A DNA stretch of 64,000 nt. It comes from Clostridiales bacterium Firm_16 (GTDB lineage Bacteria; Bacillota; Clostridia; Saccharofermentanales; Saccharofermentanaceae). Location: positions 62,001 through 126,000 of the forward strand of contig LVAV01000028.1 in assembly GCA_001604185.1 (NCBI GenBank). The letters are read 5' to 3'. Shown here piece by piece: positions 1-64,000 of the stretch (the stretch's first letter is position 1; each line of letters starts with the position of its first letter). The position numbers and the translations under genes are program-made. The notes beneath the pieces are model-generated. The model saw only the letters and a program-made list of their open reading frames with translations, did no database searches and had not been told where the DNA came from.

Positions 1-288
1 GGTCAGACAGCAGCTAACCCGATCCTTTCCACATTGAAGCACTTCCGTGAAGAATATGTGGAGCACGTAGTAGATAAGAAGTGCCGTTGCCATGTATGTA
101 AGGGCCTCACAGAATACTACATCGATCCTGAGATCTGTAAGAAGTGTTCTCTCTGCGCTAAGAAGTGCCCGGTCAACGCTATTACAGGTGAGGTTGGTAA
201 GGTAGCTTACTCTATCGATACTACAAAGTGCATCAAGTGCGGTGCTTGTATCGAGAATTGTAAGTTCAAGGCTGTTCAGAAGAGATAA
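1..288 (+). CDS. NADH-dependent/bifurcating hydrogenase subunit (NuoF/HndC-like), C-terminal fragment with 2x[4Fe-4S] ferredoxin domain; 5' truncated by window edge
   Basis: Frame open from base 1; CKKCSLCAKKCPVNAITG and CIKCGACIENCKFKAV ferredoxin motifs; directly upstream of the [FeFe]-hydrogenase gene. Confidence 0.85.
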   Translation, partial: GQTAANPILSTLKHFREEYVEHVVDKKCRCHVCKGLTEYYIDPEICKKCSLCAKKCPVNAITGEVGKVAYSIDTTKCIKCGACIENCKFKAVQKR

Positions 289-331
289 TTCAAGTGACGA
301 TCGTCAATTCGATAAAGGAGTGTGAAACAAA

Positions 332-2101
332 ATGGATATGGTCAATGTAACCATTGATGGGGTTTCGGTACAAGTTCCTTCGAACTACACCGTTCTTGAA
401 GCAGCTAAACAAGCCGGCATTAAGATTCCGACCCTGTGTTATTTAAAAGATGTCAACGAAGTTGGCGCTTGCCGCGTCTGCCTCGTTGAAGTTGAGAAGG
501 CTCGTGCCCTCGCTGCTGCCTGCGTTATGCCGGTAAACGAAGGTATGGTCGTTCATACAAACAGCAAGAAGGTTCGTGATACCAGAAAAGCTACTCTCGA
601 AATGATCCTCTCCGATCATAACCGTGACTGCCTGTCCTGTATCCGTAACCAGAACTGCGAACTCCAGACTCTGGCTGAAGAGTATGGTATCCGTAAGGTA
701 ACTTTCGAAGGTGAGAAGAGCCCGTCTACATTCGACGATAAGTCTTTCTCCATCGTTCGCGATGGCAGCAAGTGCGTTAAGTGCGGACGTTGCGTATCTG
801 CTTGTAAGAAGCAGGGCATCGGTGTTCTGTCCTTCATCAACCGTGGATTCTCCACATCTGTTGGTCCTGCTTACGACATCTCTATGGCAGATGCTCCGTG
901 TATCTACTGTGGTCAGTGCATCATTGCCTGCCCGGTTGGTGCTCTGCATGAGAAGGAAGAGACCGATAAGGTATGGGCTGCAATCCAGGATCCGACAAAG
1001 CACGTTGTTATGCAGGTTGCTCCTGCTGTTCGTGCCGGTATCGGTGAAGAGTTCGGTCTCCCGATCGGAACTCGTGCAACAGGTAAGATGTTCGCCGCTA
1101 TGAAGCGTCTCGGTGCCGATAAGGTATTCGATACGAACTGGGGTGCTGACCTTACCATCATGGAAGAGGGAACAGAGCTCCTGAACCGTATCAAGGACGG
1201 CGGCGTTCTCCCGATGATTACTTCCTGCTCACCTGGATGGATCCGTTTCTGCGAATTCTATTATCCTGAATTCATCCCGAACCTTTCCACATGTAAGTCT
1301 CCACACGAGATGGAAGGTGCAATCATTAAGTCTTACTACGCTAAGCAGAATAACATCGATCCTAAGGATATCGTTGTTGTATCTGTAATGCCTTGTACTT
1401 CTAAGAAGACAGAAGCTGCCAGAGAGCAGATGGTCAATGCAGATGGTCTGCGTGATGTTGATGTTGTTATCACAACACGTGAGCTGGCTCGCATGATCCG
1501 TGAAGCTGGTCTGGACTTCAACAGCCTGCCGGATGAAGGTCCGGATGCTGATCTTCTCGGTGAGTATTCCGGTGCTGCTGTTATCTTCGGTGCTACCGGT
1601 GGTGTTATGGAAGCTGCTGTTCGTACAGTTGCCGACATTCTCGAAGAGAAAGATCTGCCTGAGTTCGAATACAAGGCAGTTCGTGGCGTAGATGCTGACA
1701 TTAAGGAAGCTGAACTCACCCTGGGTGGTAAGAACATCCGTGTAGCTGTTGCCCACAGTACAGCTGCTGCTAGAAAGCTTCTTGATGCAATCAAGGACGG
1801 TTCCGCTCCTGAGTATACCTTCATTGAGATCATGGGTTGCTCCGGTGGATGCGTCTGCGGTGGTGGTCAGCCTCAGGTACCGGCTCAGAAACTCATGGAT
1901 ATCGATATCCGTGCTGAGCGTGCTAAGGCCCTCTACGAAGAAGACGAGATCATGCCGATCCGTAAGAGCCACAAGAACTCTCAGGTTGACAAGCTCTACA
2001 AAGAGTTCCTCGGTGCTCCGAATGGTCACCTGGCTCACGAGCTCCTGCACACAACTTATGCGAAGAGAGAGATCTATCCGGATTCTATCCTCGAAGAGTA
2101 A
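332..2101 (+). CDS. [FeFe]-hydrogenase catalytic subunit (HydA/HndD-like, modular group A)
   Basis: N-terminal 2Fe-2S domain, ferredoxin clusters, H-cluster motifs TSCSPGW, MPCTSKK, EIMGCSGGCVCGGGQP. Confidence 0.93.
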   Translation: MDMVNVTIDGVSVQVPSNYTVLEAAKQAGIKIPTLCYLKDVNEVGACRVCLVEVEKARALAAACVMPVNEGMVVHTNSKKVRDTRKATLEMILSDHNRDCLSCIRNQNCELQTLAEEYGIRKVTFEGEKSPSTFDDKSFSIVRDGSKCVKCGRCVSACKKQGIGVLSFINRGFSTSVGPAYDISMADAPCIYCGQCIIACPVGALHEKEETDKVWAAIQDPTKHVVMQVAPAVRAGIGEEFGLPIGTRATGKMFAAMKRLGADKVFDTNWGADLTIMEEGTELLNRIKDGGVLPMITSCSPGWIRFCEFYYPEFIPNLSTCKSPHEMEGAIIKSYYAKQNNIDPKDIVVVSVMPCTSKKTEAAREQMVNADGLRDVDVVITTRELARMIREAGLDFNSLPDEGPDADLLGEYSGAAVIFGATGGVMEAAVRTVADILEEKDLPEFEYKAVRGVDADIKEAELTLGGKNIRVAVAHSTAAARKLLDAIKDGSAPEYTFIEIMGCSGGCVCGGGQPQVPAQKLMDIDIRAERAKALYEEDEIMPIRKSHKNSQVDKLYKEFLGAPNGHLAHELLHTTYAKREIYPDSILEE

Positions 2102-2126
2102 GTTTTGTAAGAAAACAAACAATAAG

Positions 2127-2154
2127 AAGGACGTCCTGCGGGACGTCCTTTTTT
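2127..2154 (+). terminator. Rho-independent terminator of hydrogenase operon
   Basis: AAGGACGTCC-TGCG-GGACGTCCTT followed by T-run. Confidence 0.9.
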
Positions 2155-2184
2155 ATGTGGATGAACTAAGTAATCAGCAGATAT

Positions 2185-2214
2185 AAAAAGAGGGTGTCTC
2201 GTTGAGACACCCTC
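2185..2214 (-). terminator. Rho-independent terminator of the minus-strand PFP gene
   Basis: Perfect 11-bp stem GAGGGTGTCTC/GAGACACCCTC; T-run on minus strand. Confidence 0.85.
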
Positions 2215-2240
2215 AAATGTTTCTTGATTGGTTTATTGGA

Positions 2241-3899
2241 TCAGGAATGCTCCAGAGCCAGTGTTCTGGTTGTCAGATCGCAAACTTCAGCAGGTCCGTA
2301 GTACTGGATAGCACCCGGATAAGTGAAGCATGTCTCAACAGCCCACTTCTCGCGGTTAGCTTCGAAGTACTTGAACGGCTTGCCGTCCAGCTCAACCAGA
2401 GCCTTACGGATAACCGGCTTATCTTCGCCGTTTCTTCTTTCCATGTTCATCATCTTGGTGATCGGCATACCACCGGCGATCCACTCTTCAGCCGGCTTGG
2501 AGATGTTGGAAACCTTAGAGAGATAACCTGTGAAACCATACTGGATCAGCATGAAAGCGTTGAAGCCGAGAGAGTAGCAGTAGTCAGCGTCGAAGTTGGA
2601 TGGGAAAGCGCAACGGCCTTCGTAACCAAAGAAGTGATGCTGAGCACCGAACTTGCCCTTATATGTACCAGCTTCCTTTCTCTTAGCGAGCTCAGCCTTA
2701 ACCATCTCGGAGAAGAGCTTCTCAGACTCGATGAGAGAAACCTGAACGTTACCGTGCGGGTCGCGCTCGAGGAAGAGCTGCTGCTGGATACCCTGCGGCA
2801 GAATGTCGAATACCTTGAAAGCATCAGCGCTGAGACCAGCCTTGATGAAATCATACTTAGCGTTCCAGTCAGGAAGTGCATTGAAAGCTGCAGTCTTCTC
2901 GCCGGCAAGGAGCTCATTGATCTCAGCGATGAGAGCAGAGAACTCAGGAACGAACTCTACGATACCTTCCGGAATGATTGCTACACCGAAGTTCTCACCG
3001 TTGTTGCCACGCTTTTCAACTGCATCTGCGATGTAGTTGGTGATCTGTGCAAGAGACATCTTCTTAGCAGCAACTTCCTCACCGATAAGGCAGATGTTCG
3101 GCTGTGTCTCAAGAGCGCACTCGAGAGCTACGTGAGAAGCGGAACGCCCCATAACCTTGATGAAGTGCCAGTACTTCTTAGCGGAGTTAGCATCACGCTC
3201 GATGTTACCGATGAGCTCGGAATATGTCTTGGTAGCTGTATCGAAACCGAAAGAAGCCTCGATGTCCTCATTCTTAAGGTCACCATCGATGGTCTTCGGG
3301 CAACCGATAACCTGGATACCTGTATTCTTTGCAGCCATGTACTCAGCCAGTGTAGCAGCGTTGGTGTTGGAGTCATCACCACCGATGATAACGATTGCTG
3401 TAAGACCATTCTTCTTAGCATTCTCAGCAACGATGTTGAACTGCTCCTGTGTTTCGAGCTTGGTTCTACCGGAACCGATGATATCGAAACCACCTGTATT
3501 TCTGTAAGAATCGATGAACTTGTCGTCGAATTCTACGTAGTCATTCTTAAGAAGTCCGTCCGGACCACCCTTGAAACCGAGAAGGACGTTGTCCTTGTTG
3601 GTTGCTTTCAGTGCATCATAGAGACCACTGATTACGTTATGTCCGCCTGGAGCCTGTCCGCCGGAAAGGATAACACCAACGACCTGCTTCTTAGCAGCGG
3701 ATGTGTTCTGGCCTTTCTCGAAAGTGATCTCCGGCTTTCCGTATGTGTTCGGGAAGAGAGCCTGGATCTTGTCCTGGTCAGCTACACTCTGAGTAGCAGC
3801 GCCTTCCTTAACACAGATTTCTGCGATACCGTTTCTGAGCATGCCCGGAAGTTTCGGCTGATACTCGTATCTTGCTTTCTGAAGTGGTGAAAGATTCAT
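2241..3899 (-). CDS. Pyrophosphate--fructose 6-phosphate 1-phosphotransferase (PFP)
   Basis: [37 protein letters not shown] motifs; start set to internal ATG with AGGAG upstream. Confidence 0.92.
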
Positions 3900-4079
3900 A
3901 ATATACACTCCTTTATAATAAATTACTAGGACAATGCTAAATCATATTCTTAGTAAAGTAAAGAGGAAAAGCCCATTTCACTTTATCAAAATCTGTTGAC
4001 TCGTGTTTACAGTTTATTCTCATTTTAGGATTTGAGAGAATGATATAATTTCAATAGATGCATCATTGGGGGATGAAGT

Positions 4080-5201
4080 ATGACTTTCTTTTATTACTTG
4101 CGTAAAATTAGGAAGTTTTTTGAAAATGTGTTTGCCGTGGGAAGATGGAAGAAGCTTTCCGACGCTGCTGTTTTCATTTATATCAGCACTACGCTCTTTT
4201 CTTCGATCGTAGGCTTGTTCCTCTATGCTTTTCTTTCTTATATTCTGGAGTACCCGGTTTTCCCGGCCTGGGGGACGATGGGACATACACAGGGAATGAT
4301 CCTTCTTACCGTTATCCTCGGCATGGTATTCATCGATTTTCTGATGGGTACGTTCTTTGTTTTCCTTTTTGATAAACTGATTTTTTCTCCAACAGAGAAC
4401 ATTATCGGGGAAATCCAGAAGAAGACGGAGGATGCCTCCAATGCATTCCCGCAGGAGATGCGGCAGCTCGTGGAAGACAACCCGTTTATTCAGGTATCTT
4501 CTACCGGTACCTGGATCGATTCTGTAGATCGATATATTACTATTGCCGGTAATGAGAAGTATTATGATGAGACGACGGGATGCTTTAACAGAAAGTATTT
4601 TAAGCAGGTTTTAAGCAATATGCTGAAGACAGAAATGCTCTGCGATATCCAGGACTCTGAAGCGCAAAAGACCTACGGCAGCAATATGGTTGCGATCTTC
4701 ATGATCGACATTGATCACTTCAAGTACATCAACGATGATTTCGGTCATCAGTATGGTGACGTGATATTGGCTCTTGTGGGCAAGACGCTTCGTAAGATGG
4801 TCGGAAAACGCGGAGTTGTAATAAGAAACGGCGGTGAGGAGTTCCTCATGATTGTCTGCCTGAAGTATCCGGAAAGAATGGAAGATTACGCAGAATACGT
4901 ACGCCAGATTTTTGCCAAGAACGTTAGGATCACAGGTCATGGTGACAAGAACCGCCCGGTGACATGCAGTATCGGTTATACGCCTTTCCCGCTTTTCGAT
5001 GAGAAACCGACGGCGATTTCGGTAGATGAACATGTTAACCTGGCAGACCAGGCCATGTATCTTTCCAAGACTTCAGGAAGAAACACCTGGAGAGGATTGG
5101 AAGTCGTACGTGCTCCTTATAGTGAAAAAGAGATCGACAAGGTGGTTGAATCCATCGATTATGGTGAAAAATCCCGATATATTAAGATTCTTTCGCCGTA
5201 A
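4080..5201 (+). CDS. Membrane-anchored GGDEF-domain diguanylate cyclase
   Basis: N-terminal hydrophobic segments; DIDHFKYINDDFGHQYGD and RNGGEEFLMI (GGEEF) motifs. Confidence 0.88.
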   Translation: MTFFYYLRKIRKFFENVFAVGRWKKLSDAAVFIYISTTLFSSIVGLFLYAFLSYILEYPVFPAWGTMGHTQGMILLTVILGMVFIDFLMGTFFVFLFDKLIFSPTENIIGEIQKKTEDASNAFPQEMRQLVEDNPFIQVSSTGTWIDSVDRYITIAGNEKYYDETTGCFNRKYFKQVLSNMLKTEMLCDIQDSEAQKTYGSNMVAIFMIDIDHFKYINDDFGHQYGDVILALVGKTLRKMVGKRGVVIRNGGEEFLMIVCLKYPERMEDYAEYVRQIFAKNVRITGHGDKNRPVTCSIGYTPFPLFDEKPTAISVDEHVNLADQAMYLSKTSGRNTWRGLEVVRAPYSEKEIDKVVESIDYGEKSRYIKILSP

Positions 5202-5314
5202 GTATTTACAATCCCGATTCTGTGTGTTAAGATACCGAAGTATTTTGCCGTAGTCACAGTTTATGGAAGGTTCCGACCATTTACTTTGCTACAGGATTAT
5301 GGAGGTAAATAACA

Positions 5315-5578
5315 ATGGGACAGATCAACAAAGCTGAGATCATCAAGGAGTACGCTCTTAAAGAGGGTGACACAGGTTCTCCGGAAGTACAGATTGCAAT
5401 TCTCTCTGCTAGAATCAATCATCTTACTGAGCACCTGAAGGTTCACAAGAATGACCACCACAGCCGTCGTGGACTGCTGATGCTGGTAGGTCAGAGAAGA
5501 GGTCTTCTTGACTACCTTGCTCGTATCGATATCGAGCGTTATCGTTCAATCATTTCTCGTTTGAACATCAGAAAGTGA
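5315..5578 (+). CDS. rpsO: 30S ribosomal protein S15
   Basis: 87 aa; [38 protein letters not shown]. Confidence 0.97.
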
Positions 5579-5598
5579 TCACATTATTTTGGATCCCG

Positions 5599-5632
5599 GC
5601 CGTCTTTCGTGAAAACGAAGGACGGCTTTTTT
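5599..5632 (+). terminator. rpsO terminator/attenuator
   Basis: GCCGTC.TTCGT-gaaa-ACGAA.GACGGC hairpin plus T-run. Confidence 0.85.
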
Positions 5633-5822
5633 CTGTGTGAATTCTTGATATTTTCCGTTTCTGCTTGCTTTTTTTGTCTCTTATCTTTAATATAGATATG
5701 TTGCGCAGTATGCGTACGTATAATCTTTTTCAGGGAGCGTAGTGGGTAGATTGATATCCCGTCTTGTACGGAGTGTGAATCTACAAGCTACCTCCTGAGA
5801 ATACAGTTTTATGGAGGTATGT

Positions 5823-8084
5823 ATGGAAGAACGTACATTTAAAATGGAACTGGCCGGCCGTCCGCTCGTTGTTGAAACAGGAAAGCTTGCCCAGTTCACC
5901 AATGGTGCTTGTCTTATCCGTTATGGTGAGACCGTTATCCTTTCCACAGTAACTGCTTCTAAGACTCCTCGTGAGGGCGTGGATTTTTTCCCGCTGTCCG
6001 TTGATTACGAAGAGAAGATGTATGCTGTTGGTAAGATCCCGGGTGGTTATATCAAGAGAGAGGGCCGTCCTTCTGAGAAAGCGATCCTGACATCTCGTGT
6101 TATCGACCGTCCGATTCGTCCTTTGTTCCCGAAGGATCTCAGAAACGATGTAGTTGTATCTAACATGGTTATGTCTGTTGATCAGGATTGCTCTCCTGAG
6201 ATCGCTGCCATGATCGGTACATCTATTGCTATCGCTATTTCCGATATTCCGTGGAACGGCCCGGTTGGCGGCGTTGTTCTCGGCTTGATCGGTGATGATG
6301 TTATCATCAACCCGACTGAGGCACAGAGAAACGAGAGCCGTATGTATGTTACTCTGGCCGGTACAGCTAAGAAGATCTGCATGGTTGAGGCCGGTGCTAA
6401 CGAAGTTCCGGATGAGACAATGCTCGAGGCAATTGCTGTAGGTCACGAGACGATCAAGGAAATCGTTTCCTTTATCAACGGAATCGTTGCTGAGATCGGT
6501 AAGGAGAAGTTCACATACGAATCTGCAGATGTTCCGGAAGAAGTATTCACACTTGTTAAGGATTTTGCCTGGGATAAGATGCGTCAGGCTGTTCTCGCTG
6601 TAGACAAGTCCGTTCGTGATGCTAACATCGAAGCTCTGACAAAAGAGATCGAGGAGTATCTTACCGAGCAGAACGAAGAGTATCTCCCGTATCTGGCAGA
6701 TGCAGTTTATAAGCTTGAGAAGAAGGTTGTTCGTAACTACCTGTTCAAGGAGCATGTTCGTGTTGATGGTCGTCGTCTTGACGAGATCCGTCCGCTGTCC
6801 TGCGATGTAGGACTTCTCCCGAGAGTTCATGGTTCGGGTCTTTTCCAGCGTGGTCAGACACAGGTCATGACAACTTGTACTCTTGCTCCGCTTTCCTTCT
6901 CCCAGACTCTCGATGGTCTCGATAATGAAGTAACAAAGCGTTATATGCATTACTACAACATGCCGGGTTATTCCGTAGGTGAAGCTAAGGCTTCCCGTTC
7001 TCCGGGACGTCGTGAGATCGGTCACGGTGCTCTTGCTGAGCGTTCTCTGGTTCCGGTACTTCCGTCTGAGGAAGAATTCCCGTATGCGATCCGTACAGTA
7101 TCTGAGATCCTGATGTCCAACGGTTCTACATCTCAGGGTTCTGTATGCGCTTCCACACTGGCTCTCATGGATGCCGGTGTTCCGATCAAGAAGCCGGTTG
7201 CCGGTATCTCTACCGGTTTGATCGTAAACGAAGAAGATGAGAATGACTTCCTGGTATTCATGGATATCCAGGGCATCGAAGACTTCTTCGGTGATATGGA
7301 CTTTAAGGTTGCCGGAACAGAAGATGGTATTACCTCTATTCAGGTCGACATCAAGGTTGACGGTCTGTCTCTTGATATCATCCGTAAGGCTTTCGAACTT
7401 ACTCAGAAGGGTAGAAAGCAGATCATCAATGAGGTATTGCTCCCGAGAATTTCTGCACCACGTGCTGAGCTGAGCAAGTATGCTCCGAGAATCATCACCA
7501 TGCAGATCCCGGTTGACAAGATCCGTGAGGTTATCGGTACTGGCGGAAAGGTTATCAACAAGATCATTGCTGATACCGGCGCTCAGATCGATATCAATGA
7601 TGATGGTATCCTGCACATTGCAACACCTGATCAGGAAGCTGCTGCTAAGGCAATGGCAATCATCAAGGGTATTGTTGCTGATCCGGAAGTTGGCGTAGAG
7701 TACGAAGGTGTAGTAACAAGACTGATGCAGTTCGGTGCGTTTGTAGAGTTCCTGCCGGGTAAGGAAGGTCTGGTACATATCTCCAAGATGGCATGGAGCC
7801 GTGTGGAGAATGTTGAGGATGCTGTTAAGGAAGGCGACGTTGTTAAGGTCAAGCTCCTTGAAGTTGACAGCCAGGGCAGATATAACCTTTCTATGCGTGA
7901 CTGCATGGAGAAGCCGGAAGGTTATGTAGAGGAGGAAGCAGCTCCGAGAAGAAGTGACCGTCCGGGTCGTGAGAGAAGAGGCGGTCATGGTGATCGTTTC
8001 GAGAAGCGTCAGAGAAGAGATTCTTCTGATGACAACAACGGTGGCGAGGCTCCGCATCCGGGTGCACGCTCCCGCGAGTTCTGA
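5823..8084 (+). CDS. pnp: Polyribonucleotide nucleotidyltransferase (PNPase)
   Basis: RNase PH repeats, KH and S1 domains; start moved to ATG 5823 because the ORF-track ATG at 5811 overlaps the GGAGG RBS. Confidence 0.96.
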   Translation: MEERTFKMELAGRPLVVETGKLAQFTNGACLIRYGETVILSTVTASKTPREGVDFFPLSVDYEEKMYAVGKIPGGYIKREGRPSEKAILTSRVIDRPIRPLFPKDLRNDVVVSNMVMSVDQDCSPEIAAMIGTSIAIAISDIPWNGPVGGVVLGLIGDDVIINPTEAQRNESRMYVTLAGTAKKICMVEAGANEVPDETMLEAIAVGHETIKEIVSFINGIVAEIGKEKFTYESADVPEEVFTLVKDFAWDKMRQAVLAVDKSVRDANIEALTKEIEEYLTEQNEEYLPYLADAVYKLEKKVVRNYLFKEHVRVDGRRLDEIRPLSCDVGLLPRVHGSGLFQRGQTQVMTTCTLAPLSFSQTLDGLDNEVTKRYMHYYNMPGYSVGEAKASRSPGRREIGHGALAERSLVPVLPSEEEFPYAIRTVSEILMSNGSTSQGSVCASTLALMDAGVPIKKPVAGISTGLIVNEEDENDFLVFMDIQGIEDFFGDMDFKVAGTEDGITSIQVDIKVDGLSLDIIRKAFELTQKGRKQIINEVLLPRISAPRAELSKYAPRIITMQIPVDKIREVIGTGGKVINKIIADTGAQIDINDDGILHIATPDQEAAAKAMAIIKGIVADPEVGVEYEGVVTRLMQFGAFVEFLPGKEGLVHISKMAWSRVENVEDAVKEGDVVKVKLLEVDSQGRYNLSMRDCMEKPEGYVEEEAAPRRSDRPGRERRGGHGDRFEKRQRRDSSDDNNGGEAPHPGARSREF

Positions 8085-8112
8085 TCTCAAAATAGATTTG
8101 ATAAAAATGCTG

Positions 8113-8149
8113 AACTGCCCTAAAACTTTCGGTTTTAGGGCAGTTTATT
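8113..8149 (+). terminator. pnp terminator
   Basis: AACTGCCCTAAAAC / GTTTTAGGGCAGTT hairpin, T-rich tail. Confidence 0.85.
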
Positions 8150-8213
8150 TATGCTTTGAAACCGTTAAATTCGGTTGACACTATAACATGTTGTGTTAGA
8201 ATTTAAGTAGCGT

Positions 8214-8290
8214 CGGGGTGTAGCTCAGTTGGCTAGAGTGCTTGCTTGGGGTGCAAGAGGTCGCCTGTTCAAGTCAGGTCACTCCGACCA
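8214..8290 (+). tRNA. tRNA-Pro (anticodon GGG)
   Basis: Acceptor CGGGGTG/CACTCCG, D arm GCTCAGTTGG, anticodon loop TTGGGGT, T loop TTCAAGT, encoded CCA. Confidence 0.95.
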
Positions 8291-8336
8291 CCTATTTTAA
8301 TAGTTACTATGCATGTAGTGGCAGAGGAGGTTAATT

Positions 8337-9185
8337 ATGTTTTGTTCAAAATGCGGTAATGTGGTTCCAGACGGAAGCGCTACTTGCCCGAATTGCGGCA
8401 ATCCGATGAGCGCACCTAGCCCGATCCCGACAGCAGCACCGGTTGCAGCTCCTGTAGCAGCACCTGTAGCAGCTCCGGTCGCAGATCCAGCAGCACAGCA
8501 GATTCCGGTTCAGGCTCCGGTAGCTCAGGCTCCTGCACAGGCTCCGATCGCACAGGCTCCTGTTGCGCAGGCTCCGGTAGCACCTGTGGCAGCTCCGGTT
8601 GCTAAGGCACCTTCCAATATCGATCTTGATTTTGGCGGTTTCTTTAAAGATTTCTTCGCTAATCCGATCGATGCGATCCTTAATCGTGCTAAGCCGTCCG
8701 GATGGCTTCTTGGTCTGATTTTTGCAGGTGGATTTGTTCTTCTTGAGTTCATCCTGGCATTGATCAATAACAAGGTTAAGATTGCACAGTATGCTTTCTG
8801 TTCATTCTTTACTGAGATCGGTATTATTGCTGCTCTGATGGGAATTATCACTCTCTTCACAAAGCTGTTCGGACTGAAGCCGTTAAGCTTCCTGTCTTCT
8901 GTAGCTCTTGTTGGTATGGCTCGTATGCCGATGATCGCTATGCGTCTGCTTGCTTTCATCAACACGAAGGTTTATCTTGCGATGGATATCAATTTCTTCT
9001 CCATCTCTTCGATCTTCACTTCTCTGGCTACGATCTTTATGATTCTCGTTATTTATGAGTATGCATTGAACAATAAAGAGAACAAATCTAAAGTAACTTG
9101 CTTGTATTTCTTGCTTGCTACTATGGCTGCCTTCTATTTCGCAGATTCTTTCTGCAGCTGGATGTTCTACAAGCTTTTCATCTGA
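8337..9185 (+). CDS. Zinc-ribbon membrane protein with Pro/Ala-rich linker
   Basis: N-terminal CSKCG..CPNCG zinc ribbon, PVAAPVA/AQAPVAQAP linker, several hydrophobic helices. Confidence 0.75.
   Translation: MFCSKCGNVVPDGSATCPNCGNPMSAPSPIPTAAPVAAPVAAPVAAPVADPAAQQIPVQAPVAQAPAQAPIAQAPVAQAPVAPVAAPVAKAPSNIDLDFGGFFKDFFANPIDAILNRAKPSGWLLGLIFAGGFVLLEFILALINNKVKIAQYAFCSFFTEIGIIAALMGIITLFTKLFGLKPLSFLSSVALVGMARMPMIAMRLLAFINTKVYLAMDINFFSISSIFTSLATIFMILVIYEYALNNKENKSKVTCLYFLLATMAAFYFADSFCSWMFYKLFI
8412..8612 (+). repeat. Low-complexity in-frame repeat encoding Pro/Ala/Val/Gln linker
   Basis: Repeated gcacctgtagcagctccggt-like units encoding APVAAPVAAPVA...AQAPVAQAPVAP. Confidence 0.8.
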
Positions 9186-9211
9186 TAATTTATCGCATAG
9201 AAAATAATATA

Positions 9212-9241
9212 GAAGAGGGTGTCGCAAGACACCCTCTTTTT
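9212..9241 (+). terminator. Rho-independent terminator (inverted repeat could also serve the minus strand)
   Basis: AGAGGGTGTC-GCAA-GACACCCTCT followed by TTTTT. Confidence 0.85.
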
Positions 9242-9274
9242 CTATATTTTATTGAATTCAGAAGCGTGATGGAA

Positions 9275-10015
9275 TCACATAACGAAGCCGCCGTTTACGC
9301 CAAGCACCTGCCCGGTGATAAAAGAGGCTTCGTCGCTTGCCAGGAAGAAGACGGCATCGGCAACTTCCTCTGGGCTTCCGATGCGGCATAGAGGTGTAGA
9401 TTCGCAAAGTGAGTCTCGGGTCTCATCATCCAGGGATGCGTTCATCTCGGTATCGATCACACCTGGGGCCACACAATTGACCCGGATGCTGGATGGACCG
9501 ACCTCCTGGGCGAGGGCTTTTGTAAAACCGATAATGGCGGCCTTGGATGTGGAGTAGGCAACTTCACAGGAGGCGCCGGTAACGCCCCACATAGAGGAGA
9601 CGGTAATGATCGAGCCGGTGTGGCGTGCGATCATGGAAGGAAGAACGGCCTGGGACAGGTTGAAGAGTCCTCCGATATTGGTGTCCATGATCCGGTTCCA
9701 TTCTTCCGAAGTGGTTTCGGTGAAAAGTTCGATCTTATCCACGCCGGCATTGCTGACCAGGACATCAACAGGACCGAAGAGGTCTACCGCTTCTTTGACA
9801 GCAGCAAGAACAGAGTCGTTGTCTCGAACGTCGACTTTCAAAGCAAGACAGTCATAGGTAATGTTCTTGATCCGTTCCAGTGTGTATTGGGCGGATTCAT
9901 TGTCAGCTCGATAGAAAAAAGTGACTTTATAGCCGTTCTGGGCGAACTTATAAGCTGTGGCGGCACCGATTCCGCGGGATCCGCCGGTGATCAGACAATG
10001 CTTCCGGTTATCCAT
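9275..10015 (-). CDS. SDR-family oxidoreductase (FabG-like)
   Basis: TGGSRGIG cofactor motif, NAG, YSTSKAA catalytic motif; start set at 10015 with AGGAAGG RBS. Confidence 0.88.
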   Translation of the reverse strand: MDNRKHCLITGGSRGIGAATAYKFAQNGYKVTFFYRADNESAQYTLERIKNITYDCLALKVDVRDNDSVLAAVKEAVDLFGPVDVLVSNAGVDKIELFTETTSEEWNRIMDTNIGGLFNLSQAVLPSMIARHTGSIITVSSMWGVTGASCEVAYSTSKAAIIGFTKALAQEVGPSSIRVNCVAPGVIDTEMNASLDDETRDSLCESTPLCRIGSPEEVADAVFFLASDEASFITGQVLGVNGGFVM

Positions 10016-10172
10016 AAGCTTTACCTTCCTAATCATTTCTGTACTTATGGTATCGAACTCTTCGGAAACTGACAAGTTGTTCTGAAGAAATGAGGTTCGG
10101 GCAAGAAAAAAGTTGCGCATTTAGCGGATAATGATTATTATTTCTTTAGTACTTTTCGAAAGGAAACAGAAC

Positions 10173-11204
10173 ATGGCTAAGTTTGAAAAGAATAAGAATG
10201 AGGCCCCGGAAGTCGACCTGAAGAACCTGACGGTAAAACTTGCCGGTATGGGTATGGATAAAGAGGTCGAGGAAATGGCCAGCACCAGGAAGACGAAAAA
10301 CTATTCGACTGTGGATGAGGAGTCTTCTGAGAGTGATGTAGATCTCGAGGAGAAGATCTCAGATAATGCCGATGAAATAAGCGAATCGGTTGAGGGTGCA
10401 GAGGATGAGATCTCCGAAGAGGTAGAAGAATTCTATGAGAAGCGTGCCCAGGAGAGAAATCTGACACTGGAGAAGGTTGAAGAACTCGCAAGTGAGATGG
10501 AATCGGCTACCGATGACAAGGCGCAGAAGATCGTCAAGCTTTCGAAGGCTAAAGTGGAAGACAAACTGCCTTCTGTAGAGAAGAAGAAGGCTAAGTTCGA
10601 CCTGGTTACTCTTGTTGGTATTCTTATTGCCCTCGTAGTATTAGGCGGCGGTGTATACTATCTTGTTCATTCTTTAAGCGGTAGTTCTGACCTTGGCATG
10701 ACACAGGCTGAGTACAGCAATCGGTACCATGATACAGAAGCATTTAGGACGCTTCTCGCGCCTTACGGGTTTACTATGGTAGAACCGACTTATCGTACTT
10801 CTGTGGAAGAAGATGCCAAGGCGAAGGTTTTCGATATGACGATCAACAATTCTCTTAGTACGCCTGTTTCTGTAGTGGGTTTCGAGAATAAGACTTCAAA
10901 GAATCTGATTCGAATTCGTTTCTCGATCACTTTCAATCAAGCGGAAGCTCTGGGAAATGCAGAGATTTTCATGATTGCGTTTATGCAGGCTTTTTACCCG
11001 GACCGTAATACAACAGTCTGCTACGGTAGTATTACCGGAGCCCTGGAAGTATCCCAGGCTTCGGCAAAGGATGCCGTAGCGATCAAAGACGGTGATTTCG
11101 CATATGCGGTAACGTTGCGTACATTGGAAGATAAGTACACATTAGTTATGGACATCATCCCGGCTGGTTCTGCAGACAACTACAACTTCACAGATTCGCT
11201 CTGA
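10173..11204 (+). CDS. Hypothetical protein: acidic N-terminal region, one TM helix, extracytoplasmic C-terminal domain
   Basis: Start ATG 10173 after AGGAAACAG; TM segment LVTLVGILIALVVLGGGVYYLV. Confidence 0.7.
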   Translation: MAKFEKNKNEAPEVDLKNLTVKLAGMGMDKEVEEMASTRKTKNYSTVDEESSESDVDLEEKISDNADEISESVEGAEDEISEEVEEFYEKRAQERNLTLEKVEELASEMESATDDKAQKIVKLSKAKVEDKLPSVEKKKAKFDLVTLVGILIALVVLGGGVYYLVHSLSGSSDLGMTQAEYSNRYHDTEAFRTLLAPYGFTMVEPTYRTSVEEDAKAKVFDMTINNSLSTPVSVVGFENKTSKNLIRIRFSITFNQAEALGNAEIFMIAFMQAFYPDRNTTVCYGSITGALEVSQASAKDAVAIKDGDFAYAVTLRTLEDKYTLVMDIIPAGSADNYNFTDSL

Positions 11205-11230
11205 TCGAAGGCATTGAAAGATAAAAAGAT

Positions 11231-11267
11231 AGACGACTGATTCAGAAATGATTCAGTCGTCTTTTTT
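11231..11267 (+). terminator. Rho-independent terminator
   Basis: AGACGACTGA / TCAGTCGTCT stem plus T6. Confidence 0.8.
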
Positions 11268-11293
11268 GCTCTTTATGAGATCGAAGGAATAGA

Positions 11294-11896
11294 TCAGTTC
11301 AATTCCTTCAGGATAGCGGACAGGAATTCATCGAATTCTTCGTACGCCGGAATATCCGGATAATCAGCCTTGATCTTCTCGGTACTACGGAATAGGAAAC
11401 CCTTACGGCTGGCCTGGATCATGGCCAGGTCGTTGTAACTGTCGCCGGCAGCAATGGTATCAAAGCCCATAGCCTGCAAAGAACGGACCGTGGTCAGCTT
11501 GGATTCCTTGCAACGCATGGTAAATCCGGTGATTTCGCCATCCTCAGCGACTTCAAGAGTATTGCAGAAGAGCGTAGGGTAACCGAGCTTCTCCATAAGT
11601 GGCATACCAAACTGGGTAAAGGTATCGCTGATAATGATGACCTGTGCCTTCTTTCTTAATTCGTCCAGGAATTCTCTGGCGCCGGGAAGAGGATCGATCC
11701 GGGAGATTACGTCCTGGATCTCTTTGAGGCCAAGACCGTGCTCCTTCAGGATACCGAGTCTCCAGCGCATCAGTTTGTCATAATCGGGTTCGTCACGTGT
11801 CGTTCTTGAAAGTTCGGGAATGCCCGATTCCTTGGAAAAAGCGATCCAGATTTCCGGAACAAGTACGCCTTCCATATCCAGACAAACAACATCCAT
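11294..11896 (-). CDS. thrH: HAD-family phosphoserine phosphatase / homoserine phosphotransferase (ThrH-like)
   Basis: CLDMEGVLVPEIWI, ISDTFTQF, AAGDSYNDLAM HAD motifs in ThrH-like context; start ATG 11896 with GGAGG upstream. Confidence 0.85.
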   Translation of the reverse strand: MDVVCLDMEGVLVPEIWIAFSKESGIPELSRTTRDEPDYDKLMRWRLGILKEHGLGLKEIQDVISRIDPLPGAREFLDELRKKAQVIIISDTFTQFGMPLMEKLGYPTLFCNTLEVAEDGEITGFTMRCKESKLTTVRSLQAMGFDTIAAGDSYNDLAMIQASRKGFLFRSTEKIKADYPDIPAYEEFDEFLSAILKELN

Positions 11897-12002
11897 ATGT
11901 GTGATACCTCCGTGATAAAAAACAATCAACAAGAAGAAGCCTAATGGAAAAAGAATCGAAATGCAAGTTTTTTTCGAGAAAAAGCGTGGAAATCTTAATG
12001 AG

Positions 12003-12043
12003 AATAAAAGAAAACAGACTGTCGGATCAGTACCGACAGTCTG
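12003..12043 (-). terminator. Terminator downstream of tRNA-Trp
   Basis: Perfect 11-bp stem CAGACTGTCGG/CCGACAGTCTG; T-rich tail on minus strand. Confidence 0.8.
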
Positions 12044-12046
12044 CTT

Positions 12047-12121
12047 TGGCAGGGGAGACACGATTCGAACATGCAACCAGCGGTTTTGGAGACCGCTGCT
12101 CTACCATTGAGCCACTCCCCT
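12047..12121 (-). tRNA. tRNA-Trp (anticodon CCA)
   Basis: Reverse complement AGGGGAGTGGCTCAATGGTAGAGCAGCGGTCTCCAAAACCGCTGG...CTCCCCTGCCA; loop CTCCAAA. Confidence 0.96.
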
Positions 12122-12237
12122 ATAAGGATCTGATGAACTCAGACAACATGAAATATATTACTCAAGTGTTTGCATGATGTCAAGTAGAATGTTATGATTT
12201 TATACGTAGTATTGAAAACGAGTAGAGGTGTGTATAT

Positions 12238-13041
12238 ATGGTATTTTCAGTAATCGGAACAGGAAATATGGGACGTGCGCTGGTAGGAGGATTCATTAAA
12301 AGCGGAATCCTTGCTCCGTCGGATGTTCGTCTCTGTGATATTGATAAAGCGAAAGTAGAAGAGTTAGCGCAGGAAACAGGATGCTCTGCTTATACGGATG
12401 CATCGGCCTGTGTTGAAGGCGCGGATTATGTTCTTCTTGCAGTTAAACCGCAGGTGTTCGATGCGACCGTTTCTTCTTTGAAGGACTCTCTGAGAAAAGA
12501 CGTGGTTGTGATTTCTATCGCAGCATCAGTTACGCTGGATCGTATTTCCGGTCTGGTTGCGCCGGATACATCGATTGTACGTGTTATGCCGAATACTCCG
12601 GCTCTGGTAGGTGCCAGCGTATGTGCGGTATGCACTCGCAATGTTTCCGATGAGGCTAAGGCATTCGTTGAGAAACTTCTTGGAACCTGCGGAATTGTGG
12701 TTCCTTGTGACGAGAAAACGTTGGATGCCATCGGATGTGTTTCCGGTACAGGTCCGGCATATGTCATGCTTTTCATTGAAGCAATGGCAGATGCTGCAGT
12801 TAAGCTCGGTATTCCGAGAAAGACCGCTCTGGACATTGCAGCTATGACGGTATATGGCTCCGGTAAGCTGATGGTGGAGACGGGCACACATCCTGCCATC
12901 CTGAAGGATCAGGTTTGTTCTCCTGGCGGAACGACCATTGAAGGTGTTCTCGCACTTGAAAAGGGCGGTCTGCGTGCAGCTGTGGAAGATGCAGTTGTTG
13001 CAGCTGATCTTAAGACAAAGGCTCTTTCCGGGGGAAAGTGA
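12238..13041 (+). CDS. proC: Pyrroline-5-carboxylate reductase
   Basis: GTGNMGRALVGG, VMPNTPALVG, SGTGPAYV, DQVCSPGGTTIEG motifs. Confidence 0.95.
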   Translation: MVFSVIGTGNMGRALVGGFIKSGILAPSDVRLCDIDKAKVEELAQETGCSAYTDASACVEGADYVLLAVKPQVFDATVSSLKDSLRKDVVVISIAASVTLDRISGLVAPDTSIVRVMPNTPALVGASVCAVCTRNVSDEAKAFVEKLLGTCGIVVPCDEKTLDAIGCVSGTGPAYVMLFIEAMADAAVKLGIPRKTALDIAAMTVYGSGKLMVETGTHPAILKDQVCSPGGTTIEGVLALEKGGLRAAVEDAVVAADLKTKALSGGK

Positions 13042-13044
13042 TCC

Positions 13045-13500
13045 GTGGCGGAACTCATTCACGTAGATATCTATACCGATGGAGCTTGTTCAGGAAATCC
13101 GGGTCCGGGGGGCTGGGGTGCCATCTTGATGTGCCGCGGTGTAGAGAAAGAAATCTCCGGTGGCGAGAAATTAACAACGAATAATCGCATGGAACTGATG
13201 GCAGCCATCTCGGCGCTTCAGGCATTGAAAAAGCCATGTGACGTTTCTTTGTACAGTGACAGCGCCTATCTGGTAAATGGCTTTACTGCGGGCTGGATCA
13301 TGTCTTGGAAACGTAACGGATGGAAAAACAGTTCGAAACAAACAGTTAGTAATATAGATTTATGGCAGGAACTAGACCGTCTTGCGGGTATTCACAAGAT
13401 CACCTGGATCAAGGTCAAGGGCCATGCGGATAATCAGTACAATAACCGCTGCGATGCTTTGGCTGTAGCGGCGACGAAGAAAGTACAGGGAGAAGGGTAA
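13045..13500 (+). CDS. rnhA: Ribonuclease HI (GTG start)
   Basis: [45 protein letters not shown] motifs. Confidence 0.95.
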
Positions 13501-13505
13501 GGAAG

Positions 13506-14078
13506 ATGTCTAAGCCGAAGGGGAATATTGCGGCAGAAGATGCTCAACTGATCGAAAAAACCGTGGAGCGACAGTCTGTATTTCAGGGACGTGTCTTCGA
13601 GGTAGAACTGAAGAAAGTTGAACTCTATGATGGTACGTTGACTGGTCGAGAGATCGTAAAGCACAACGGTGGTGCAACGATCTGCGCGTTGGATTCCCAG
13701 AATAATGTTTATATGGTCAGACAGTTCCGTTCTCCTTTCGAACAGGTCTTATTGGAACTTCCTGCCGGAAAGTTGGAAGTAGACGAGGACCCTAAGGCTT
13801 GTGCCATTCGTGAACTGAAGGAAGAAACCGGTATGTGTGCCGGTAAAGTGGAAAGCCTGGGATATACATTATCTTCACCCGGATATTGCTCTGAGAAAAT
13901 CTATATGTTCCTGGCAACTGATCTGAAAGACGGTGAAGGAAATCCGGATGACGGCGAATTCCTTCAGGTGATCAAGATGCCTCTCAGTGAGGCGATCGAA
14001 CGTATCGAAAAAGGCGAGATCACAGATAGTAAAACCGTGACCGCGCTTCTGAAAACAGCAAGAATGGTTGGAGTCTGA
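13506..14078 (+). CDS. NUDIX hydrolase, ADP-ribose pyrophosphatase-like
   Basis: Nudix box GKLEVDEDPKACAIRELKEETG. Confidence 0.92.
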   Translation: MSKPKGNIAAEDAQLIEKTVERQSVFQGRVFEVELKKVELYDGTLTGREIVKHNGGATICALDSQNNVYMVRQFRSPFEQVLLELPAGKLEVDEDPKACAIRELKEETGMCAGKVESLGYTLSSPGYCSEKIYMFLATDLKDGEGNPDDGEFLQVIKMPLSEAIERIEKGEITDSKTVTALLKTARMVGV

Positions 14079-16867
14079 TGAAAGAGAAAACAAACTCAAA
14101 ACATGAAGTAACAGGTGTGATCCTTTTTGCTGTGGCGATCCTGCTTGGGTTGTCTTATTATCTGCCGACGTCTGTGACCGGTTTTCTCGGCGAGTTTCTG
14201 CGCGGTATCGGCACCGGTCTGATTGGTGTAGCCGCATACTTCATTCCCGTTATTCTATTATATGCAGCTGTTGATTTCTTTATCGAATCCCGTCCGGGAG
14301 TCGCGAAGGGACGTGTACGAGCCGTACTGATCCTTATGGTCTGCGTGGCTTCGATCCTTGCTGTTTGTACCGTAAGTCCTGTCTATGTGAAGCGGGCCTG
14401 TACAGTTCCGCCAGCGAATGAGGTTCAGGTTACTAAAACCATCTCACTTCTTTGGAAACTTGGAATGGATAAGTCTGTTCTTGGCGCACCATCCGGAGAT
14501 ATTGTATTGTCCGGCGGTGTGATCGGAGGAACGATTGCCCTAGCGCTTCGTGCTCTTGCTGCCAAAGTCGGTGCACTGCTTATCTTGATTGCTTTTACCC
14601 TGTCTCAGATCGTGCTGATCTTCAATATCAGTATCCGTGACAAAGCGGTCCAGACTGCACATGTTATCAAGACCACAGGTCAGAAAGCGACGGAAGCTTT
14701 GCGTCAGGATCGTCAGTGGAGAGAACAGGAACGCGCCATGAAGAGAAGACCCGGTGCGCCTGTGAAGATGCAGAATATGCCTCAGGGAAGAGTCGTGGTG
14801 ATTCCACCGACTTCTCCTTTCGATGAGCCGTCCGGCCCACAAGGTTTCATTGATCTGGATGGTACGGACGTTAAGATGAATGAACGTCCGAGACCGGATC
14901 GTGAGAAGGATTTCGACTTTGATCTTCTCCATGAAGAAGATATGTCTCCGGAAGCCAGAAAAGTAGAGGTTCCGAACGATCCTCGTGTAGATATCAGTTT
15001 CAGTAATCCGCAGATCCCGCAGCCTGAGAAGGTAGAGTCGCCTGCTGAGGATGAGCCTCAGTGGATCGATCTACCGCCGGAAGAACCGAAGGCCGGTACG
15101 ATCCTGCCTTCTCCTGAAGTGTCTTCGGAACCCTATGAGGATTATAAAGTACATGAGATGGGCGGTACACAGATCCGTGTTCCGGATCTTCATGATATGA
15201 AGCGTCCGACCCCTGTACCGAATGAGAGATATAATCGTCCGCAGACTGCTGATACTCAGCCTGTTCCTGTGCCTCCTCCGGTATTTTCGGAAACACCTGC
15301 TGCCGATCTTTCCCGTCCGGTGGAGATCGAGGAAGTCAGAACTTTTGTCGAAGAACCGAGTCAGCCCGCACCGGTTGATGTGCCTGCCATCGCAAAGGCA
15401 CCGAAAAAGTCGCAGAAATATGTTAAGGCTCCGACAAATATCCTGGCACATGATACACCACAGCCTTCGAACAAAGGAAGTGACGGTCAGGATGTTGAGG
15501 GTATGAAACTTATCTCTGCTCTTCGCAGCTTCGGTATCGAAGCGAAGTTGGATGGCGTTACTCGCGGACCTGCGATCACAAGATTCGAGGTGGTTCCGGC
15601 CCCGGGTATTAAAGTAAGCCGTATTACAAATCTTTCGGATGATATTGCTCTTGCTCTGGCGGCGCAATCTATTCGTATCGAAGCTCCGATCCCGGGTAAA
15701 TCTGCCGTGGGTATCGAAGTGCCGAATAAGACAACATCTGCCGTACATCTCGGAAATCTCCTTGAATCACCGGCGTTCCAGAAAGCTGAATCGCCACTTA
15801 CTGTTGCACTTGGTAAGAATATTCCGGGTGAGCCGATCCTTTGTGATCTTGGTAAAATGCCGCACCTTCTGATTGCCGGTTCTACGGGTTCCGGTAAGTC
15901 GGTCTGCATTAACTCGATCCTTATCAGTATTCTGTGTCATGCATCTCCGGATCAGGTCAAGATGATCATGATCGACCCGAAGGTCGTAGAACTTGCAGTT
16001 TATAAGGGAATCCCGCATCTACTTTGTCCGGTTGTTACGGATGCGAAGAAGGCTGCAAATGCTTTGAACTGGGCGGTTAATGAGATGACCGACCGATATG
16101 CCAAGTTCGCAGAAGCAGGTGTCAGAGATTTTAAGGGATATAACGAATACCAGCGTTGCAATAAGGATCCTGAGATTCCGTTGATCCTGGTCGTAATCGA
16201 TGAGCTGGCTGACTTGATGCAGGTTGCTTCTAAGGAAGTTGAGGAATCCATCTCACGTCTGACAGCCATGGCCCGTGCTGCCGGTATCCATCTTCTGATC
16301 GCGACCCAGAGACCATCTGTTGATGTTATCACCGGTGTTATCAAAGCTAATATTCCGTCGCGTATTGCTTTTGCCGTATCAAGCCAGGTAGACAGCCGTA
16401 CGATCCTGGATATGGTCGGAGCCGAGAAACTTCTTGGTAAGGGCGATATGCTTTATTATCCACAGAGTGCCGCTAAGCCTGTACGCGGTCAGGGTGCATT
16501 TGTTTCGGATTCGGAAGTTGAGCAGATTACCAGTTATATTCGCAACAATAATGATGTAAAATATGATGAGGAAGTTGCAGACGCCATCGTTTCTGCTTCA
16601 AAGTCCGGCGGTTCTTCTGCCGGAGCCGCACAGGAATCCGATGGAGAGGATGAGATGTTCAACGATGCTGTTGAGGTCGTTCTACAGGCCGGATATGCCT
16701 CTGTATCGATCCTTCAGAGACGATTGAATCTAGGTTATCCTCGGGCTTCCAGACTGATCGACCGTATGGCTGATAAGGGGTATATCGGTCCCTTCGAAGG
16801 AAGTAAACCGAGAAAAATATTGATCGACCAGACCCAGTGGCTGGAGATCAAAGCAAAGAAAGGGTAA
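14078..16867 (+). CDS. ftsK: DNA translocase FtsK/SpoIIIE
   Basis: N-terminal TM helices, linker, GSTGSGKSVCINSI Walker A, LVVIDELADLM Walker B, C-terminal winged-helix gamma domain. Confidence 0.95.
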   Translation: MKEKTNSKHEVTGVILFAVAILLGLSYYLPTSVTGFLGEFLRGIGTGLIGVAAYFIPVILLYAAVDFFIESRPGVAKGRVRAVLILMVCVASILAVCTVSPVYVKRACTVPPANEVQVTKTISLLWKLGMDKSVLGAPSGDIVLSGGVIGGTIALALRALAAKVGALLILIAFTLSQIVLIFNISIRDKAVQTAHVIKTTGQKATEALRQDRQWREQERAMKRRPGAPVKMQNMPQGRVVVIPPTSPFDEPSGPQGFIDLDGTDVKMNERPRPDREKDFDFDLLHEEDMSPEARKVEVPNDPRVDISFSNPQIPQPEKVESPAEDEPQWIDLPPEEPKAGTILPSPEVSSEPYEDYKVHEMGGTQIRVPDLHDMKRPTPVPNERYNRPQTADTQPVPVPPPVFSETPAADLSRPVEIEEVRTFVEEPSQPAPVDVPAIAKAPKKSQKYVKAPTNILAHDTPQPSNKGSDGQDVEGMKLISALRSFGIEAKLDGVTRGPAITRFEVVPAPGIKVSRITNLSDDIALALAAQSIRIEAPIPGKSAVGIEVPNKTTSAVHLGNLLESPAFQKAESPLTVALGKNIPGEPILCDLGKMPHLLIAGSTGSGKSVCINSILISILCHASPDQVKMIMIDPKVVELAVYKGIPHLLCPVVTDAKKAANALNWAVNEMTDRYAKFAEAGVRDFKGYNEYQRCNKDPEIPLILVVIDELADLMQVASKEVEESISRLTAMARAAGIHLLIATQRPSVDVITGVIKANIPSRIAFAVSSQVDSRTILDMVGAEKLLGKGDMLYYPQSAAKPVRGQGAFVSDSEVEQITSYIRNNNDVKYDEEVADAIVSASKSGGSSAGAAQESDGEDEMFNDAVEVVLQAGYASVSILQRRLNLGYPRASRLIDRMADKGYIGPFEGSKPRKILIDQTQWLEIKAKKG

Positions 16868-16870
16868 TTC

Positions 16871-17734
16871 ATGAGCGCTACTATTATTTCAGGCAAAGAA
16901 CTGTCATCTATTATTCGTGAGAAAATCACTGCGGACACCGAGAAACTTGCCGAGCAGTATGGCAAGAAGCCGGGACTGGCTGTGATCCAGGTTGGTGAGA
17001 ATCCTGCTTCCACGATCTATGTAAATAACAAGAAGAAGGCTTGCGAGCAGGTTGGTTTCCAGTCTTTTGGTTATTCGCTTCCTGAGGAAGCTTCCGAGGC
17101 GGAACTGCTGGAATTGATCCGTACATTAAATGAGGACCCGAATGTGCATGGTATTTTGTGCCAGCTGCCTCTTCCGAAGCATATGGATGAGTTCTCCGTA
17201 ATCTGCGCTATTGCACCTGAGAAGGACGTAGATGGCTTCCATCCGGTAAATAAGGGACTTCTTTCTATCGGTAAAGATTGCCTGGTTTCCTGCACACCGA
17301 AGGGTTGTATCGAACTTCTTAAGTATGCCAATGTTGATATGTCCGGTAAGAATTGTGTGGTTATCGGAAGAAGCAATATCGTAGGTAAGCCGGTTGCGTC
17401 CCTGATGCTTCATGAGAATGCTACAGTTACTGTTGTTCATTCTAAGACCAAGAACATCAAGGAGATTTGCAAGCAGGCCGATATCCTGATCGTTGCCATC
17501 GGTAAGCAGGGCTTCGTAACGAAGGATTTCGTTAAAGAGGGTGCTGTTATTATCGATGTCGGCATCAACCGCTGTGAAGACGGTAAAGTTCGTGGCGATG
17601 TAGATTTCGATGATGTTGTAGATATCGCTTCTGCCATTACACCTGTTCCTGGCGGTGTTGGTCCGATGACCATCACCATGCTTCTGCAGAATACACTTGA
17701 GGCTTTCGAAAGAATCGAGAAAGGACGTGCATAA
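16871..17734 (+). CDS. folD: Bifunctional methylenetetrahydrofolate dehydrogenase/cyclohydrolase
   Basis: GILCQLPLPKHMDE, KDVDGFHPVN, VVIGRSNIVGKPVASLM, TPVPGGVGPMTI. Confidence 0.96.
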   Translation: MSATIISGKELSSIIREKITADTEKLAEQYGKKPGLAVIQVGENPASTIYVNNKKKACEQVGFQSFGYSLPEEASEAELLELIRTLNEDPNVHGILCQLPLPKHMDEFSVICAIAPEKDVDGFHPVNKGLLSIGKDCLVSCTPKGCIELLKYANVDMSGKNCVVIGRSNIVGKPVASLMLHENATVTVVHSKTKNIKEICKQADILIVAIGKQGFVTKDFVKEGAVIIDVGINRCEDGKVRGDVDFDDVVDIASAITPVPGGVGPMTITMLLQNTLEAFERIEKGRA

Positions 17735-17735
17735 T

Positions 17736-19001
17736 ATGAGCATTCGATCTGCTGAAATCATATGTGTCGGTACTGAATTATTGATGGGGCATACTCTCAA
17801 TACCAATTCCCAGTTTCTTGCCAAAGAACTGGTTTCTCTGGGTATTTCATCTTATCGCCAGATCGTAGTCGGTGATAACAACGAAAGACTTGCCGAGCAG
17901 ATCAAGGAGAGTGCTTCCCGTGCAGATCTGGTGATCATGACCGGCGGTCTTGGCCCGACAACTGATGATATCACCATGAGTGTAGCAGCGGATGTTGCCG
18001 GAAAAGAACTTGTTTTCGACGAGCAGAGCTTCCAGAACATGAGTGAGTATTTCCGCAAGATGTGCAGAAATATGCCGAAGAATAACAGAAAGCAGGCAAT
18101 GCTTCCTGAAGGTGCTACTATTCTTGCTAACCATAATGGTACCGCTCCGGGTGCGATTTTCGATTATGCTTGCCCGTCAGATGAAGAGCCGGACAGAGTT
18201 GTTCACTTCGTTCTGCTTCCTGGTCCGCCGTCAGAAATGTCTCTGATGTTCAATGAAGAGGTGCGTCCTGTTCTAGAGAAGATGAGTGATTCTATGTTTG
18301 TCACCAAATTTGTTCATCTTTTCGGCATTGGTGAATCGGCTGCAGCCGAGCGTATCAGTGATCTGATCGATGCCCAGACGAATCCGACCATTGCTCCGTA
18401 TGCCGCAGAAGGCGAGTGTATGTTCCGTGTTACACAGCGTATCGAAAGCGGAGAAGAAGAGAAGGATCTGATCACTCCGATCCTTGATATTATGAAGGAA
18501 CGCTTCGGCCAGGCCATCTATGAGATCGGTACCCGTCCGCTGAAGCAGGTTGCGTATGATATGCTTCTTGCCCAGAACAAGACAGTTTGCTTCGCAGAGA
18601 GCTGTACAGCCGGCATGGTTTCTTCCGAATTCGTTGATATTCCTGGTGCTTCCCAGGTATTTATGGGATCAGTTGTATCGTATGGTAATAAAGTTAAGTC
18701 CAATCTTCTTGGCGTTTCTCAGGATGTTCTGGATAATCTTGGTGCAGTCAGCCGTGAATGTGCCCAGGAGATGGCAGAGGGCGCCAGAAAACTTCTTGGT
18801 ACGGATATTGCTGTTTCCATCACCGGTATTGCCGGTCCGACAGGCGAGAGTGCACTGAAGCCGGTTGGTCTCGTATATCTTGCGATCTCGGACGAGAATG
18901 GAACCGAAGTAAAGGAAGTGCACCTTAGCGGTAATCGTAGCCGTGTTCGTCATGTTGCTGTACTGCATGCATTTAATCTGATCAGGATGAGACTGTCATG
19001 A
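17736..19001 (+). CDS. cinA: CinA family protein (competence/damage-inducible; nicotinamide-nucleotide amidase)
   Basis: VGTELLMGHTLNTN, MTGGLGPTTDD, AESCTAGM, SITGIAGPTG. Confidence 0.93.
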   Translation: MSIRSAEIICVGTELLMGHTLNTNSQFLAKELVSLGISSYRQIVVGDNNERLAEQIKESASRADLVIMTGGLGPTTDDITMSVAADVAGKELVFDEQSFQNMSEYFRKMCRNMPKNNRKQAMLPEGATILANHNGTAPGAIFDYACPSDEEPDRVVHFVLLPGPPSEMSLMFNEEVRPVLEKMSDSMFVTKFVHLFGIGESAAAERISDLIDAQTNPTIAPYAAEGECMFRVTQRIESGEEEKDLITPILDIMKERFGQAIYEIGTRPLKQVAYDMLLAQNKTVCFAESCTAGMVSSEFVDIPGASQVFMGSVVSYGNKVKSNLLGVSQDVLDNLGAVSRECAQEMAEGARKLLGTDIAVSITGIAGPTGESALKPVGLVYLAISDENGTEVKEVHLSGNRSRVRHVAVLHAFNLIRMRLS

Positions 19002-20611
19002 GCAACAATGATAATCTGAAGCTTCGTAAAGACTCACAGAAAAAGGCAACCAAAAGCCTCGCTGTTTCGACCATATTCATGATCATCGGCCTGATCCTTT
19101 CGAAAGGATCGGGCTTTTTGCGTGAGGTGTTGATCTCTCGTAAGTTTGATACGACTTATTGTGATGCAATCACGGTAGGTTTCCAGTTTCCGGACTTTTT
19201 CTTCGCATTGCTAGTCGGCGGCTCGATCCAGTCGGCCATTACTCCGACACTTTCTCGTTCTATCGAGAATCACACCTCGGATAAAGTGTGGAAGGGTGTA
19301 AATGTATTTATCACTCTTATGTCTGTATGTCTCCTGATCGTAGTCATTCTGGGAGAAGTGTTCTCGAATGTGATCTATGAAGTATTTAATCAGGGTGATG
19401 ATCCGGAGATGATCCGTCTGGGTGCCAATCTTGCCCGAACGTTGTATTTCCAGATTTTCTTCATGATGCTGGCTGCGCTTTGTATCGGTATTCTGAATGC
19501 ATATAAGAAATTCGGTTCAACAGCATTTGGACCGACGATCTATAACGTCTGTGTTTTGCTTTCCATCGGTATATTCGGTGCTTCTAATGAAAAAGCTCTG
19601 TACATGACCGGATTCGGAATCATGGCATCTGCATTGATCTACTTCCTTTTCCAGCTTTATATGGGAAGAAAAGAGGTCCGTCATTTCCGCCCGTCTCTGA
19701 ATATCAAGAACCCGGAGTTCCGAAAGCTGTTCCGCATAGCCGTGCCGGTATTGATCTCTGCGTCGATCGTTCAGCTGAATATGGTAATTCTGAAATCCTT
19801 TGCAACCCGATTCGATACGGGATCTGTTTTTGCGCTCCGTAATGCGGAGACTCTCTGGCAGTTGCCCTATGGTATCTTTGCAGTAGGCATTGGTACTGTC
19901 ATGCTTCCGTCTCTGGCTGAACACTTTGCCGCCAAGAGATTCCAGGAGGCCAGTAAACTGCTTTCTTCCAGTATCAAGAATGCGCTGTTCCTTGTGCTTC
20001 CTTGTACCGGTATTTTCCTGGTATTACGACTGGATGTTGTGAAGGCGGCCTTTAAATGGTCTGAATCCTATTCCGATGATCGGGCAAAACTGGCAGCGAT
20101 CTTCCTGGTCGGATATTGTTCGGCGATTATTACACAGTCCGTTATTTTCATCATCAATCAGGCTTTCTACGCTATCGGACAAACACGATTCCCACTGTTT
20201 GCAGGTATCATTTCCATGATCGTGAATTTTATGTCCTGTTATGTCCTGGTAGAACTGGGATGCGGTCCGATCTCCTTATCCGTTGCCTATTCTCTGGCAT
20301 GTCTTGTTCGATTGATCCTTCTGGCACTTGTATATTGCCGGAACAAGAAGCTGGCGCCCAGAAGACTACGTCCGTTCATCGTGAAATCCGTGATCTGTTT
20401 CTTGATCATGATCGGGGGACTTTACCTTATTAATCTGATTCCTTATGCTCCGGACAGAAAGATCTTCCAGCTTGTATGGCTTATGGTACGTGCTGTCTTC
20501 GGATTCGGTATTTATTTCGCGATTGCTTTCGTTCTGAAGATGGAAGAATTGAAGACGGTATCGGATCGCTATCTGTCCAGGATTTTCAAGAGGAGAAAAG
20601 CCAAAGCCTGA
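18998..20611 (+). CDS. murJ: Lipid II flippase MurJ/MviN family
   Basis: Multi-TM; GLILSKGSGFLREVLISRKFDTTYCDA; ATGA overlap with cinA. Confidence 0.9.
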   Translation: MSNNDNLKLRKDSQKKATKSLAVSTIFMIIGLILSKGSGFLREVLISRKFDTTYCDAITVGFQFPDFFFALLVGGSIQSAITPTLSRSIENHTSDKVWKGVNVFITLMSVCLLIVVILGEVFSNVIYEVFNQGDDPEMIRLGANLARTLYFQIFFMMLAALCIGILNAYKKFGSTAFGPTIYNVCVLLSIGIFGASNEKALYMTGFGIMASALIYFLFQLYMGRKEVRHFRPSLNIKNPEFRKLFRIAVPVLISASIVQLNMVILKSFATRFDTGSVFALRNAETLWQLPYGIFAVGIGTVMLPSLAEHFAAKRFQEASKLLSSSIKNALFLVLPCTGIFLVLRLDVVKAAFKWSESYSDDRAKLAAIFLVGYCSAIITQSVIFIINQAFYAIGQTRFPLFAGIISMIVNFMSCYVLVELGCGPISLSVAYSLACLVRLILLALVYCRNKKLAPRRLRPFIVKSVICFLIMIGGLYLINLIPYAPDRKIFQLVWLMVRAVFGFGIYFAIAFVLKMEELKTVSDRYLSRIFKRRKAKA

Positions 20612-20682
20612 TCTTATCGAATCATTCGTTTATTCTTTCGACAAAGGCATGAAAAATGTCGAAATTTGTCGGATAAAACCGC

Positions 20683-20711
20683 TTGACGATGTGGTAATGT
20701 ATTGTTAAGAT
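20683..20711 (+). promoter_or_regulatory. Putative sigma-A promoter of recA
   Basis: TTGACG (20683-20688), 17-bp spacer, TAAGAT (20706-20711). Confidence 0.75.
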
Positions 20712-20720
20712 AATAAGCGT

Positions 20721-20734
20721 GGAACGAATGTTCG
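20721..20734. promoter_or_regulatory. LexA/DinR-type SOS box upstream of recA
   Basis: GGAACGAATGTTCG contains GAAC-N4-GTTC (Bacillus-type LexA operator core), just downstream of the -10. Confidence 0.85.
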
Positions 20735-20752
20735 AGAAAGGAAGGTCAGGGT

Positions 20753-21865
20753 ATGGCTAAGAAAGATTCCAATAAATCAATTCAGGATGTTTCCAAGAAA
20801 GTAGACAGTGAGCGTAATAAGGCTTTAGACGCTGCTCTGATGCAGATAGAAAAACAATTCGGTAAGGGTGCAGTTATGCGTCTGGGCGAGCAGGCCAGCA
20901 TGGTTGTGGATTCTGTTCCGACCGGTGCTCTGACTCTTGACCTGGCTTTGGGCGTCGGTGGACTTCCGAAGGGCCGTATCATTGAGATCTATGGACCTGA
21001 GTCTTCCGGTAAGACAACCGTTGCTCTCCACGTTGTAGCTGAATCCCAGAAGCAGGGCGGTACAGCAGCATTTATCGATGCAGAGCATGCTCTTGATCCG
21101 GTATATGCAGGTAAGATCGGTGTCAATATCGATGAACTGATCGTTTCCCAGCCGGATACAGGTGAACAGGCACTGGAGATCACGGAAGCTTTGGTTCGAA
21201 GCGGTGCGGTAGACGTTATTGTTATCGACTCCGTAGCGGCTCTGGTTCCGAAGGCCGAGATCGATGGTGAGATGGGTGATTCCCATGTTGGTCTTCAGGC
21301 AAGACTGATGTCTCAGGCTTTGCGTAAGTTGGCCGGTATTATCAGCAAATCCAGTACAGTTTGCATCTTCATCAACCAGCTCCGTGAGAAGGTTGGCGTA
21401 ATGTTCGGTAATCCGGAGACAACTCCAGGCGGACGTGCTTTGAAATTCTATTCTTCTGTAAGACTGGATGTTCGTCGTGTAGAATCTCTCCGTAACGGTG
21501 GTGAGGTAATCGGTAACCACACTCGTGTTAAGGTCGTAAAGAATAAGGTTGCTCCGCCGTTCCGCGAAGCAGAATTCGATATTATGTATGGTGAAGGTAT
21601 CTCTAAGGAAGGCTGTATCATCGATCTGGCCGTAGATAAAGATATCATGGAGAAGAGCGGATCTTGGTTTGCATATAATGGTCAGAAGATCGGTCAGGGC
21701 AAGGATAATGCTAAGCAGTTCCTGAAGGATCATGCTGATATCCGTGATGAAATCGAGCGTAAGATCCGTGATTCTATTGCCGGCAAGACTGTAGAAGATG
21801 CCGCAGCACAGGCAGAAGACGTTGCGGACGAGGATGAGGATGATATCCTTGGAATCGATATCTGA
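20753..21865 (+). CDS. recA: Recombinase RecA
   Basis: [65 protein letters not shown]. Confidence 0.98.
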
Positions 21866-21891
21866 TACTCGGTACCACAGAGGATTCTTTC

Positions 21892-22386
21892 ATGTCTGAC
21901 ATGGATCGAGATCTACAATATAGTGAAGCGAGAAACAAAGCGATCGCCCATATAGGCATCGCTGTTTCTTCATCCGGGAAAATACGCACGTTCCTTTCTG
22001 ACAAGGGTTTTTCTTCTGATGTGATCGATGATGTTATTACGCAGTTGATCGAAGACGGATATGTGGATGATCGTCGTTACGCAATGAAGATCCTCCGTTC
22101 CCGAAGTGGTGCAAAGGCGGAAGGATGTGCCAAGCTTTCACTTCGGCTGGAAGAGGCGGGGATCCCTTACGATGTGATAGATGAAGTTCTGGCGGATGAG
22201 GAATTTTCGGATGAGAATACGATTATGGATGTGATTCTATCTCGTTATCCGAAGGATTCGTTTTCCGCTGATCCTTCAGAGGCGAAACGTGAACTGGCTA
22301 AAGCGATCCGTTATCTTGAGAGTAGGGGATATTCCTCCTCATTGGCACTTTCTTCTTTCAGAAAACTCATTCGTGATGTAGAATAA
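21892..22386 (+). CDS. recX: Regulatory protein RecX
   Basis: Follows recA; GFSSDVIDDVITQLIEDGYVDDRRYA tandem helical repeats. Confidence 0.88.
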   Translation: MSDMDRDLQYSEARNKAIAHIGIAVSSSGKIRTFLSDKGFSSDVIDDVITQLIEDGYVDDRRYAMKILRSRSGAKAEGCAKLSLRLEEAGIPYDVIDEVLADEEFSDENTIMDVILSRYPKDSFSADPSEAKRELAKAIRYLESRGYSSSLALSSFRKLIRDVE

Positions 22387-22418
22387 CATTTGAAATCTTT
22401 TTCTGGTGGGGTGTAAAG

Positions 22419-23771
22419 ATGCAGAAAATTGCCATGATCTCACTGGGTTGTTCGAAAAACCTGGTGGATTCAGAGTGTATGACCGCGATCTTGAAGAAAT
22501 CAGGATATGAGATGGTCAATGACCTTTCCTTAGCGGATTGTGCTGTCATCAATACATGTGGATTTATCGAGAGTGCCAAGAAGGAAGCAATCGATACGAT
22601 CTTGGATGTTGCTTCCATGAAGAAGCCAAATGGCAATATTTCATATATTGTTGTGACCGGCTGCCTCTCCCAGCGTTATCCGGAAGAAATCAAGAAGTCT
22701 CTGCCTGAAGTAGACGCTGTACTGGGAACGGCTCATTATCAGGATATTGCCGAGATCATCGGTAAATTGTTTAAGAAGGAATCATTCACCTGGAACGATT
22801 ATATCGGAAAACCGGGTAGCCTTTCTCATATGCAGATGGATCGGGATATTTCCACCGGTTCCTATGCGTGGCTGAAGATTGCGGAAGGATGCTCGAATGG
22901 TTGTGCTTTCTGTGCGATCCCGCGAATTAGAGGGAAATATATCTCCCGTCCGATGGAGGATATCCTGGAAGAAGCCAAGCTCCTGACTAAGAAGGGCATT
23001 AAAGAGATTATTCTGGCAGCACAGGATACTACAAGTTATGGTAAAGACCTGTACGGCAAGAAGTGTCTTGCCGAGCTGCTTCGTAAACTTGCCAAAATCA
23101 AAGGTATCGGATCTATACGTATTATGTATGCATATATTGATGGTATCGATGACGAATTCATCAAGGAGATGGCTTCCAATCCGAAGGTCCTGCATTATCT
23201 GGATATTCCGGTACAGCACGGTGATGATGAAGTGTTGAAGAAGATGCGCAGAAGAGATACTGTCAGCTCGATCACGAAGACATTGGCTAAACTGCGCAAG
23301 GCTATGCCGGATATCGTGATCCGCTCTACGGTCATGGTAGGTTTCCCGGGAGAGAAGAAAAAGAATTTCGAGAATCTTCTGAAGAATCTTTCGATCTGGA
23401 AGTTCCAGTGCCTGGGATGCTTTATCTATTCTCCGGAAGAAAATACATTGGGATACAATATGCATCCACGTGTCAGAAAGGATGTTTCAGAGCGCAGATA
23501 TGCCCGTGTTATGGAGCTTCAGCAGGAAATTTCACTTCGGTATAACGAACAGCGAGTCGGCAAAATTATCCGTGTAACTATTGATTCTCCATCTGATGAT
23601 GGTATATTCTACTTGGGGCGAAGTTATCAGGAAGCACCGGAAATCGATTCGGTGATCTACGTAGCTTCTACCAATCGGCCATTGGAACCGGGAGACGAAG
23701 TCCTGGTGAAGATCGTGGATTGTACGCCCTATGAACTGACAGGAGTAACGGAAGATGAATCTGCCCAATAA
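22419..23771 (+). CDS. rimO: Ribosomal protein S12 methylthiotransferase RimO
   Basis: SLGCSKNLVDSE, radical SAM EGCSNGCAFCAIPRIRGKYISR. Confidence 0.94.
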   Translation: MQKIAMISLGCSKNLVDSECMTAILKKSGYEMVNDLSLADCAVINTCGFIESAKKEAIDTILDVASMKKPNGNISYIVVTGCLSQRYPEEIKKSLPEVDAVLGTAHYQDIAEIIGKLFKKESFTWNDYIGKPGSLSHMQMDRDISTGSYAWLKIAEGCSNGCAFCAIPRIRGKYISRPMEDILEEAKLLTKKGIKEIILAAQDTTSYGKDLYGKKCLAELLRKLAKIKGIGSIRIMYAYIDGIDDEFIKEMASNPKVLHYLDIPVQHGDDEVLKKMRRRDTVSSITKTLAKLRKAMPDIVIRSTVMVGFPGEKKKNFENLLKNLSIWKFQCLGCFIYSPEENTLGYNMHPRVRKDVSERRYARVMELQQEISLRYNEQRVGKIIRVTIDSPSDDGIFYLGRSYQEAPEIDSVIYVASTNRPLEPGDEVLVKIVDCTPYELTGVTEDESAQ

Positions 23772-24384
23772 ATTATCGCTAACCAGGATCTTGTTGATCC
23801 CTGTGATATTGTTGTTCATGCTCCCGATCTCGCTTCCGGGGATCGATGCATCCGGCTGGAATGCGTTTATCTCTGAGTACGGCATGATTATCGCGGCGGT
23901 GCTTTTCGTAATTGCATCCGTAACGGATCTTATCGATGGAAAGATCGCCAGAAAATATAACCTGATCACCAATCTTGGCAAGTTCCTGGATTCACTTGCC
24001 GACAAGATGCTGGTCATTTCCGTGCTGATCGCACTGGTCGATCTGAACCGTATATCTTCGGTTTGGGTATGTATCGTTGTGCTTCGTGAATTTGCCGTTA
24101 CGGGTATCCGTATGCTGGCAAGTGCGCAGGGTGTAGTCATGGCCGCTAAGATGATCGGAAAGATAAAGACAGTATTCCAGATGATCGCAATCACATATCT
24201 GATGTTCGAATCTCTCTTGATCCGCATTCTGGAGTTCCTTTTCAAGGGATGGGGACATGCTTCTATCGTAGATACAGTTCAATGCGTTGGAAATATTCTT
24301 TTCCTCATAAGCATTGCAATGACAATCATTTCGGGAATGGATTACTTGTTGAAAAACCTTAAGTATTTCAAAGAGAATGAATAA
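23755..24384 (+). CDS. pgsA: CDP-diacylglycerol--glycerol-3-phosphate 3-phosphatidyltransferase
   Basis: NLPNKLSLTRIL, ASVTDLIDGKIARKYNLITNLGKFLDSLADKML. Confidence 0.93.
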   Translation: MNLPNKLSLTRILLIPVILLFMLPISLPGIDASGWNAFISEYGMIIAAVLFVIASVTDLIDGKIARKYNLITNLGKFLDSLADKMLVISVLIALVDLNRISSVWVCIVVLREFAVTGIRMLASAQGVVMAAKMIGKIKTVFQMIAITYLMFESLLIRILEFLFKGWGHASIVDTVQCVGNILFLISIAMTIISGMDYLLKNLKYFKENE

Positions 24385-24503
24385 TTGTTTGAAACTCAAA
24401 ATATTTTCCTAAAAAGTGTGATTTGTGTATTGACAATTCTATATTCTTCGTTTAAAAACATATATGAAGATTGCAAATGGCAATTTCACAGGAGGTTTTA
24501 AAT

Positions 24504-24743
24504 ATGTCATCTGATTCTGTATTTGAAAGTGTTAAATCTATTCTTGTAGATCAATTGAACGTTTCTGAAGATAGTGTACAAATGGATTCTCTCTTTGTAG
24601 ATGATCTGAATGCTGATTCTCTCGATATGGTTGAGCTCGTTATGGCTATGGAGCAGGAGTTCAACATTTCTATTCCGGATGAGGAAGCTGAGCGCATTAA
24701 GACAGTCGGCGATGCAGTTGAGTTCATTAAGAGCAAGATGTAA
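24504..24743 (+). CDS. acpP: Acyl carrier protein
   Basis: [43 protein letters not shown]; start ATG 24504 after AGGAGG. Confidence 0.96.
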
Positions 24744-24856
24744 TTTACGTCTGAAATTTGTTAAGCAAAGATGCTTCAAGTGGTGAAAACCATTTGAAGC
24801 ATTTCTTTTTTCGGTATACTATGTACATAGATTTTTGAGAAAGTGGGGAAAGCGTT

Positions 24857-25561
24857 ATGGAACGATCGTATTCATCGAACCATACGGTTCTGGAAGAAGA
24901 ACTGGGTTATTCATTTACTAACCGGGAATATCTGCTTCTTGCTTTGACTCACTCTACCTATGCCTATGAACACCGAAGCCAGGGCATCGTCTCGAATCAG
25001 AGACTGGAGTTCTTAGGAGATGCCATCCTTGATTTCATTATCGGTGAGGAGATCTATAACAGAAAGCCTCAATGGGATGAAGGAAAGCTTTCCAAGACCC
25101 GGGCCCTTGTAGTATGCGAGCGGACACTCTCTCAGGTTGCGAACAAACTGAAGGTAGGGCAGCTGCTTTCGCTGGGAAAGGGTGAAGAAGGTACAGGTGG
25201 CAGAGAGAAAGTCTCAACCCTGGCAGATACGATGGAAGCCCTTTTTGCCGCGGTATATATGGACGGCGGCTTTGATTGTGCGAAGAAAGTGATCCTCAGC
25301 CTTCTTTCCGATTATGTCGAACAGGCGGTCCGTGGTGAACTGATCTTCGACTATAAGAGCAAACTGCTCGAGAAGGCGCAAACCCGTCATAACGCACATC
25401 TGGTGACTTTCGATGTTGTTAATGAGGAAGGACCGGTCCATGACCGTACTTTCGAAGTAGCGGTATTCCTTGATGGCGAAGAATACGTGCGGGCCACAGG
25501 AAGAAGCAAGAAACAGGCGGAACAGGAAGCGTCGAGACTGGCTTTGGAGAAGTGGGGCTAA
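24857..25561 (+). CDS. rnc: Ribonuclease III
   Basis: NQRLEFLGDAILDFIIGE signature, C-terminal dsRBD. Confidence 0.95.
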   Translation: MERSYSSNHTVLEEELGYSFTNREYLLLALTHSTYAYEHRSQGIVSNQRLEFLGDAILDFIIGEEIYNRKPQWDEGKLSKTRALVVCERTLSQVANKLKVGQLLSLGKGEEGTGGREKVSTLADTMEALFAAVYMDGGFDCAKKVILSLLSDYVEQAVRGELIFDYKSKLLEKAQTRHNAHLVTFDVVNEEGPVHDRTFEVAVFLDGEEYVRATGRSKKQAEQEASRLALEKWG

Positions 25562-25629
25562 TTCCGCTGTGCCGTGTTTTCTCTCTTATGATATAATCAA
25601 TATCTAATCTTAACGAAACGAGAGTATCG

Positions 25630-28600
25630 ATGCATTTAAAGAAACTGGAAATCCAAGGCTTTAAGTCGTTCCCGGAATATACTCTTATTGAGTTTGATAA
25701 GGGAATGACTGCCATTGTCGGCCCGAACGGCAGCGGTAAGAGTAATGTTACCGATGCGATCCGCTGGGTCCTCGGTGAGCAGAGCGTGAAGACCTTGCGT
25801 GGTGCCAAGATGGAGGATGTCATCTTTAACGGTACCCAGTCTCGTCGTGCCATGAATTTCGCAGAAGTTTCCATGACGCTTGATAACTCGGACGGAATCC
25901 TGCCGATCGAGTATTATGAAGTTCAGGTTACCCGTCGACTTTATCGTTCCGGTGAGAGTGAATACCAGATCAACCACGTAAACTGCCGAATGAAGGATAT
26001 TCAGCAGCTTTTCATGGATACAGGCCTTGGTAAAGACGGTTATTCCATTATCGGTCAAGGCCGAGTTGACGATATCCTCTCAACCAAGTCGGAAGACCGT
26101 CGTAAAGTTCTGGAAGAAGCCTCCGGTATCGTGAAGTTTAAAACGAGAAAAGAAGAATCCGAGCGTAAACTTCACGCTTCGGAGCAGAATCTTCTGCGTA
26201 TTAACGATATCCTGGAAGAATTGTCCAATCAGATCACACCTTTGTCGGAACAGGCAGAGAAGGCCAAGCAGTATCACCAGCTCTATGACGAGTGGAAGAA
26301 GGACGATATTGCCGTGATCTTGCACCTGATCGATAGAAACCAGGCATTCCTCGATGCCAGCAGTGAGGAGAGAAAGAGCCTCTCTGATGCGGTTTCTGAG
26401 CAGGAAACCCTTCTTATGAAGATCCGTACGGAGAACCGTACGCTGACCGAGCGCTCCTCCTTCCTTGAGGAAGAACTGGAGAATAAGAGACAGGAAAGAT
26501 CGGATCTTACCGAGAAGATTCATGAAATCAATAATCAGATGGTGGTCCTCAAAGAGAGACATGATCAGATGCTGCTGCGTATCAAGGCAGCAGAGGGTAC
26601 GGATGATGCCCATGCAAGTGAGATCGCACGTCTGGACGAAGAAATCGCCAAGCATGTGGCCAATCGCAGCAAGATGGAGCAGGAGAAGGAAAACCTGTCC
26701 AATGAACTTACTGCTTTAGAATCTTCCCAGAAGGCTTTGATCGAGCAGATGACAGGCGCCCAGACGAAACAGTCGGAACTGCGTAAGAAGATCGAACAGT
26801 TGAATCAAGAACTCTATGAGGCCAAGGATACGGTCAACCATCTGTCCAGTGATATGATGGTCAAGGAAGCCCGTATCAAGTCTTTGTCGGAAGACCGCAT
26901 GATCATGATCGGCGAGCGCGATGAGGCCTTGAAGAACCGTGACCAGGCCGACGCTGACCTGAAGAAAGCTTTGACGGATGTAGGAGAACTGGCCAGCGCT
27001 CTTTCTGAGAAGCAGATGGAAGTGTCTGCCAAGCGTAAAGAATCGGAGAATTTTGCCGCGGATCTGGAAACGAAGCGTAGATTGCTTTCTAACTGTGAAT
27101 TCAGCATCAAGACACTGGAAAACCTCGAGAAGAGCCGTGAAGGATACCAGGAGTCCGTAAGAAGACTTCTTTCCAGTACGGATGCGATTCCTAATCTGTC
27201 GTCTCGCGTGATCGGTGTGCTGGGTGAACTTCTGAAAGTGAATCAGGAATATGAGACGGCTATTGAGATTGCTCTTGGTCAGTCTGTGCATAATGTGGTT
27301 ACCCAGAATGACCGTGATGCGTCCATGTTGATCGATCACTTGAAGGAGCATCGCCTGGGACGTGTTACATTCCTTCCGATCGATTCTATCCGTCCGCGTT
27401 CGCTGGAACCGGACTATCTGCGCGATGCGAAGAATTCCATCGGATATATCGGACTTGCCTCTGAACTGGTGGAGACGAGAAATGAACTTCGGGATATCGT
27501 GGAGAATCTTCTGGGAAGGATCGTCGTAGTCGATACCCTTGATCATGGTATTGCTATGGCGAAGAAAGCCAAGTATGCCTACCGTGTGGTATCTTTGGCC
27601 GGCGATGTAGTGAATCCTGGTGGTTCTCTGACCGGTGGTAGTATCAATAAGAAGGGCGCGAACCTCTTGGGACGTGCCCGTGAACTGGATGAATTCAGAA
27701 AGAAATATACTTCTCTGGAGCGGGAAATCGGTAAGATGGAAGCCCAGAAGCAGGATTTCGATATACAGATCAAGGATCTTGCCAGAGAGCAGATGCATCT
27801 GGAAGAAGAGATGCAGTCCCTCACACACAACCGTATTCGCGTAGAAAGTGCTTTTGAAGCTGCGGAAGAAGACTATAAGCGCACATTGGAGAGAATTACT
27901 TCCGTGGAAAAAGAACTGGAGTCCATCTCTGCTTCTAAGTTATCTTCTTCGTCGGACCTTGAAGAAGCGAATCAGGTGATCGCAGAACGTGAAGACGAGA
28001 TCGTGGAGATGAAGGAGAGACTTTCCTCTTCGGCAGATACTTTCGAGAAAGACCAGGATAGTCTGGACAAGATGCGTGGTCAGATCGGAGATCTCCGTGT
28101 ACGTCTGGAGAAGGTGCAGGGTTCCATCAGTACCTCTACCGAGATGATCAGTATGTTCGAAAGAGATAAGCAGAAGAGTAACGATGACCTTGAGCGGATC
28201 AAGAGCGAGTGCGAAGAGTCCCGTAAGGCGGCAGAACAGATCAAGAGCCAGTTCGAAGAGATGACACAGTTCAAGGCAGGTCTCAAGGAAGAAGACGAGA
28301 AGTTCGAAGAAGCGATCCGTGAAATCGTGAAGGAAAAAGCGGAACTGGATGGCAAACTTGCCGGATTCATCGAGAATGTCTCTGAGGTCACGACGAAGTT
28401 GTCGGCACTGCAGACTGAGCAGACGAAACTGGAAAGTAAACTGGAAAGGTACGAACTCGAAGTCGATGAGTGTAAGAACCGTCTTTGGGAGAATCATGAA
28501 CTGACATACGATACGGCGGCAGAATTCAGAAGAGAACTGGATAATCTGTCGGCGACACAGAAGCGTGTCAATGAACTGAGAAATAAGATCAAGGCCATCG

Positions 28601-29196
28601 GACCGGTTAATATCAATGCGATCGAAGAATACCAGAAGATCAGTGAGCGCTATGAATTCATGTGCGCGCAGAGAGATGATATCGAGAAAGCCAAGGCCGA
28701 CCTGAACAAGGTTATTTCTGACTTGATCGCGGAGATGCAGCAACAGTTTATGACGCATTTCGCCCAGATCAATGAGAACTTCAAGACCGTATTTGCCGAT
28801 CTTTTCAATGGCGGTACGGCGGAGATCCTTCTTGAAGATCAGGAAGATGTATTGAACTGCGGTATCGATATCAAGGCACAGCCACCGGGAAAGAAACTGC
28901 AGAGTCTGTCGCTTCTGTCGGGTGGTGAGCGATGCCTGACAGCGATCGCACTTCTTTTCGCAATACTGCAGCTTCGTCCGTCACCGTTCTGTGTGCTCGA
29001 TGAGGTTGAGGCCGCATTGGACGATGCGAACGTTAACCGTTTTACGGATTTTGTAAGAAGATACTGCGTGCGTTCCCAGTTTATCCTGGTTACGCATAGA
29101 AAAGGAACAATGGAAGCTTGTGACCGTATGTATGGTGTTACGATGCAGGAGAGAGGTATTTCCAAGATCCTCTCCATGCGCCTGAGTGAGGGCTGA
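25630..29196 (+). CDS. smc: Chromosome segregation protein SMC
   Basis: GPNGSGKSNVTDAIRWVLGEQ Walker A, coiled coils, hinge, LLSGGERCLTAIALLFAI signature. Confidence 0.97.
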   Translation: MHLKKLEIQGFKSFPEYTLIEFDKGMTAIVGPNGSGKSNVTDAIRWVLGEQSVKTLRGAKMEDVIFNGTQSRRAMNFAEVSMTLDNSDGILPIEYYEVQVTRRLYRSGESEYQINHVNCRMKDIQQLFMDTGLGKDGYSIIGQGRVDDILSTKSEDRRKVLEEASGIVKFKTRKEESERKLHASEQNLLRINDILEELSNQITPLSEQAEKAKQYHQLYDEWKKDDIAVILHLIDRNQAFLDASSEERKSLSDAVSEQETLLMKIRTENRTLTERSSFLEEELENKRQERSDLTEKIHEINNQMVVLKERHDQMLLRIKAAEGTDDAHASEIARLDEEIAKHVANRSKMEQEKENLSNELTALESSQKALIEQMTGAQTKQSELRKKIEQLNQELYEAKDTVNHLSSDMMVKEARIKSLSEDRMIMIGERDEALKNRDQADADLKKALTDVGELASALSEKQMEVSAKRKESENFAADLETKRRLLSNCEFSIKTLENLEKSREGYQESVRRLLSSTDAIPNLSSRVIGVLGELLKVNQEYETAIEIALGQSVHNVVTQNDRDASMLIDHLKEHRLGRVTFLPIDSIRPRSLEPDYLRDAKNSIGYIGLASELVETRNELRDIVENLLGRIVVVDTLDHGIAMAKKAKYAYRVVSLAGDVVNPGGSLTGGSINKKGANLLGRARELDEFRKKYTSLEREIGKMEAQKQDFDIQIKDLAREQMHLEEEMQSLTHNRIRVESAFEAAEEDYKRTLERITSVEKELESISASKLSSSSDLEEANQVIAEREDEIVEMKERLSSSADTFEKDQDSLDKMRGQIGDLRVRLEKVQGSISTSTEMISMFERDKQKSNDDLERIKSECEESRKAAEQIKSQFEEMTQFKAGLKEEDEKFEEAIREIVKEKAELDGKLAGFIENVSEVTTKLSALQTEQTKLESKLERYELEVDECKNRLWENHELTYDTAAEFRRELDNLSATQKRVNELRNKIKAIGPVNINAIEEYQKISERYEFMCAQRDDIEKAKADLNKVISDLIAEMQQQFMTHFAQINENFKTVFADLFNGGTAEILLEDQEDVLNCGIDIKAQPPGKKLQSLSLLSGGERCLTAIALLFAILQLRPSPFCVLDEVEAALDDANVNRFTDFVRRYCVRSQFILVTHRKGTMEACDRMYGVTMQERGISKILSMRLSEG

Positions 29197-29218
29197 CGGT
29201 CAGTAACAGGAGGTAAGA

Positions 29219-30130
29219 ATGGGACTTTTTGATATTTTTAAGCGTGGACTTGCCAAGACAAGAAACTTTGTAGCCGAGGGAATTACGAAGATCTCTGCTT
29301 CAATGGGACACTTTGATGAAGATATGCTGGATGACCTGGAAGCTTTATTGGTCCAGGCGGACTGTGGTGTAGGCGCAAGTCTGGCCATCATGGACGAAGT
29401 CCGTGATTCCATCAAGAAGACCGGTGACGACAGCAAAGAAGCGGTCATTAATATCGTTTCCAAGAAGATGCTCAGTATCCTGGGTGAGAAGAAGACACTG
29501 AATATTGAAGAGAATAATCTGAATATCATCCTTATGGTAGGAGTCAACGGAACCGGTAAGACCACAACAGCCGGTAAGCTTTGTCTTCGTTACAAGCAGA
29601 TGGGCAAGAAGGTTATGCTGGCAGCGGCGGATACTTTCCGTGCAGCGGCTATCGAACAGTTGACAGCCTGGGGTGAAATGACGGATACGCATGTTATCTC
29701 CCATGAAGAAGGTTCGGATCCGGCCGCAGTATGCTATGATGCGGTTCATTCTGCCATTGCCAAGCGTGCAGATGTTCTGATCATTGATACGGCAGGACGT
29801 CTCCATAATAAGCAGAATCTGATGGATGAGCTCAGCAAGATCTGCCGTGTTATTGAGCGTGAGGCACCTTCGGCCAATACGCAGGCGCTGCTGATCATCG
29901 ATGCGACCACCGGTCAGAATGCCGTGATCCAGGCGGAAGTATTCTCCAAGGCCGTGAAGCTTTCCGGTATTGGTATCACGAAGCTGGATGGAAGTGCCAA
30001 GGGTGGTGTGGCCATCGCTGTGGCACATTCGACAAAAGCTCCGATCTTCCTTGCAGGTCTTGGCGAGAGTGCAGAGGACCTTGTGGACTTCGATCCGGAA
30101 GTGTTCGTGAAGTCACTTCTCCCGAATTGA
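29219..30130 (+). CDS. ftsY: Signal recognition particle receptor FtsY
   Basis: [50 protein letters not shown]. Confidence 0.96.
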
Positions 30131-30216
30131 GCCATATTTCAGACTGACAAGTAAAAACACTTGACACGCAGTTAATTGTTTGTTATTCTTCTTCAGGTGT
30201 GAAGGAGGGTTCTCTT

Positions 30217-30537
30217 ATGGACAGCGTGCAAGTGTGCTTATTGCTTGACTTTTATGGGCAGCTGCTTACCGAGCGGACCAGAGAGATCCTTGAACTTCGT
30301 TTCCAAGAGGATATGTCCCTGGCTGAAATTGCTGAAGATTGCGGCATTTCCAGACAGGCGGCACATGATGCGATCCATCGTGGCGTGTCATCGCTTACGG
30401 AATACGAAGAGAAACTGAAGCTCGTGGAGCGTTTCACACAACAGAAAAAGACGATCGCCAGTGCTTTTGCGGCATTGGAGGAACATAACGAAGCGCGGGC
30501 AAAGGAATTGCTTGCAACGCTGGTTGAGGAATTATAA
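30217..30537 (+). CDS. ylxM: YlxM family (UPF0122) HTH protein
   Basis: LLLDFYGQLLTERTREILELRFQEDMSLAEIAEDCGISRQAAHDAI; directly upstream of ffh. Confidence 0.9.
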   Translation: MDSVQVCLLLDFYGQLLTERTREILELRFQEDMSLAEIAEDCGISRQAAHDAIHRGVSSLTEYEEKLKLVERFTQQKKTIASAFAALEEHNEARAKELLATLVEEL

Positions 30538-30542
30538 GAAAC

Positions 30543-31934
30543 ATGTTTGAAAGTTTGTCGCAAAAACTTCAGAATATCACGGCGAAGATGCGTGGAAGTG
30601 CCCGTGTCACGGAAGCGGATATCAAGGCCATGATGAAAGAGATCCGTATGGCTCTCCTTGAGGCGGATGTTAATTATTCCGTCGTAAAGGAGTTCGTGGC
30701 GGATATGTCGGAGAAATGCAAGGGTGCCGATGTCATGAAGAGCCTGACTCCGGGTCAGCAGATCGTTAAGATCGTTCATGAATCCCTGGTGGAACTTCTG
30801 GGTTCCACATCCAATAAGCTGATGGTGTCTCCTTCCGGTTTTACGGTGATCATGCTCTATGGTCTCCAGGGTGCCGGTAAGACGACCACCGCTGCGAAAC
30901 TTGCTAATATCCTTAAGAAGGATGGCAAGCGTCCTTTGCTTCTGTCCCTTGACGTGCACAGACCCGCTGCTGCCAAGCAGTTGGAAGTGCTGGCTCAGAA
31001 GGTGGATGTACCGTCCTTTATTATGCCGGAAGAGAAAGATCCGCTTGTTATTGCCAAAGCAGGTGTTGAGCGTGCCAAGTATCTTCTGTGCGATACATTG
31101 ATCGTCGATACCGCCGGTCGTATGACCGTAGATGAAGAATTGATGGATGAGCTGATCAAGATCGGTGATTACGTCAAGCCTCATGAGAAGCTTCTCGTTG
31201 TGGACGCCATGATCGGTCAGGAAGCCGTGGCTGTGGCCCAGAGCTTCGAAGAGCGTATCGGTCTGGACGGTTTCATCATGACCAAGCTCGATGGTGATGC
31301 CAGAGGTGGTGCGGCGCTCTCGATCCGTAAGATGACCGGAAAGCCGATCAAGTACATCTGCGTCGGTGAGAAGATCGAGAATATCGAAGAGTTCTACCCG
31401 AACCGTATGGCGGACCGTATCCTGGGAATGGGCGATGTCCTGTCCTTGATCGAGAAGGCCCAGCAGACCATCGATGAGGAAGAAGCAGCCAAGTCTGTCG
31501 AGCGTATGCTCAGCAATACTTTCAATATGGATGATCTCCTTGCCCAGTTCGAGCAGATCAAGAAACTGGGTTCTATGAAGGATGTTCTGGGTATGATCCC
31601 GGGTGCTTCCGGAAAGATCAAGGAAGAAGATATCGATGATAAGGTCATCGATACCAATATGGCGATCATCCGGGCCATGACCAAGAAGGAGCGTCGAGTT
31701 CCCTCTATCCTGAATGCGAGCCGCAGAAGAAGGATCGCAGCCGGATCCGGTACGACAGTTCAGCAGGTCAATCAGCTGGTCCGTCAATATGAGCAGACTT
31801 CGGAGATGATGAAGAAGTTCAGTAAGATGACCAAGGGCGGTAAGAAAGGCTTTGGCAAGTTCCCGGGTATGGGAAAGATGGGTGGTCTGGGAGATCTGGG
31901 CGGCCTTGGAGGAAACAAGAAGTTTCCTTTCTAA
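30543..31934 (+). CDS. ffh: Signal recognition particle protein Ffh
   Basis: GLQGAGKTTTAAKLA, DVHRPAAAKQLEVL, DTAGRM, TKLDGDARGGAALSI, C-terminal Met-rich M domain. Confidence 0.97.
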   Translation: MFESLSQKLQNITAKMRGSARVTEADIKAMMKEIRMALLEADVNYSVVKEFVADMSEKCKGADVMKSLTPGQQIVKIVHESLVELLGSTSNKLMVSPSGFTVIMLYGLQGAGKTTTAAKLANILKKDGKRPLLLSLDVHRPAAAKQLEVLAQKVDVPSFIMPEEKDPLVIAKAGVERAKYLLCDTLIVDTAGRMTVDEELMDELIKIGDYVKPHEKLLVVDAMIGQEAVAVAQSFEERIGLDGFIMTKLDGDARGGAALSIRKMTGKPIKYICVGEKIENIEEFYPNRMADRILGMGDVLSLIEKAQQTIDEEEAAKSVERMLSNTFNMDDLLAQFEQIKKLGSMKDVLGMIPGASGKIKEEDIDDKVIDTNMAIIRAMTKKERRVPSILNASRRRRIAAGSGTTVQQVNQLVRQYEQTSEMMKKFSKMTKGGKKGFGKFPGMGKMGGLGDLGGLGGNKKFPF

Positions 31935-32039
31935 GTTGATGTTCACGCGAAACCCGAAACGATAGTGCTTTTCGAGAGGGAGAAGACGCGAGAATATATA
32001 GAAAAACATAAGAACTAATATTGCTAGGAGGAAAGAAAA

Positions 32040-32288
32040 ATGGCAGTAAAAATTCGTCTGAGAAGAATGGGTGCAAAGAAGGCTCCTTTTTATCGTGTAG
32101 TTGTTGCAGATGGTCGTTATCCGCGTGACGGTCGTTTCATCGAGGAGATTGGTACATACAATCCTCTGACAGATCCGGCTGAGATCAAGATCGACAACGA
32201 AGCCGCTAAGAAGTGGATCGCTAACGGTGCACAGCCGACAGATACTGTTCGTGCACTTCTGAAGAAGTCTGGTGCTATCGAGAAGTAA
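32040..32288 (+). CDS. rpsP: 30S ribosomal protein S16
   Basis: [42 protein letters not shown]. Confidence 0.97.
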
Positions 32289-32356
32289 TTGCTTCTTAAT
32301 TTACAACGGAGGAAAGCAGCACACCTACTTCTATCTACATGCTGCATTTGTAGAAA

Positions 32357-32584
32357 ATGGAATTATTAACTACAATGGCCAAGTCTCTGGTCAACCATCC
32401 TGAGGATGTTTCGGTTAAGAAGTCTGAGAGAGGCAACACAGTTGTTCTCGAGCTCACAGTCAATCCTGACGATATGGGTAAGGTCATCGGTAAGGGCGGT
32501 CGTCGTGCTCAGGCGATCCGTTCCATCATGAAGGCAAAGTACCTTCGTGAAGGCAGACGTGTGATCGTTGATATCGTAGGATGA
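32357..32584 (+). CDS. khpA: KH-domain RNA-binding protein (KhpA/YlqC)
   Basis: NPDDMGKVIGKGGRRAQAIRSIM; between rpsP and rimM. Confidence 0.92.
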   Translation: MELLTTMAKSLVNHPEDVSVKKSERGNTVVLELTVNPDDMGKVIGKGGRRAQAIRSIMKAKYLREGRRVIVDIVG

Positions 32585-33105
32585 AAGATTATCTGATCAT
32601 AGGTAAGATCGGCGGCGCTCATGGCGTACGTGGAGAGGTGCGAATTACCCCTCTTACGGACGATGTGCGCCGTTTTTCAAGCCTGAAAGAATGTATGATC
32701 CTAGATGACAAGGAGCGTCTCAAGGAAGAAAGAAAGATCAAGAGCGTGCGTTTCGACGATACCCGGACACTTCTGAAGTTCGAAGGTATCGATGACCGAG
32801 ACGAGGTCGGCAAGTTCAATGGCTGTTTTCTGGCGGTATCCCGCGAGAATGCGGTCAAACTTCCGAAGGACAGGTATTTCATCGCAGATCTGATCGGCCT
32901 TTCTGTTGTCGATGCGACTCGTGGCGAACTTGGTACCATCAAGGATATTATGAATTCCGGCGCCAGTGATATTATCATCGTTAAGCGCAAGGGTAAGAAT
33001 GAACTTCTGATCCCTTACCTGAATGCTATCGTTACGTCTGTTGATCTGGAAGAAGGCGTCATGCAGGTCGTTCTTCCGGAAGGCCTTTATGAGATCTACG
33101 AGTGA
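32581..33105 (+). CDS. rimM: Ribosome maturation factor RimM
   Basis: IGKIGGAHGVRGEVRITPLTDD; PRC-barrel C-terminus. Confidence 0.93.
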   Translation: MKDYLIIGKIGGAHGVRGEVRITPLTDDVRRFSSLKECMILDDKERLKEERKIKSVRFDDTRTLLKFEGIDDRDEVGKFNGCFLAVSRENAVKLPKDRYFIADLIGLSVVDATRGELGTIKDIMNSGASDIIIVKRKGKNELLIPYLNAIVTSVDLEEGVMQVVLPEGLYEIYE

Positions 33106-33113
33106 GGCTGCAT

Positions 33114-33890
33114 ATGAAGTTCTCTGTTTTAACGTTATTTCCTGAACAGGTAAAGCGTTTCCTCGGCGAGAGCATAATCGGCCGCGCGGAGGAGAAGGGA
33201 ATACTGCAGATCGAGGCGGTGGACATCCGTGATTTCTCCGGAAACCGCTACGGCAAAGTAGACGATACGCTTTTCGGCGGCGGCACCGGCATGCTGATGC
33301 AGTGCGAACCTGTATTCCAGGCGTTTTCATCACTTTATGATGCCAAGACCGAGAAGAAACCCCATTGCATCTTCATGAGTCCGAAGGGTTCGGTCCTTAC
33401 TCAGAATAAGGCAAAAGAACTTGCCAGGTACGATCACATTGTCATTCTGTGCGGACACTACGAAGGCATCGACCAGCGAGTATTAGATGAGATCGTGGAT
33501 GAGGACATGTCTATCGGAGATTATGTATTGACCGGTGGAGAGGTAGCCGCATGCGTTGTGATCGATTGTGTATCCCGCATGATCGAAGGTGTTCTGCCTA
33601 ATTCGGAAGCCTATGAGGAAGAGTCCCATATGCAGGGATACCTTGAGGCGCCGCAGTATACCAAGCCGAATGTCTGGCACGATAAGAAGGTTCCGGAAGT
33701 GATGCTTTCCGGAAACCATGCGAAGATCAAGGAATGGAAGCGACTCCATGGTCTCTACGATACCTGGAAGCGCCGCCCGGATATGCTGGAAGGACTGGAG
33801 ATCTCTTCGGAAGACTGGAAGAAGATCCTTCAGATCGACGAAGAGAATCGTAGAAACGACAACCTCGGAGCTGACATAAATGAGAATTGA
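33114..33890 (+). CDS. trmD: tRNA (guanine-N1-)-methyltransferase TrmD
   Basis: SVLTLFPEQ, LCGHYEGIDQRV, SIGDYVLTGGE, LSGNHAKIKEWK. Confidence 0.96.
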   Translation: MKFSVLTLFPEQVKRFLGESIIGRAEEKGILQIEAVDIRDFSGNRYGKVDDTLFGGGTGMLMQCEPVFQAFSSLYDAKTEKKPHCIFMSPKGSVLTQNKAKELARYDHIVILCGHYEGIDQRVLDEIVDEDMSIGDYVLTGGEVAACVVIDCVSRMIEGVLPNSEAYEEESHMQGYLEAPQYTKPNVWHDKKVPEVMLSGNHAKIKEWKRLHGLYDTWKRRPDMLEGLEISSEDWKKILQIDEENRRNDNLGADINEN

Positions 33891-34527
33891 AGTGGAGAAC
33901 GAAGCAATTCGTGCCAGAAAGAAACAAGAGTACGAAGACCTCGTTGCTGAAATGGATGCGAAAGGCTATGAGGCCAGATTAGAGAAGATCAGCGTGCTTT
34001 TCGCCAATATCTTCGGAATTCTGGTGTTTGTGATCGTCGGCGGCATTTCAGCCTGCACTTATCTGATGGTAAACGGCAGGGATTCGATCTATGATTTCTT
34101 CGGTTCGATGAATCATTATCTCTGGATGCTGATATTTCTTGCTGTGTACGTTGTGGCCATCTTTGTTCATGAGTTTATCCATGGCTTTCTCTGGCACTTC
34201 GCATGTGAGAAGAAGTGGGGAAGTATTGACTTCGGATTTAATGCCAAGAACCTGACACCATACTGCCATTGCCGGGAAGCACTTTCACGACCGGTATACT
34301 GTCTGGGAGCCATCGGGCCCACGATTATTCTCGGGGTGATCCCGATAGTCATCTCCATATTTATTCAAAGCTGGTTTCTGCTTTCTTTCGGCGTGATCGG
34401 TGTTGTTGGCGGATGCGGGGATCTGCTGGTGATCTTTACTCTTAGAAAACATAGAGATTGCATGCTTTTCGATCATCCTTACGAAGTCGGCTATGCATAC
34501 TTTGTGGAAAAACAAAAGAATCAATAA
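33880..34527 (+). CDS. DUF3267-like integral membrane putative metalloprotease
   Basis: VHEFIHGFLWH (HEXXH) within a multi-TM protein. Confidence 0.75.
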   Translation: MRIEVENEAIRARKKQEYEDLVAEMDAKGYEARLEKISVLFANIFGILVFVIVGGISACTYLMVNGRDSIYDFFGSMNHYLWMLIFLAVYVVAIFVHEFIHGFLWHFACEKKWGSIDFGFNAKNLTPYCHCREALSRPVYCLGAIGPTIILGVIPIVISIFIQSWFLLSFGVIGVVGGCGDLLVIFTLRKHRDCMLFDHPYEVGYAYFVEKQKNQ

Positions 34528-34576
34528 ATAATGCTTGCATTAGAAAATTCGTTATGGTAACATATAACGGCTAAAA

Positions 34577-34620
34577 GGGATGGTCCGCTGCAAGATCCGG
34601 CATGAACATCTATCGGAAGA
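34577..34620 (+). promoter_or_regulatory. Candidate L19 (rplS) mRNA leader element
   Basis: GGTCCGCTGCAAGATCCGGCATGAACATC immediately upstream of rplS, resembling my recollection of the L19 leader core; not verified by covariance model. Confidence 0.4.
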
Positions 34621-34633
34621 GGAGGAAACAGAT

Positions 34634-34987
34634 ATGGATTTAGTTAAAGCAGTCGAGCAGGATAATCTGCGTAATAGCTATTCCGAGGTCGAAGTTGGTG
34701 ATCTTGTTAAAGCACACCTGAAGATCAAGGAAGGTTCCAGAGAGCGTATCCAGGTATTTGAAGGCTATGTGATTGCACGTAAGGGCGGCGGTCTTTCTGA
34801 GACCATGACAATTCGCCGTCTCTCCTATGGAGTTGGTGTTGAGCGTGTTTTACCCGTTCATTCTCCTAACATTGATAAGATTGAGATTGTCCGTAAGGGC
34901 CGTGTAAGAAGAGCGAAGCTTTATTATCTGCGTAATCGCGTTGGTAAGGCAGCTAGAATCACAGAGAAGCTTTCTTCTAAGAAGTGA
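34634..34987 (+). CDS. rplS: 50S ribosomal protein L19
   Basis: FRSGDxV-like leader, [40 protein letters not shown]; start ATG 34634 after GGAGG. Confidence 0.97.
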
Positions 34988-35011
34988 TTCGATTCAATTA
35001 TCGATACAAAT

Positions 35012-35045
35012 AAAGAGACTGTCTATCAGACAGTCTCTTTTTTGT
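35012..35045. terminator. Bidirectional terminator (rplS and convergent peptidase gene)
   Basis: Perfect 12-bp stem AAAGAGACTGTC-TATCA-GACAGTCTCTTT, T-runs both ways. Confidence 0.9.
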
Positions 35046-35062
35046 TTCTGAGATGACTTATT

Positions 35063-36727
35063 TCAGAAGTATATCTTGAATACTTCTTCGAAATTACCTT
35101 TTTTCGACCAGAACTCTTTGAATTCTTCCGGATCCACTTCTGTGAAAGCGAAGGTCTGCACGTATTCCTTCATAGCTTTGACAAAAGCTTCTTCACCGAG
35201 ATCATAGTAGAATTTAGCAAGTAGAGCAGCGCCTTTCTCGTAGATATCCCAGTAATCCATCGGCTGCGTGCGGTAATCATATAATGATTTATTCAGATCG
35301 GCGTACACTTCTCCGTTGGCGATCCCGTTGTAATGATCAGTATAATATTGGTTAACCCCGATCAGGTCTCCGATTCCAAATCTTTCAGAATCCAGTTCCG
35401 GTATACATTTCTCTGCATAATAGTGATCAAAGAAACGGGCAAATCCTTCATCAAGCCAGGCGTGACGGATCTCATCGTTTCCTACGATCCCATAGAACCA
35501 CTGATGAGCAATTTCGTGCGCAGTACAGATGTCCAGGTTGCTGGTCATTGTAAGTATTTCCTTCTTTAAATCGTCTGCACTTAAAGGTTTACCATCTATT
35601 CTCGAAGGCAGACCCAATTCGAGATCATCATTTTCGATTGTCTTCAATAGTTCATCCTCAGAAAGGTGGCCGTTCATATACTTATAAAGGAAGTCCTGGT
35701 TGTTATGCGTCTGCAAAAGTATCATTCCGGGATATTCCATCCCGCCAATGTCATCGGCTACGCTGCAGAGAAGCAGACTTAAAGATTCATACGGATACTT
35801 GCCAAGTGTCTTGTTAAACAGTTCTAAGGATTCTTTAGCAGATTTCATGACTGTCTCTGCCTGATATTGGCATGCTTCGCTATAATAGACGTGTATGTTG
35901 CAATCTTCGTGTTTAGCTGTGAGCACTTTCAGGTCTTTTGCGGCACTAAAGGCGAAATCACGCATATCATTTGCTTCATAAATGCCATCTTTCAGTGTTC
36001 CACTTGCACATACAGTATACCCTTCTGGAACATCGATCTTGACTCTGTAATCAGATATTTCCGTATAGAAGGCATCTCCGATATCAATGTAGGGTTGAAC
36101 AAGCCATTTACCGTTTTCATAGAGAGCCGGAGTGGCGATAAAATTGCCGAAATTATAGCACTCTTTAACATAGCCGTATCGATTTGGGATCTCGGGAACG
36201 GTGAGTGTATACTGCATATCCAGATCTAATGAGTCACCTTTTTTTAGCTGTGTGTCGAGTTTTACTTTGTATACGGTTTCTTTAACATTGGTCATGGATA
36301 ATTCTTTTCCCATGACCTGAATCGATTCGAAAGAAACTTTGCCGCCATTTTTGGAATAGGCAGCCGGAATTGCGTTAAAGTAGATCTCATCGAGATCAGC
36401 TCCGGTATTATTGACGTATTTCAGTTTCTGAGTAACGTTAAGCTGATGCTTTTCTGTATCCAGTTTGACGTCCATGTTGTACTGGTTTTTCGCACGCTGG
36501 GTCTGGTTAGATAATTTCTGAGGACCGATAACCGGATTCGAAGGTGCAGCGGTTGTTTCTGTGGTTGGCGCCTGTGTGCTCTCTGTTGTGGGTTCGATCG
36601 AAGCTGTTGTAGTCTGCTGTGCGGTTGTCCTGGTCGTTAATGATGTGTTTGTAGTCTGATTGCTCTGGCATGCTGTTGTGGATAGAATGGCTGCTGCCAG
36701 AAGTAAGGATAGAATTGTTTTCTTCAT
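35063..36727 (-). CDS. M1-family (gluzincin) metallopeptidase-like lipoprotein
   Basis: Lipobox-like LSTTACQS, Thr-rich linker, HEIAHQWFYG..19 residues..E zinc motif. Confidence 0.85.
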   Translation of the reverse strand: MKKTILSLLLAAAILSTTACQSNQTTNTSLTTRTTAQQTTTASIEPTTESTQAPTTETTAAPSNPVIGPQKLSNQTQRAKNQYNMDVKLDTEKHQLNVTQKLKYVNNTGADLDEIYFNAIPAAYSKNGGKVSFESIQVMGKELSMTNVKETVYKVKLDTQLKKGDSLDLDMQYTLTVPEIPNRYGYVKECYNFGNFIATPALYENGKWLVQPYIDIGDAFYTEISDYRVKIDVPEGYTVCASGTLKDGIYEANDMRDFAFSAAKDLKVLTAKHEDCNIHVYYSEACQYQAETVMKSAKESLELFNKTLGKYPYESLSLLLCSVADDIGGMEYPGMILLQTHNNQDFLYKYMNGHLSEDELLKTIENDDLELGLPSRIDGKPLSADDLKKEILTMTSNLDICTAHEIAHQWFYGIVGNDEIRHAWLDEGFARFFDHYYAEKCIPELDSERFGIGDLIGVNQYYTDHYNGIANGEVYADLNKSLYDYRTQPMDYWDIYEKGAALLAKFYYDLGEEAFVKAMKEYVQTFAFTEVDPEEFKEFWSKKGNFEEVFKIYF

Positions 36728-36931
36728 AAATGTCGCTCCTTGAAGTTTATGAAACCATATTAGCTTACTTGAGGGCGTGGAATCGTTTCTAAACTGTCAC
36801 ATTACGAATCAGTAATAATTGCGTTTATTACTTTCAGGCAAAAGAACTTGTACCGGCCCTGTAGTGGTATAATGGGATAATATATTTCAAGAAGCTGCAA
36901 AGCTTTCTGGTTTAATTCAAAGGATGAGCTT

Positions 36932-37819
36932 ATGAACGAGGCAAAAGGTAATATCAACTGGTTTCCGGGTCACATGCGCAAGGCGCTGAATGAAGTGTCC
37001 GATAAACTCAAGTTCGTGGATATCGTTTTTGAAACCGTGGATGCCAGAATTCCGATCTCCAGCCGTAATCCGGAACTGGATTCGCTGGTTGCCAAGAAAC
37101 CAAGGATCGTCGTTCTGAATAAGGCCGACCTGGCAGATGAGAAGGTGACGGAGGCCTGGCTTGCCTACTATAAGTCCCAGGGTATCTCTGCCATTGCCAT
37201 CGATGCTTCTCATAAGAAGGGCCTGGATAAACTTAGAAATATGGCAGTGGAAGCCTGCAAAGATGTGCTTTCTAAAGCGGAGGCGAAAGGTCGTATCGGA
37301 CGACCTGTGCGTGCGATGGTCGTCGGTGTACCGAATTCCGGTAAGTCTACGCTGATCAATGGACTTTGCAACCGTAAGATTGCGGTTACCGGAGATATGC
37401 CGGGTGTGACCCGCGACTTTAAGTGGGCCAGATCCGACGGACAGCTTGAACTGATGGATATGCCGGGTGTACTCTGGCCGAGACTGGGAACACCGAGAAA
37501 TCAGCTTGTTCTCACATTGACCGGTGCCGTAAAAGTGGAAGTGGTCGATGTAGTTGACGTTGCTTTCTCCGGAATGAAACTGATTGAGAAGCTCTATCCC
37601 CAGGATCTGTATACCCGTTATAAGCTGGCTCCGGAAGGATCGGATGAGTATATCGAGGATGATTATGAACGTTTCGAAGAAGCGGCCCGTAAGATGGGAT
37701 GTATTCTTTCCGGCGGTCGTATCAACGATGAGCGTTTTGCGAAGCTGTTCCTCGATGATTTCCGCAATACCCGTATTGCAAGGATTTCTCTGGAAACCCC
37801 TGATCAGCCGGACAAATAA
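36932..37819 (+). CDS. rbgA: Ribosome biogenesis GTPase YlqF/RbgA
   Basis: NWFPGHMRKAL, circularly permuted GTPase motifs NKADL, GVPNSGKSTLIN, DMPGV. Confidence 0.94.
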   Translation: MNEAKGNINWFPGHMRKALNEVSDKLKFVDIVFETVDARIPISSRNPELDSLVAKKPRIVVLNKADLADEKVTEAWLAYYKSQGISAIAIDASHKKGLDKLRNMAVEACKDVLSKAEAKGRIGRPVRAMVVGVPNSGKSTLINGLCNRKIAVTGDMPGVTRDFKWARSDGQLELMDMPGVLWPRLGTPRNQLVLTLTGAVKVEVVDVVDVAFSGMKLIEKLYPQDLYTRYKLAPEGSDEYIEDDYERFEEAARKMGCILSGGRINDERFAKLFLDDFRNTRIARISLETPDQPDK

Positions 37820-37831
37820 AGGAGAGTAACT

Positions 37832-38461
37832 ATGACTCGTGAAGAGAAACTGAAAGCTAAATATGTGGAAATGTCGGCCTTCGAGAATGAATGTATAGCT
37901 GAGGGAACTCCGATTGCCTGTGGTATCGATGAGGCGGGAAGAGGTCCTCTGGCCGGTCCGGTTGTGGCAGCAGCCTGTATCCTGGATCCTGACAAGCCGA
38001 TCTATGGATTAGATGATTCCAAGAAATTATCTCCGAAGAAGAGAGATATGCTGTACGATGAGATCGTCGAGAAGGCGAAGGCATTCTGCATTATCCGGGT
38101 CGAACCCCAGGAGATCGATCAGGTCAATATCCTTGAAGCAACTAAAAACGCCATGCGTGCTGCAGTCAAAGGCCTGGTGGTAAAGCCGGATGTACTTCTG
38201 ATCGATGCCGTGAACCTTTCCGGTACAGGTATTCCTGTAAAGCCCATAATCAAGGGTGATGCAAAGTCCAATTCCATTGCGGCCGCTTCCATTCTTGCGA
38301 AGGTGGCTCGAGACCGGATCATGGTCGAGTACGATAAAGAATACCCCGGATACGGATTTGCACAGCACAAGGGGTATGGTACGGCAGCGCATTATGCCGC
38401 TATTCATGAATTGGGAATCTCTCCTATTCACAGAATGAGTTTTCTTAAGAAGATGCACTGA
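37832..38461 (+). CDS. rnhB: Ribonuclease HII
   Basis: CGIDEAGRGPLAGPVVAAACIL, DDSKKLSPKKR, AAASILAKVARDR. Confidence 0.96.
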   Translation: MTREEKLKAKYVEMSAFENECIAEGTPIACGIDEAGRGPLAGPVVAAACILDPDKPIYGLDDSKKLSPKKRDMLYDEIVEKAKAFCIIRVEPQEIDQVNILEATKNAMRAAVKGLVVKPDVLLIDAVNLSGTGIPVKPIIKGDAKSNSIAAASILAKVARDRIMVEYDKEYPGYGFAQHKGYGTAAHYAAIHELGISPIHRMSFLKKMH

Positions 38462-38500
38462 TTCCTGAAACACACGTTCTCGTGATCGAAAGGACGGCCT

Positions 38501-38863
38501 ATGACCAGAAACCGGGATATCGGAAACAGCTCTGAAGAATATGTCGCAGGTTATCTTGAGCGCCGCGGGTCGAAGATCCTTGCAAGAAATTATGCCGTGC
38601 ATCGGGTCGGGGAGATCGATATCATCTGTGAATATAAAAGCAAGATCCTGGTGATCGAAGTAAAGTCACGACATTCGTCTCTTTCCTATGGCACGCCGGA
38701 AGAAGCCGTCACTCGCCAGAAGCAGAGTAAGATCATGAAAACTGCTGTATACTATTGTAAAGAGAACGACATCTCTTTAGACAGAGTGTCTTTCTTTGTT
38801 GCCGGCGTGATTCACGATGTGCAGGGCAATATACTGGATGTACAGTTTACACCCTTTGAGTGA
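38501..38863 (+). CDS. YraN family (UPF0102) nuclease-fold protein
   Basis: GNSSEEYVAGYLERRGSKILARNYAVHRVGEIDIICEYKSKILVIEVKSR. Confidence 0.92.
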   Translation: MTRNRDIGNSSEEYVAGYLERRGSKILARNYAVHRVGEIDIICEYKSKILVIEVKSRHSSLSYGTPEEAVTRQKQSKIMKTAVYYCKENDISLDRVSFFVAGVIHDVQGNILDVQFTPFE

Positions 38864-38892
38864 ACAAGACTAATGTAATGAGTGAGCGTGAT

Positions 38893-40182
38893 ATGAAGTT
38901 CTTTTTCCGTAAGAGTAAGACGATCCTTGCTGTTCTTTTAGCATTAATTATGGGAATGTCTTGTTCTTGTTCGGAAGTTTTCGATAGTAAGGTTTCAACA
39001 ACTCCAGAGAAAATCACGACATCTTCGGCCACGACAGCCGAAACAACAGAAATCACAACCTTGGAGACCTCCGAGACTTCCGATGAAACAAGCGAGTCTG
39101 AGACGACCGTAGTAGAAACACCTGTAGAGACGGATCTTACGGAAAGTACGGACACCGAGACAGAAACTTCCGAAACTCTTCAATCCTCTGACCCGGCGCA
39201 GAAACACGATGGCTGGCTGGTTGCACACTACATCGATGTGGACCAGGGAGATGCATCCTTGATCGTCTGTGACGGCGAGGCCATGCTGATCGATGGCGGT
39301 TCATCTGAAAAATCCGACCTGATCTATTCCTATCTCAAGAAGAATGAGATCGAGCATCTCAAGTATATCGTTGCCACCCATCCGGATGATGACCATATCG
39401 GCGGTTTGTCAGCGGCTCTGAATCTGGTTACTGTTGAACGGGCATTCTGCTCCGTGGACGAATACGACAGCCGTCCATTCTCCAGTTTTATGAAATACTT
39501 GAATAAGCAGAAGGTAGAACTGGAGATCCCTGACCCTGGTACGGAACTGTCTCTCGGTGGTGCGAAAGTTACCGTTCTTGCGCCTATTGAGCAATTAGAG
39601 GGAACGAATAACAACTCTATCGTGATCCGGGTCGAATATGGTAATACGTCATTTCTTTATACCGGCGATGCGGAGTATGACGAAGAGTACTCGATGCTGT
39701 ACTCCGACGTGAATCTTCAAAGCGACGTGCTGAAAGTCGGCCATCACGGCAGTCAGTATTCATCATCCGATGATTTCCTGGATGAAGTCTCGGCCAAGAT
39801 TGCCGTGATCTCCTGCGGTTATGAGAATTCGTACGGATTCCCGAAACAAGACGTTCTGGATCTGCTCAAAGAGCGGGATGTGGATCTGTATCGGACCGAT
39901 ATGCATGGAACGATTCTTGTGAGCAGTGACGGGGAGTCGCTCACGGTGACTACGGAAAAAGAACCCTCAGGTGATATCTTCCTCGCCCCGGGCCTGATCG
40001 AGGAACCCCCGGTAGATGAGCATGATTGTGATTACATTGCCAATACGAGTTCTTTCAAATTCCACCGGCCGAATTGCGAGGCCGTCAGGAAGATGAGCGA
40101 GAAAAACAAGATGTACTTTAAAGGCGATCGGGAAGAGCTGATCGCAGATGGATATCAGCCTTGCAAGATCTGTCACCCGTAG
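38893..40182 (+). CDS. Secreted/lipoprotein ComEC-type metallo-beta-lactamase-fold hydrolase with C-terminal Ada-like Cys/His motif
   Basis: Signal region with C residues, Ser/Thr/Glu linker, LIDGGSSE, THPDDDHIGG, VGHHGSQYSS; tail FHRPNCEAV...GYQPCKICHP. Confidence 0.85.
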   Translation: MKFFFRKSKTILAVLLALIMGMSCSCSEVFDSKVSTTPEKITTSSATTAETTEITTLETSETSDETSESETTVVETPVETDLTESTDTETETSETLQSSDPAQKHDGWLVAHYIDVDQGDASLIVCDGEAMLIDGGSSEKSDLIYSYLKKNEIEHLKYIVATHPDDDHIGGLSAALNLVTVERAFCSVDEYDSRPFSSFMKYLNKQKVELEIPDPGTELSLGGAKVTVLAPIEQLEGTNNNSIVIRVEYGNTSFLYTGDAEYDEEYSMLYSDVNLQSDVLKVGHHGSQYSSSDDFLDEVSAKIAVISCGYENSYGFPKQDVLDLLKERDVDLYRTDMHGTILVSSDGESLTVTTEKEPSGDIFLAPGLIEEPPVDEHDCDYIANTSSFKFHRPNCEAVRKMSEKNKMYFKGDREELIADGYQPCKICHP

Positions 40183-40424
40183 GTATTTATATCTGTATTT
40201 GTTAAAATGCCATCGAAGTGCCTGGTAAAAGTGGTTCTTTTGGACAATTCACCGATTTTTGAAATTCGTTTTGCAAGTTGCTTGCCAAAATCTTTCAAAT
40301 ATACCATAATGGGTAAGGCTCTGGACGAGTTGTGTTTTCTTAAAATGCAAGACGGAGCTACCGAAAATTCTTTTTTAGTTCTTTTCAAGTAGAAATGGTA
40401 TAGAAACCAAGGAGGCCGACGGCA

Positions 40425-41714
40425 ATGAAGACGTATCGCGAATTGAGCAAAGCAGAACTGCAAGAAGTGCTGAAGATCCTGGAGATCAGATACAATGATC
40501 TGAAATCCCGTAATCTGACTCTTGATATGACGCGTGGTAAGCCGAGTCCGGATCAGTTGAATCTGGCTAATAAGATGCCGACCCTCCTGGATACAGATAA
40601 TCTGAAGGCAGAAGATGGTTCTGACTGCCGTAACTATGGCGTGCCTTATGGTATCAAGGAAGTGAAGAACCTTTTTGGTGAGATCCTGGATGTGGATCCT
40701 TCTCTGGTTACAGTCGGCAATAATTCCAGCCTGCAGCTGATGTACGATACTATTGCACGTTCCCTTATCTTCGGTGAGATCGAGTCCGAGAAGCCTTGGG
40801 CACAGATCCCGAACCGTAAGTGGATCTGTCCGGTACCGGGTTATGACAGACATTTCCTCGTAACCGAGACTCTGGGTTTCGAACTCATCGCTGTTCCGCT
40901 TAACGAAGATGGTCCGGATATGGATATGGTAGAGAAGCTTGTAGCTGAGGATCCGAGCATCCTGGGTATGTGGGCTATGCCGCTTTACAGCAATCCGGAT
41001 GGATATATTTATTCCGAAGAAGTATGCAAGCGTCTGGTTTCCATGAAGACTGCTGCTCCTGACTTCCGTATTCTCTGGGATAATGCATATGTTGTACATC
41101 ACCTCTATGATGATGCTGATAAGCAGGGAACTCTGCCGGATATCCTTAAGCTGGCCCGTGAAGCCGGTAATCCGAACCGTGTATATGAATTTGCTTCTAC
41201 AAGTAAGATCACTTTCGCCGGTTCCGGTATTGCCTGCATGGCTGCAAATGAAGAAAATACGACCCGCGCCAGAAAGTATCTGGGCGTTCAGTCCATCGGT
41301 CCGAACAAGATCGTTCAGTTGATGCATGCCAAGTACGTACCGAATCTCGAAGCAGTAAAGAAGATCATGAGCCAGCAGGCTGAGATCCTCCGTCCGAAGT
41401 TCGAGATGGTACTGAAGATCCTCAAGGAAGAGTTCGAAGGCAGCGGTGTAGCACATTGGAATAATCCTCTGGGCGGTTATTTCGTATCTTTGTTCGTTAT
41501 GGAAGGAACCGCGAAGGAAACCGTTAAACTTGCAAAAGAGTGCGGCGTTGCTCTGACTCCGGCCGGCGCAACCTATCCTTACGGTAAGGATCCGTCTGAC
41601 AGCAATATCCGTATTGCACCGAGTTTCCCGAATGTAAAAGATATCGAAGTTGCGGTTACAGTTCTCTCGGTTTGTGCTAAACTATCTGCTGTAAGAAAAC
41701 TTTTGGAGGAGTAA
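40425..41714 (+). CDS. PLP-dependent aminotransferase class I/II (aspartate aminotransferase-like)
   Basis: [43 protein letters not shown]. Confidence 0.87.
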
Positions 41715-41718
41715 GCGC

Positions 41719-43152
41719 ATGAAAGAGATTTACGAGAGTCCGCTCAATTCCCGTTATTCCAGTAAAGAAATGAAGGCGATCTTCTCGCCGGATCACAAGT
41801 TCCGTACATGGAGACAGCTATGGATCTATCTGGCTACTTGTGAGAAAGAACTGGGTCTGAACATTACCGATGAGCAGATCGCAGAGCTGGAAGCTTCGAA
41901 AGATGATATTAACTACGATGTAGCAGCAAGAGAAGAGAAGCTGGTACGTCACGATGTCATGGCTCATGTTCATGCATACGGCGAACAGTGCCCGAAGGCG
42001 AAAGGTATCATCCACCTTGGTGCAACATCCTGCTACGTTGGAGACAATACAGATATCCTTCTTATGCGTGAGGCTCTGCTCCTGACCCGTAAGAGACTGG
42101 TCGTTGTCATTGATAAGCTTGCCAAATTTGCTGATGAGTATAAGGCTATGCCGACCCTGGGCTTTACCCATTTCCAGCCGGCTCAGCTGGTAACTGTCGG
42201 TAAGCGTGCCACTTTGTGGCTCCAGGATCTTCTGATCGACCTGGATGAACTGGATTACACACTTTCCTGCCTCAAGCCGCTGGGCTGCAAGGGTACCACA
42301 GGAACCCAGGCCAGCTTCCTTGATCTTTTCCAGGGTGACCACGACAAGGTTGAGAAACTGGATAAGATGATCGCTGAGAAGATGGGATTCGAAGCATCCA
42401 TCTCTGTCAGTGGCCAGACCTATACAAGAAAACTGGATGCCAAGGTTCTCAATACTCTTTCCGGTATTGCAACAAGTGCTCATAAGTTTAGTAATGATAT
42501 TCGTCTGCTTCAGCATCTTAAGGAGATCGAAGAGCCCTTTGAGAAGACACAGATCGGTTCTTCGGCTATGGCTTATAAGAGAAATCCGATGCGTTCCGAG
42601 CGTATCTGCTCCCTGTCCCGTTATGTGATCGCGGATGCACTGAACCCGGCAATGACAGCTTCTGAGCAGTGGTTCGAGAGAACACTGGATGACTCCGCTA
42701 ATAAGCGTATCAGTGTTCCGGAAGCTTTCCTGGCTGTTGATGCGATCCTGAGCATTTATCAGAATGTCGTATCCGGACTGGTTGTCTATCCGAAGATGAT
42801 TCATAAGCACATCATGGATGAGCTGCCTTTCATGGCGACAGAGAACATCATGATGGAAGCTGTAAAGCGCGGCGGTGACCGTCAGGATCTCCACGAGAAG
42901 ATCCGTGTTCACTCTATGGCTGCAGGTAAGGTCGTCAAGGAAGAGGGTAAGCCCAACGATCTTCTTAGCCGTATTGCTGAGGATCCTGCATTCGGACTGG
43001 ATAAGAATTCTCTGGATACACTTCTGGATCCGAAGCTTTATATCGGACGTTGCCCGGAGCAGGTCACATCCTTCTTGAAGAACGATGTCGAACCGGTACT
43101 GAAACTTTATGGTGCAGACCTCGATATGGAGGAACCCGAACTGACGGTATAA
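41719..43152 (+). CDS. purB: Adenylosuccinate lyase
   Basis: [49 protein letters not shown] signature. Confidence 0.95.
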
Positions 43153-43157
43153 GAGTT

Positions 43158-44297
43158 ATGAGCATATATTTTGACAATAGTGCTACCACGAAGCCACTTC
43201 CCGAAGTGGCTCGTTTGGTTTATGAAACACTGAGCAGTGAAGATGGTTTCGGCAATCCCGGATCACTTCACCGCCTTGGAGTGCTGGCTGAGAAGAACCT
43301 CAATGAGAGCGCCGATAAGATCAGCAAGCTTCTTTCCTGCAAGAAGGAAGAACTTTTCTTTACGTCTTGTGGTTCGGAGTCCGTCAACACGGCGATCATG
43401 GGTTATGTACACCTTAATCCCAGAGCCGGGAAGAAGATCATTTCGACCAAGACCGAGCATAAAGCATCTCTGGAATCTCTTGAGCGTCTGTCCAAAGAGG
43501 GCTACGAGATCTGCTACATTCCGGTAATGGCTGACGGAAAACCGGATCTGCAGGCTCTTTCTGATGCCATCGATGAAAATACGGCACTGATCACCTTTAC
43601 CCATGTGAATAATGAGACCGGTGCGATCCTGCCGCTGGAGGAGATCGTTGCGATCCGAAATAAGAAGAACCATAACACCCGTATTCACCTGGACTGTGTC
43701 CAGTCTCTCGGCAAACTTCCGATTTCTCTTTCACGTATGGGAGTGGATATGGCCTCTTTTTCCGGTCATAAGATCCATGCTTTAAAAGGTTTCGGCCTTC
43801 TTTACATAAAGTCCGGCGTGCGGGTGCAGCCTCTGATCATCGGAGGCGGGCAACAACGCGGCATGCGTTCCGGCACCCAGAGCCCGTATCTGGCAAGTGC
43901 TTTTGCATTAGCTTTAGAGAAAGCAACGGAGAATCTTAAGGAGAATCTGGACAGACTCACATCATTACGCGATGCTTTTGCCAAGGACCTTTCGGAACTG
44001 GGCGCCGTGATCCTTTCTCCGGTTGACGCTCTTCCTTATGTGCTGAATGTGTCTTTCCCGTCTTTCCAGTCGGAGACGATGCTTCACTGTCTGGAAGAGA
44101 AGGAGATCTATGTTTCTACGGTTTCTGCTTGCTCTTCCAAGACAAAAGCAGTAAGTTATGTATTGTTGGAAATGGGCATACGAAGAGAAATCGCCCAGAA
44201 TGCCGTCCGGTTCAGCTTCAATCGTTTTAATACTGAAGAAGAAATGCATACTGTTGTGGCGGCGATCCGAAATATCTACGAAAAATATAAAGTCTAA
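43158..44297 (+). CDS. Cysteine desulfurase (NifS/IscS family), ThiI-partner type
   Basis: YFDNSATTKP, FSGHKIHALKGFGLLYI, catalytic loop SACSSKT; start ATG 43158; adjacent to thiI. Confidence 0.9.
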   Translation: MSIYFDNSATTKPLPEVARLVYETLSSEDGFGNPGSLHRLGVLAEKNLNESADKISKLLSCKKEELFFTSCGSESVNTAIMGYVHLNPRAGKKIISTKTEHKASLESLERLSKEGYEICYIPVMADGKPDLQALSDAIDENTALITFTHVNNETGAILPLEEIVAIRNKKNHNTRIHLDCVQSLGKLPISLSRMGVDMASFSGHKIHALKGFGLLYIKSGVRVQPLIIGGGQQRGMRSGTQSPYLASAFALALEKATENLKENLDRLTSLRDAFAKDLSELGAVILSPVDALPYVLNVSFPSFQSETMLHCLEEKEIYVSTVSACSSKTKAVSYVLLEMGIRREIAQNAVRFSFNRFNTEEEMHTVVAAIRNIYEKYKV

Positions 44298-44308
44298 AGG
44301 TGAGTGTT

Positions 44309-45529
44309 ATGAGTTCTTATTCGACGATCATATTGGCAAGAATGGGTGAGATTGCTCTTAAGGGCCTGAACCGTGGTAAGTTTGAGCGCCAGCTTATTGA
44401 TAATCTTCGTTGGAGACTGAAGGAATATGGTGCATTCTCTATTGTACAGAGTCAGTCCCGTATCTGGATCGAGCCGAAGGATTCCAATCCGGATGTGCTC
44501 GAGGATAAGGAGAATGCGAACCTTGTACTGCGTGCCGTAACTCAGGTTTTCGGTCTGGTTTCCGCAAGTCTTGTTCGCAAATTTCAGGGAGACATGGAAG
44601 AGATCAAGGCTCAGGCCTGCCGTCTGACTGATGATATTCTCAGCGAACATGATTACAAGACCTTCAAGGTGGAGAGCAAGCGTGGAGACAAGCGTTTCCC
44701 GTTGGCCTCCCCGGAGATCTGCTGCGATGTTGGTGAAGCGATCCTGGATGCGCACCCGGAACTGGTTGTTGATGTCCATGATCCGGATTTCACGATCTTT
44801 ATCGAAGTTCGGGAGGATAAATTTGTCTACAGTGAGAAACTGGAAGGCCATAGAGGTCTGCCTGTCGGCACGGCAGGGAAGGGCATGCTGCTTCTTTCCG
44901 GCGGTATTGACAGTCCGGTTGCAGGATACATGATGGCGTCGAGAGGAATGAAGCTTGAGGCAATCTATTTCCATTCGTATCCTTATACTAGCGAACGAGC
45001 CTTGGATAAGGTAAAAGATCTTGCGCGTATCGTTTCCCAGTTTTCAGGAACGATCCTGCTTCATGTCTGCAATTTTACAGATATTCAGTTGGATCTGTAC
45101 AAGAACAGCCCTCAGGACATGCTGACGATCACTATGCGCCGGGTCATGTTCGAGATTGCTGAAGAACTGGCCAATAAACAGGGCTGCCAGTGCCTGATAA
45201 CCGGAGAAAGCCTTGGTCAGGTGGCCAGCCAGACCATCGAGGCGATCCAGATCACGAATGAAGTAGTTAAGACTATGCCTGTATTCCGCCCGTTGATCGG
45301 ACTGGATAAGGAAGAAACCACAGTGATCTCCCGTAAAATCGGCGCTTTCGAGACTTCGATCCTGCCTTATGAGGATTGTTGCACGGTTTTTGTTGCTAAG
45401 CACCCGAAGACGCATCCTCAGAAGAAACATATTATTGAGGCAGAGTCGAAATTGGATATTCCTGCGCTCGTTGCCAAAGGAGTGGAATCAATAGAAACAT
45501 ATAAAATCGAGAGAACGCCTCTTAATTAA
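44309..45529 (+). CDS. thiI: tRNA 4-thiouridine sulfurtransferase ThiI (no rhodanese extension)
   Basis: THUMP region, LLSGGIDSPVAGYMMASRGM PP-loop; ends without rhodanese domain. Confidence 0.94.
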   Translation: MSSYSTIILARMGEIALKGLNRGKFERQLIDNLRWRLKEYGAFSIVQSQSRIWIEPKDSNPDVLEDKENANLVLRAVTQVFGLVSASLVRKFQGDMEEIKAQACRLTDDILSEHDYKTFKVESKRGDKRFPLASPEICCDVGEAILDAHPELVVDVHDPDFTIFIEVREDKFVYSEKLEGHRGLPVGTAGKGMLLLSGGIDSPVAGYMMASRGMKLEAIYFHSYPYTSERALDKVKDLARIVSQFSGTILLHVCNFTDIQLDLYKNSPQDMLTITMRRVMFEIAEELANKQGCQCLITGESLGQVASQTIEAIQITNEVVKTMPVFRPLIGLDKEETTVISRKIGAFETSILPYEDCCTVFVAKHPKTHPQKKHIIEAESKLDIPALVAKGVESIETYKIERTPLN

Positions 45530-45641
45530 AAAATCAAAGGCAACAGACGCCAAATTTCGTTGACGTTTCTAATAGGCAAGTGCTATTATTAATTTACCTT
45601 GAATATAGTGAGAAACTATGTATAAAAGAAGGAGGAATACT

Positions 45642-48600
45642 ATGTTGATGAAAAAAGGGCTAAGGTTGGTTTCCTTAGCAGTCACCACGGTCTTGGTTGG
45701 GGCTGTGGGTTTCGTTTACTTCAAAAACGAAACAAAAGTTAACGCTTGGGGGTCTACTCCTGGCAAAATGTGTAAAGGTCTTAACACTATTACCGGTGAA
45801 GAGGAGTTCTATGGATATTTAGACTCAACTACACCTGGTGGATGTCTGTTCAACGGTTACTATGATAACAAGACGAACAGCAAGGACCTTGGTATCCCGG
45901 AAACAGTGGTAGATTGTGATACTAATGAAGAATTTACAGTTGTCGGAATTGCCGATGAAGCTTGTAAAGGCTACCAGATCACTAAAGTTGATATGCCGGA
46001 TACGGTTAAGACGATTGGTGCTTCTGCATTTAAGGAGTGTACAGGTCTCGTAACAGTTGATTTCTCTACCGGCCTCGAGTATATCCGTGATAACGCTTTT
46101 GATGGATGTCAGCTCCTTGAGAAGGTTGATCTTTCTGATTGTAATTCTCTCATTGTTCCTCTCAGCGTTGAAGGCAGTGAAGCCGGCTTAATCGGTGGTG
46201 CTGTTCCTGGTTACGGTAATGAAGCTTTCAAGGGCTGTACTGCTCTTAAGGAAGTTATCTTCCCGCAGAATGACCCATACTTCAACAGAATCTGCGGCAG
46301 TATGTTTACAAAGTGCGCAGGTATTACACATATTGAGATTCCTGCTTCTGTAGTTGAGATCGACTGCAAGGCATTCAAGGAGTGTACTTTGCTCGAGAAG
46401 ATTACATTCGATTCTGACAATAGTACAGAGATCATTGATAAAGAAGCTTTTAAGCAGTGCACAGGTCTTACCAGAGTCGATGCTCCTGCTTCTTTGGGTG
46501 TTGTTGGTGAGTCCGCTTTTGAAGCCTGTGAGAAACTCCAGTACTTCAATCTGCCGAATAATTCTCAGCTTTACAGAATCATGAAGAAAGCTTTTACAAA
46601 GACAAAGCTTCAGAAATTCTCGATTCCGGCTTCTTGTACTAAGTTGTTCTTGATCGGTGAGTCTGCATTTGCTGAGTGCGCTGAGCTGACATCTTTTGTT
46701 TGCAAGAGTGATTCTATCGGTACTTTTGACAAGCAGGCTTTCTACAACTGTGCTAAGTTGAAGACAGTAGATATTTCCACCGCTCTTACCGGTATCGGTG
46801 ACGGATGCTTCAAGGGCTGTAAAGTTCTTCAGGATATCGCTTCTTCCAGCAATAACAAGATTAAGAATGTTGTAAACATTGGTCCTTCTGCTTTCCAGAA
46901 CTGTGAATCCTTCACAGAGTTTATCATTCCGGATGTTGAGACAATCAACAAGTATACTTTTGCCGGTTGTAAGAACATTAAGAAGATCACTTTCTCCGGT
47001 AACAAGCTGACAAAGATCGGTGACTACGCTTTCGCAAGCTGCGAGAAGGCTGTTTTCACAGGTAAACTGCCGTCAAGCCTCGAAGTAATCGGCGATAGTG
47101 CTTTCAGTGGTTGTAAGTCTGCTACTGCATTCCAGCTGCCGAGTGCTCTTACTAAGATCGGTTCTTACGCATTCTATGAGTGCTCCGCTCTGAAGCAGAT
47201 CGTTATTCCTTCCGGAGTAGAAGTACTCTATAAGTACACTTTCGCTAAGTGTTCCTCTCTTAAGTCTGTTGATCTTTCCGGTGTAACAGATGCTGTTATT
47301 CCTGAAAGCCTTTTCGAAGAATGTACTTCTCTTGAGAACGTAACAATGAACAATTCTGTTACAACTATCAGTGACTGTGCATTTAAGGACTGCTCCAGCC
47401 TGGGCAGAAACGGTGAGCTGTTGCTGCCGTCTTCTCTGGTATACTTCGGTAAAGAATCTTTCAGAAACTGCACAAGTATCGGTAAGATCGTTGTTCCTTC
47501 CGGAGTAACAACTATTCCGAACAGCTGCTTCCGTGGTTGTACAAATCTGAAGACACTCAATCTGAACAAGGTTGAAAGCATCGAAGACTATGCATTTGCT
47601 GATTGCTTCGGTAATGTCGGCACATCCGGTTCTCTGGATCTGGTTGACGACTTTAAGCTTCCTTCCACACTGCGTTTCCTGGGTCAGTATTCCTTCAGTA
47701 AGTGTGTTTCCCTGAAGTATGTACTTATCCCTGAGAATGATTATCTTACAGATATTCCGAAGGGTTGCTTCGCTAGCTGTACTTATCTTGAATATGTACG
47801 TATTCCGGATACTATCACTTACATTGGTAACAATGCATTTGCATCTTGCTCACTGAAGGCTGTTGAAATCGCTTCTATCGATGATGCTATCCTGAAGTCC
47901 GCATTCAGAAACAACACTAACCTGCACCGTGTAGAGATCAACAACGGTAAGGTTACCATTATGAAGTTCCTCGGAAACAGCCGTATTGTTCTTGTTCCTT
48001 CTGAGGTTTACAAGATGGCTGTAACAGAGATTGCTGATAATGCGTATGATTACACCGACGTATCTTATGTCAGCGTTCCGTCTTCTGTAACCAAGATCGG
48101 TTCTCAGGCATTTAAGAAGTGCACAAAGCTCGAAACTATCCGTATTCCTTCTAAGACTTCCGTAGCTGATGATGCATTTACTGGTTGCTCGGCTGTTTAT
48201 CGTATCGAGGACATCGATGACAAGACTCTGTCCATTAAGAAGTTCTATGGTGAAGTAAGCACTCTCGATATTCCTTCTACACTTACAGTAGTAGATGTTG
48301 AGAAGACAGAATCTACAGGTAAGAATTCTACAACTAATAAGACCGTTGTTGAGATCGGTGCTTCTGCCTTCGAAGGCAACGTCTACCTCAAGGATGTAAC
48401 TGTTCCGAAGACAGTTACCAAGATCGGCAACAGAGCATTCTATGGCTGCTCTAATGCTACAGTCAGATATCCGATTGCTGCTACAGTTGGTACTGATGCA
48501 TTCAAGGGTGTTGTAGCTGCTATTCCTTACGGTGATAAGGAACCTACCATCACTAAGACTCCGACTCCTGGCGGAGACGTAACTCCTGTTCCGGGCGATG

Positions 48601-49343
48601 GTTCCATCGGCGACTTCGTTGAGCGTCTTTACACAATCGCTTTGAAGCGTGAATCTGAACCGGAAGGAAAGAAGTATTGGGTAAACGAGATCGAATCCGG
48701 CAGAAAGACCGGTGCTGATTGCGCAAGATTCTTCCTGATCGACGCTGGCGAGTTCGCAAAGCGTGGTCTGAACAACAGTGAATTCCTGGATGTCCTCTAC
48801 AGAACATTCTTCGGACGTGAGTCTGATAAGAATGGTAAGGATTTCTGGCTCGGTGAGCTCAAGAAGGGCGCTACTCGTGAGAGAGTTGTCTGGGGCTTCA
48901 TCGATTCCAAGGAATGGTGTAACATCTGCGCAGGCTATGGTGTTAAGTCCGGTGCTCCGACAGCTAAGGCTACTGTAGCTTCTAAGAACGCTAAAGAGTT
49001 CGCAACACGTCTTTATACCTGCTGCCTCAAGCGTGATCCTGATGAAGAGGGTCTGAAGTACTGGTCTCTGGCTCTGACCAACCTCGAGCGTACCGGTGCT
49101 GATGCCGCAAGAGAGTATTTCGAGTCTGATGAGTTCCGTAAGCTCAAGACTTCTGATAAGGAGTACATCTTGCGTTTGTACACGACATTCATGGGTCGTG
49201 AAGCAGAGCAGGGTGGCTTGGATTACTGGCTGAACGAGATGAAGAATGGTAAGTCCAGAAGAGATGTAATGGCCTTGTTTGCAATCTCGCCTGAGTTCAC
49301 AGAAATCTGCCAGAAGTATGCTATCGAGCGTGGATCAATCTGA
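45642..49343 (+). CDS. Large secreted BspA-like leucine-rich-repeat (LRR_5) protein with C-terminal DUF4214-like repeats
   Basis: Signal peptide, many IG..AF..C..L..V.IP repeats, PT-rich linker, two (LYT..L.R..D..G..YW) DUF4214-like blocks; start ATG 45642 after GGAGG. Confidence 0.9.
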   Translation: MLMKKGLRLVSLAVTTVLVGAVGFVYFKNETKVNAWGSTPGKMCKGLNTITGEEEFYGYLDSTTPGGCLFNGYYDNKTNSKDLGIPETVVDCDTNEEFTVVGIADEACKGYQITKVDMPDTVKTIGASAFKECTGLVTVDFSTGLEYIRDNAFDGCQLLEKVDLSDCNSLIVPLSVEGSEAGLIGGAVPGYGNEAFKGCTALKEVIFPQNDPYFNRICGSMFTKCAGITHIEIPASVVEIDCKAFKECTLLEKITFDSDNSTEIIDKEAFKQCTGLTRVDAPASLGVVGESAFEACEKLQYFNLPNNSQLYRIMKKAFTKTKLQKFSIPASCTKLFLIGESAFAECAELTSFVCKSDSIGTFDKQAFYNCAKLKTVDISTALTGIGDGCFKGCKVLQDIASSSNNKIKNVVNIGPSAFQNCESFTEFIIPDVETINKYTFAGCKNIKKITFSGNKLTKIGDYAFASCEKAVFTGKLPSSLEVIGDSAFSGCKSATAFQLPSALTKIGSYAFYECSALKQIVIPSGVEVLYKYTFAKCSSLKSVDLSGVTDAVIPESLFEECTSLENVTMNNSVTTISDCAFKDCSSLGRNGELLLPSSLVYFGKESFRNCTSIGKIVVPSGVTTIPNSCFRGCTNLKTLNLNKVESIEDYAFADCFGNVGTSGSLDLVDDFKLPSTLRFLGQYSFSKCVSLKYVLIPENDYLTDIPKGCFASCTYLEYVRIPDTITYIGNNAFASCSLKAVEIASIDDAILKSAFRNNTNLHRVEINNGKVTIMKFLGNSRIVLVPSEVYKMAVTEIADNAYDYTDVSYVSVPSSVTKIGSQAFKKCTKLETIRIPSKTSVADDAFTGCSAVYRIEDIDDKTLSIKKFYGEVSTLDIPSTLTVVDVEKTESTGKNSTTNKTVVEIGASAFEGNVYLKDVTVPKTVTKIGNRAFYGCSNATVRYPIAATVGTDAFKGVVAAIPYGDKEPTITKTPTPGGDVTPVPGDGSIGDFVERLYTIALKRESEPEGKKYWVNEIESGRKTGADCARFFLIDAGEFAKRGLNNSEFLDVLYRTFFGRESDKNGKDFWLGELKKGATRERVVWGFIDSKEWCNICAGYGVKSGAPTAKATVASKNAKEFATRLYTCCLKRDPDEEGLKYWSLALTNLERTGADAAREYFESDEFRKLKTSDKEYILRLYTTFMGREAEQGGLDYWLNEMKNGKSRRDVMALFAISPEFTEICQKYAIERGSI

Positions 49344-49365
49344 TTCAACTTTTGATCAAGTGAAT

Positions 49366-49406
49366 GACCGCCCGTTGGACAAAAGTCCGACGGGCGGTTT
49401 TTTTCT
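49366..49406 (+). terminator. Strong Rho-independent terminator
   Basis: ACCGCCCGTTGGAC-aaaa-GTCCGACGGGCGGT plus T-run. Confidence 0.92.
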
Positions 49407-49566
49407 TCTTTGGGAAACCATTTGAAGCTTTTGTGGAACAGAAGAGATACAATTTGTGAGGAAACCCATTTCTTTTTTGTGTGTTTCGTCTTGTAGAAAG
49501 ACTTTACGTATTCCTATATTTTGATTATCATATTATAGATAAAATGTATTCATACGGAGGTATCCC

Positions 49567-50811
49567 ATGTTTGAACATATTAAAGCTGAAGATCCTGAGG
49601 TATTTCAGGCTATTACGCAGGAAGTCGAGCGTCAGCGTAACAAGATTGAGTTGATCGCTTCGGAGAACTTTGTAACAGAGGCAGTACTTGAGGCTGCCGG
49701 TTCGCCGTTAACGAACAAATACGCTGAGGGATATCCGGGAAAGAGATATTATGGCGGTTGTGAGTATGTTGACATCGTTGAGTCTCTTGCTATCGAGCGT
49801 GCTAAGAAGCTTTTCGGCGCTGAACATGTAAATGTACAGCCACACTCTGGTGCACAGGCCAACACAGCAGTTTACTTTGCTATCCTTGAGCCGGGCGACA
49901 AGATCCTCGGTATGGACCTTTCTCACGGCGGCCATCTTACACATGGTATGAAGCTGAATGTGTCCGGTCGTACTTATCAGTCTGAGTTCTATCAGGTAGA
50001 TCCGGAGACTCAGACCATCAACTATGACAAGCTTCTCGAGCAGGCTAAGGAAGTGAAGCCGAAGGTAATCGTAGCCGGTGCTTCTGCATACCCGAGAATC
50101 ATTGACTTTAAGAAGTTCCGTGAGATCGCTGATGCAGTCGGTGCATATCTCTTCGTTGATATGGCTCACATCGCCGGTCTTGTTGCTGCAGGACTTCATC
50201 CGAACCCGGTACCGTATGCTGATTTCGTAACCACAACAACACATAAGACACTTCGTGGACCGCGTGGCGGTATTATCATGTGCAAGGAAGAGTATGCGAA
50301 GAAGATCGATTCCGCAGTTTTCCCAGGCCAGCAGGGTGGTCCTCTGATGCACATCATCGCAGCTAAGGCTGTCGCTTTCAAGGAAGCACTGACAGATGAG
50401 TTCCGTGCATATCAGGGACAGATCGTAAAGAATGCTGCTGCAATGGCAGAAGAACTGAAGAAGAAGGGTGTAAATCTTGTTTCCGGTGGAACTGACAATC
50501 ACCTGATGCTGATCGACCTTCGTGGAACAGGCGTTACCGGTAAAGAGCTCCAGCTCCGTCTGGATGATGTCAACATAACAGCCAATAAGAACACGATTCC
50601 ATTCGATCCTGAGAAGCCGTTCGTAACCAGTGGTGTGCGTGTTGGTACAGCTGCTGTTTCCGCTCGTGGTATGAAGGAAGAGGATATGGTTGTTATCGCT
50701 GACTGTATTGCGAAGGCTATCTTCTCCTTTGAGGAGTCCAAGGAAGAGATCAAGGCTGACGTTGCTAAGCTGACCGCTAAGTATCCGCTCTATCCGGATA
50801 TGAAGTACTGA
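49567..50811 (+). CDS. glyA: Serine hydroxymethyltransferase
   Basis: [49 protein letters not shown]. Confidence 0.97.
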
Positions 50812-50837
50812 TATATTTTGATAAGGATTATCTGAAT

Positions 50838-52169
50838 ATGGGCGTAAATGAGGCTTATTCCAAGAGAGAACCGTTGGCTTTCCGGATGGCTCCGCGCTCA
50901 CTTTCAGAATATATCGGCCAGGAACATATTCTTGGTGAAGGTAAGATGTTAAGAAGGATGATTGAGGCAGACCGTCTGTCCTCGATCATCCTTTTTGGCC
51001 CTCCGGGCACCGGTAAAACGGCTCTGGCCCGACTCATTGCACATACAACTTCGGCGAAATTCGAGCGTATCAACGCCGTTACCGCAGGTGTGTCCGATAT
51101 TAAACGAATCGTTGAGGATGCGAAGAACCCGATCTTTACTCCCAGTGGTCGAGTGGTGCTTTTCGTCGATGAGATCCATAGATTTAATAAAATGCAGCAG
51201 GATGCATTGCTGCCTCATGTAGAAGACGGTACAGTCATTCTGATCGGTGCAACTACAGAGAATCCTTTCTTTGAGGTCAACAAAGCTTTGATCTCCCGAT
51301 CTACTGTTCTGGCGTTGAAACCTTTAACGGATGAGAATATCATTGCAATTTTGAAGCAGGCTCTCACGGATAAGGAGAGAGGATTAGGCAATGAGCCAAT
51401 CGATATCTCTGACCGAACACTTGCTTACATAGCTGACCTATGTAATGGCGATGCCAGGATCGCGCTTCGTTCCCTGGAGCTTGCTTACATCACGACCCCG
51501 CCTGATGAGAAGGGGACCATCACGATCGATGAGAATATTATGCAGGATTGTATGCAGAAGCGTTCTCTTGCTTTTGATACCGATGGTGAGAGTCACTATG
51601 ACAATATCAGTGCCATGATCAAGTCTATGCGCGGAAGTGATCCGGATGCTGCAATTTTTTATCTGGCCCGTGCGTTGCATTCCGGTGAGGATATTGAATT
51701 CCTTGCACGCCGCATCCTGATCTGTTCGTCGGAAGATGTAGGTATGGCAAATCCTAATGCGATCCTTGTAGCTATGGCAGCCTACCAGGGTGTCATGGCG
51801 GTCGGTATGCCGGAAGCACGGATCCTGCTTGCAGAAGCGGTCGTTACCGTAGCCACCAGTCCGAAGTCCAACAGTTCCTATCTTGCTATTGATAAGGCAC
51901 TTTCAGATGTTGCGAATAAGCGCACCGGTGAGGTCCCGATGCATCTTCGTAATGCCCCTGCTAAGGGTATGGCAGATCTTGGATATTCCGTAGGATATAA
52001 ATATGCTCATGACTTCCCGGAACACTATGTCGATATGCAGTTCCTGCCGGATGAGATGGTAGGTACTAAGTACTACGAGCCCGGAAATCTTGGCTATGAG
52101 GTGCAGATCAGAAAGTGGATGGACCACCTGAAAAATAAGGCTTCCGATCAACCCGACAAGAAGGATTGA
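50838..52169 (+). CDS. rarA: Replication-associated recombination protein RarA/MgsA
   Basis: GPPGTGKTALARLIA, FVDEIHRFNKMQQDALLPHVEDGTVILIGATTENPFFEV. Confidence 0.95.
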   Translation: MGVNEAYSKREPLAFRMAPRSLSEYIGQEHILGEGKMLRRMIEADRLSSIILFGPPGTGKTALARLIAHTTSAKFERINAVTAGVSDIKRIVEDAKNPIFTPSGRVVLFVDEIHRFNKMQQDALLPHVEDGTVILIGATTENPFFEVNKALISRSTVLALKPLTDENIIAILKQALTDKERGLGNEPIDISDRTLAYIADLCNGDARIALRSLELAYITTPPDEKGTITIDENIMQDCMQKRSLAFDTDGESHYDNISAMIKSMRGSDPDAAIFYLARALHSGEDIEFLARRILICSSEDVGMANPNAILVAMAAYQGVMAVGMPEARILLAEAVVTVATSPKSNSSYLAIDKALSDVANKRTGEVPMHLRNAPAKGMADLGYSVGYKYAHDFPEHYVDMQFLPDEMVGTKYYEPGNLGYEVQIRKWMDHLKNKASDQPDKKD

Positions 52170-52247
52170 TACTTGCTGTTTCTTTTCCCAATATCATAAG
52201 TAACAAAGAATTCACGAATCAGATACGGAAATCTGTGTATTTGTGTA

Positions 52248-52277
52248 TTGACACATTTTATACTGAAATCATATAAT
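52248..52277 (+). promoter_or_regulatory. Putative promoter of marR-ABC operon
   Basis: TTGACA (52248-52253), 18-bp spacer, TATAAT (52272-52277). Confidence 0.75.
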
Positions 52278-52290
52278 CTAACCCAGTTAG
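52278..52290. promoter_or_regulatory. Candidate MarR operator
   Basis: Inverted repeat CTAAC-CCA-GTTAG directly adjacent to the -10 box. Confidence 0.5.
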
Positions 52291-52308
52291 CAATCAGGAG
52301 ATGAGTAT

Positions 52309-52773
52309 ATGGCTTCAGAACAGAAAATCATTTCTATCCTTAATGAATTCAATAGTATTAAGCCTATTGCATTCCTTCAGCAGATCGACGTTACGTCAGT
52401 TGGAATCGGGAATGTTTTAGGCTTTCTTGCTTCCTCTGATTCAGAGGTTTCCGCAGGTGAGATCAGTACATTTATGAATGTCAGCACGGCCAGAGTGGCT
52501 GTTCTGCTTCGTAAAATGGCTGATAAAGGTTTGATCGTGAAGAATTCCGATCCGAAGGACGGCCGCAAAGTTATGGTAAGCATTACCGATAAGGGTCGAA
52601 GCAAGCTCAAGAGAAGTCGTGATGAGATCCTCCTGTATGCCAGTGCCATAATCGATCGTTTTGGTGAAGAGAAGATCCTGGACTTTATTGAGTCATGTAA
52701 GGTGATCCGGGATATCGTTGATGAAGTTAAAGTGAATGATCCGGACTTCGGTAAGACAGATATATTTGAGTAA
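52309..52773 (+). CDS. MarR-family transcriptional regulator
   Basis: Winged-helix: GEISTFMNVSTARVAVLLRKMADKGLIVKNSDPKDGRKVMVSITDKG. Confidence 0.88.
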   Translation: MASEQKIISILNEFNSIKPIAFLQQIDVTSVGIGNVLGFLASSDSEVSAGEISTFMNVSTARVAVLLRKMADKGLIVKNSDPKDGRKVMVSITDKGRSKLKRSRDEILLYASAIIDRFGEEKILDFIESCKVIRDIVDEVKVNDPDFGKTDIFE

Positions 52774-52804
52774 ATAGAAGAAACACAAAGGAGAAATTGA
52801 CATC

Positions 52805-55800
52805 ATGCTTGAGCTGAAAGACATTGTAAAAGTGTATGCCGCCGGTGAGAACTCAGTAGAGGCACTGAAGGGTATCAATCTTACTTTCCGTGACAGTGAA
52901 TTTGTATCCATCCTTGGACAGTCCGGTTGCGGTAAGACAACGATGCTGAACATTATCGGTGGATTAGATCAGTACACTTCCGGTGATCTGATCATTAACG
53001 GAGTTTCCACAAAGGAATACAAGGACCGTGACTGGGATACATATCGTAACCATTCTATTGGTTTTGTATTCCAAAGCTATAACCTGATTCCGCATCAGAA
53101 TGTTCTTTCTAATGTAGAGATCGCACTTTCACTTTCCGGTGTAAGTAAGAAAGAGCGTCGTGAACGCGCGATTGAAGCGCTGAAGAAGGTTGGTCTTGGC
53201 GATCAGCTAAAGAAAAAGCCGGCTCAAATGTCCGGCGGACAGATGCAGCGTGTAGCCATTGCCCGTGCGATCGTTAATGATCCGGATATTATCCTTGCGG
53301 ATGAGCCGACTGGTGCTCTGGATACGGAAACCAGTGTTCAGGTCATGGATATCCTGAAAGAACTCTCGAAGGATAAGCTGGTCATTATGGTTACACATAA
53401 CCCGGAACTGGCTGAGAAGTATTCCACACGTATCGTCAATATGCTTGATGGTAAGATCACCGGTGATTCCAAGCCGCTTACAGACGAGGAAATGGAAAAG
53501 GGTAAGGAGAAGTATGCAGAAGCATACGGACGCGATAAGAAGGCCAGAAAAGCCGCCAAAAAAGCAGAGAAGAAGCCTTCTATGTCTTTTGCCACATCCT
53601 TTGGCCTTTCTCTTAAGAACCTCTTCACCAAGAAAGGTAGAACGATCCTGACATCTTTCGCCGGTTCCATCGGTATTATCGGCATTGCTTTGATCTATTC
53701 GGTATCACAGGGTACCAATAACTTCATCAATGAAGTGCAGGAAGACACGATCTCAGCCTATCCGCTTCAGATCCAGGAACAGACTGTTGACCTGTCCACA
53801 CTTCTGAATTCCTTCGTAGGAAATGAAACGACGACAGTGAATCATGATAAGGATGCCATCTATCAGAAGTATAAGCTTTATGATCTGATGAACTCCCTGA
53901 TTTCCGTTGAGACACAGGAAAATGACCTTTCTTCCTTTAAGAACTATATCGAGACCGAGAAATTAAATGAAGATAGCAAACTTGCCAAGGCTCTTTCCGG
54001 TGTGCAGTATTCTTATAATCTGAATTTGCAGATCTTCACTAAGAACGTTGAAGGCAAGATCATCCATTCTGATACAACTGAGTTGATGTCTGCTTTGTTT
54101 AGCCAGTTCTCAACTACAATGTTCAATTTTGACGTCAGTGGAACGGCATCTAGCAGCCAGACCGGTCAGTTGATCGGTAACTCCATGACTTTGTGGAGTG
54201 AACTTCTTCCAGGTTCCAACGGGGAATCTACCAACCAGGTTACTCATAAGCAGTACGATCTGGTCTATGGACGTTGGCCGGAGAAATATGATGAGATCCT
54301 TCTTTTCGTTGACGAGAACAATGAGCTGGATGACTATACCCTCTATGCTCTGGGTCTGAAGACGGAGCAGGAGATCAAGGACATGATGACTGCTGCTATG
54401 AACAAGCAGACTATGCAGTACACTGATCATCACTGGTCATATGAAGAGATCTGCGGTCTGGAATTCCGCTCGGTCATTCCGTCTGCTTGCTGGAGTTATG
54501 ATGCGTCTACAGGTCTATATAATGACCTGCGTACCACAGAACAGGGCCTGAATTACCTTTATAACAATGCTCTTTCTCTGAAGGTCGTCGGTATCGTACG
54601 CCCGAATGAAGATGCAGTTTCGACAAGCCATCACGGTACCATCGGTTACACACATATGCTGACCGAATACATCATCAACGAGAGCCGTGATTCTGAGGCT
54701 ATCAAGGCTCAGAAAGCCAACCCGAAGTTCGATGTAACCTCCGGACTGCGTTTCAAGGATGAGACTGCAGCTCTGACTGAGGCTGAGAAGGCTGCTTACT
54801 TCAGAAATTATGTCAAAGATCTTGATGGTAAGGGTAAGGCAGATATGTACGTGAAAGTCATGAGCATTCCAACAGAGGACATGATCAATGAGTATGTACA
54901 GGCAACTTTGAGCCAGCTTGACCGTCCGACCATGGAAGCCATGATGCGCGAGAAAATGGCCACAGAAATGGGTATGGATGAAGCGACTATCAATGGCTAC
55001 ATCTCTCAGATGACCGACGATGACATGAAGCAAGCTTTTGCTGCAGGAATCCGTGAACAGTATCTTGCAGAATACGGCGAGAACATGCAGAAGGAACTCA
55101 GCACCAAGACTCCGGAAGAGTTGTCTGTAGCTTTGGAGAAGGCTCTGGAAGGATTTGATGATGCTTATTGCGCGACCTTCTATGACAACGCGATTGAGTT
55201 CTCCAACTATACTTATGATTTCACACTGCAGCGTCTGGGTGATCTGGATCTGGACCAGCCTTCCGGTATCAGCCTTTACGCCTCGACATTTGAGAACAAA
55301 GACATCATCGTTGACTGCATTGACGAGTATAACGAATCCGTTCCGGAGTTGCAGAAACTGAAGTATACAGACTATGTCGGTATCCTGATGTCTTCCGTTA
55401 CTACGATCATAAATGCTATTACATACGTGTTGATCGCATTTGTAGCTGTTTCCTTGATCGTATCCTCCATCATGATCGGAGTTATCACTCTGATCTCGGT
55501 TCAGGAAAGAACGAAAGAAATCGGTATCCTGCGTTCCCTGGGTGCTTCGAAGAAGAACGTTTCCAGTATGTTTAATGCTGAGACCGTTATCATCGGATTT
55601 ACCTCCGGTCTTCTGGGTGTCCTGATCACGTATGTATTGTTGATCCCGATCAACTACATCGTACACTCCCTTACCGGTTTGAATAACCTGACGGCTGTAT
55701 TACCGATCATCACCGCTGTGATCCTGGTTGCCATCAGTGTCCTCCTGACTCTGATCGCAGGTATTATTCCGTCCAGATCGGCCGCTAAGAAAGATCCGGT

Positions 55801-55822
55801 AGTTGCACTTCGTACGGAGTAA
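52805..55822 (+). CDS. ABC transporter, fused ATPase-permease (MacB/LolCDE-like) with large extracytoplasmic domain
   Basis: [42 protein letters not shown]-terminal FtsX-type permease. Confidence 0.92.
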
Positions 55823-55839
55823 CAGTTACAATATCTTTA

Positions 55840-56994
55840 ATGGATACGGATATTTCGAGAAAAAGAATTTACCTGGATCATGCCGCAACGACTATGATCC
55901 GGCCGGAAGTGCGGGAAGTTATGCTTCCCGCTTTTTCCATGCCCGGAAATCCGTCATCTGTGCATAAAGAAGGGCAGCAGGCCAGGAAACTTCTGGAAGA
56001 AGCGAGAAAATCGATAGCCGCATCTCTTCATGCCCAAAACGATGAAATCTTCTTTACAAGCGGCGGAACCGAGTCGGATAACTGGGCGGTCAAAGGTGTC
56101 GCAGACGCACTTGGCAGCTCGAAACGACATATCATAACCTCTGCCATCGAGCACCCTGCAGTCCTTGAATCCTGCCGCTATTTTGAACAGAAAGGGTATT
56201 CCTTGACAATCCTGCCGGTAGACCGGTATGGCTTTGTTTCGCCCGATTCTCTGGCAAAAGCTCTGACTCCGGATACTGCGTTGGTTTCTATTATGCTTGC
56301 TAATAACGAGATCGGCACATTGGAACCAATCACTGAATTATCCGCGATCGCACATCAGAGTGGAGCTTTGTTTCATACCGATGCGGTCCAGGCTGTCGGA
56401 ACGATTCCCGTTGATGTTGACGACCTGGGTGTGGACCTGCTATCTTTTTCCGCTCATAAGTTTCATGGTCCGAGAGGAATAGGTGGTCTATACATTCGTA
56501 AAGGCACAGATATTTCCTCGTTCATGAATGGCGGGGCTCAGGAATTTACTCATCGTGCCGGTACAGAGAACCTCCCTGGAGCAGTAGGAATGGCTAAGGC
56601 TCTGGAGCTTTCTGTTGCGGAAATGAAGGAAACGGAGACGCATATCCGCAATCTTCGGGACCTTCTGATCCGGTCGGTCTGTTCCGCATACACGGACGCC
56701 TTTGTAAACGGGCATCCGGATACGCATCTTTCCGGAATCGTGAATTTCTCATTCCCGGAAAAAGACGGGGAGAAGCTTCTTCTGATGTTGAATCTTCGTG
56801 GCTTTGCCTGTTCCGGCGGAGCGGCCTGTTCTTCCAGGTCATCTGCGGTCTCGCATGTGCTTACTGCTATCGGCCTTTCGGAGAAAGAGGCAAAGAGTTC
56901 TCTTCGTATTAGCCTTGGAAGAAGCAATACAGAAGAGGAGATCAGAAGCTTTGTATCTGTATTGGTCGAACTGCTGAAATCTCAAGATAGTTAG
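55840..56994 (+). CDS. Cysteine desulfurase (NifS/IscS family), second paralog
   Basis: YLDHAATTMIRPEV, FSAHKFHGPRGIGGLYIRKG, GFACSGGAACSSRSSAVSHVL. Confidence 0.92.
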   Translation: MDTDISRKRIYLDHAATTMIRPEVREVMLPAFSMPGNPSSVHKEGQQARKLLEEARKSIAASLHAQNDEIFFTSGGTESDNWAVKGVADALGSSKRHIITSAIEHPAVLESCRYFEQKGYSLTILPVDRYGFVSPDSLAKALTPDTALVSIMLANNEIGTLEPITELSAIAHQSGALFHTDAVQAVGTIPVDVDDLGVDLLSFSAHKFHGPRGIGGLYIRKGTDISSFMNGGAQEFTHRAGTENLPGAVGMAKALELSVAEMKETETHIRNLRDLLIRSVCSAYTDAFVNGHPDTHLSGIVNFSFPEKDGEKLLLMLNLRGFACSGGAACSSRSSAVSHVLTAIGLSEKEAKSSLRISLGRSNTEEEIRSFVSVLVELLKSQDS

Positions 56995-57074
56995 TCACCA
57001 TTAACTGCATATTGTGGTATCATATGTTAGTACTGTTTTTGTTATCTATCTAAGTGTAGAAAGGAATATATATC

Positions 57075-58532
57075 ATGGCTAAAGAAAAGAAAACTTCGAA
57101 GGATCTGGTTGAGAAGAAGACCAAGAAAAACAAGAAGGAGAAGAAGGAACTTTTCGCTTCTTATCCGAATCTCTGGGAAGTCCGTTCCCAGGACGATATT
57201 GACCATACTATGGCTTTTGCCGAGGAATACAAGGCTTTCCTTGACATCTCCAAAACCGAGAGAGAATTCGTTAACAATGCGGTCGAAGCTTTGAAAGATG
57301 TAGGATTCGAGGACATCGAATCTAAGGAATCTCTTAAGTGCGGAGATAAGGTTTTCTCCTCCATCAAGGGAAAAGGACTTATGTTTGCTGTAGTTGGTAA
57401 GGACGCACCTGCGAAGGGCTTCAATATCCTGGGCGCTCATATCGATTCTCCGAGACTGGATCTCAAGCCGAATCCGCTTTACGAAGAGGATGAGATCTGC
57501 TTCTTTAAGACCCACTATTATGGCGGCATCAAGAAGTACCAGTGGACTACGATCCCGCTGGCGATCCACGGTGTGATCATGAAGAAAGACGGAACAAAGC
57601 TTTCTATCTGCGTAGGTGAGAAGGATGAAGATCCGATCTTCTATATCTCCGATCTCCTGCCGCACCTTGGTTCTGAGCAGATGAGTCAGAAGGCCAGTGA
57701 ATTCATTAAGGGTGAAGACCTGAACGTGATCATCGGTGGCAGCAAGCTTCCGGAAGATGATTCTTCCAATGCCTGCAAGTTCGCGATCCTGAAGCTTCTG
57801 AACGATGAGTATGGAATCGACGAGAAGGATTTCGTCTCTGCCGAGATCGAGATCGTACCGGCGATGAAGGCCAGAGACGTTGGATTCGACCGTGCTCTTA
57901 TTGCCGCTTACGGCCATGATGATAAGGTCTGCGCTTATCCGGCCCTGATGGCTGTTATGGAACAGGAAGCACCTGCACGTACCGTTGTCTGCATGCTTTC
58001 TGATAAGGAAGAGATCGGCTCCTACGGTAACTCCGGCGCCCAGTCCAGACTCTATGAGAACTTCCTGGTAGAGCTTTTTGCCAAGTTGAATAACGGCTAT
58101 GACGAGCTGGGTTACAGAAAGTGCATTGCCAATACCAAGATGCTTTCTACAGACGTTTCCAACGCTTTCGATCCGAAGTACGCCAATGTATCCGATAAGA
58201 AGAATACTGCTTATCTGTCCAAGGGCGTGAAGATGGAGAAATATACCGGTGCCAGAGGCAAGTCCGGTGCCAGCGATGCCAACAGTGAGTTCTTCGCATC
58301 GATCCTTCGTATCTTTGCCGAGAACGATATTCCGTGGCAGACCGGTGAACTGGGTAAGGTAGATGCCGGCGGCGGCGGAACGATCTCTGCTTATCTTGCC
58401 AAACTCGGTATGGAGGTCATTGACTGCGGCGTTCCGGTGCTTTCCATGCATGCTCCGTATGAAGTGATCAGTAAGATCGATCTTTATTTTACCTATCTTG
58501 CATATAAATGCTTTATCGAGAACATGAAATGA
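57075..58532 (+). CDS. M18-family aminopeptidase
   Basis: GAHIDSPRLDLKPNPLYE, DKEEIGSYGNSGAQS, HAPYEVISKID. Confidence 0.92.
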   Translation: MAKEKKTSKDLVEKKTKKNKKEKKELFASYPNLWEVRSQDDIDHTMAFAEEYKAFLDISKTEREFVNNAVEALKDVGFEDIESKESLKCGDKVFSSIKGKGLMFAVVGKDAPAKGFNILGAHIDSPRLDLKPNPLYEEDEICFFKTHYYGGIKKYQWTTIPLAIHGVIMKKDGTKLSICVGEKDEDPIFYISDLLPHLGSEQMSQKASEFIKGEDLNVIIGGSKLPEDDSSNACKFAILKLLNDEYGIDEKDFVSAEIEIVPAMKARDVGFDRALIAAYGHDDKVCAYPALMAVMEQEAPARTVVCMLSDKEEIGSYGNSGAQSRLYENFLVELFAKLNNGYDELGYRKCIANTKMLSTDVSNAFDPKYANVSDKKNTAYLSKGVKMEKYTGARGKSGASDANSEFFASILRIFAENDIPWQTGELGKVDAGGGGTISAYLAKLGMEVIDCGVPVLSMHAPYEVISKIDLYFTYLAYKCFIENMK

Positions 58533-58561
58533 GATATAATGCTTTCTCGTAGTATGGTAGG

Positions 58562-58582
58562 TTTGGCACATGATGTGCCAAA
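58562..58582. promoter_or_regulatory. Perfect inverted repeat upstream of aroF (candidate operator or RNA hairpin)
   Basis: TTTGGCACA-TGA-TGTGCCAAA, directly before the RBS AAAGGAAG. Confidence 0.6.
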
Positions 58583-58597
58583 AGAAAGGAAGTTAAA

Positions 58598-59620
58598 ATG
58601 ATTATTGTAGTAAAGCCAGGTGCCAGTGATTCTCAGGTACATGAGATCATTGATGTACTGGAGAAGAATGAGCTGAAAGCCCATGTGTCGGAGGGTGCCG
58701 AGAGATTGATCATCGGCGTCATCGGTGATAAGTCAAGACTTACACCGGGCTCGCTGGAAGTACTTACCGGCGTTGAGAAGATCGTTCCGATCATGGAATC
58801 CTATAAACTGGCCAGCCGTCAGTTCCGACCGGAAGGCACGTCTTTTAACGTAAAGGACGTCACCATCGGTGGCAAAGAACTGGTCATGATGGCCGGACCT
58901 TGCGCCGTAGAGAGCGAAGCCCAGGTCGAGGCCGTTGCTTCGAAGATGGTAAACTGCGGAGTCAAGGTGCTCCGTGGTGGTGCATATAAGCCGAGAACAT
59001 CGCCGTATGCATTCCAGGGCCTGGAGAAAGAAGGTCTGAAGATCCTTCGTCGTGTAGCAGATCGTTATGGCCTGCTGGTCATTTCCGAGATCACATCCGA
59101 GAACGATATCGAATATGCATCTAATTATCTGGATATCATCCAGATCGGTGCCAGAAATGCTCAGAATTTCCGTCTGTTGTCTGCAGTCGGTAAATCCGGT
59201 ATTCCGGTCATGCTGAAACGTGGTATTGCCGAGACCATCGATGAATGGCTGGGCAGCGCGGAATATATCATGAGTGAAGGAAATTACCATATCATGATGT
59301 GTGAGCGTGGTATCCGTACTTTCGAGACGGCAACCAGAAGCACACTGGATATCAGTGCTGTTCCGGTATTAAAGGGTAAGACACACCTGCCGATCATCGT
59401 AGATCCGAGCCATGCCGCAGGTAAAGCCCAGTATGTTGAACCTCTGGCTCTGGCCGCTGTTGCAGCCGGTGCGGACGGATTGATCATCGAAGTACACCCG
59501 GATCCGAAGCATGCCCTTTCCGATGCAGCTCAGCAGCTGACACCGGAAGCCTATGCAGAACTGGCCCAGCGTGTACGTGAGATGGCACAGATCGTGAAGC
59601 GTTCTTATCCGAAGAATTGA
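58598..59620 (+). CDS. aroF: 3-deoxy-7-phosphoheptulonate (DAHP) synthase with N-terminal regulatory domain
   Basis: MAGPCAVESEAQ, LRGGAYKPRTSPYAFQG, IGARNAQNF, VDPSHAAGK. Confidence 0.94.
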   Translation: MIIVVKPGASDSQVHEIIDVLEKNELKAHVSEGAERLIIGVIGDKSRLTPGSLEVLTGVEKIVPIMESYKLASRQFRPEGTSFNVKDVTIGGKELVMMAGPCAVESEAQVEAVASKMVNCGVKVLRGGAYKPRTSPYAFQGLEKEGLKILRRVADRYGLLVISEITSENDIEYASNYLDIIQIGARNAQNFRLLSAVGKSGIPVMLKRGIAETIDEWLGSAEYIMSEGNYHIMMCERGIRTFETATRSTLDISAVPVLKGKTHLPIIVDPSHAAGKAQYVEPLALAAVAAGADGLIIEVHPDPKHALSDAAQQLTPEAYAELAQRVREMAQIVKRSYPKN

Positions 59621-59737
59621 TCTGATTCTTCGGAGCCAACCGCGAAAACATGCCTAATATCCGTTATTTCCGACATTTTCGGGAATGACTTGTCAATGCG
59701 GATTAATTGTGATAATTTAAATACATCAGTTAACACG

Positions 59738-60006
59738 ATGAAAGGGAATAGTAAGTTCCGATTTCCTTTAACAGAGAGTCAGCGGGTGGTGCGAGCTGAT
59801 AAGGAAGAGTTACTGAACTCACCCCGGAGTGCGCTTCATTGAACCAGATAGTAGATGAAGTCGGAGGCTCACCGTTATCAGAGAGCAGAATATCGGAAGA
59901 GACAGTTCTTTTCCCGTATTCGCAGAGCGCATCCGAAGACGGATGAACAAGAGTGGTACCGCGGAAGTTAAGGCTTTCGTCTCTTTAATAGAGACGAAAG
60001 CTTTTT
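59738..60006 (+). promoter_or_regulatory. T-box riboswitch upstream of leuA; predicted specifier codon CTC (Leu) at 59818-59820
   Basis: GGGAATAGTAA..AGAGAGTC..GGTGGTGCGA stem I elements, GAA-CTC-A specifier context, AGAGTGGTACCGCGG T-box, terminator GGCTTTCGTCTC/GAGACGAAAGC-TTTTTT. Confidence 0.93.
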
Positions 60007-60038
60007 TGTTTGATTTTTGACTAAGGAGGGAAGAGAAG

Positions 60039-61691
60039 ATGCAGAATAACAAGTATTCCATGCCGCCCAAGATCCGGTTAGAAAACCGTCAATGGCCGAA
60101 TCGTACGATCACCAAGGCTCCGATATGGTGCAGCGTTGATCTACGTGATGGCAATCAGGCATTGGAAGTGCCCATGGATATGAACCAGAAACTTCAGTTC
60201 TTCGATTTTCTGGTGAAGATCGGCTTCAAGACCATCGAAGTCGGTTATCCTGCAGCTTCGGAAACCGAGTACGAATTTACGCGTTATCTTATTGATAACA
60301 GTTTGATCCCACGAGATGTGACCATTCAGGTTTTGACAATGGCCCGCGAAGATGTGATCCATAAAACTTTTGATTCAGTTAAGGGTGCGGATAAAGCTAT
60401 CGTGCATCTTTACAACGCGACGTCGAAGCTTCAGCGTGAAGTGGTCTTCGGATTCACCAAGGAACAGTGCAAAGAACTGGCAGTAAACGGCGCGAAGATG
60501 ATCCAGGCGGAGATTGATCAGGATGAAAGCAATACGGAATGGTTTCTGGAGTATTCGCCGGAGAATTTCTCGGAAACGGAACCTGATTTTGCCGTAGAGA
60601 TCTGTGATGCCGTACTGGATATCTGGAAACCGACACCGGATAAGAAAGTCATTATCAATCTTCCGGAAACCGTGCAGATGTCGTCTCCAAACGTATTTGC
60701 GGACATGGTGGAATACTTTGCGACCCATACCAAATACAGAGATTCTATTATAATCTCTGTGCATACTCATAATGATCGTGGTACCGGAGTTGCTTCCAGC
60801 GAACTGGCCTTGATGGCCGGTGCAGACCGCGTAGAAGGCACGCTTTTCGGTAATGGAGAACGTACAGGAAACGCGGATATTATTACGATCGCCATGAATA
60901 TGTTCATGCAAGGTGTGGATCCGGAACTGGATTTCTCCAATATGGATGATGTCATTGATATGTATGAAGCTTGTACCGGAATGCGCATCAGTGACAGACA
61001 GCCATGGGCCGGAAGGCTTGTATTTACGGCGTTTTCGGGCACACATCAGAATGCGATCCAGAAAGGCATGGAAAATGTCAAAGGAAAAAATATGTGGTAT
61101 GTGCCATATTTGCCCATTGATCCTGCGGATGTCGGTCGAAACTACGATCCGATCATAAGGATCAACAGTCAGTCCGGCAAAAACGGCCTGGCCTATATTA
61201 TGGAGCGCAATTTCGGTTTGCACCTGCCTAAGGCATTCCAGAAAGACTTCATGCAGATCGTGACCTCCGAATCCGAGAATCGTCACAGCGAACTGATGCC
61301 GCAAGAACTTTTCGATCTGTTTGATGAGGTGTATGTAAATGTTATGACGCCATATCATATGATCGGTTATCGCGAGGAATCGCTTGGCGACAAGAAAGCA
61401 CATGTAACAGTTAACTTGAAGAAATCAGATGAGATCATTTCCGTTAATGGTGATGGTATCGGTTTGTTGGATGCGTTCTGTAATGGTCTGGAAAAAACTC
61501 TGAACATTAAGATCTCGATTAAGATGTATAATGAGCACGCCATTCAGAGCGGATCAGATTCAGCAGCTATTACATACGTACAGCTGGAAGATGAAAATAA
61601 GAATCTGCATCTTGGAGCAGGCATCTCAAGTTCCGTTACGAAATCATCACTGCGTGCAGTTGTATGTGCATTGAACAGAATGATCCGTTAA
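60039..61691 (+). CDS. leuA: 2-isopropylmalate synthase (LeuA, long ~550 aa type)
   Basis: APIWCSVDLRDGNQALEVPMD, HTHNDRGTGVASSELALMAGADRVEGTLFGNGERTGN. Confidence 0.95.
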   Translation: MQNNKYSMPPKIRLENRQWPNRTITKAPIWCSVDLRDGNQALEVPMDMNQKLQFFDFLVKIGFKTIEVGYPAASETEYEFTRYLIDNSLIPRDVTIQVLTMAREDVIHKTFDSVKGADKAIVHLYNATSKLQREVVFGFTKEQCKELAVNGAKMIQAEIDQDESNTEWFLEYSPENFSETEPDFAVEICDAVLDIWKPTPDKKVIINLPETVQMSSPNVFADMVEYFATHTKYRDSIIISVHTHNDRGTGVASSELALMAGADRVEGTLFGNGERTGNADIITIAMNMFMQGVDPELDFSNMDDVIDMYEACTGMRISDRQPWAGRLVFTAFSGTHQNAIQKGMENVKGKNMWYVPYLPIDPADVGRNYDPIIRINSQSGKNGLAYIMERNFGLHLPKAFQKDFMQIVTSESENRHSELMPQELFDLFDEVYVNVMTPYHMIGYREESLGDKKAHVTVNLKKSDEIISVNGDGIGLLDAFCNGLEKTLNIKISIKMYNEHAIQSGSDSAAITYVQLEDENKNLHLGAGISSSVTKSSLRAVVCALNRMIR

Positions 61692-61739
61692 ATAGAATGA
61701 TCCGTTTCGTATCATTTATCGTCTGAAAGAAAATAAAAC

Positions 61740-61751
61740 GCTCCTGAGCGG
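61740..61751. terminator. Short GC hairpin, possible minus-strand terminator
   Basis: CGCTC-CT-GAGCG; on minus strand followed by TTTTATTTTC. Confidence 0.35.
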
Positions 61752-61954
61752 TCATGAATAATGTGTCGGTTTTCGGCGTTGGTCCTTGGATTATGATCCT
61801 ATGGAATCATGCCGGCAAACGGGCACATTTTTTCATACTCAGAATATAATACCTCTTTTCTTGATTTCAGGTCTCCTCAATTAAACAAAACTGTGATTTT
61901 GTTTAATTACATATATAGCTCTTTCCTCTATTTCAAAAGAATTACAAATGAAAT

Positions 61955-61982
61955 AATCCGACCACGATCATGTAGTCGGATT
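61955..61982 (-). terminator. Possible hairpin terminator overlapping stop codon of 61968-62501 gene
   Basis: AATCCGAC/GTCGGATT 8-bp stem; stop codon lies in the loop; only modest T-tract. Confidence 0.4.
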
Positions 61983-62501
61983 CGTTGTAGGTATTGTTGT
62001 ATTGGATGGTATTGGTGTCACCGCTTCAGATTCAAGACCGATTCCGGCTTTTGTTGTTTCGGTGGCAAACGGATCACTCTGTGTGAGATCCTGAATGTCA
62101 CTGATACCGATCATCTGTTTATACTCGTCGGTATCGATCTGCGGTGCGACCCATCGGTAGATCATGATCAGGATGAGTGCGATGATACATACGACCAGAA
62201 TTCTGCGGATGATGAGCAGCCAGCGCTGTTTCCGAAACTTTCGGTCAACATATTCCTTAGTGGTGTAGCCCACAAGAACATAGACCTTATGAATGGATTT
62301 GCGCTTAGGCATCCTCTTTTTCTCAGCAATTTTTTCTTTGATTTTCTGGGAGATCTTCCCCGGAAGGTTCTTAAAGAAATTCCACGTCGTTCGTCCTATG
62401 AATGCAAAAAAATGGAGTACTGCAAACAACGCTCTTTCCCACCATGGGTCGCGGTTTCCTTCCTCATTGGGCGTATTGGAATTGAGTAATTCTTCGTCCA
62501 T
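61968..62501 (-). CDS. Uncharacterised single-TM membrane protein (177 aa)
   Basis: RBS AAAGGAAGAAGAAG upstream; basic region then TM WLLIIRRILVVCIIALILIMIYRWV. Confidence 0.75.
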   Translation of the reverse strand: MDEELLNSNTPNEEGNRDPWWERALFAVLHFFAFIGRTTWNFFKNLPGKISQKIKEKIAEKKRMPKRKSIHKVYVLVGYTTKEYVDRKFRKQRWLLIIRRILVVCIIALILIMIYRWVAPQIDTDEYKQMIGISDIQDLTQSDPFATETTKAGIGLESEAVTPIPSNTTIPTTNPTT

Positions 62502-62557
62502 CTCTTCTTCTTCCTTTTAAGATATGAAGATTATAGCACAATGAGAAATGATGTGCA

Positions 62558-62683
62558 TTACAACTTACTTATAGACGGGTTGATAATCATCATATAGGAA
62601 AGAATTCCCAAAGCCAGGAGCAATAACGTACAGATTGAAATGATTACGAAAGCTGTATGATCGAAGTCTTTCTTTCTTCTCAT
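62558..62683 (-). CDS. Putative 41-aa single-TM microprotein: MRRKKDFDHTAFVIISICTLLLLALGILSYMMIINPSISKL
   Basis: ATG at 62683 (reverse), RBS GAAAGGAACACC upstream, TAA at 62558-62560; hydrophobic helix with basic N-terminus; not in supplied ORF track. Confidence 0.6.
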   Translation of the reverse strand: MRRKKDFDHTAFVIISICTLLLLALGILSYMMIINPSISKL

Positions 62684-62713
62684 AGGTGTTCCTTTCTTTG
62701 TTTTGTTTAGATA

Positions 62714-62727
62714 CGAACAATCGTTTG
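62714..62727. promoter_or_regulatory. LexA/DinR-like SOS box between lexA and the divergent genes
   Basis: CGAACAATCGTTTG (GAAC-N4-GTTT), overlaps lexA -35. Confidence 0.75.
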
Positions 62728-62753
62728 ACAACCGATAGAAGGAATGATAATAT
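62725..62753 (+). promoter_or_regulatory. Promoter of lexA
   Basis: TTGACA (62725-62730), 17-bp spacer, TAATAT (62748-62753). Confidence 0.8.
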
Positions 62754-62780
62754 GAAATAAAAAATCACGGAGGTCGATAT

Positions 62781-63422
62781 ATGGGCGTCTACAGGTTTAC
62801 CAGAAGCAATCTGAATGAAACATTAGAAATCATATATTCTTTTATCGTGTCCTATGTTAGGAAAGAAGGTTATCCGCCTTCTGTTCGCGAGATCTGTCAG
62901 GGTGTCGGTATTAAGTCTACCTCTACTGTTCATGCACACCTGCACCGACTTCAGGAAGCCGGTAAGATCGAGTATACTCCAGGTAAGAGACGCGCGATCC
63001 TTATTAAGGAAAGCAAGAAGAAATCTAATGCGTCTTCTATGACGAAGATTCCTCTTGTTGGTACGGTTACAGCGGGCGTGCCGATCTTAGCGGAGGAGAA
63101 CGTCGAATCATATATGCCCTTCCCTTCCGAGTATTTCAATTCTGCTGAATACTTCATGCTGAAGGTCCGTGGTGACAGCATGATCAATGCACATATCATG
63201 GATGGAGATTATGTCATTGTACGCCGTGACAATATGGCGAATATGAATCAGATCGTTGTTGCTTTGATCGGCAACGAGGCTACCGTGAAGAGATTGTCTT
63301 ATCGTGGCGGCCATGCCCTGCTGCTTCCTGAGAATCCGGCTTATTCACCGATTCCCTTCGAAGATGACGATTGTCGTATTCTAGGTGTGGTATCCGGAAT
63401 CTTCCGATCGAAAGTCAATTGA
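62781..63422 (+). CDS. lexA: SOS repressor LexA
   Basis: GYPPSVREICQGVGIKSTSTVHAHL wHTH; VTAGVP cleavage site; RGDSM and EATVKRL catalytic Ser/Lys. Confidence 0.96.
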   Translation: MGVYRFTRSNLNETLEIIYSFIVSYVRKEGYPPSVREICQGVGIKSTSTVHAHLHRLQEAGKIEYTPGKRRAILIKESKKKSNASSMTKIPLVGTVTAGVPILAEENVESYMPFPSEYFNSAEYFMLKVRGDSMINAHIMDGDYVIVRRDNMANMNQIVVALIGNEATVKRLSYRGGHALLLPENPAYSPIPFEDDDCRILGVVSGIFRSKVN

Positions 63423-63816
63423 CCTTCTTCTCATCTATTACTAAGCTTTCTTCTGAAACGCGATTCATTTCTCTTTCCGGGATAATGAGTCGCTTTCCGT
63501 TTCTTGGGGAAATATAATTGATTGAATGCTTATAGATCAGAAGCTGGGTCATCTCGTTATGAAGAACGATCGTATCCTGGTCATAACCGTCGATGATTCC
63601 GATGATGATCTCCCCTGATTTCGTCACGACTTCCACATCAGTGAATTCTTTTCTGCAGCTGTTCAGAAAGATTTCATGGACATGGATCGGAGATCGGGAG
63701 TTGTTTTCAGGATACTTGGTCTTATACCCGTTGTTACGAAGATCATTGATCTTGGGACCGCGCATCCAGTCATTTGAAAACGTGCGAGATTGCCTGATTG
63801 AGTTTGTTTTTATCAT
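63415..63816 (-). CDS. hfq: Hfq/Sm-like RNA-binding protein with N-terminal extension
   Basis: HEIFLNSCRKEFTDVEVVTKSGEIIIGIIDGYDQDTIVLHNEMTQLLIYKHSINYISP resembles the Hfq Sm1/Sm2 motifs; RBS AAGGAGGGA before ATG 63816. Confidence 0.8.
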   Translation of the reverse strand: MIKTNSIRQSRTFSNDWMRGPKINDLRNNGYKTKYPENNSRSPIHVHEIFLNSCRKEFTDVEVVTKSGEIIIGIIDGYDQDTIVLHNEMTQLLIYKHSINYISPRNGKRLIIPEREMNRVSEESLVIDEKKVN

Positions 63817-64000
63817 ATAAATCCCTCCTTGAAAATATTTGTGAGGCAATAGTAACACGTTTTCAAGGAAAAAGCATGATTCTGACAGGATAATTTTATA
63901 CTATTGCGTTATAATCGGTACTGTCAATTATAATTTCGGCGTATATTCTGTCAAATTTTCATGAGAAACCCAGCAAATTCCGTCTAAATGACGAAACCAG

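What the first reader, a model, noticed from the sequence alone, without database searches (positions are those of the whole stretch)
61968..62727. Possible non-canonical SOS membrane module divergent from lexA
Seen: two minus-strand genes (41-aa TM ORF 62558-62683, then 177-aa TM protein 61968-62501, 56 bp apart) diverge from lexA across a LexA-like box (62714-62727). Known: in Bacillus subtilis lexA is divergent from the SOS division inhibitor operon yneA-yneB-ynzC, where YneA carries a TM and a LysM domain; Caulobacter SidA is a ~29-aa SOS-induced TM division inhibitor. Neither protein here has a LysM-like region that I can see. Inference: this pair could be a functional analogue, a SidA-like SOS microprotein plus membrane partner.
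Basis: partly seen in the sequence, partly recalled or inferred. Interest (0 to 1): 0.72.

Follow-up and report, generated by a model that had tools for sequence, protein, structure and literature searches.

The report
SOS-linked membrane microprotein beside lexA
In a genus of rumen bacteria a tiny gene sits right behind the DNA-damage switch site shared with lexA and encodes a conserved one-helix membrane protein, probably a brake on cell division after DNA damage, while the larger membrane gene next to it is an unrelated always-on neighbour.

Summary
The interpretation splits in two. (1) The 41-aa ORF is a real gene. It occurs in 18 of 23 genomes of its genus (rumen Saccharofermentanales) in the same place, with dN/dS 0.10-0.52, one gain and one loss. 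Its ATG lies 20-30 nt behind the box in 14 of 18 genomes, as for recA, uvrB and dinB in this host. Constraint is concentrated in the transmembrane helix, along one helical face, while the outer tail varies. The genome encodes no detectable LysM domain, so a YneA-type inhibitor is unlikely. A SidA/SosA-like, transmembrane-acting SOS division inhibitor is the best reading, inferred rather than shown; no canonical promoter for it was found. (2) The 177-aa protein is not its partner. It belongs to an unnamed order-wide family (96/98 genomes) with its own conserved promoter (TGCTATAAT), and occurs without the microprotein and in genomes that lack lexA. The LexA box itself is explained by lexA autoregulation, since it is also invariant in the 5 genus members without the microprotein. 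In a sister genus the same slot holds a sigma-region-4-like (DUF1492) gene.

The parts
62558..62683 (-). 41-aa single-TM microprotein gene; proposed SOS-induced division inhibitor
   Evidence: ORF, SD AAAGGAA at 62689-62695; orthologous frame in 18/23 genus genomes, dN/dS 0.10-0.52 in pairs of relatives; conserved helix face
62714..62727 (.). LexA box CGAACAATCGTTTG, shared by lexA and the microprotein
   Evidence: 0 mismatches; 0-mismatch match in 23/23 genus genomes
62725..62753 (+). lexA promoter TTGACA-17-TAATAT; its -35 overlaps the LexA box (autoregulation)
62781..63422 (+). lexA
   Evidence: Pfam LexA_DNA_bind 1e-17 and Peptidase_S24 4e-34
62530..62538 (-). extended -10 (TGCTATAAT) of the 177-aa gene's own promoter, inside the 56-bp gap
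   Evidence: present in 23/23 genus genomes (one reads TGTTATAAT) and many others of the order
61968..62501 (-). 177-aa single-TM protein of an order-wide family without a name; neighbour, not judged part of the SOS module
   Evidence: homologues in 96/98 genomes, no Pfam/NCBIfam/PHROG/PDB relative
61955..61982 (-). terminator-like hairpin at the end of the 177-aa gene
   Evidence: no such site between the two genes
20721..20734 (.). recA LexA box (reference for box-to-ATG spacing)
   Evidence: CGAACATTCGTTCC, 18 nt before recA ATG

Best explanation
The 41-aa ORF is a genuine LexA-controlled gene. When DNA damage removes LexA from the shared box, lexA and the microprotein are transcribed in opposite directions. 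The product inserts as one helix (basic N-terminus inside, short C-terminus outside) and uses one face of that helix to bind a membrane partner, most likely the septal synthase FtsW or its complex, delaying division until repair is done. The 177-aa protein is a separate, constitutively expressed membrane protein that happens to be the next gene; read-through may raise it somewhat during SOS. Shown here: coding status, conservation, position at the box, TM constraint, independence of the 177-aa gene. Inferred: LexA control (about 0.75), division inhibition (about 0.5), FtsW as target (about 0.35).
For: Coding and old: same start, RBS and frame in 18/23 genus genomes; dN/dS 0.10-0.52; third-position excess p=3e-12 over 6 pairs; one gain, one loss on the LexA tree. 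SOS slot: ATG 20-30 nt behind the box in 14 of 18 (57-59 nt in four); recA, uvrB and dinB have 18-23 nt. TM is the working part: N-terminus plus TM dN 0.17/dS 1.28, tail 0.27/0.55; conserved columns 15, 18, 22, 25, 29 form one face, periodicity peak at 100 degrees, p=0.02. No LysM domain found in the genome, while two FtsW/RodA-type proteins are present. Precedents: lexA-linked one-TM inhibitors SosA, DivS, YneA (PMC6851548); SidA, 29 aa, on FtsW (PMC4211646); the YneA TM binds FtsW TM7 (PMC13396833). 177-aa gene independent: own promoter, kept in lexA-less genomes.
Against: No canonical promoter for the microprotein: best matches are no better than shuffles, whereas recA, uvrB and dinB carry a -10 just ahead of the box. 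The box is equally invariant in the 5 genus members without the ORF, so its conservation is explained by lexA autoregulation. The window protein's tail is very short; for YneA the TM alone localises but does not inhibit, and SosA needs its outer part. Orthologues diverge strongly (7-32% identity to the window protein), and dS is near saturation in several pairs. A clade of five species does without it. No expression data.
Confidence: 0.5

Rival explanations
1. One reading: the 41-aa and 177-aa proteins are one SOS operon and act together as microprotein and membrane partner.
For: Same strand, 56 bp apart, no terminator-like site between them, one after the 177-aa gene; both single-TM.
Against: The 177-aa gene has its own conserved extended -10, lies in 5/23 genus genomes and across the order without the microprotein, and persists in genomes without lexA. 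No LexA box lies at its own promoter in the window genome (nearest 212 nt before the ATG).
Confidence: 0.12
2. The microprotein is an SOS-induced membrane-damaging peptide of the TisB/DinQ kind that lowers membrane potential instead of blocking division.
For: Small, single-span, at a LexA box; DinQ is an SOS-regulated single-TM peptide (PMC3567139, listed).
Against: The helix is fully hydrophobic with one conserved interaction-like face and has no amphipathic charges; long tails in many orthologues; no antisense RNA partner was looked for.
Confidence: 0.13
3. The microprotein is translated but not LexA-controlled; it merely lies behind lexA's autoregulatory box and has another membrane role.
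For: No promoter recognised between box and ORF; the box is invariant where the ORF is missing.
Against: Box-to-ATG spacing matches recA, uvrB and dinB; a second, unrelated gene occupies the same slot in a sister genus with similar spacing.
Confidence: 0.2

Closest known systems
SosA (Staphylococcus aureus)
   Same: small, one N-terminal TM, divergent from lexA, LexA-controlled position, no LysM domain
   Different: 77 aa with a conserved, essential outer C-terminal part; here the outer part is about 8-13 residues in the window protein and unconserved among orthologues; function untested
SidA (Caulobacter crescentus)
   Same: very short (29 aa), single TM, SOS gene, little beyond the helix
   Different: not adjacent to lexA as far as I recall; alphaproteobacterial; no sequence relationship tested; FtsW binding shown there, only inferred here
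YneA (Bacillus subtilis)
   Same: divergent from lexA, single TM
   Different: LysM domain needed for inhibition; none here and none found anywhere in this genome
DivS (Corynebacterium glutamicum)
   Same: lexA-linked, single TM, no LysM (PMC6851548)
   Different: sequence not compared here; actinobacterial

Membership tests
YneA | gene divergent from lexA across a LexA box | tested here: met
YneA | single N-terminal TM | tested here: met
   hydropathy, residues 10-28
YneA | outer LysM domain | tested here: not met
   no Pfam hit; no LysM match in the genome
SosA | lexA-divergent small TM protein without LysM | tested here: met
   definition from PMC6851548
SosA | conserved outer segment just after the TM | tested here: not met
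   tail unconserved and less constrained than the TM
SosA | sequence homology to staphylococcal SosA | not tested
   no SosA sequence was compared
SidA | very short single-TM SOS protein acting through its helix | tested here: inconclusive
   size, box and TM constraint fit; SOS induction not measured
SidA | binds FtsW and blocks septation | not testable with these tools
   no complex prediction or assay; FtsW/RodA family present
LexA regulon of this host | ATG close behind a LexA box | tested here: met
   20-30 nt in 14/18 genomes; recA 18, uvrB 23, dinB 22
LexA regulon of this host | -10 element just ahead of the box | tested here: not met
   seen for recA, uvrB and dinB, not for the microprotein

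The most novel reading that the evidence does not exclude
A genus-specific microprotein family stops septation in a LysM-free Gram-positive-type lineage through one face of a single helix alone, and the lexA-divergent SOS slot is an exchangeable site: microprotein in one genus, a sigma-region-4-like (DUF1492) regulator in its sister genus, nothing in others.
Probability: 0.35. Interest if true: 0.6.

Novelty: new variant of a known kind. Interest (0 to 1): 0.45.

Why it matters
If right, it adds a Clostridia-side case of an SOS division checkpoint made of little more than one transmembrane helix, in a genome with no detectable LysM domain. Natural variants from 35 to 75 residues would separate what the helix does from what the outer part does, an open point for YneA, SosA and SidA. 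It also shows that the divergent lexA slot is refilled with unrelated genes between sister genera.

Tried and rejected
Box string alone as evidence: rejected, counts equal control. 177-aa protein as SOS partner: rejected on promoter, distribution and lexA-less genomes. LysM/YneA relationship: rejected. Microprotein promoter scan: nothing above shuffles; a weak reverse-strand -10 (TATTAT, 62747-62752) inside lexA's own -10 might give bidirectional initiation, not shown. AlphaFold2 of the 177-aa protein: two helices (20-63 and TM 82-121), pLDDT 73, pTM 0.43; no fold search was run because single helices give empty matches. A first 16-row alignment was too diverse for the genome-contig scan; a narrower one worked. 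Class-wide search for the 177-aa family: no convincing member outside the order, the other hits (E near 1e-4 to 1e-3) being weak. No paper found on SOS genes of this group.

Full report
Observation. The two minus-strand ORFs, lexA and the box are present at the stated coordinates. The 41-aa frame starts at ATG 62683 behind AAAGGAA and has one hydrophobic span with a basic N-terminus; the 177-aa frame has one span at 96-114. The box is the only perfect match in the window, but the same pattern occurs genome-wide no more often than its reversed control, so the string alone proves little.

Host. The window lies in a 3.7-Mb assembly whose nearest named matches are gut and rumen MAGs labelled Clostridiales, Ruminococcaceae, Saccharofermentans or Mageeibacillus. 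I call the order Saccharofermentanales; that name is my inference from these titles.

The box belongs to lexA first. In all 23 genomes of the genus the element CAAACGATTGTTCG is kept (one genome varies in the centre), including five genomes in which nothing but the 177-aa gene follows. Its far end overlaps the TTGACA -35 of lexA. Conservation of the box is therefore no evidence for control of the other side.

The microprotein. In 18 of 23 genomes a short frame with one TM starts behind the box. Lengths are 35-75 aa. Pairwise dN/dS is 0.10-0.52 wherever it can be computed, and substitutions concentrate at third positions (90/57/147, p=3e-12 over six pairs). The window ORF itself has no close relative; its comparisons with four relatives show only a mild third-position excess, so its coding status rests mainly on shared start, position and frame. 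On a LexA tree the presence pattern needs one gain and one loss. The box-to-ATG distance is 20-30 nt in 14 genomes and 57-59 in four, against 18, 23 and 22 for recA, uvrB and dinB. N-terminus and TM are much more constrained (dN 0.17, dS 1.28) than the tail (0.27, 0.55), and the conserved columns 15, 18, 22, 25, 29 form one helix face with the periodicity of an alpha helix (p=0.02). This is what a TM-TM contact would look like. No LysM domain was found in the genome, and two SEDS proteins (FtsW/RodA family) were.

What argues against. The three reference SOS genes carry a -10 just ahead of the box; the microprotein does not, and no promoter beats shuffled sequence. In YneA the TM targets FtsW but the LysM domain inhibits (PMC13396833); SosA needs its outer part (PMC6851548). 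A nearly tail-less protein would have to act like SidA, which is 29 aa and binds FtsW (PMC4211646).

The 177-aa protein. It is found in 90 of 98 genomes by single sequence and in six more by profile, with no Pfam, NCBIfam, PHROG or PDB relative. The core is a basic stretch with VYxLxGYTT, then a TM, then a short outer tail. 78 of 89 fetched loci have lexA divergent within 2.2 kb. But a TGCTATAAT-type promoter stands directly before it in the whole genus and in many other genera; genomes without a LexA_DNA_bind match (G058, G060, G072, G084) keep it, beside miaA and hfq; in four genomes of another family it follows an M18-type aminopeptidase with overlapping or nearly touching ends while lexA is elsewhere (the aminopeptidase name is my reading of the sequence, not a tool result). 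It is a housekeeping neighbour. My guess for its work, a membrane-anchored basic protein of constitutive function, is weak.

The slot. In the sister genus, 25 of 25 genomes with linked lexA and 177-aa homologue carry a 160-220-aa DUF1492/sigma-region-4-like gene between them, as a rule 14-40 nt behind a LexA-like box. Two unrelated genes in one slot speak for the slot being used for SOS output.

Verdict. Real, conserved and lineage-specific; a SidA/SosA-like function is likely but unproven; the two-gene module is not supported.

Noticed in passing
L025 (950 onward), L027, L028, L031, L033, L037-L050, L052-L057: In the sister genus a 160-220-aa DUF1492/sigma-70-region-4-like gene lies between lexA's LexA-like box and the 177-aa homologue in 25 of 25 linked genomes; a candidate SOS-controlled regulator.
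   Followed up: partly
L016, L017, L019, L023, upstream of the 177-aa homologue: TATAAT ends 7 nt before the ATG, which would give a leaderless mRNA for this gene in these species.
   Followed up: no
L066, L105, L243, L241: Order members without a detectable lexA keep the 177-aa homologue, in some cut down to about 75-125 aa, beside miaA and hfq.
   Followed up: partly
L070, L075, L079, L081: Here the 177-aa homologue follows an M18-type aminopeptidase with ends that overlap by 4 nt or nearly touch, suggesting an operon.
   Followed up: partly
whole genome G000: No LysM domain at the search threshold in a 97.6% complete genome.
   Followed up: no
L229:2563-2576: One-mismatch LexA-like box (CGAGCGTTTGTTCG) about 160 nt before a MraZ-like gene, near an FtsW/RodA gene; may be chance.
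   Followed up: no
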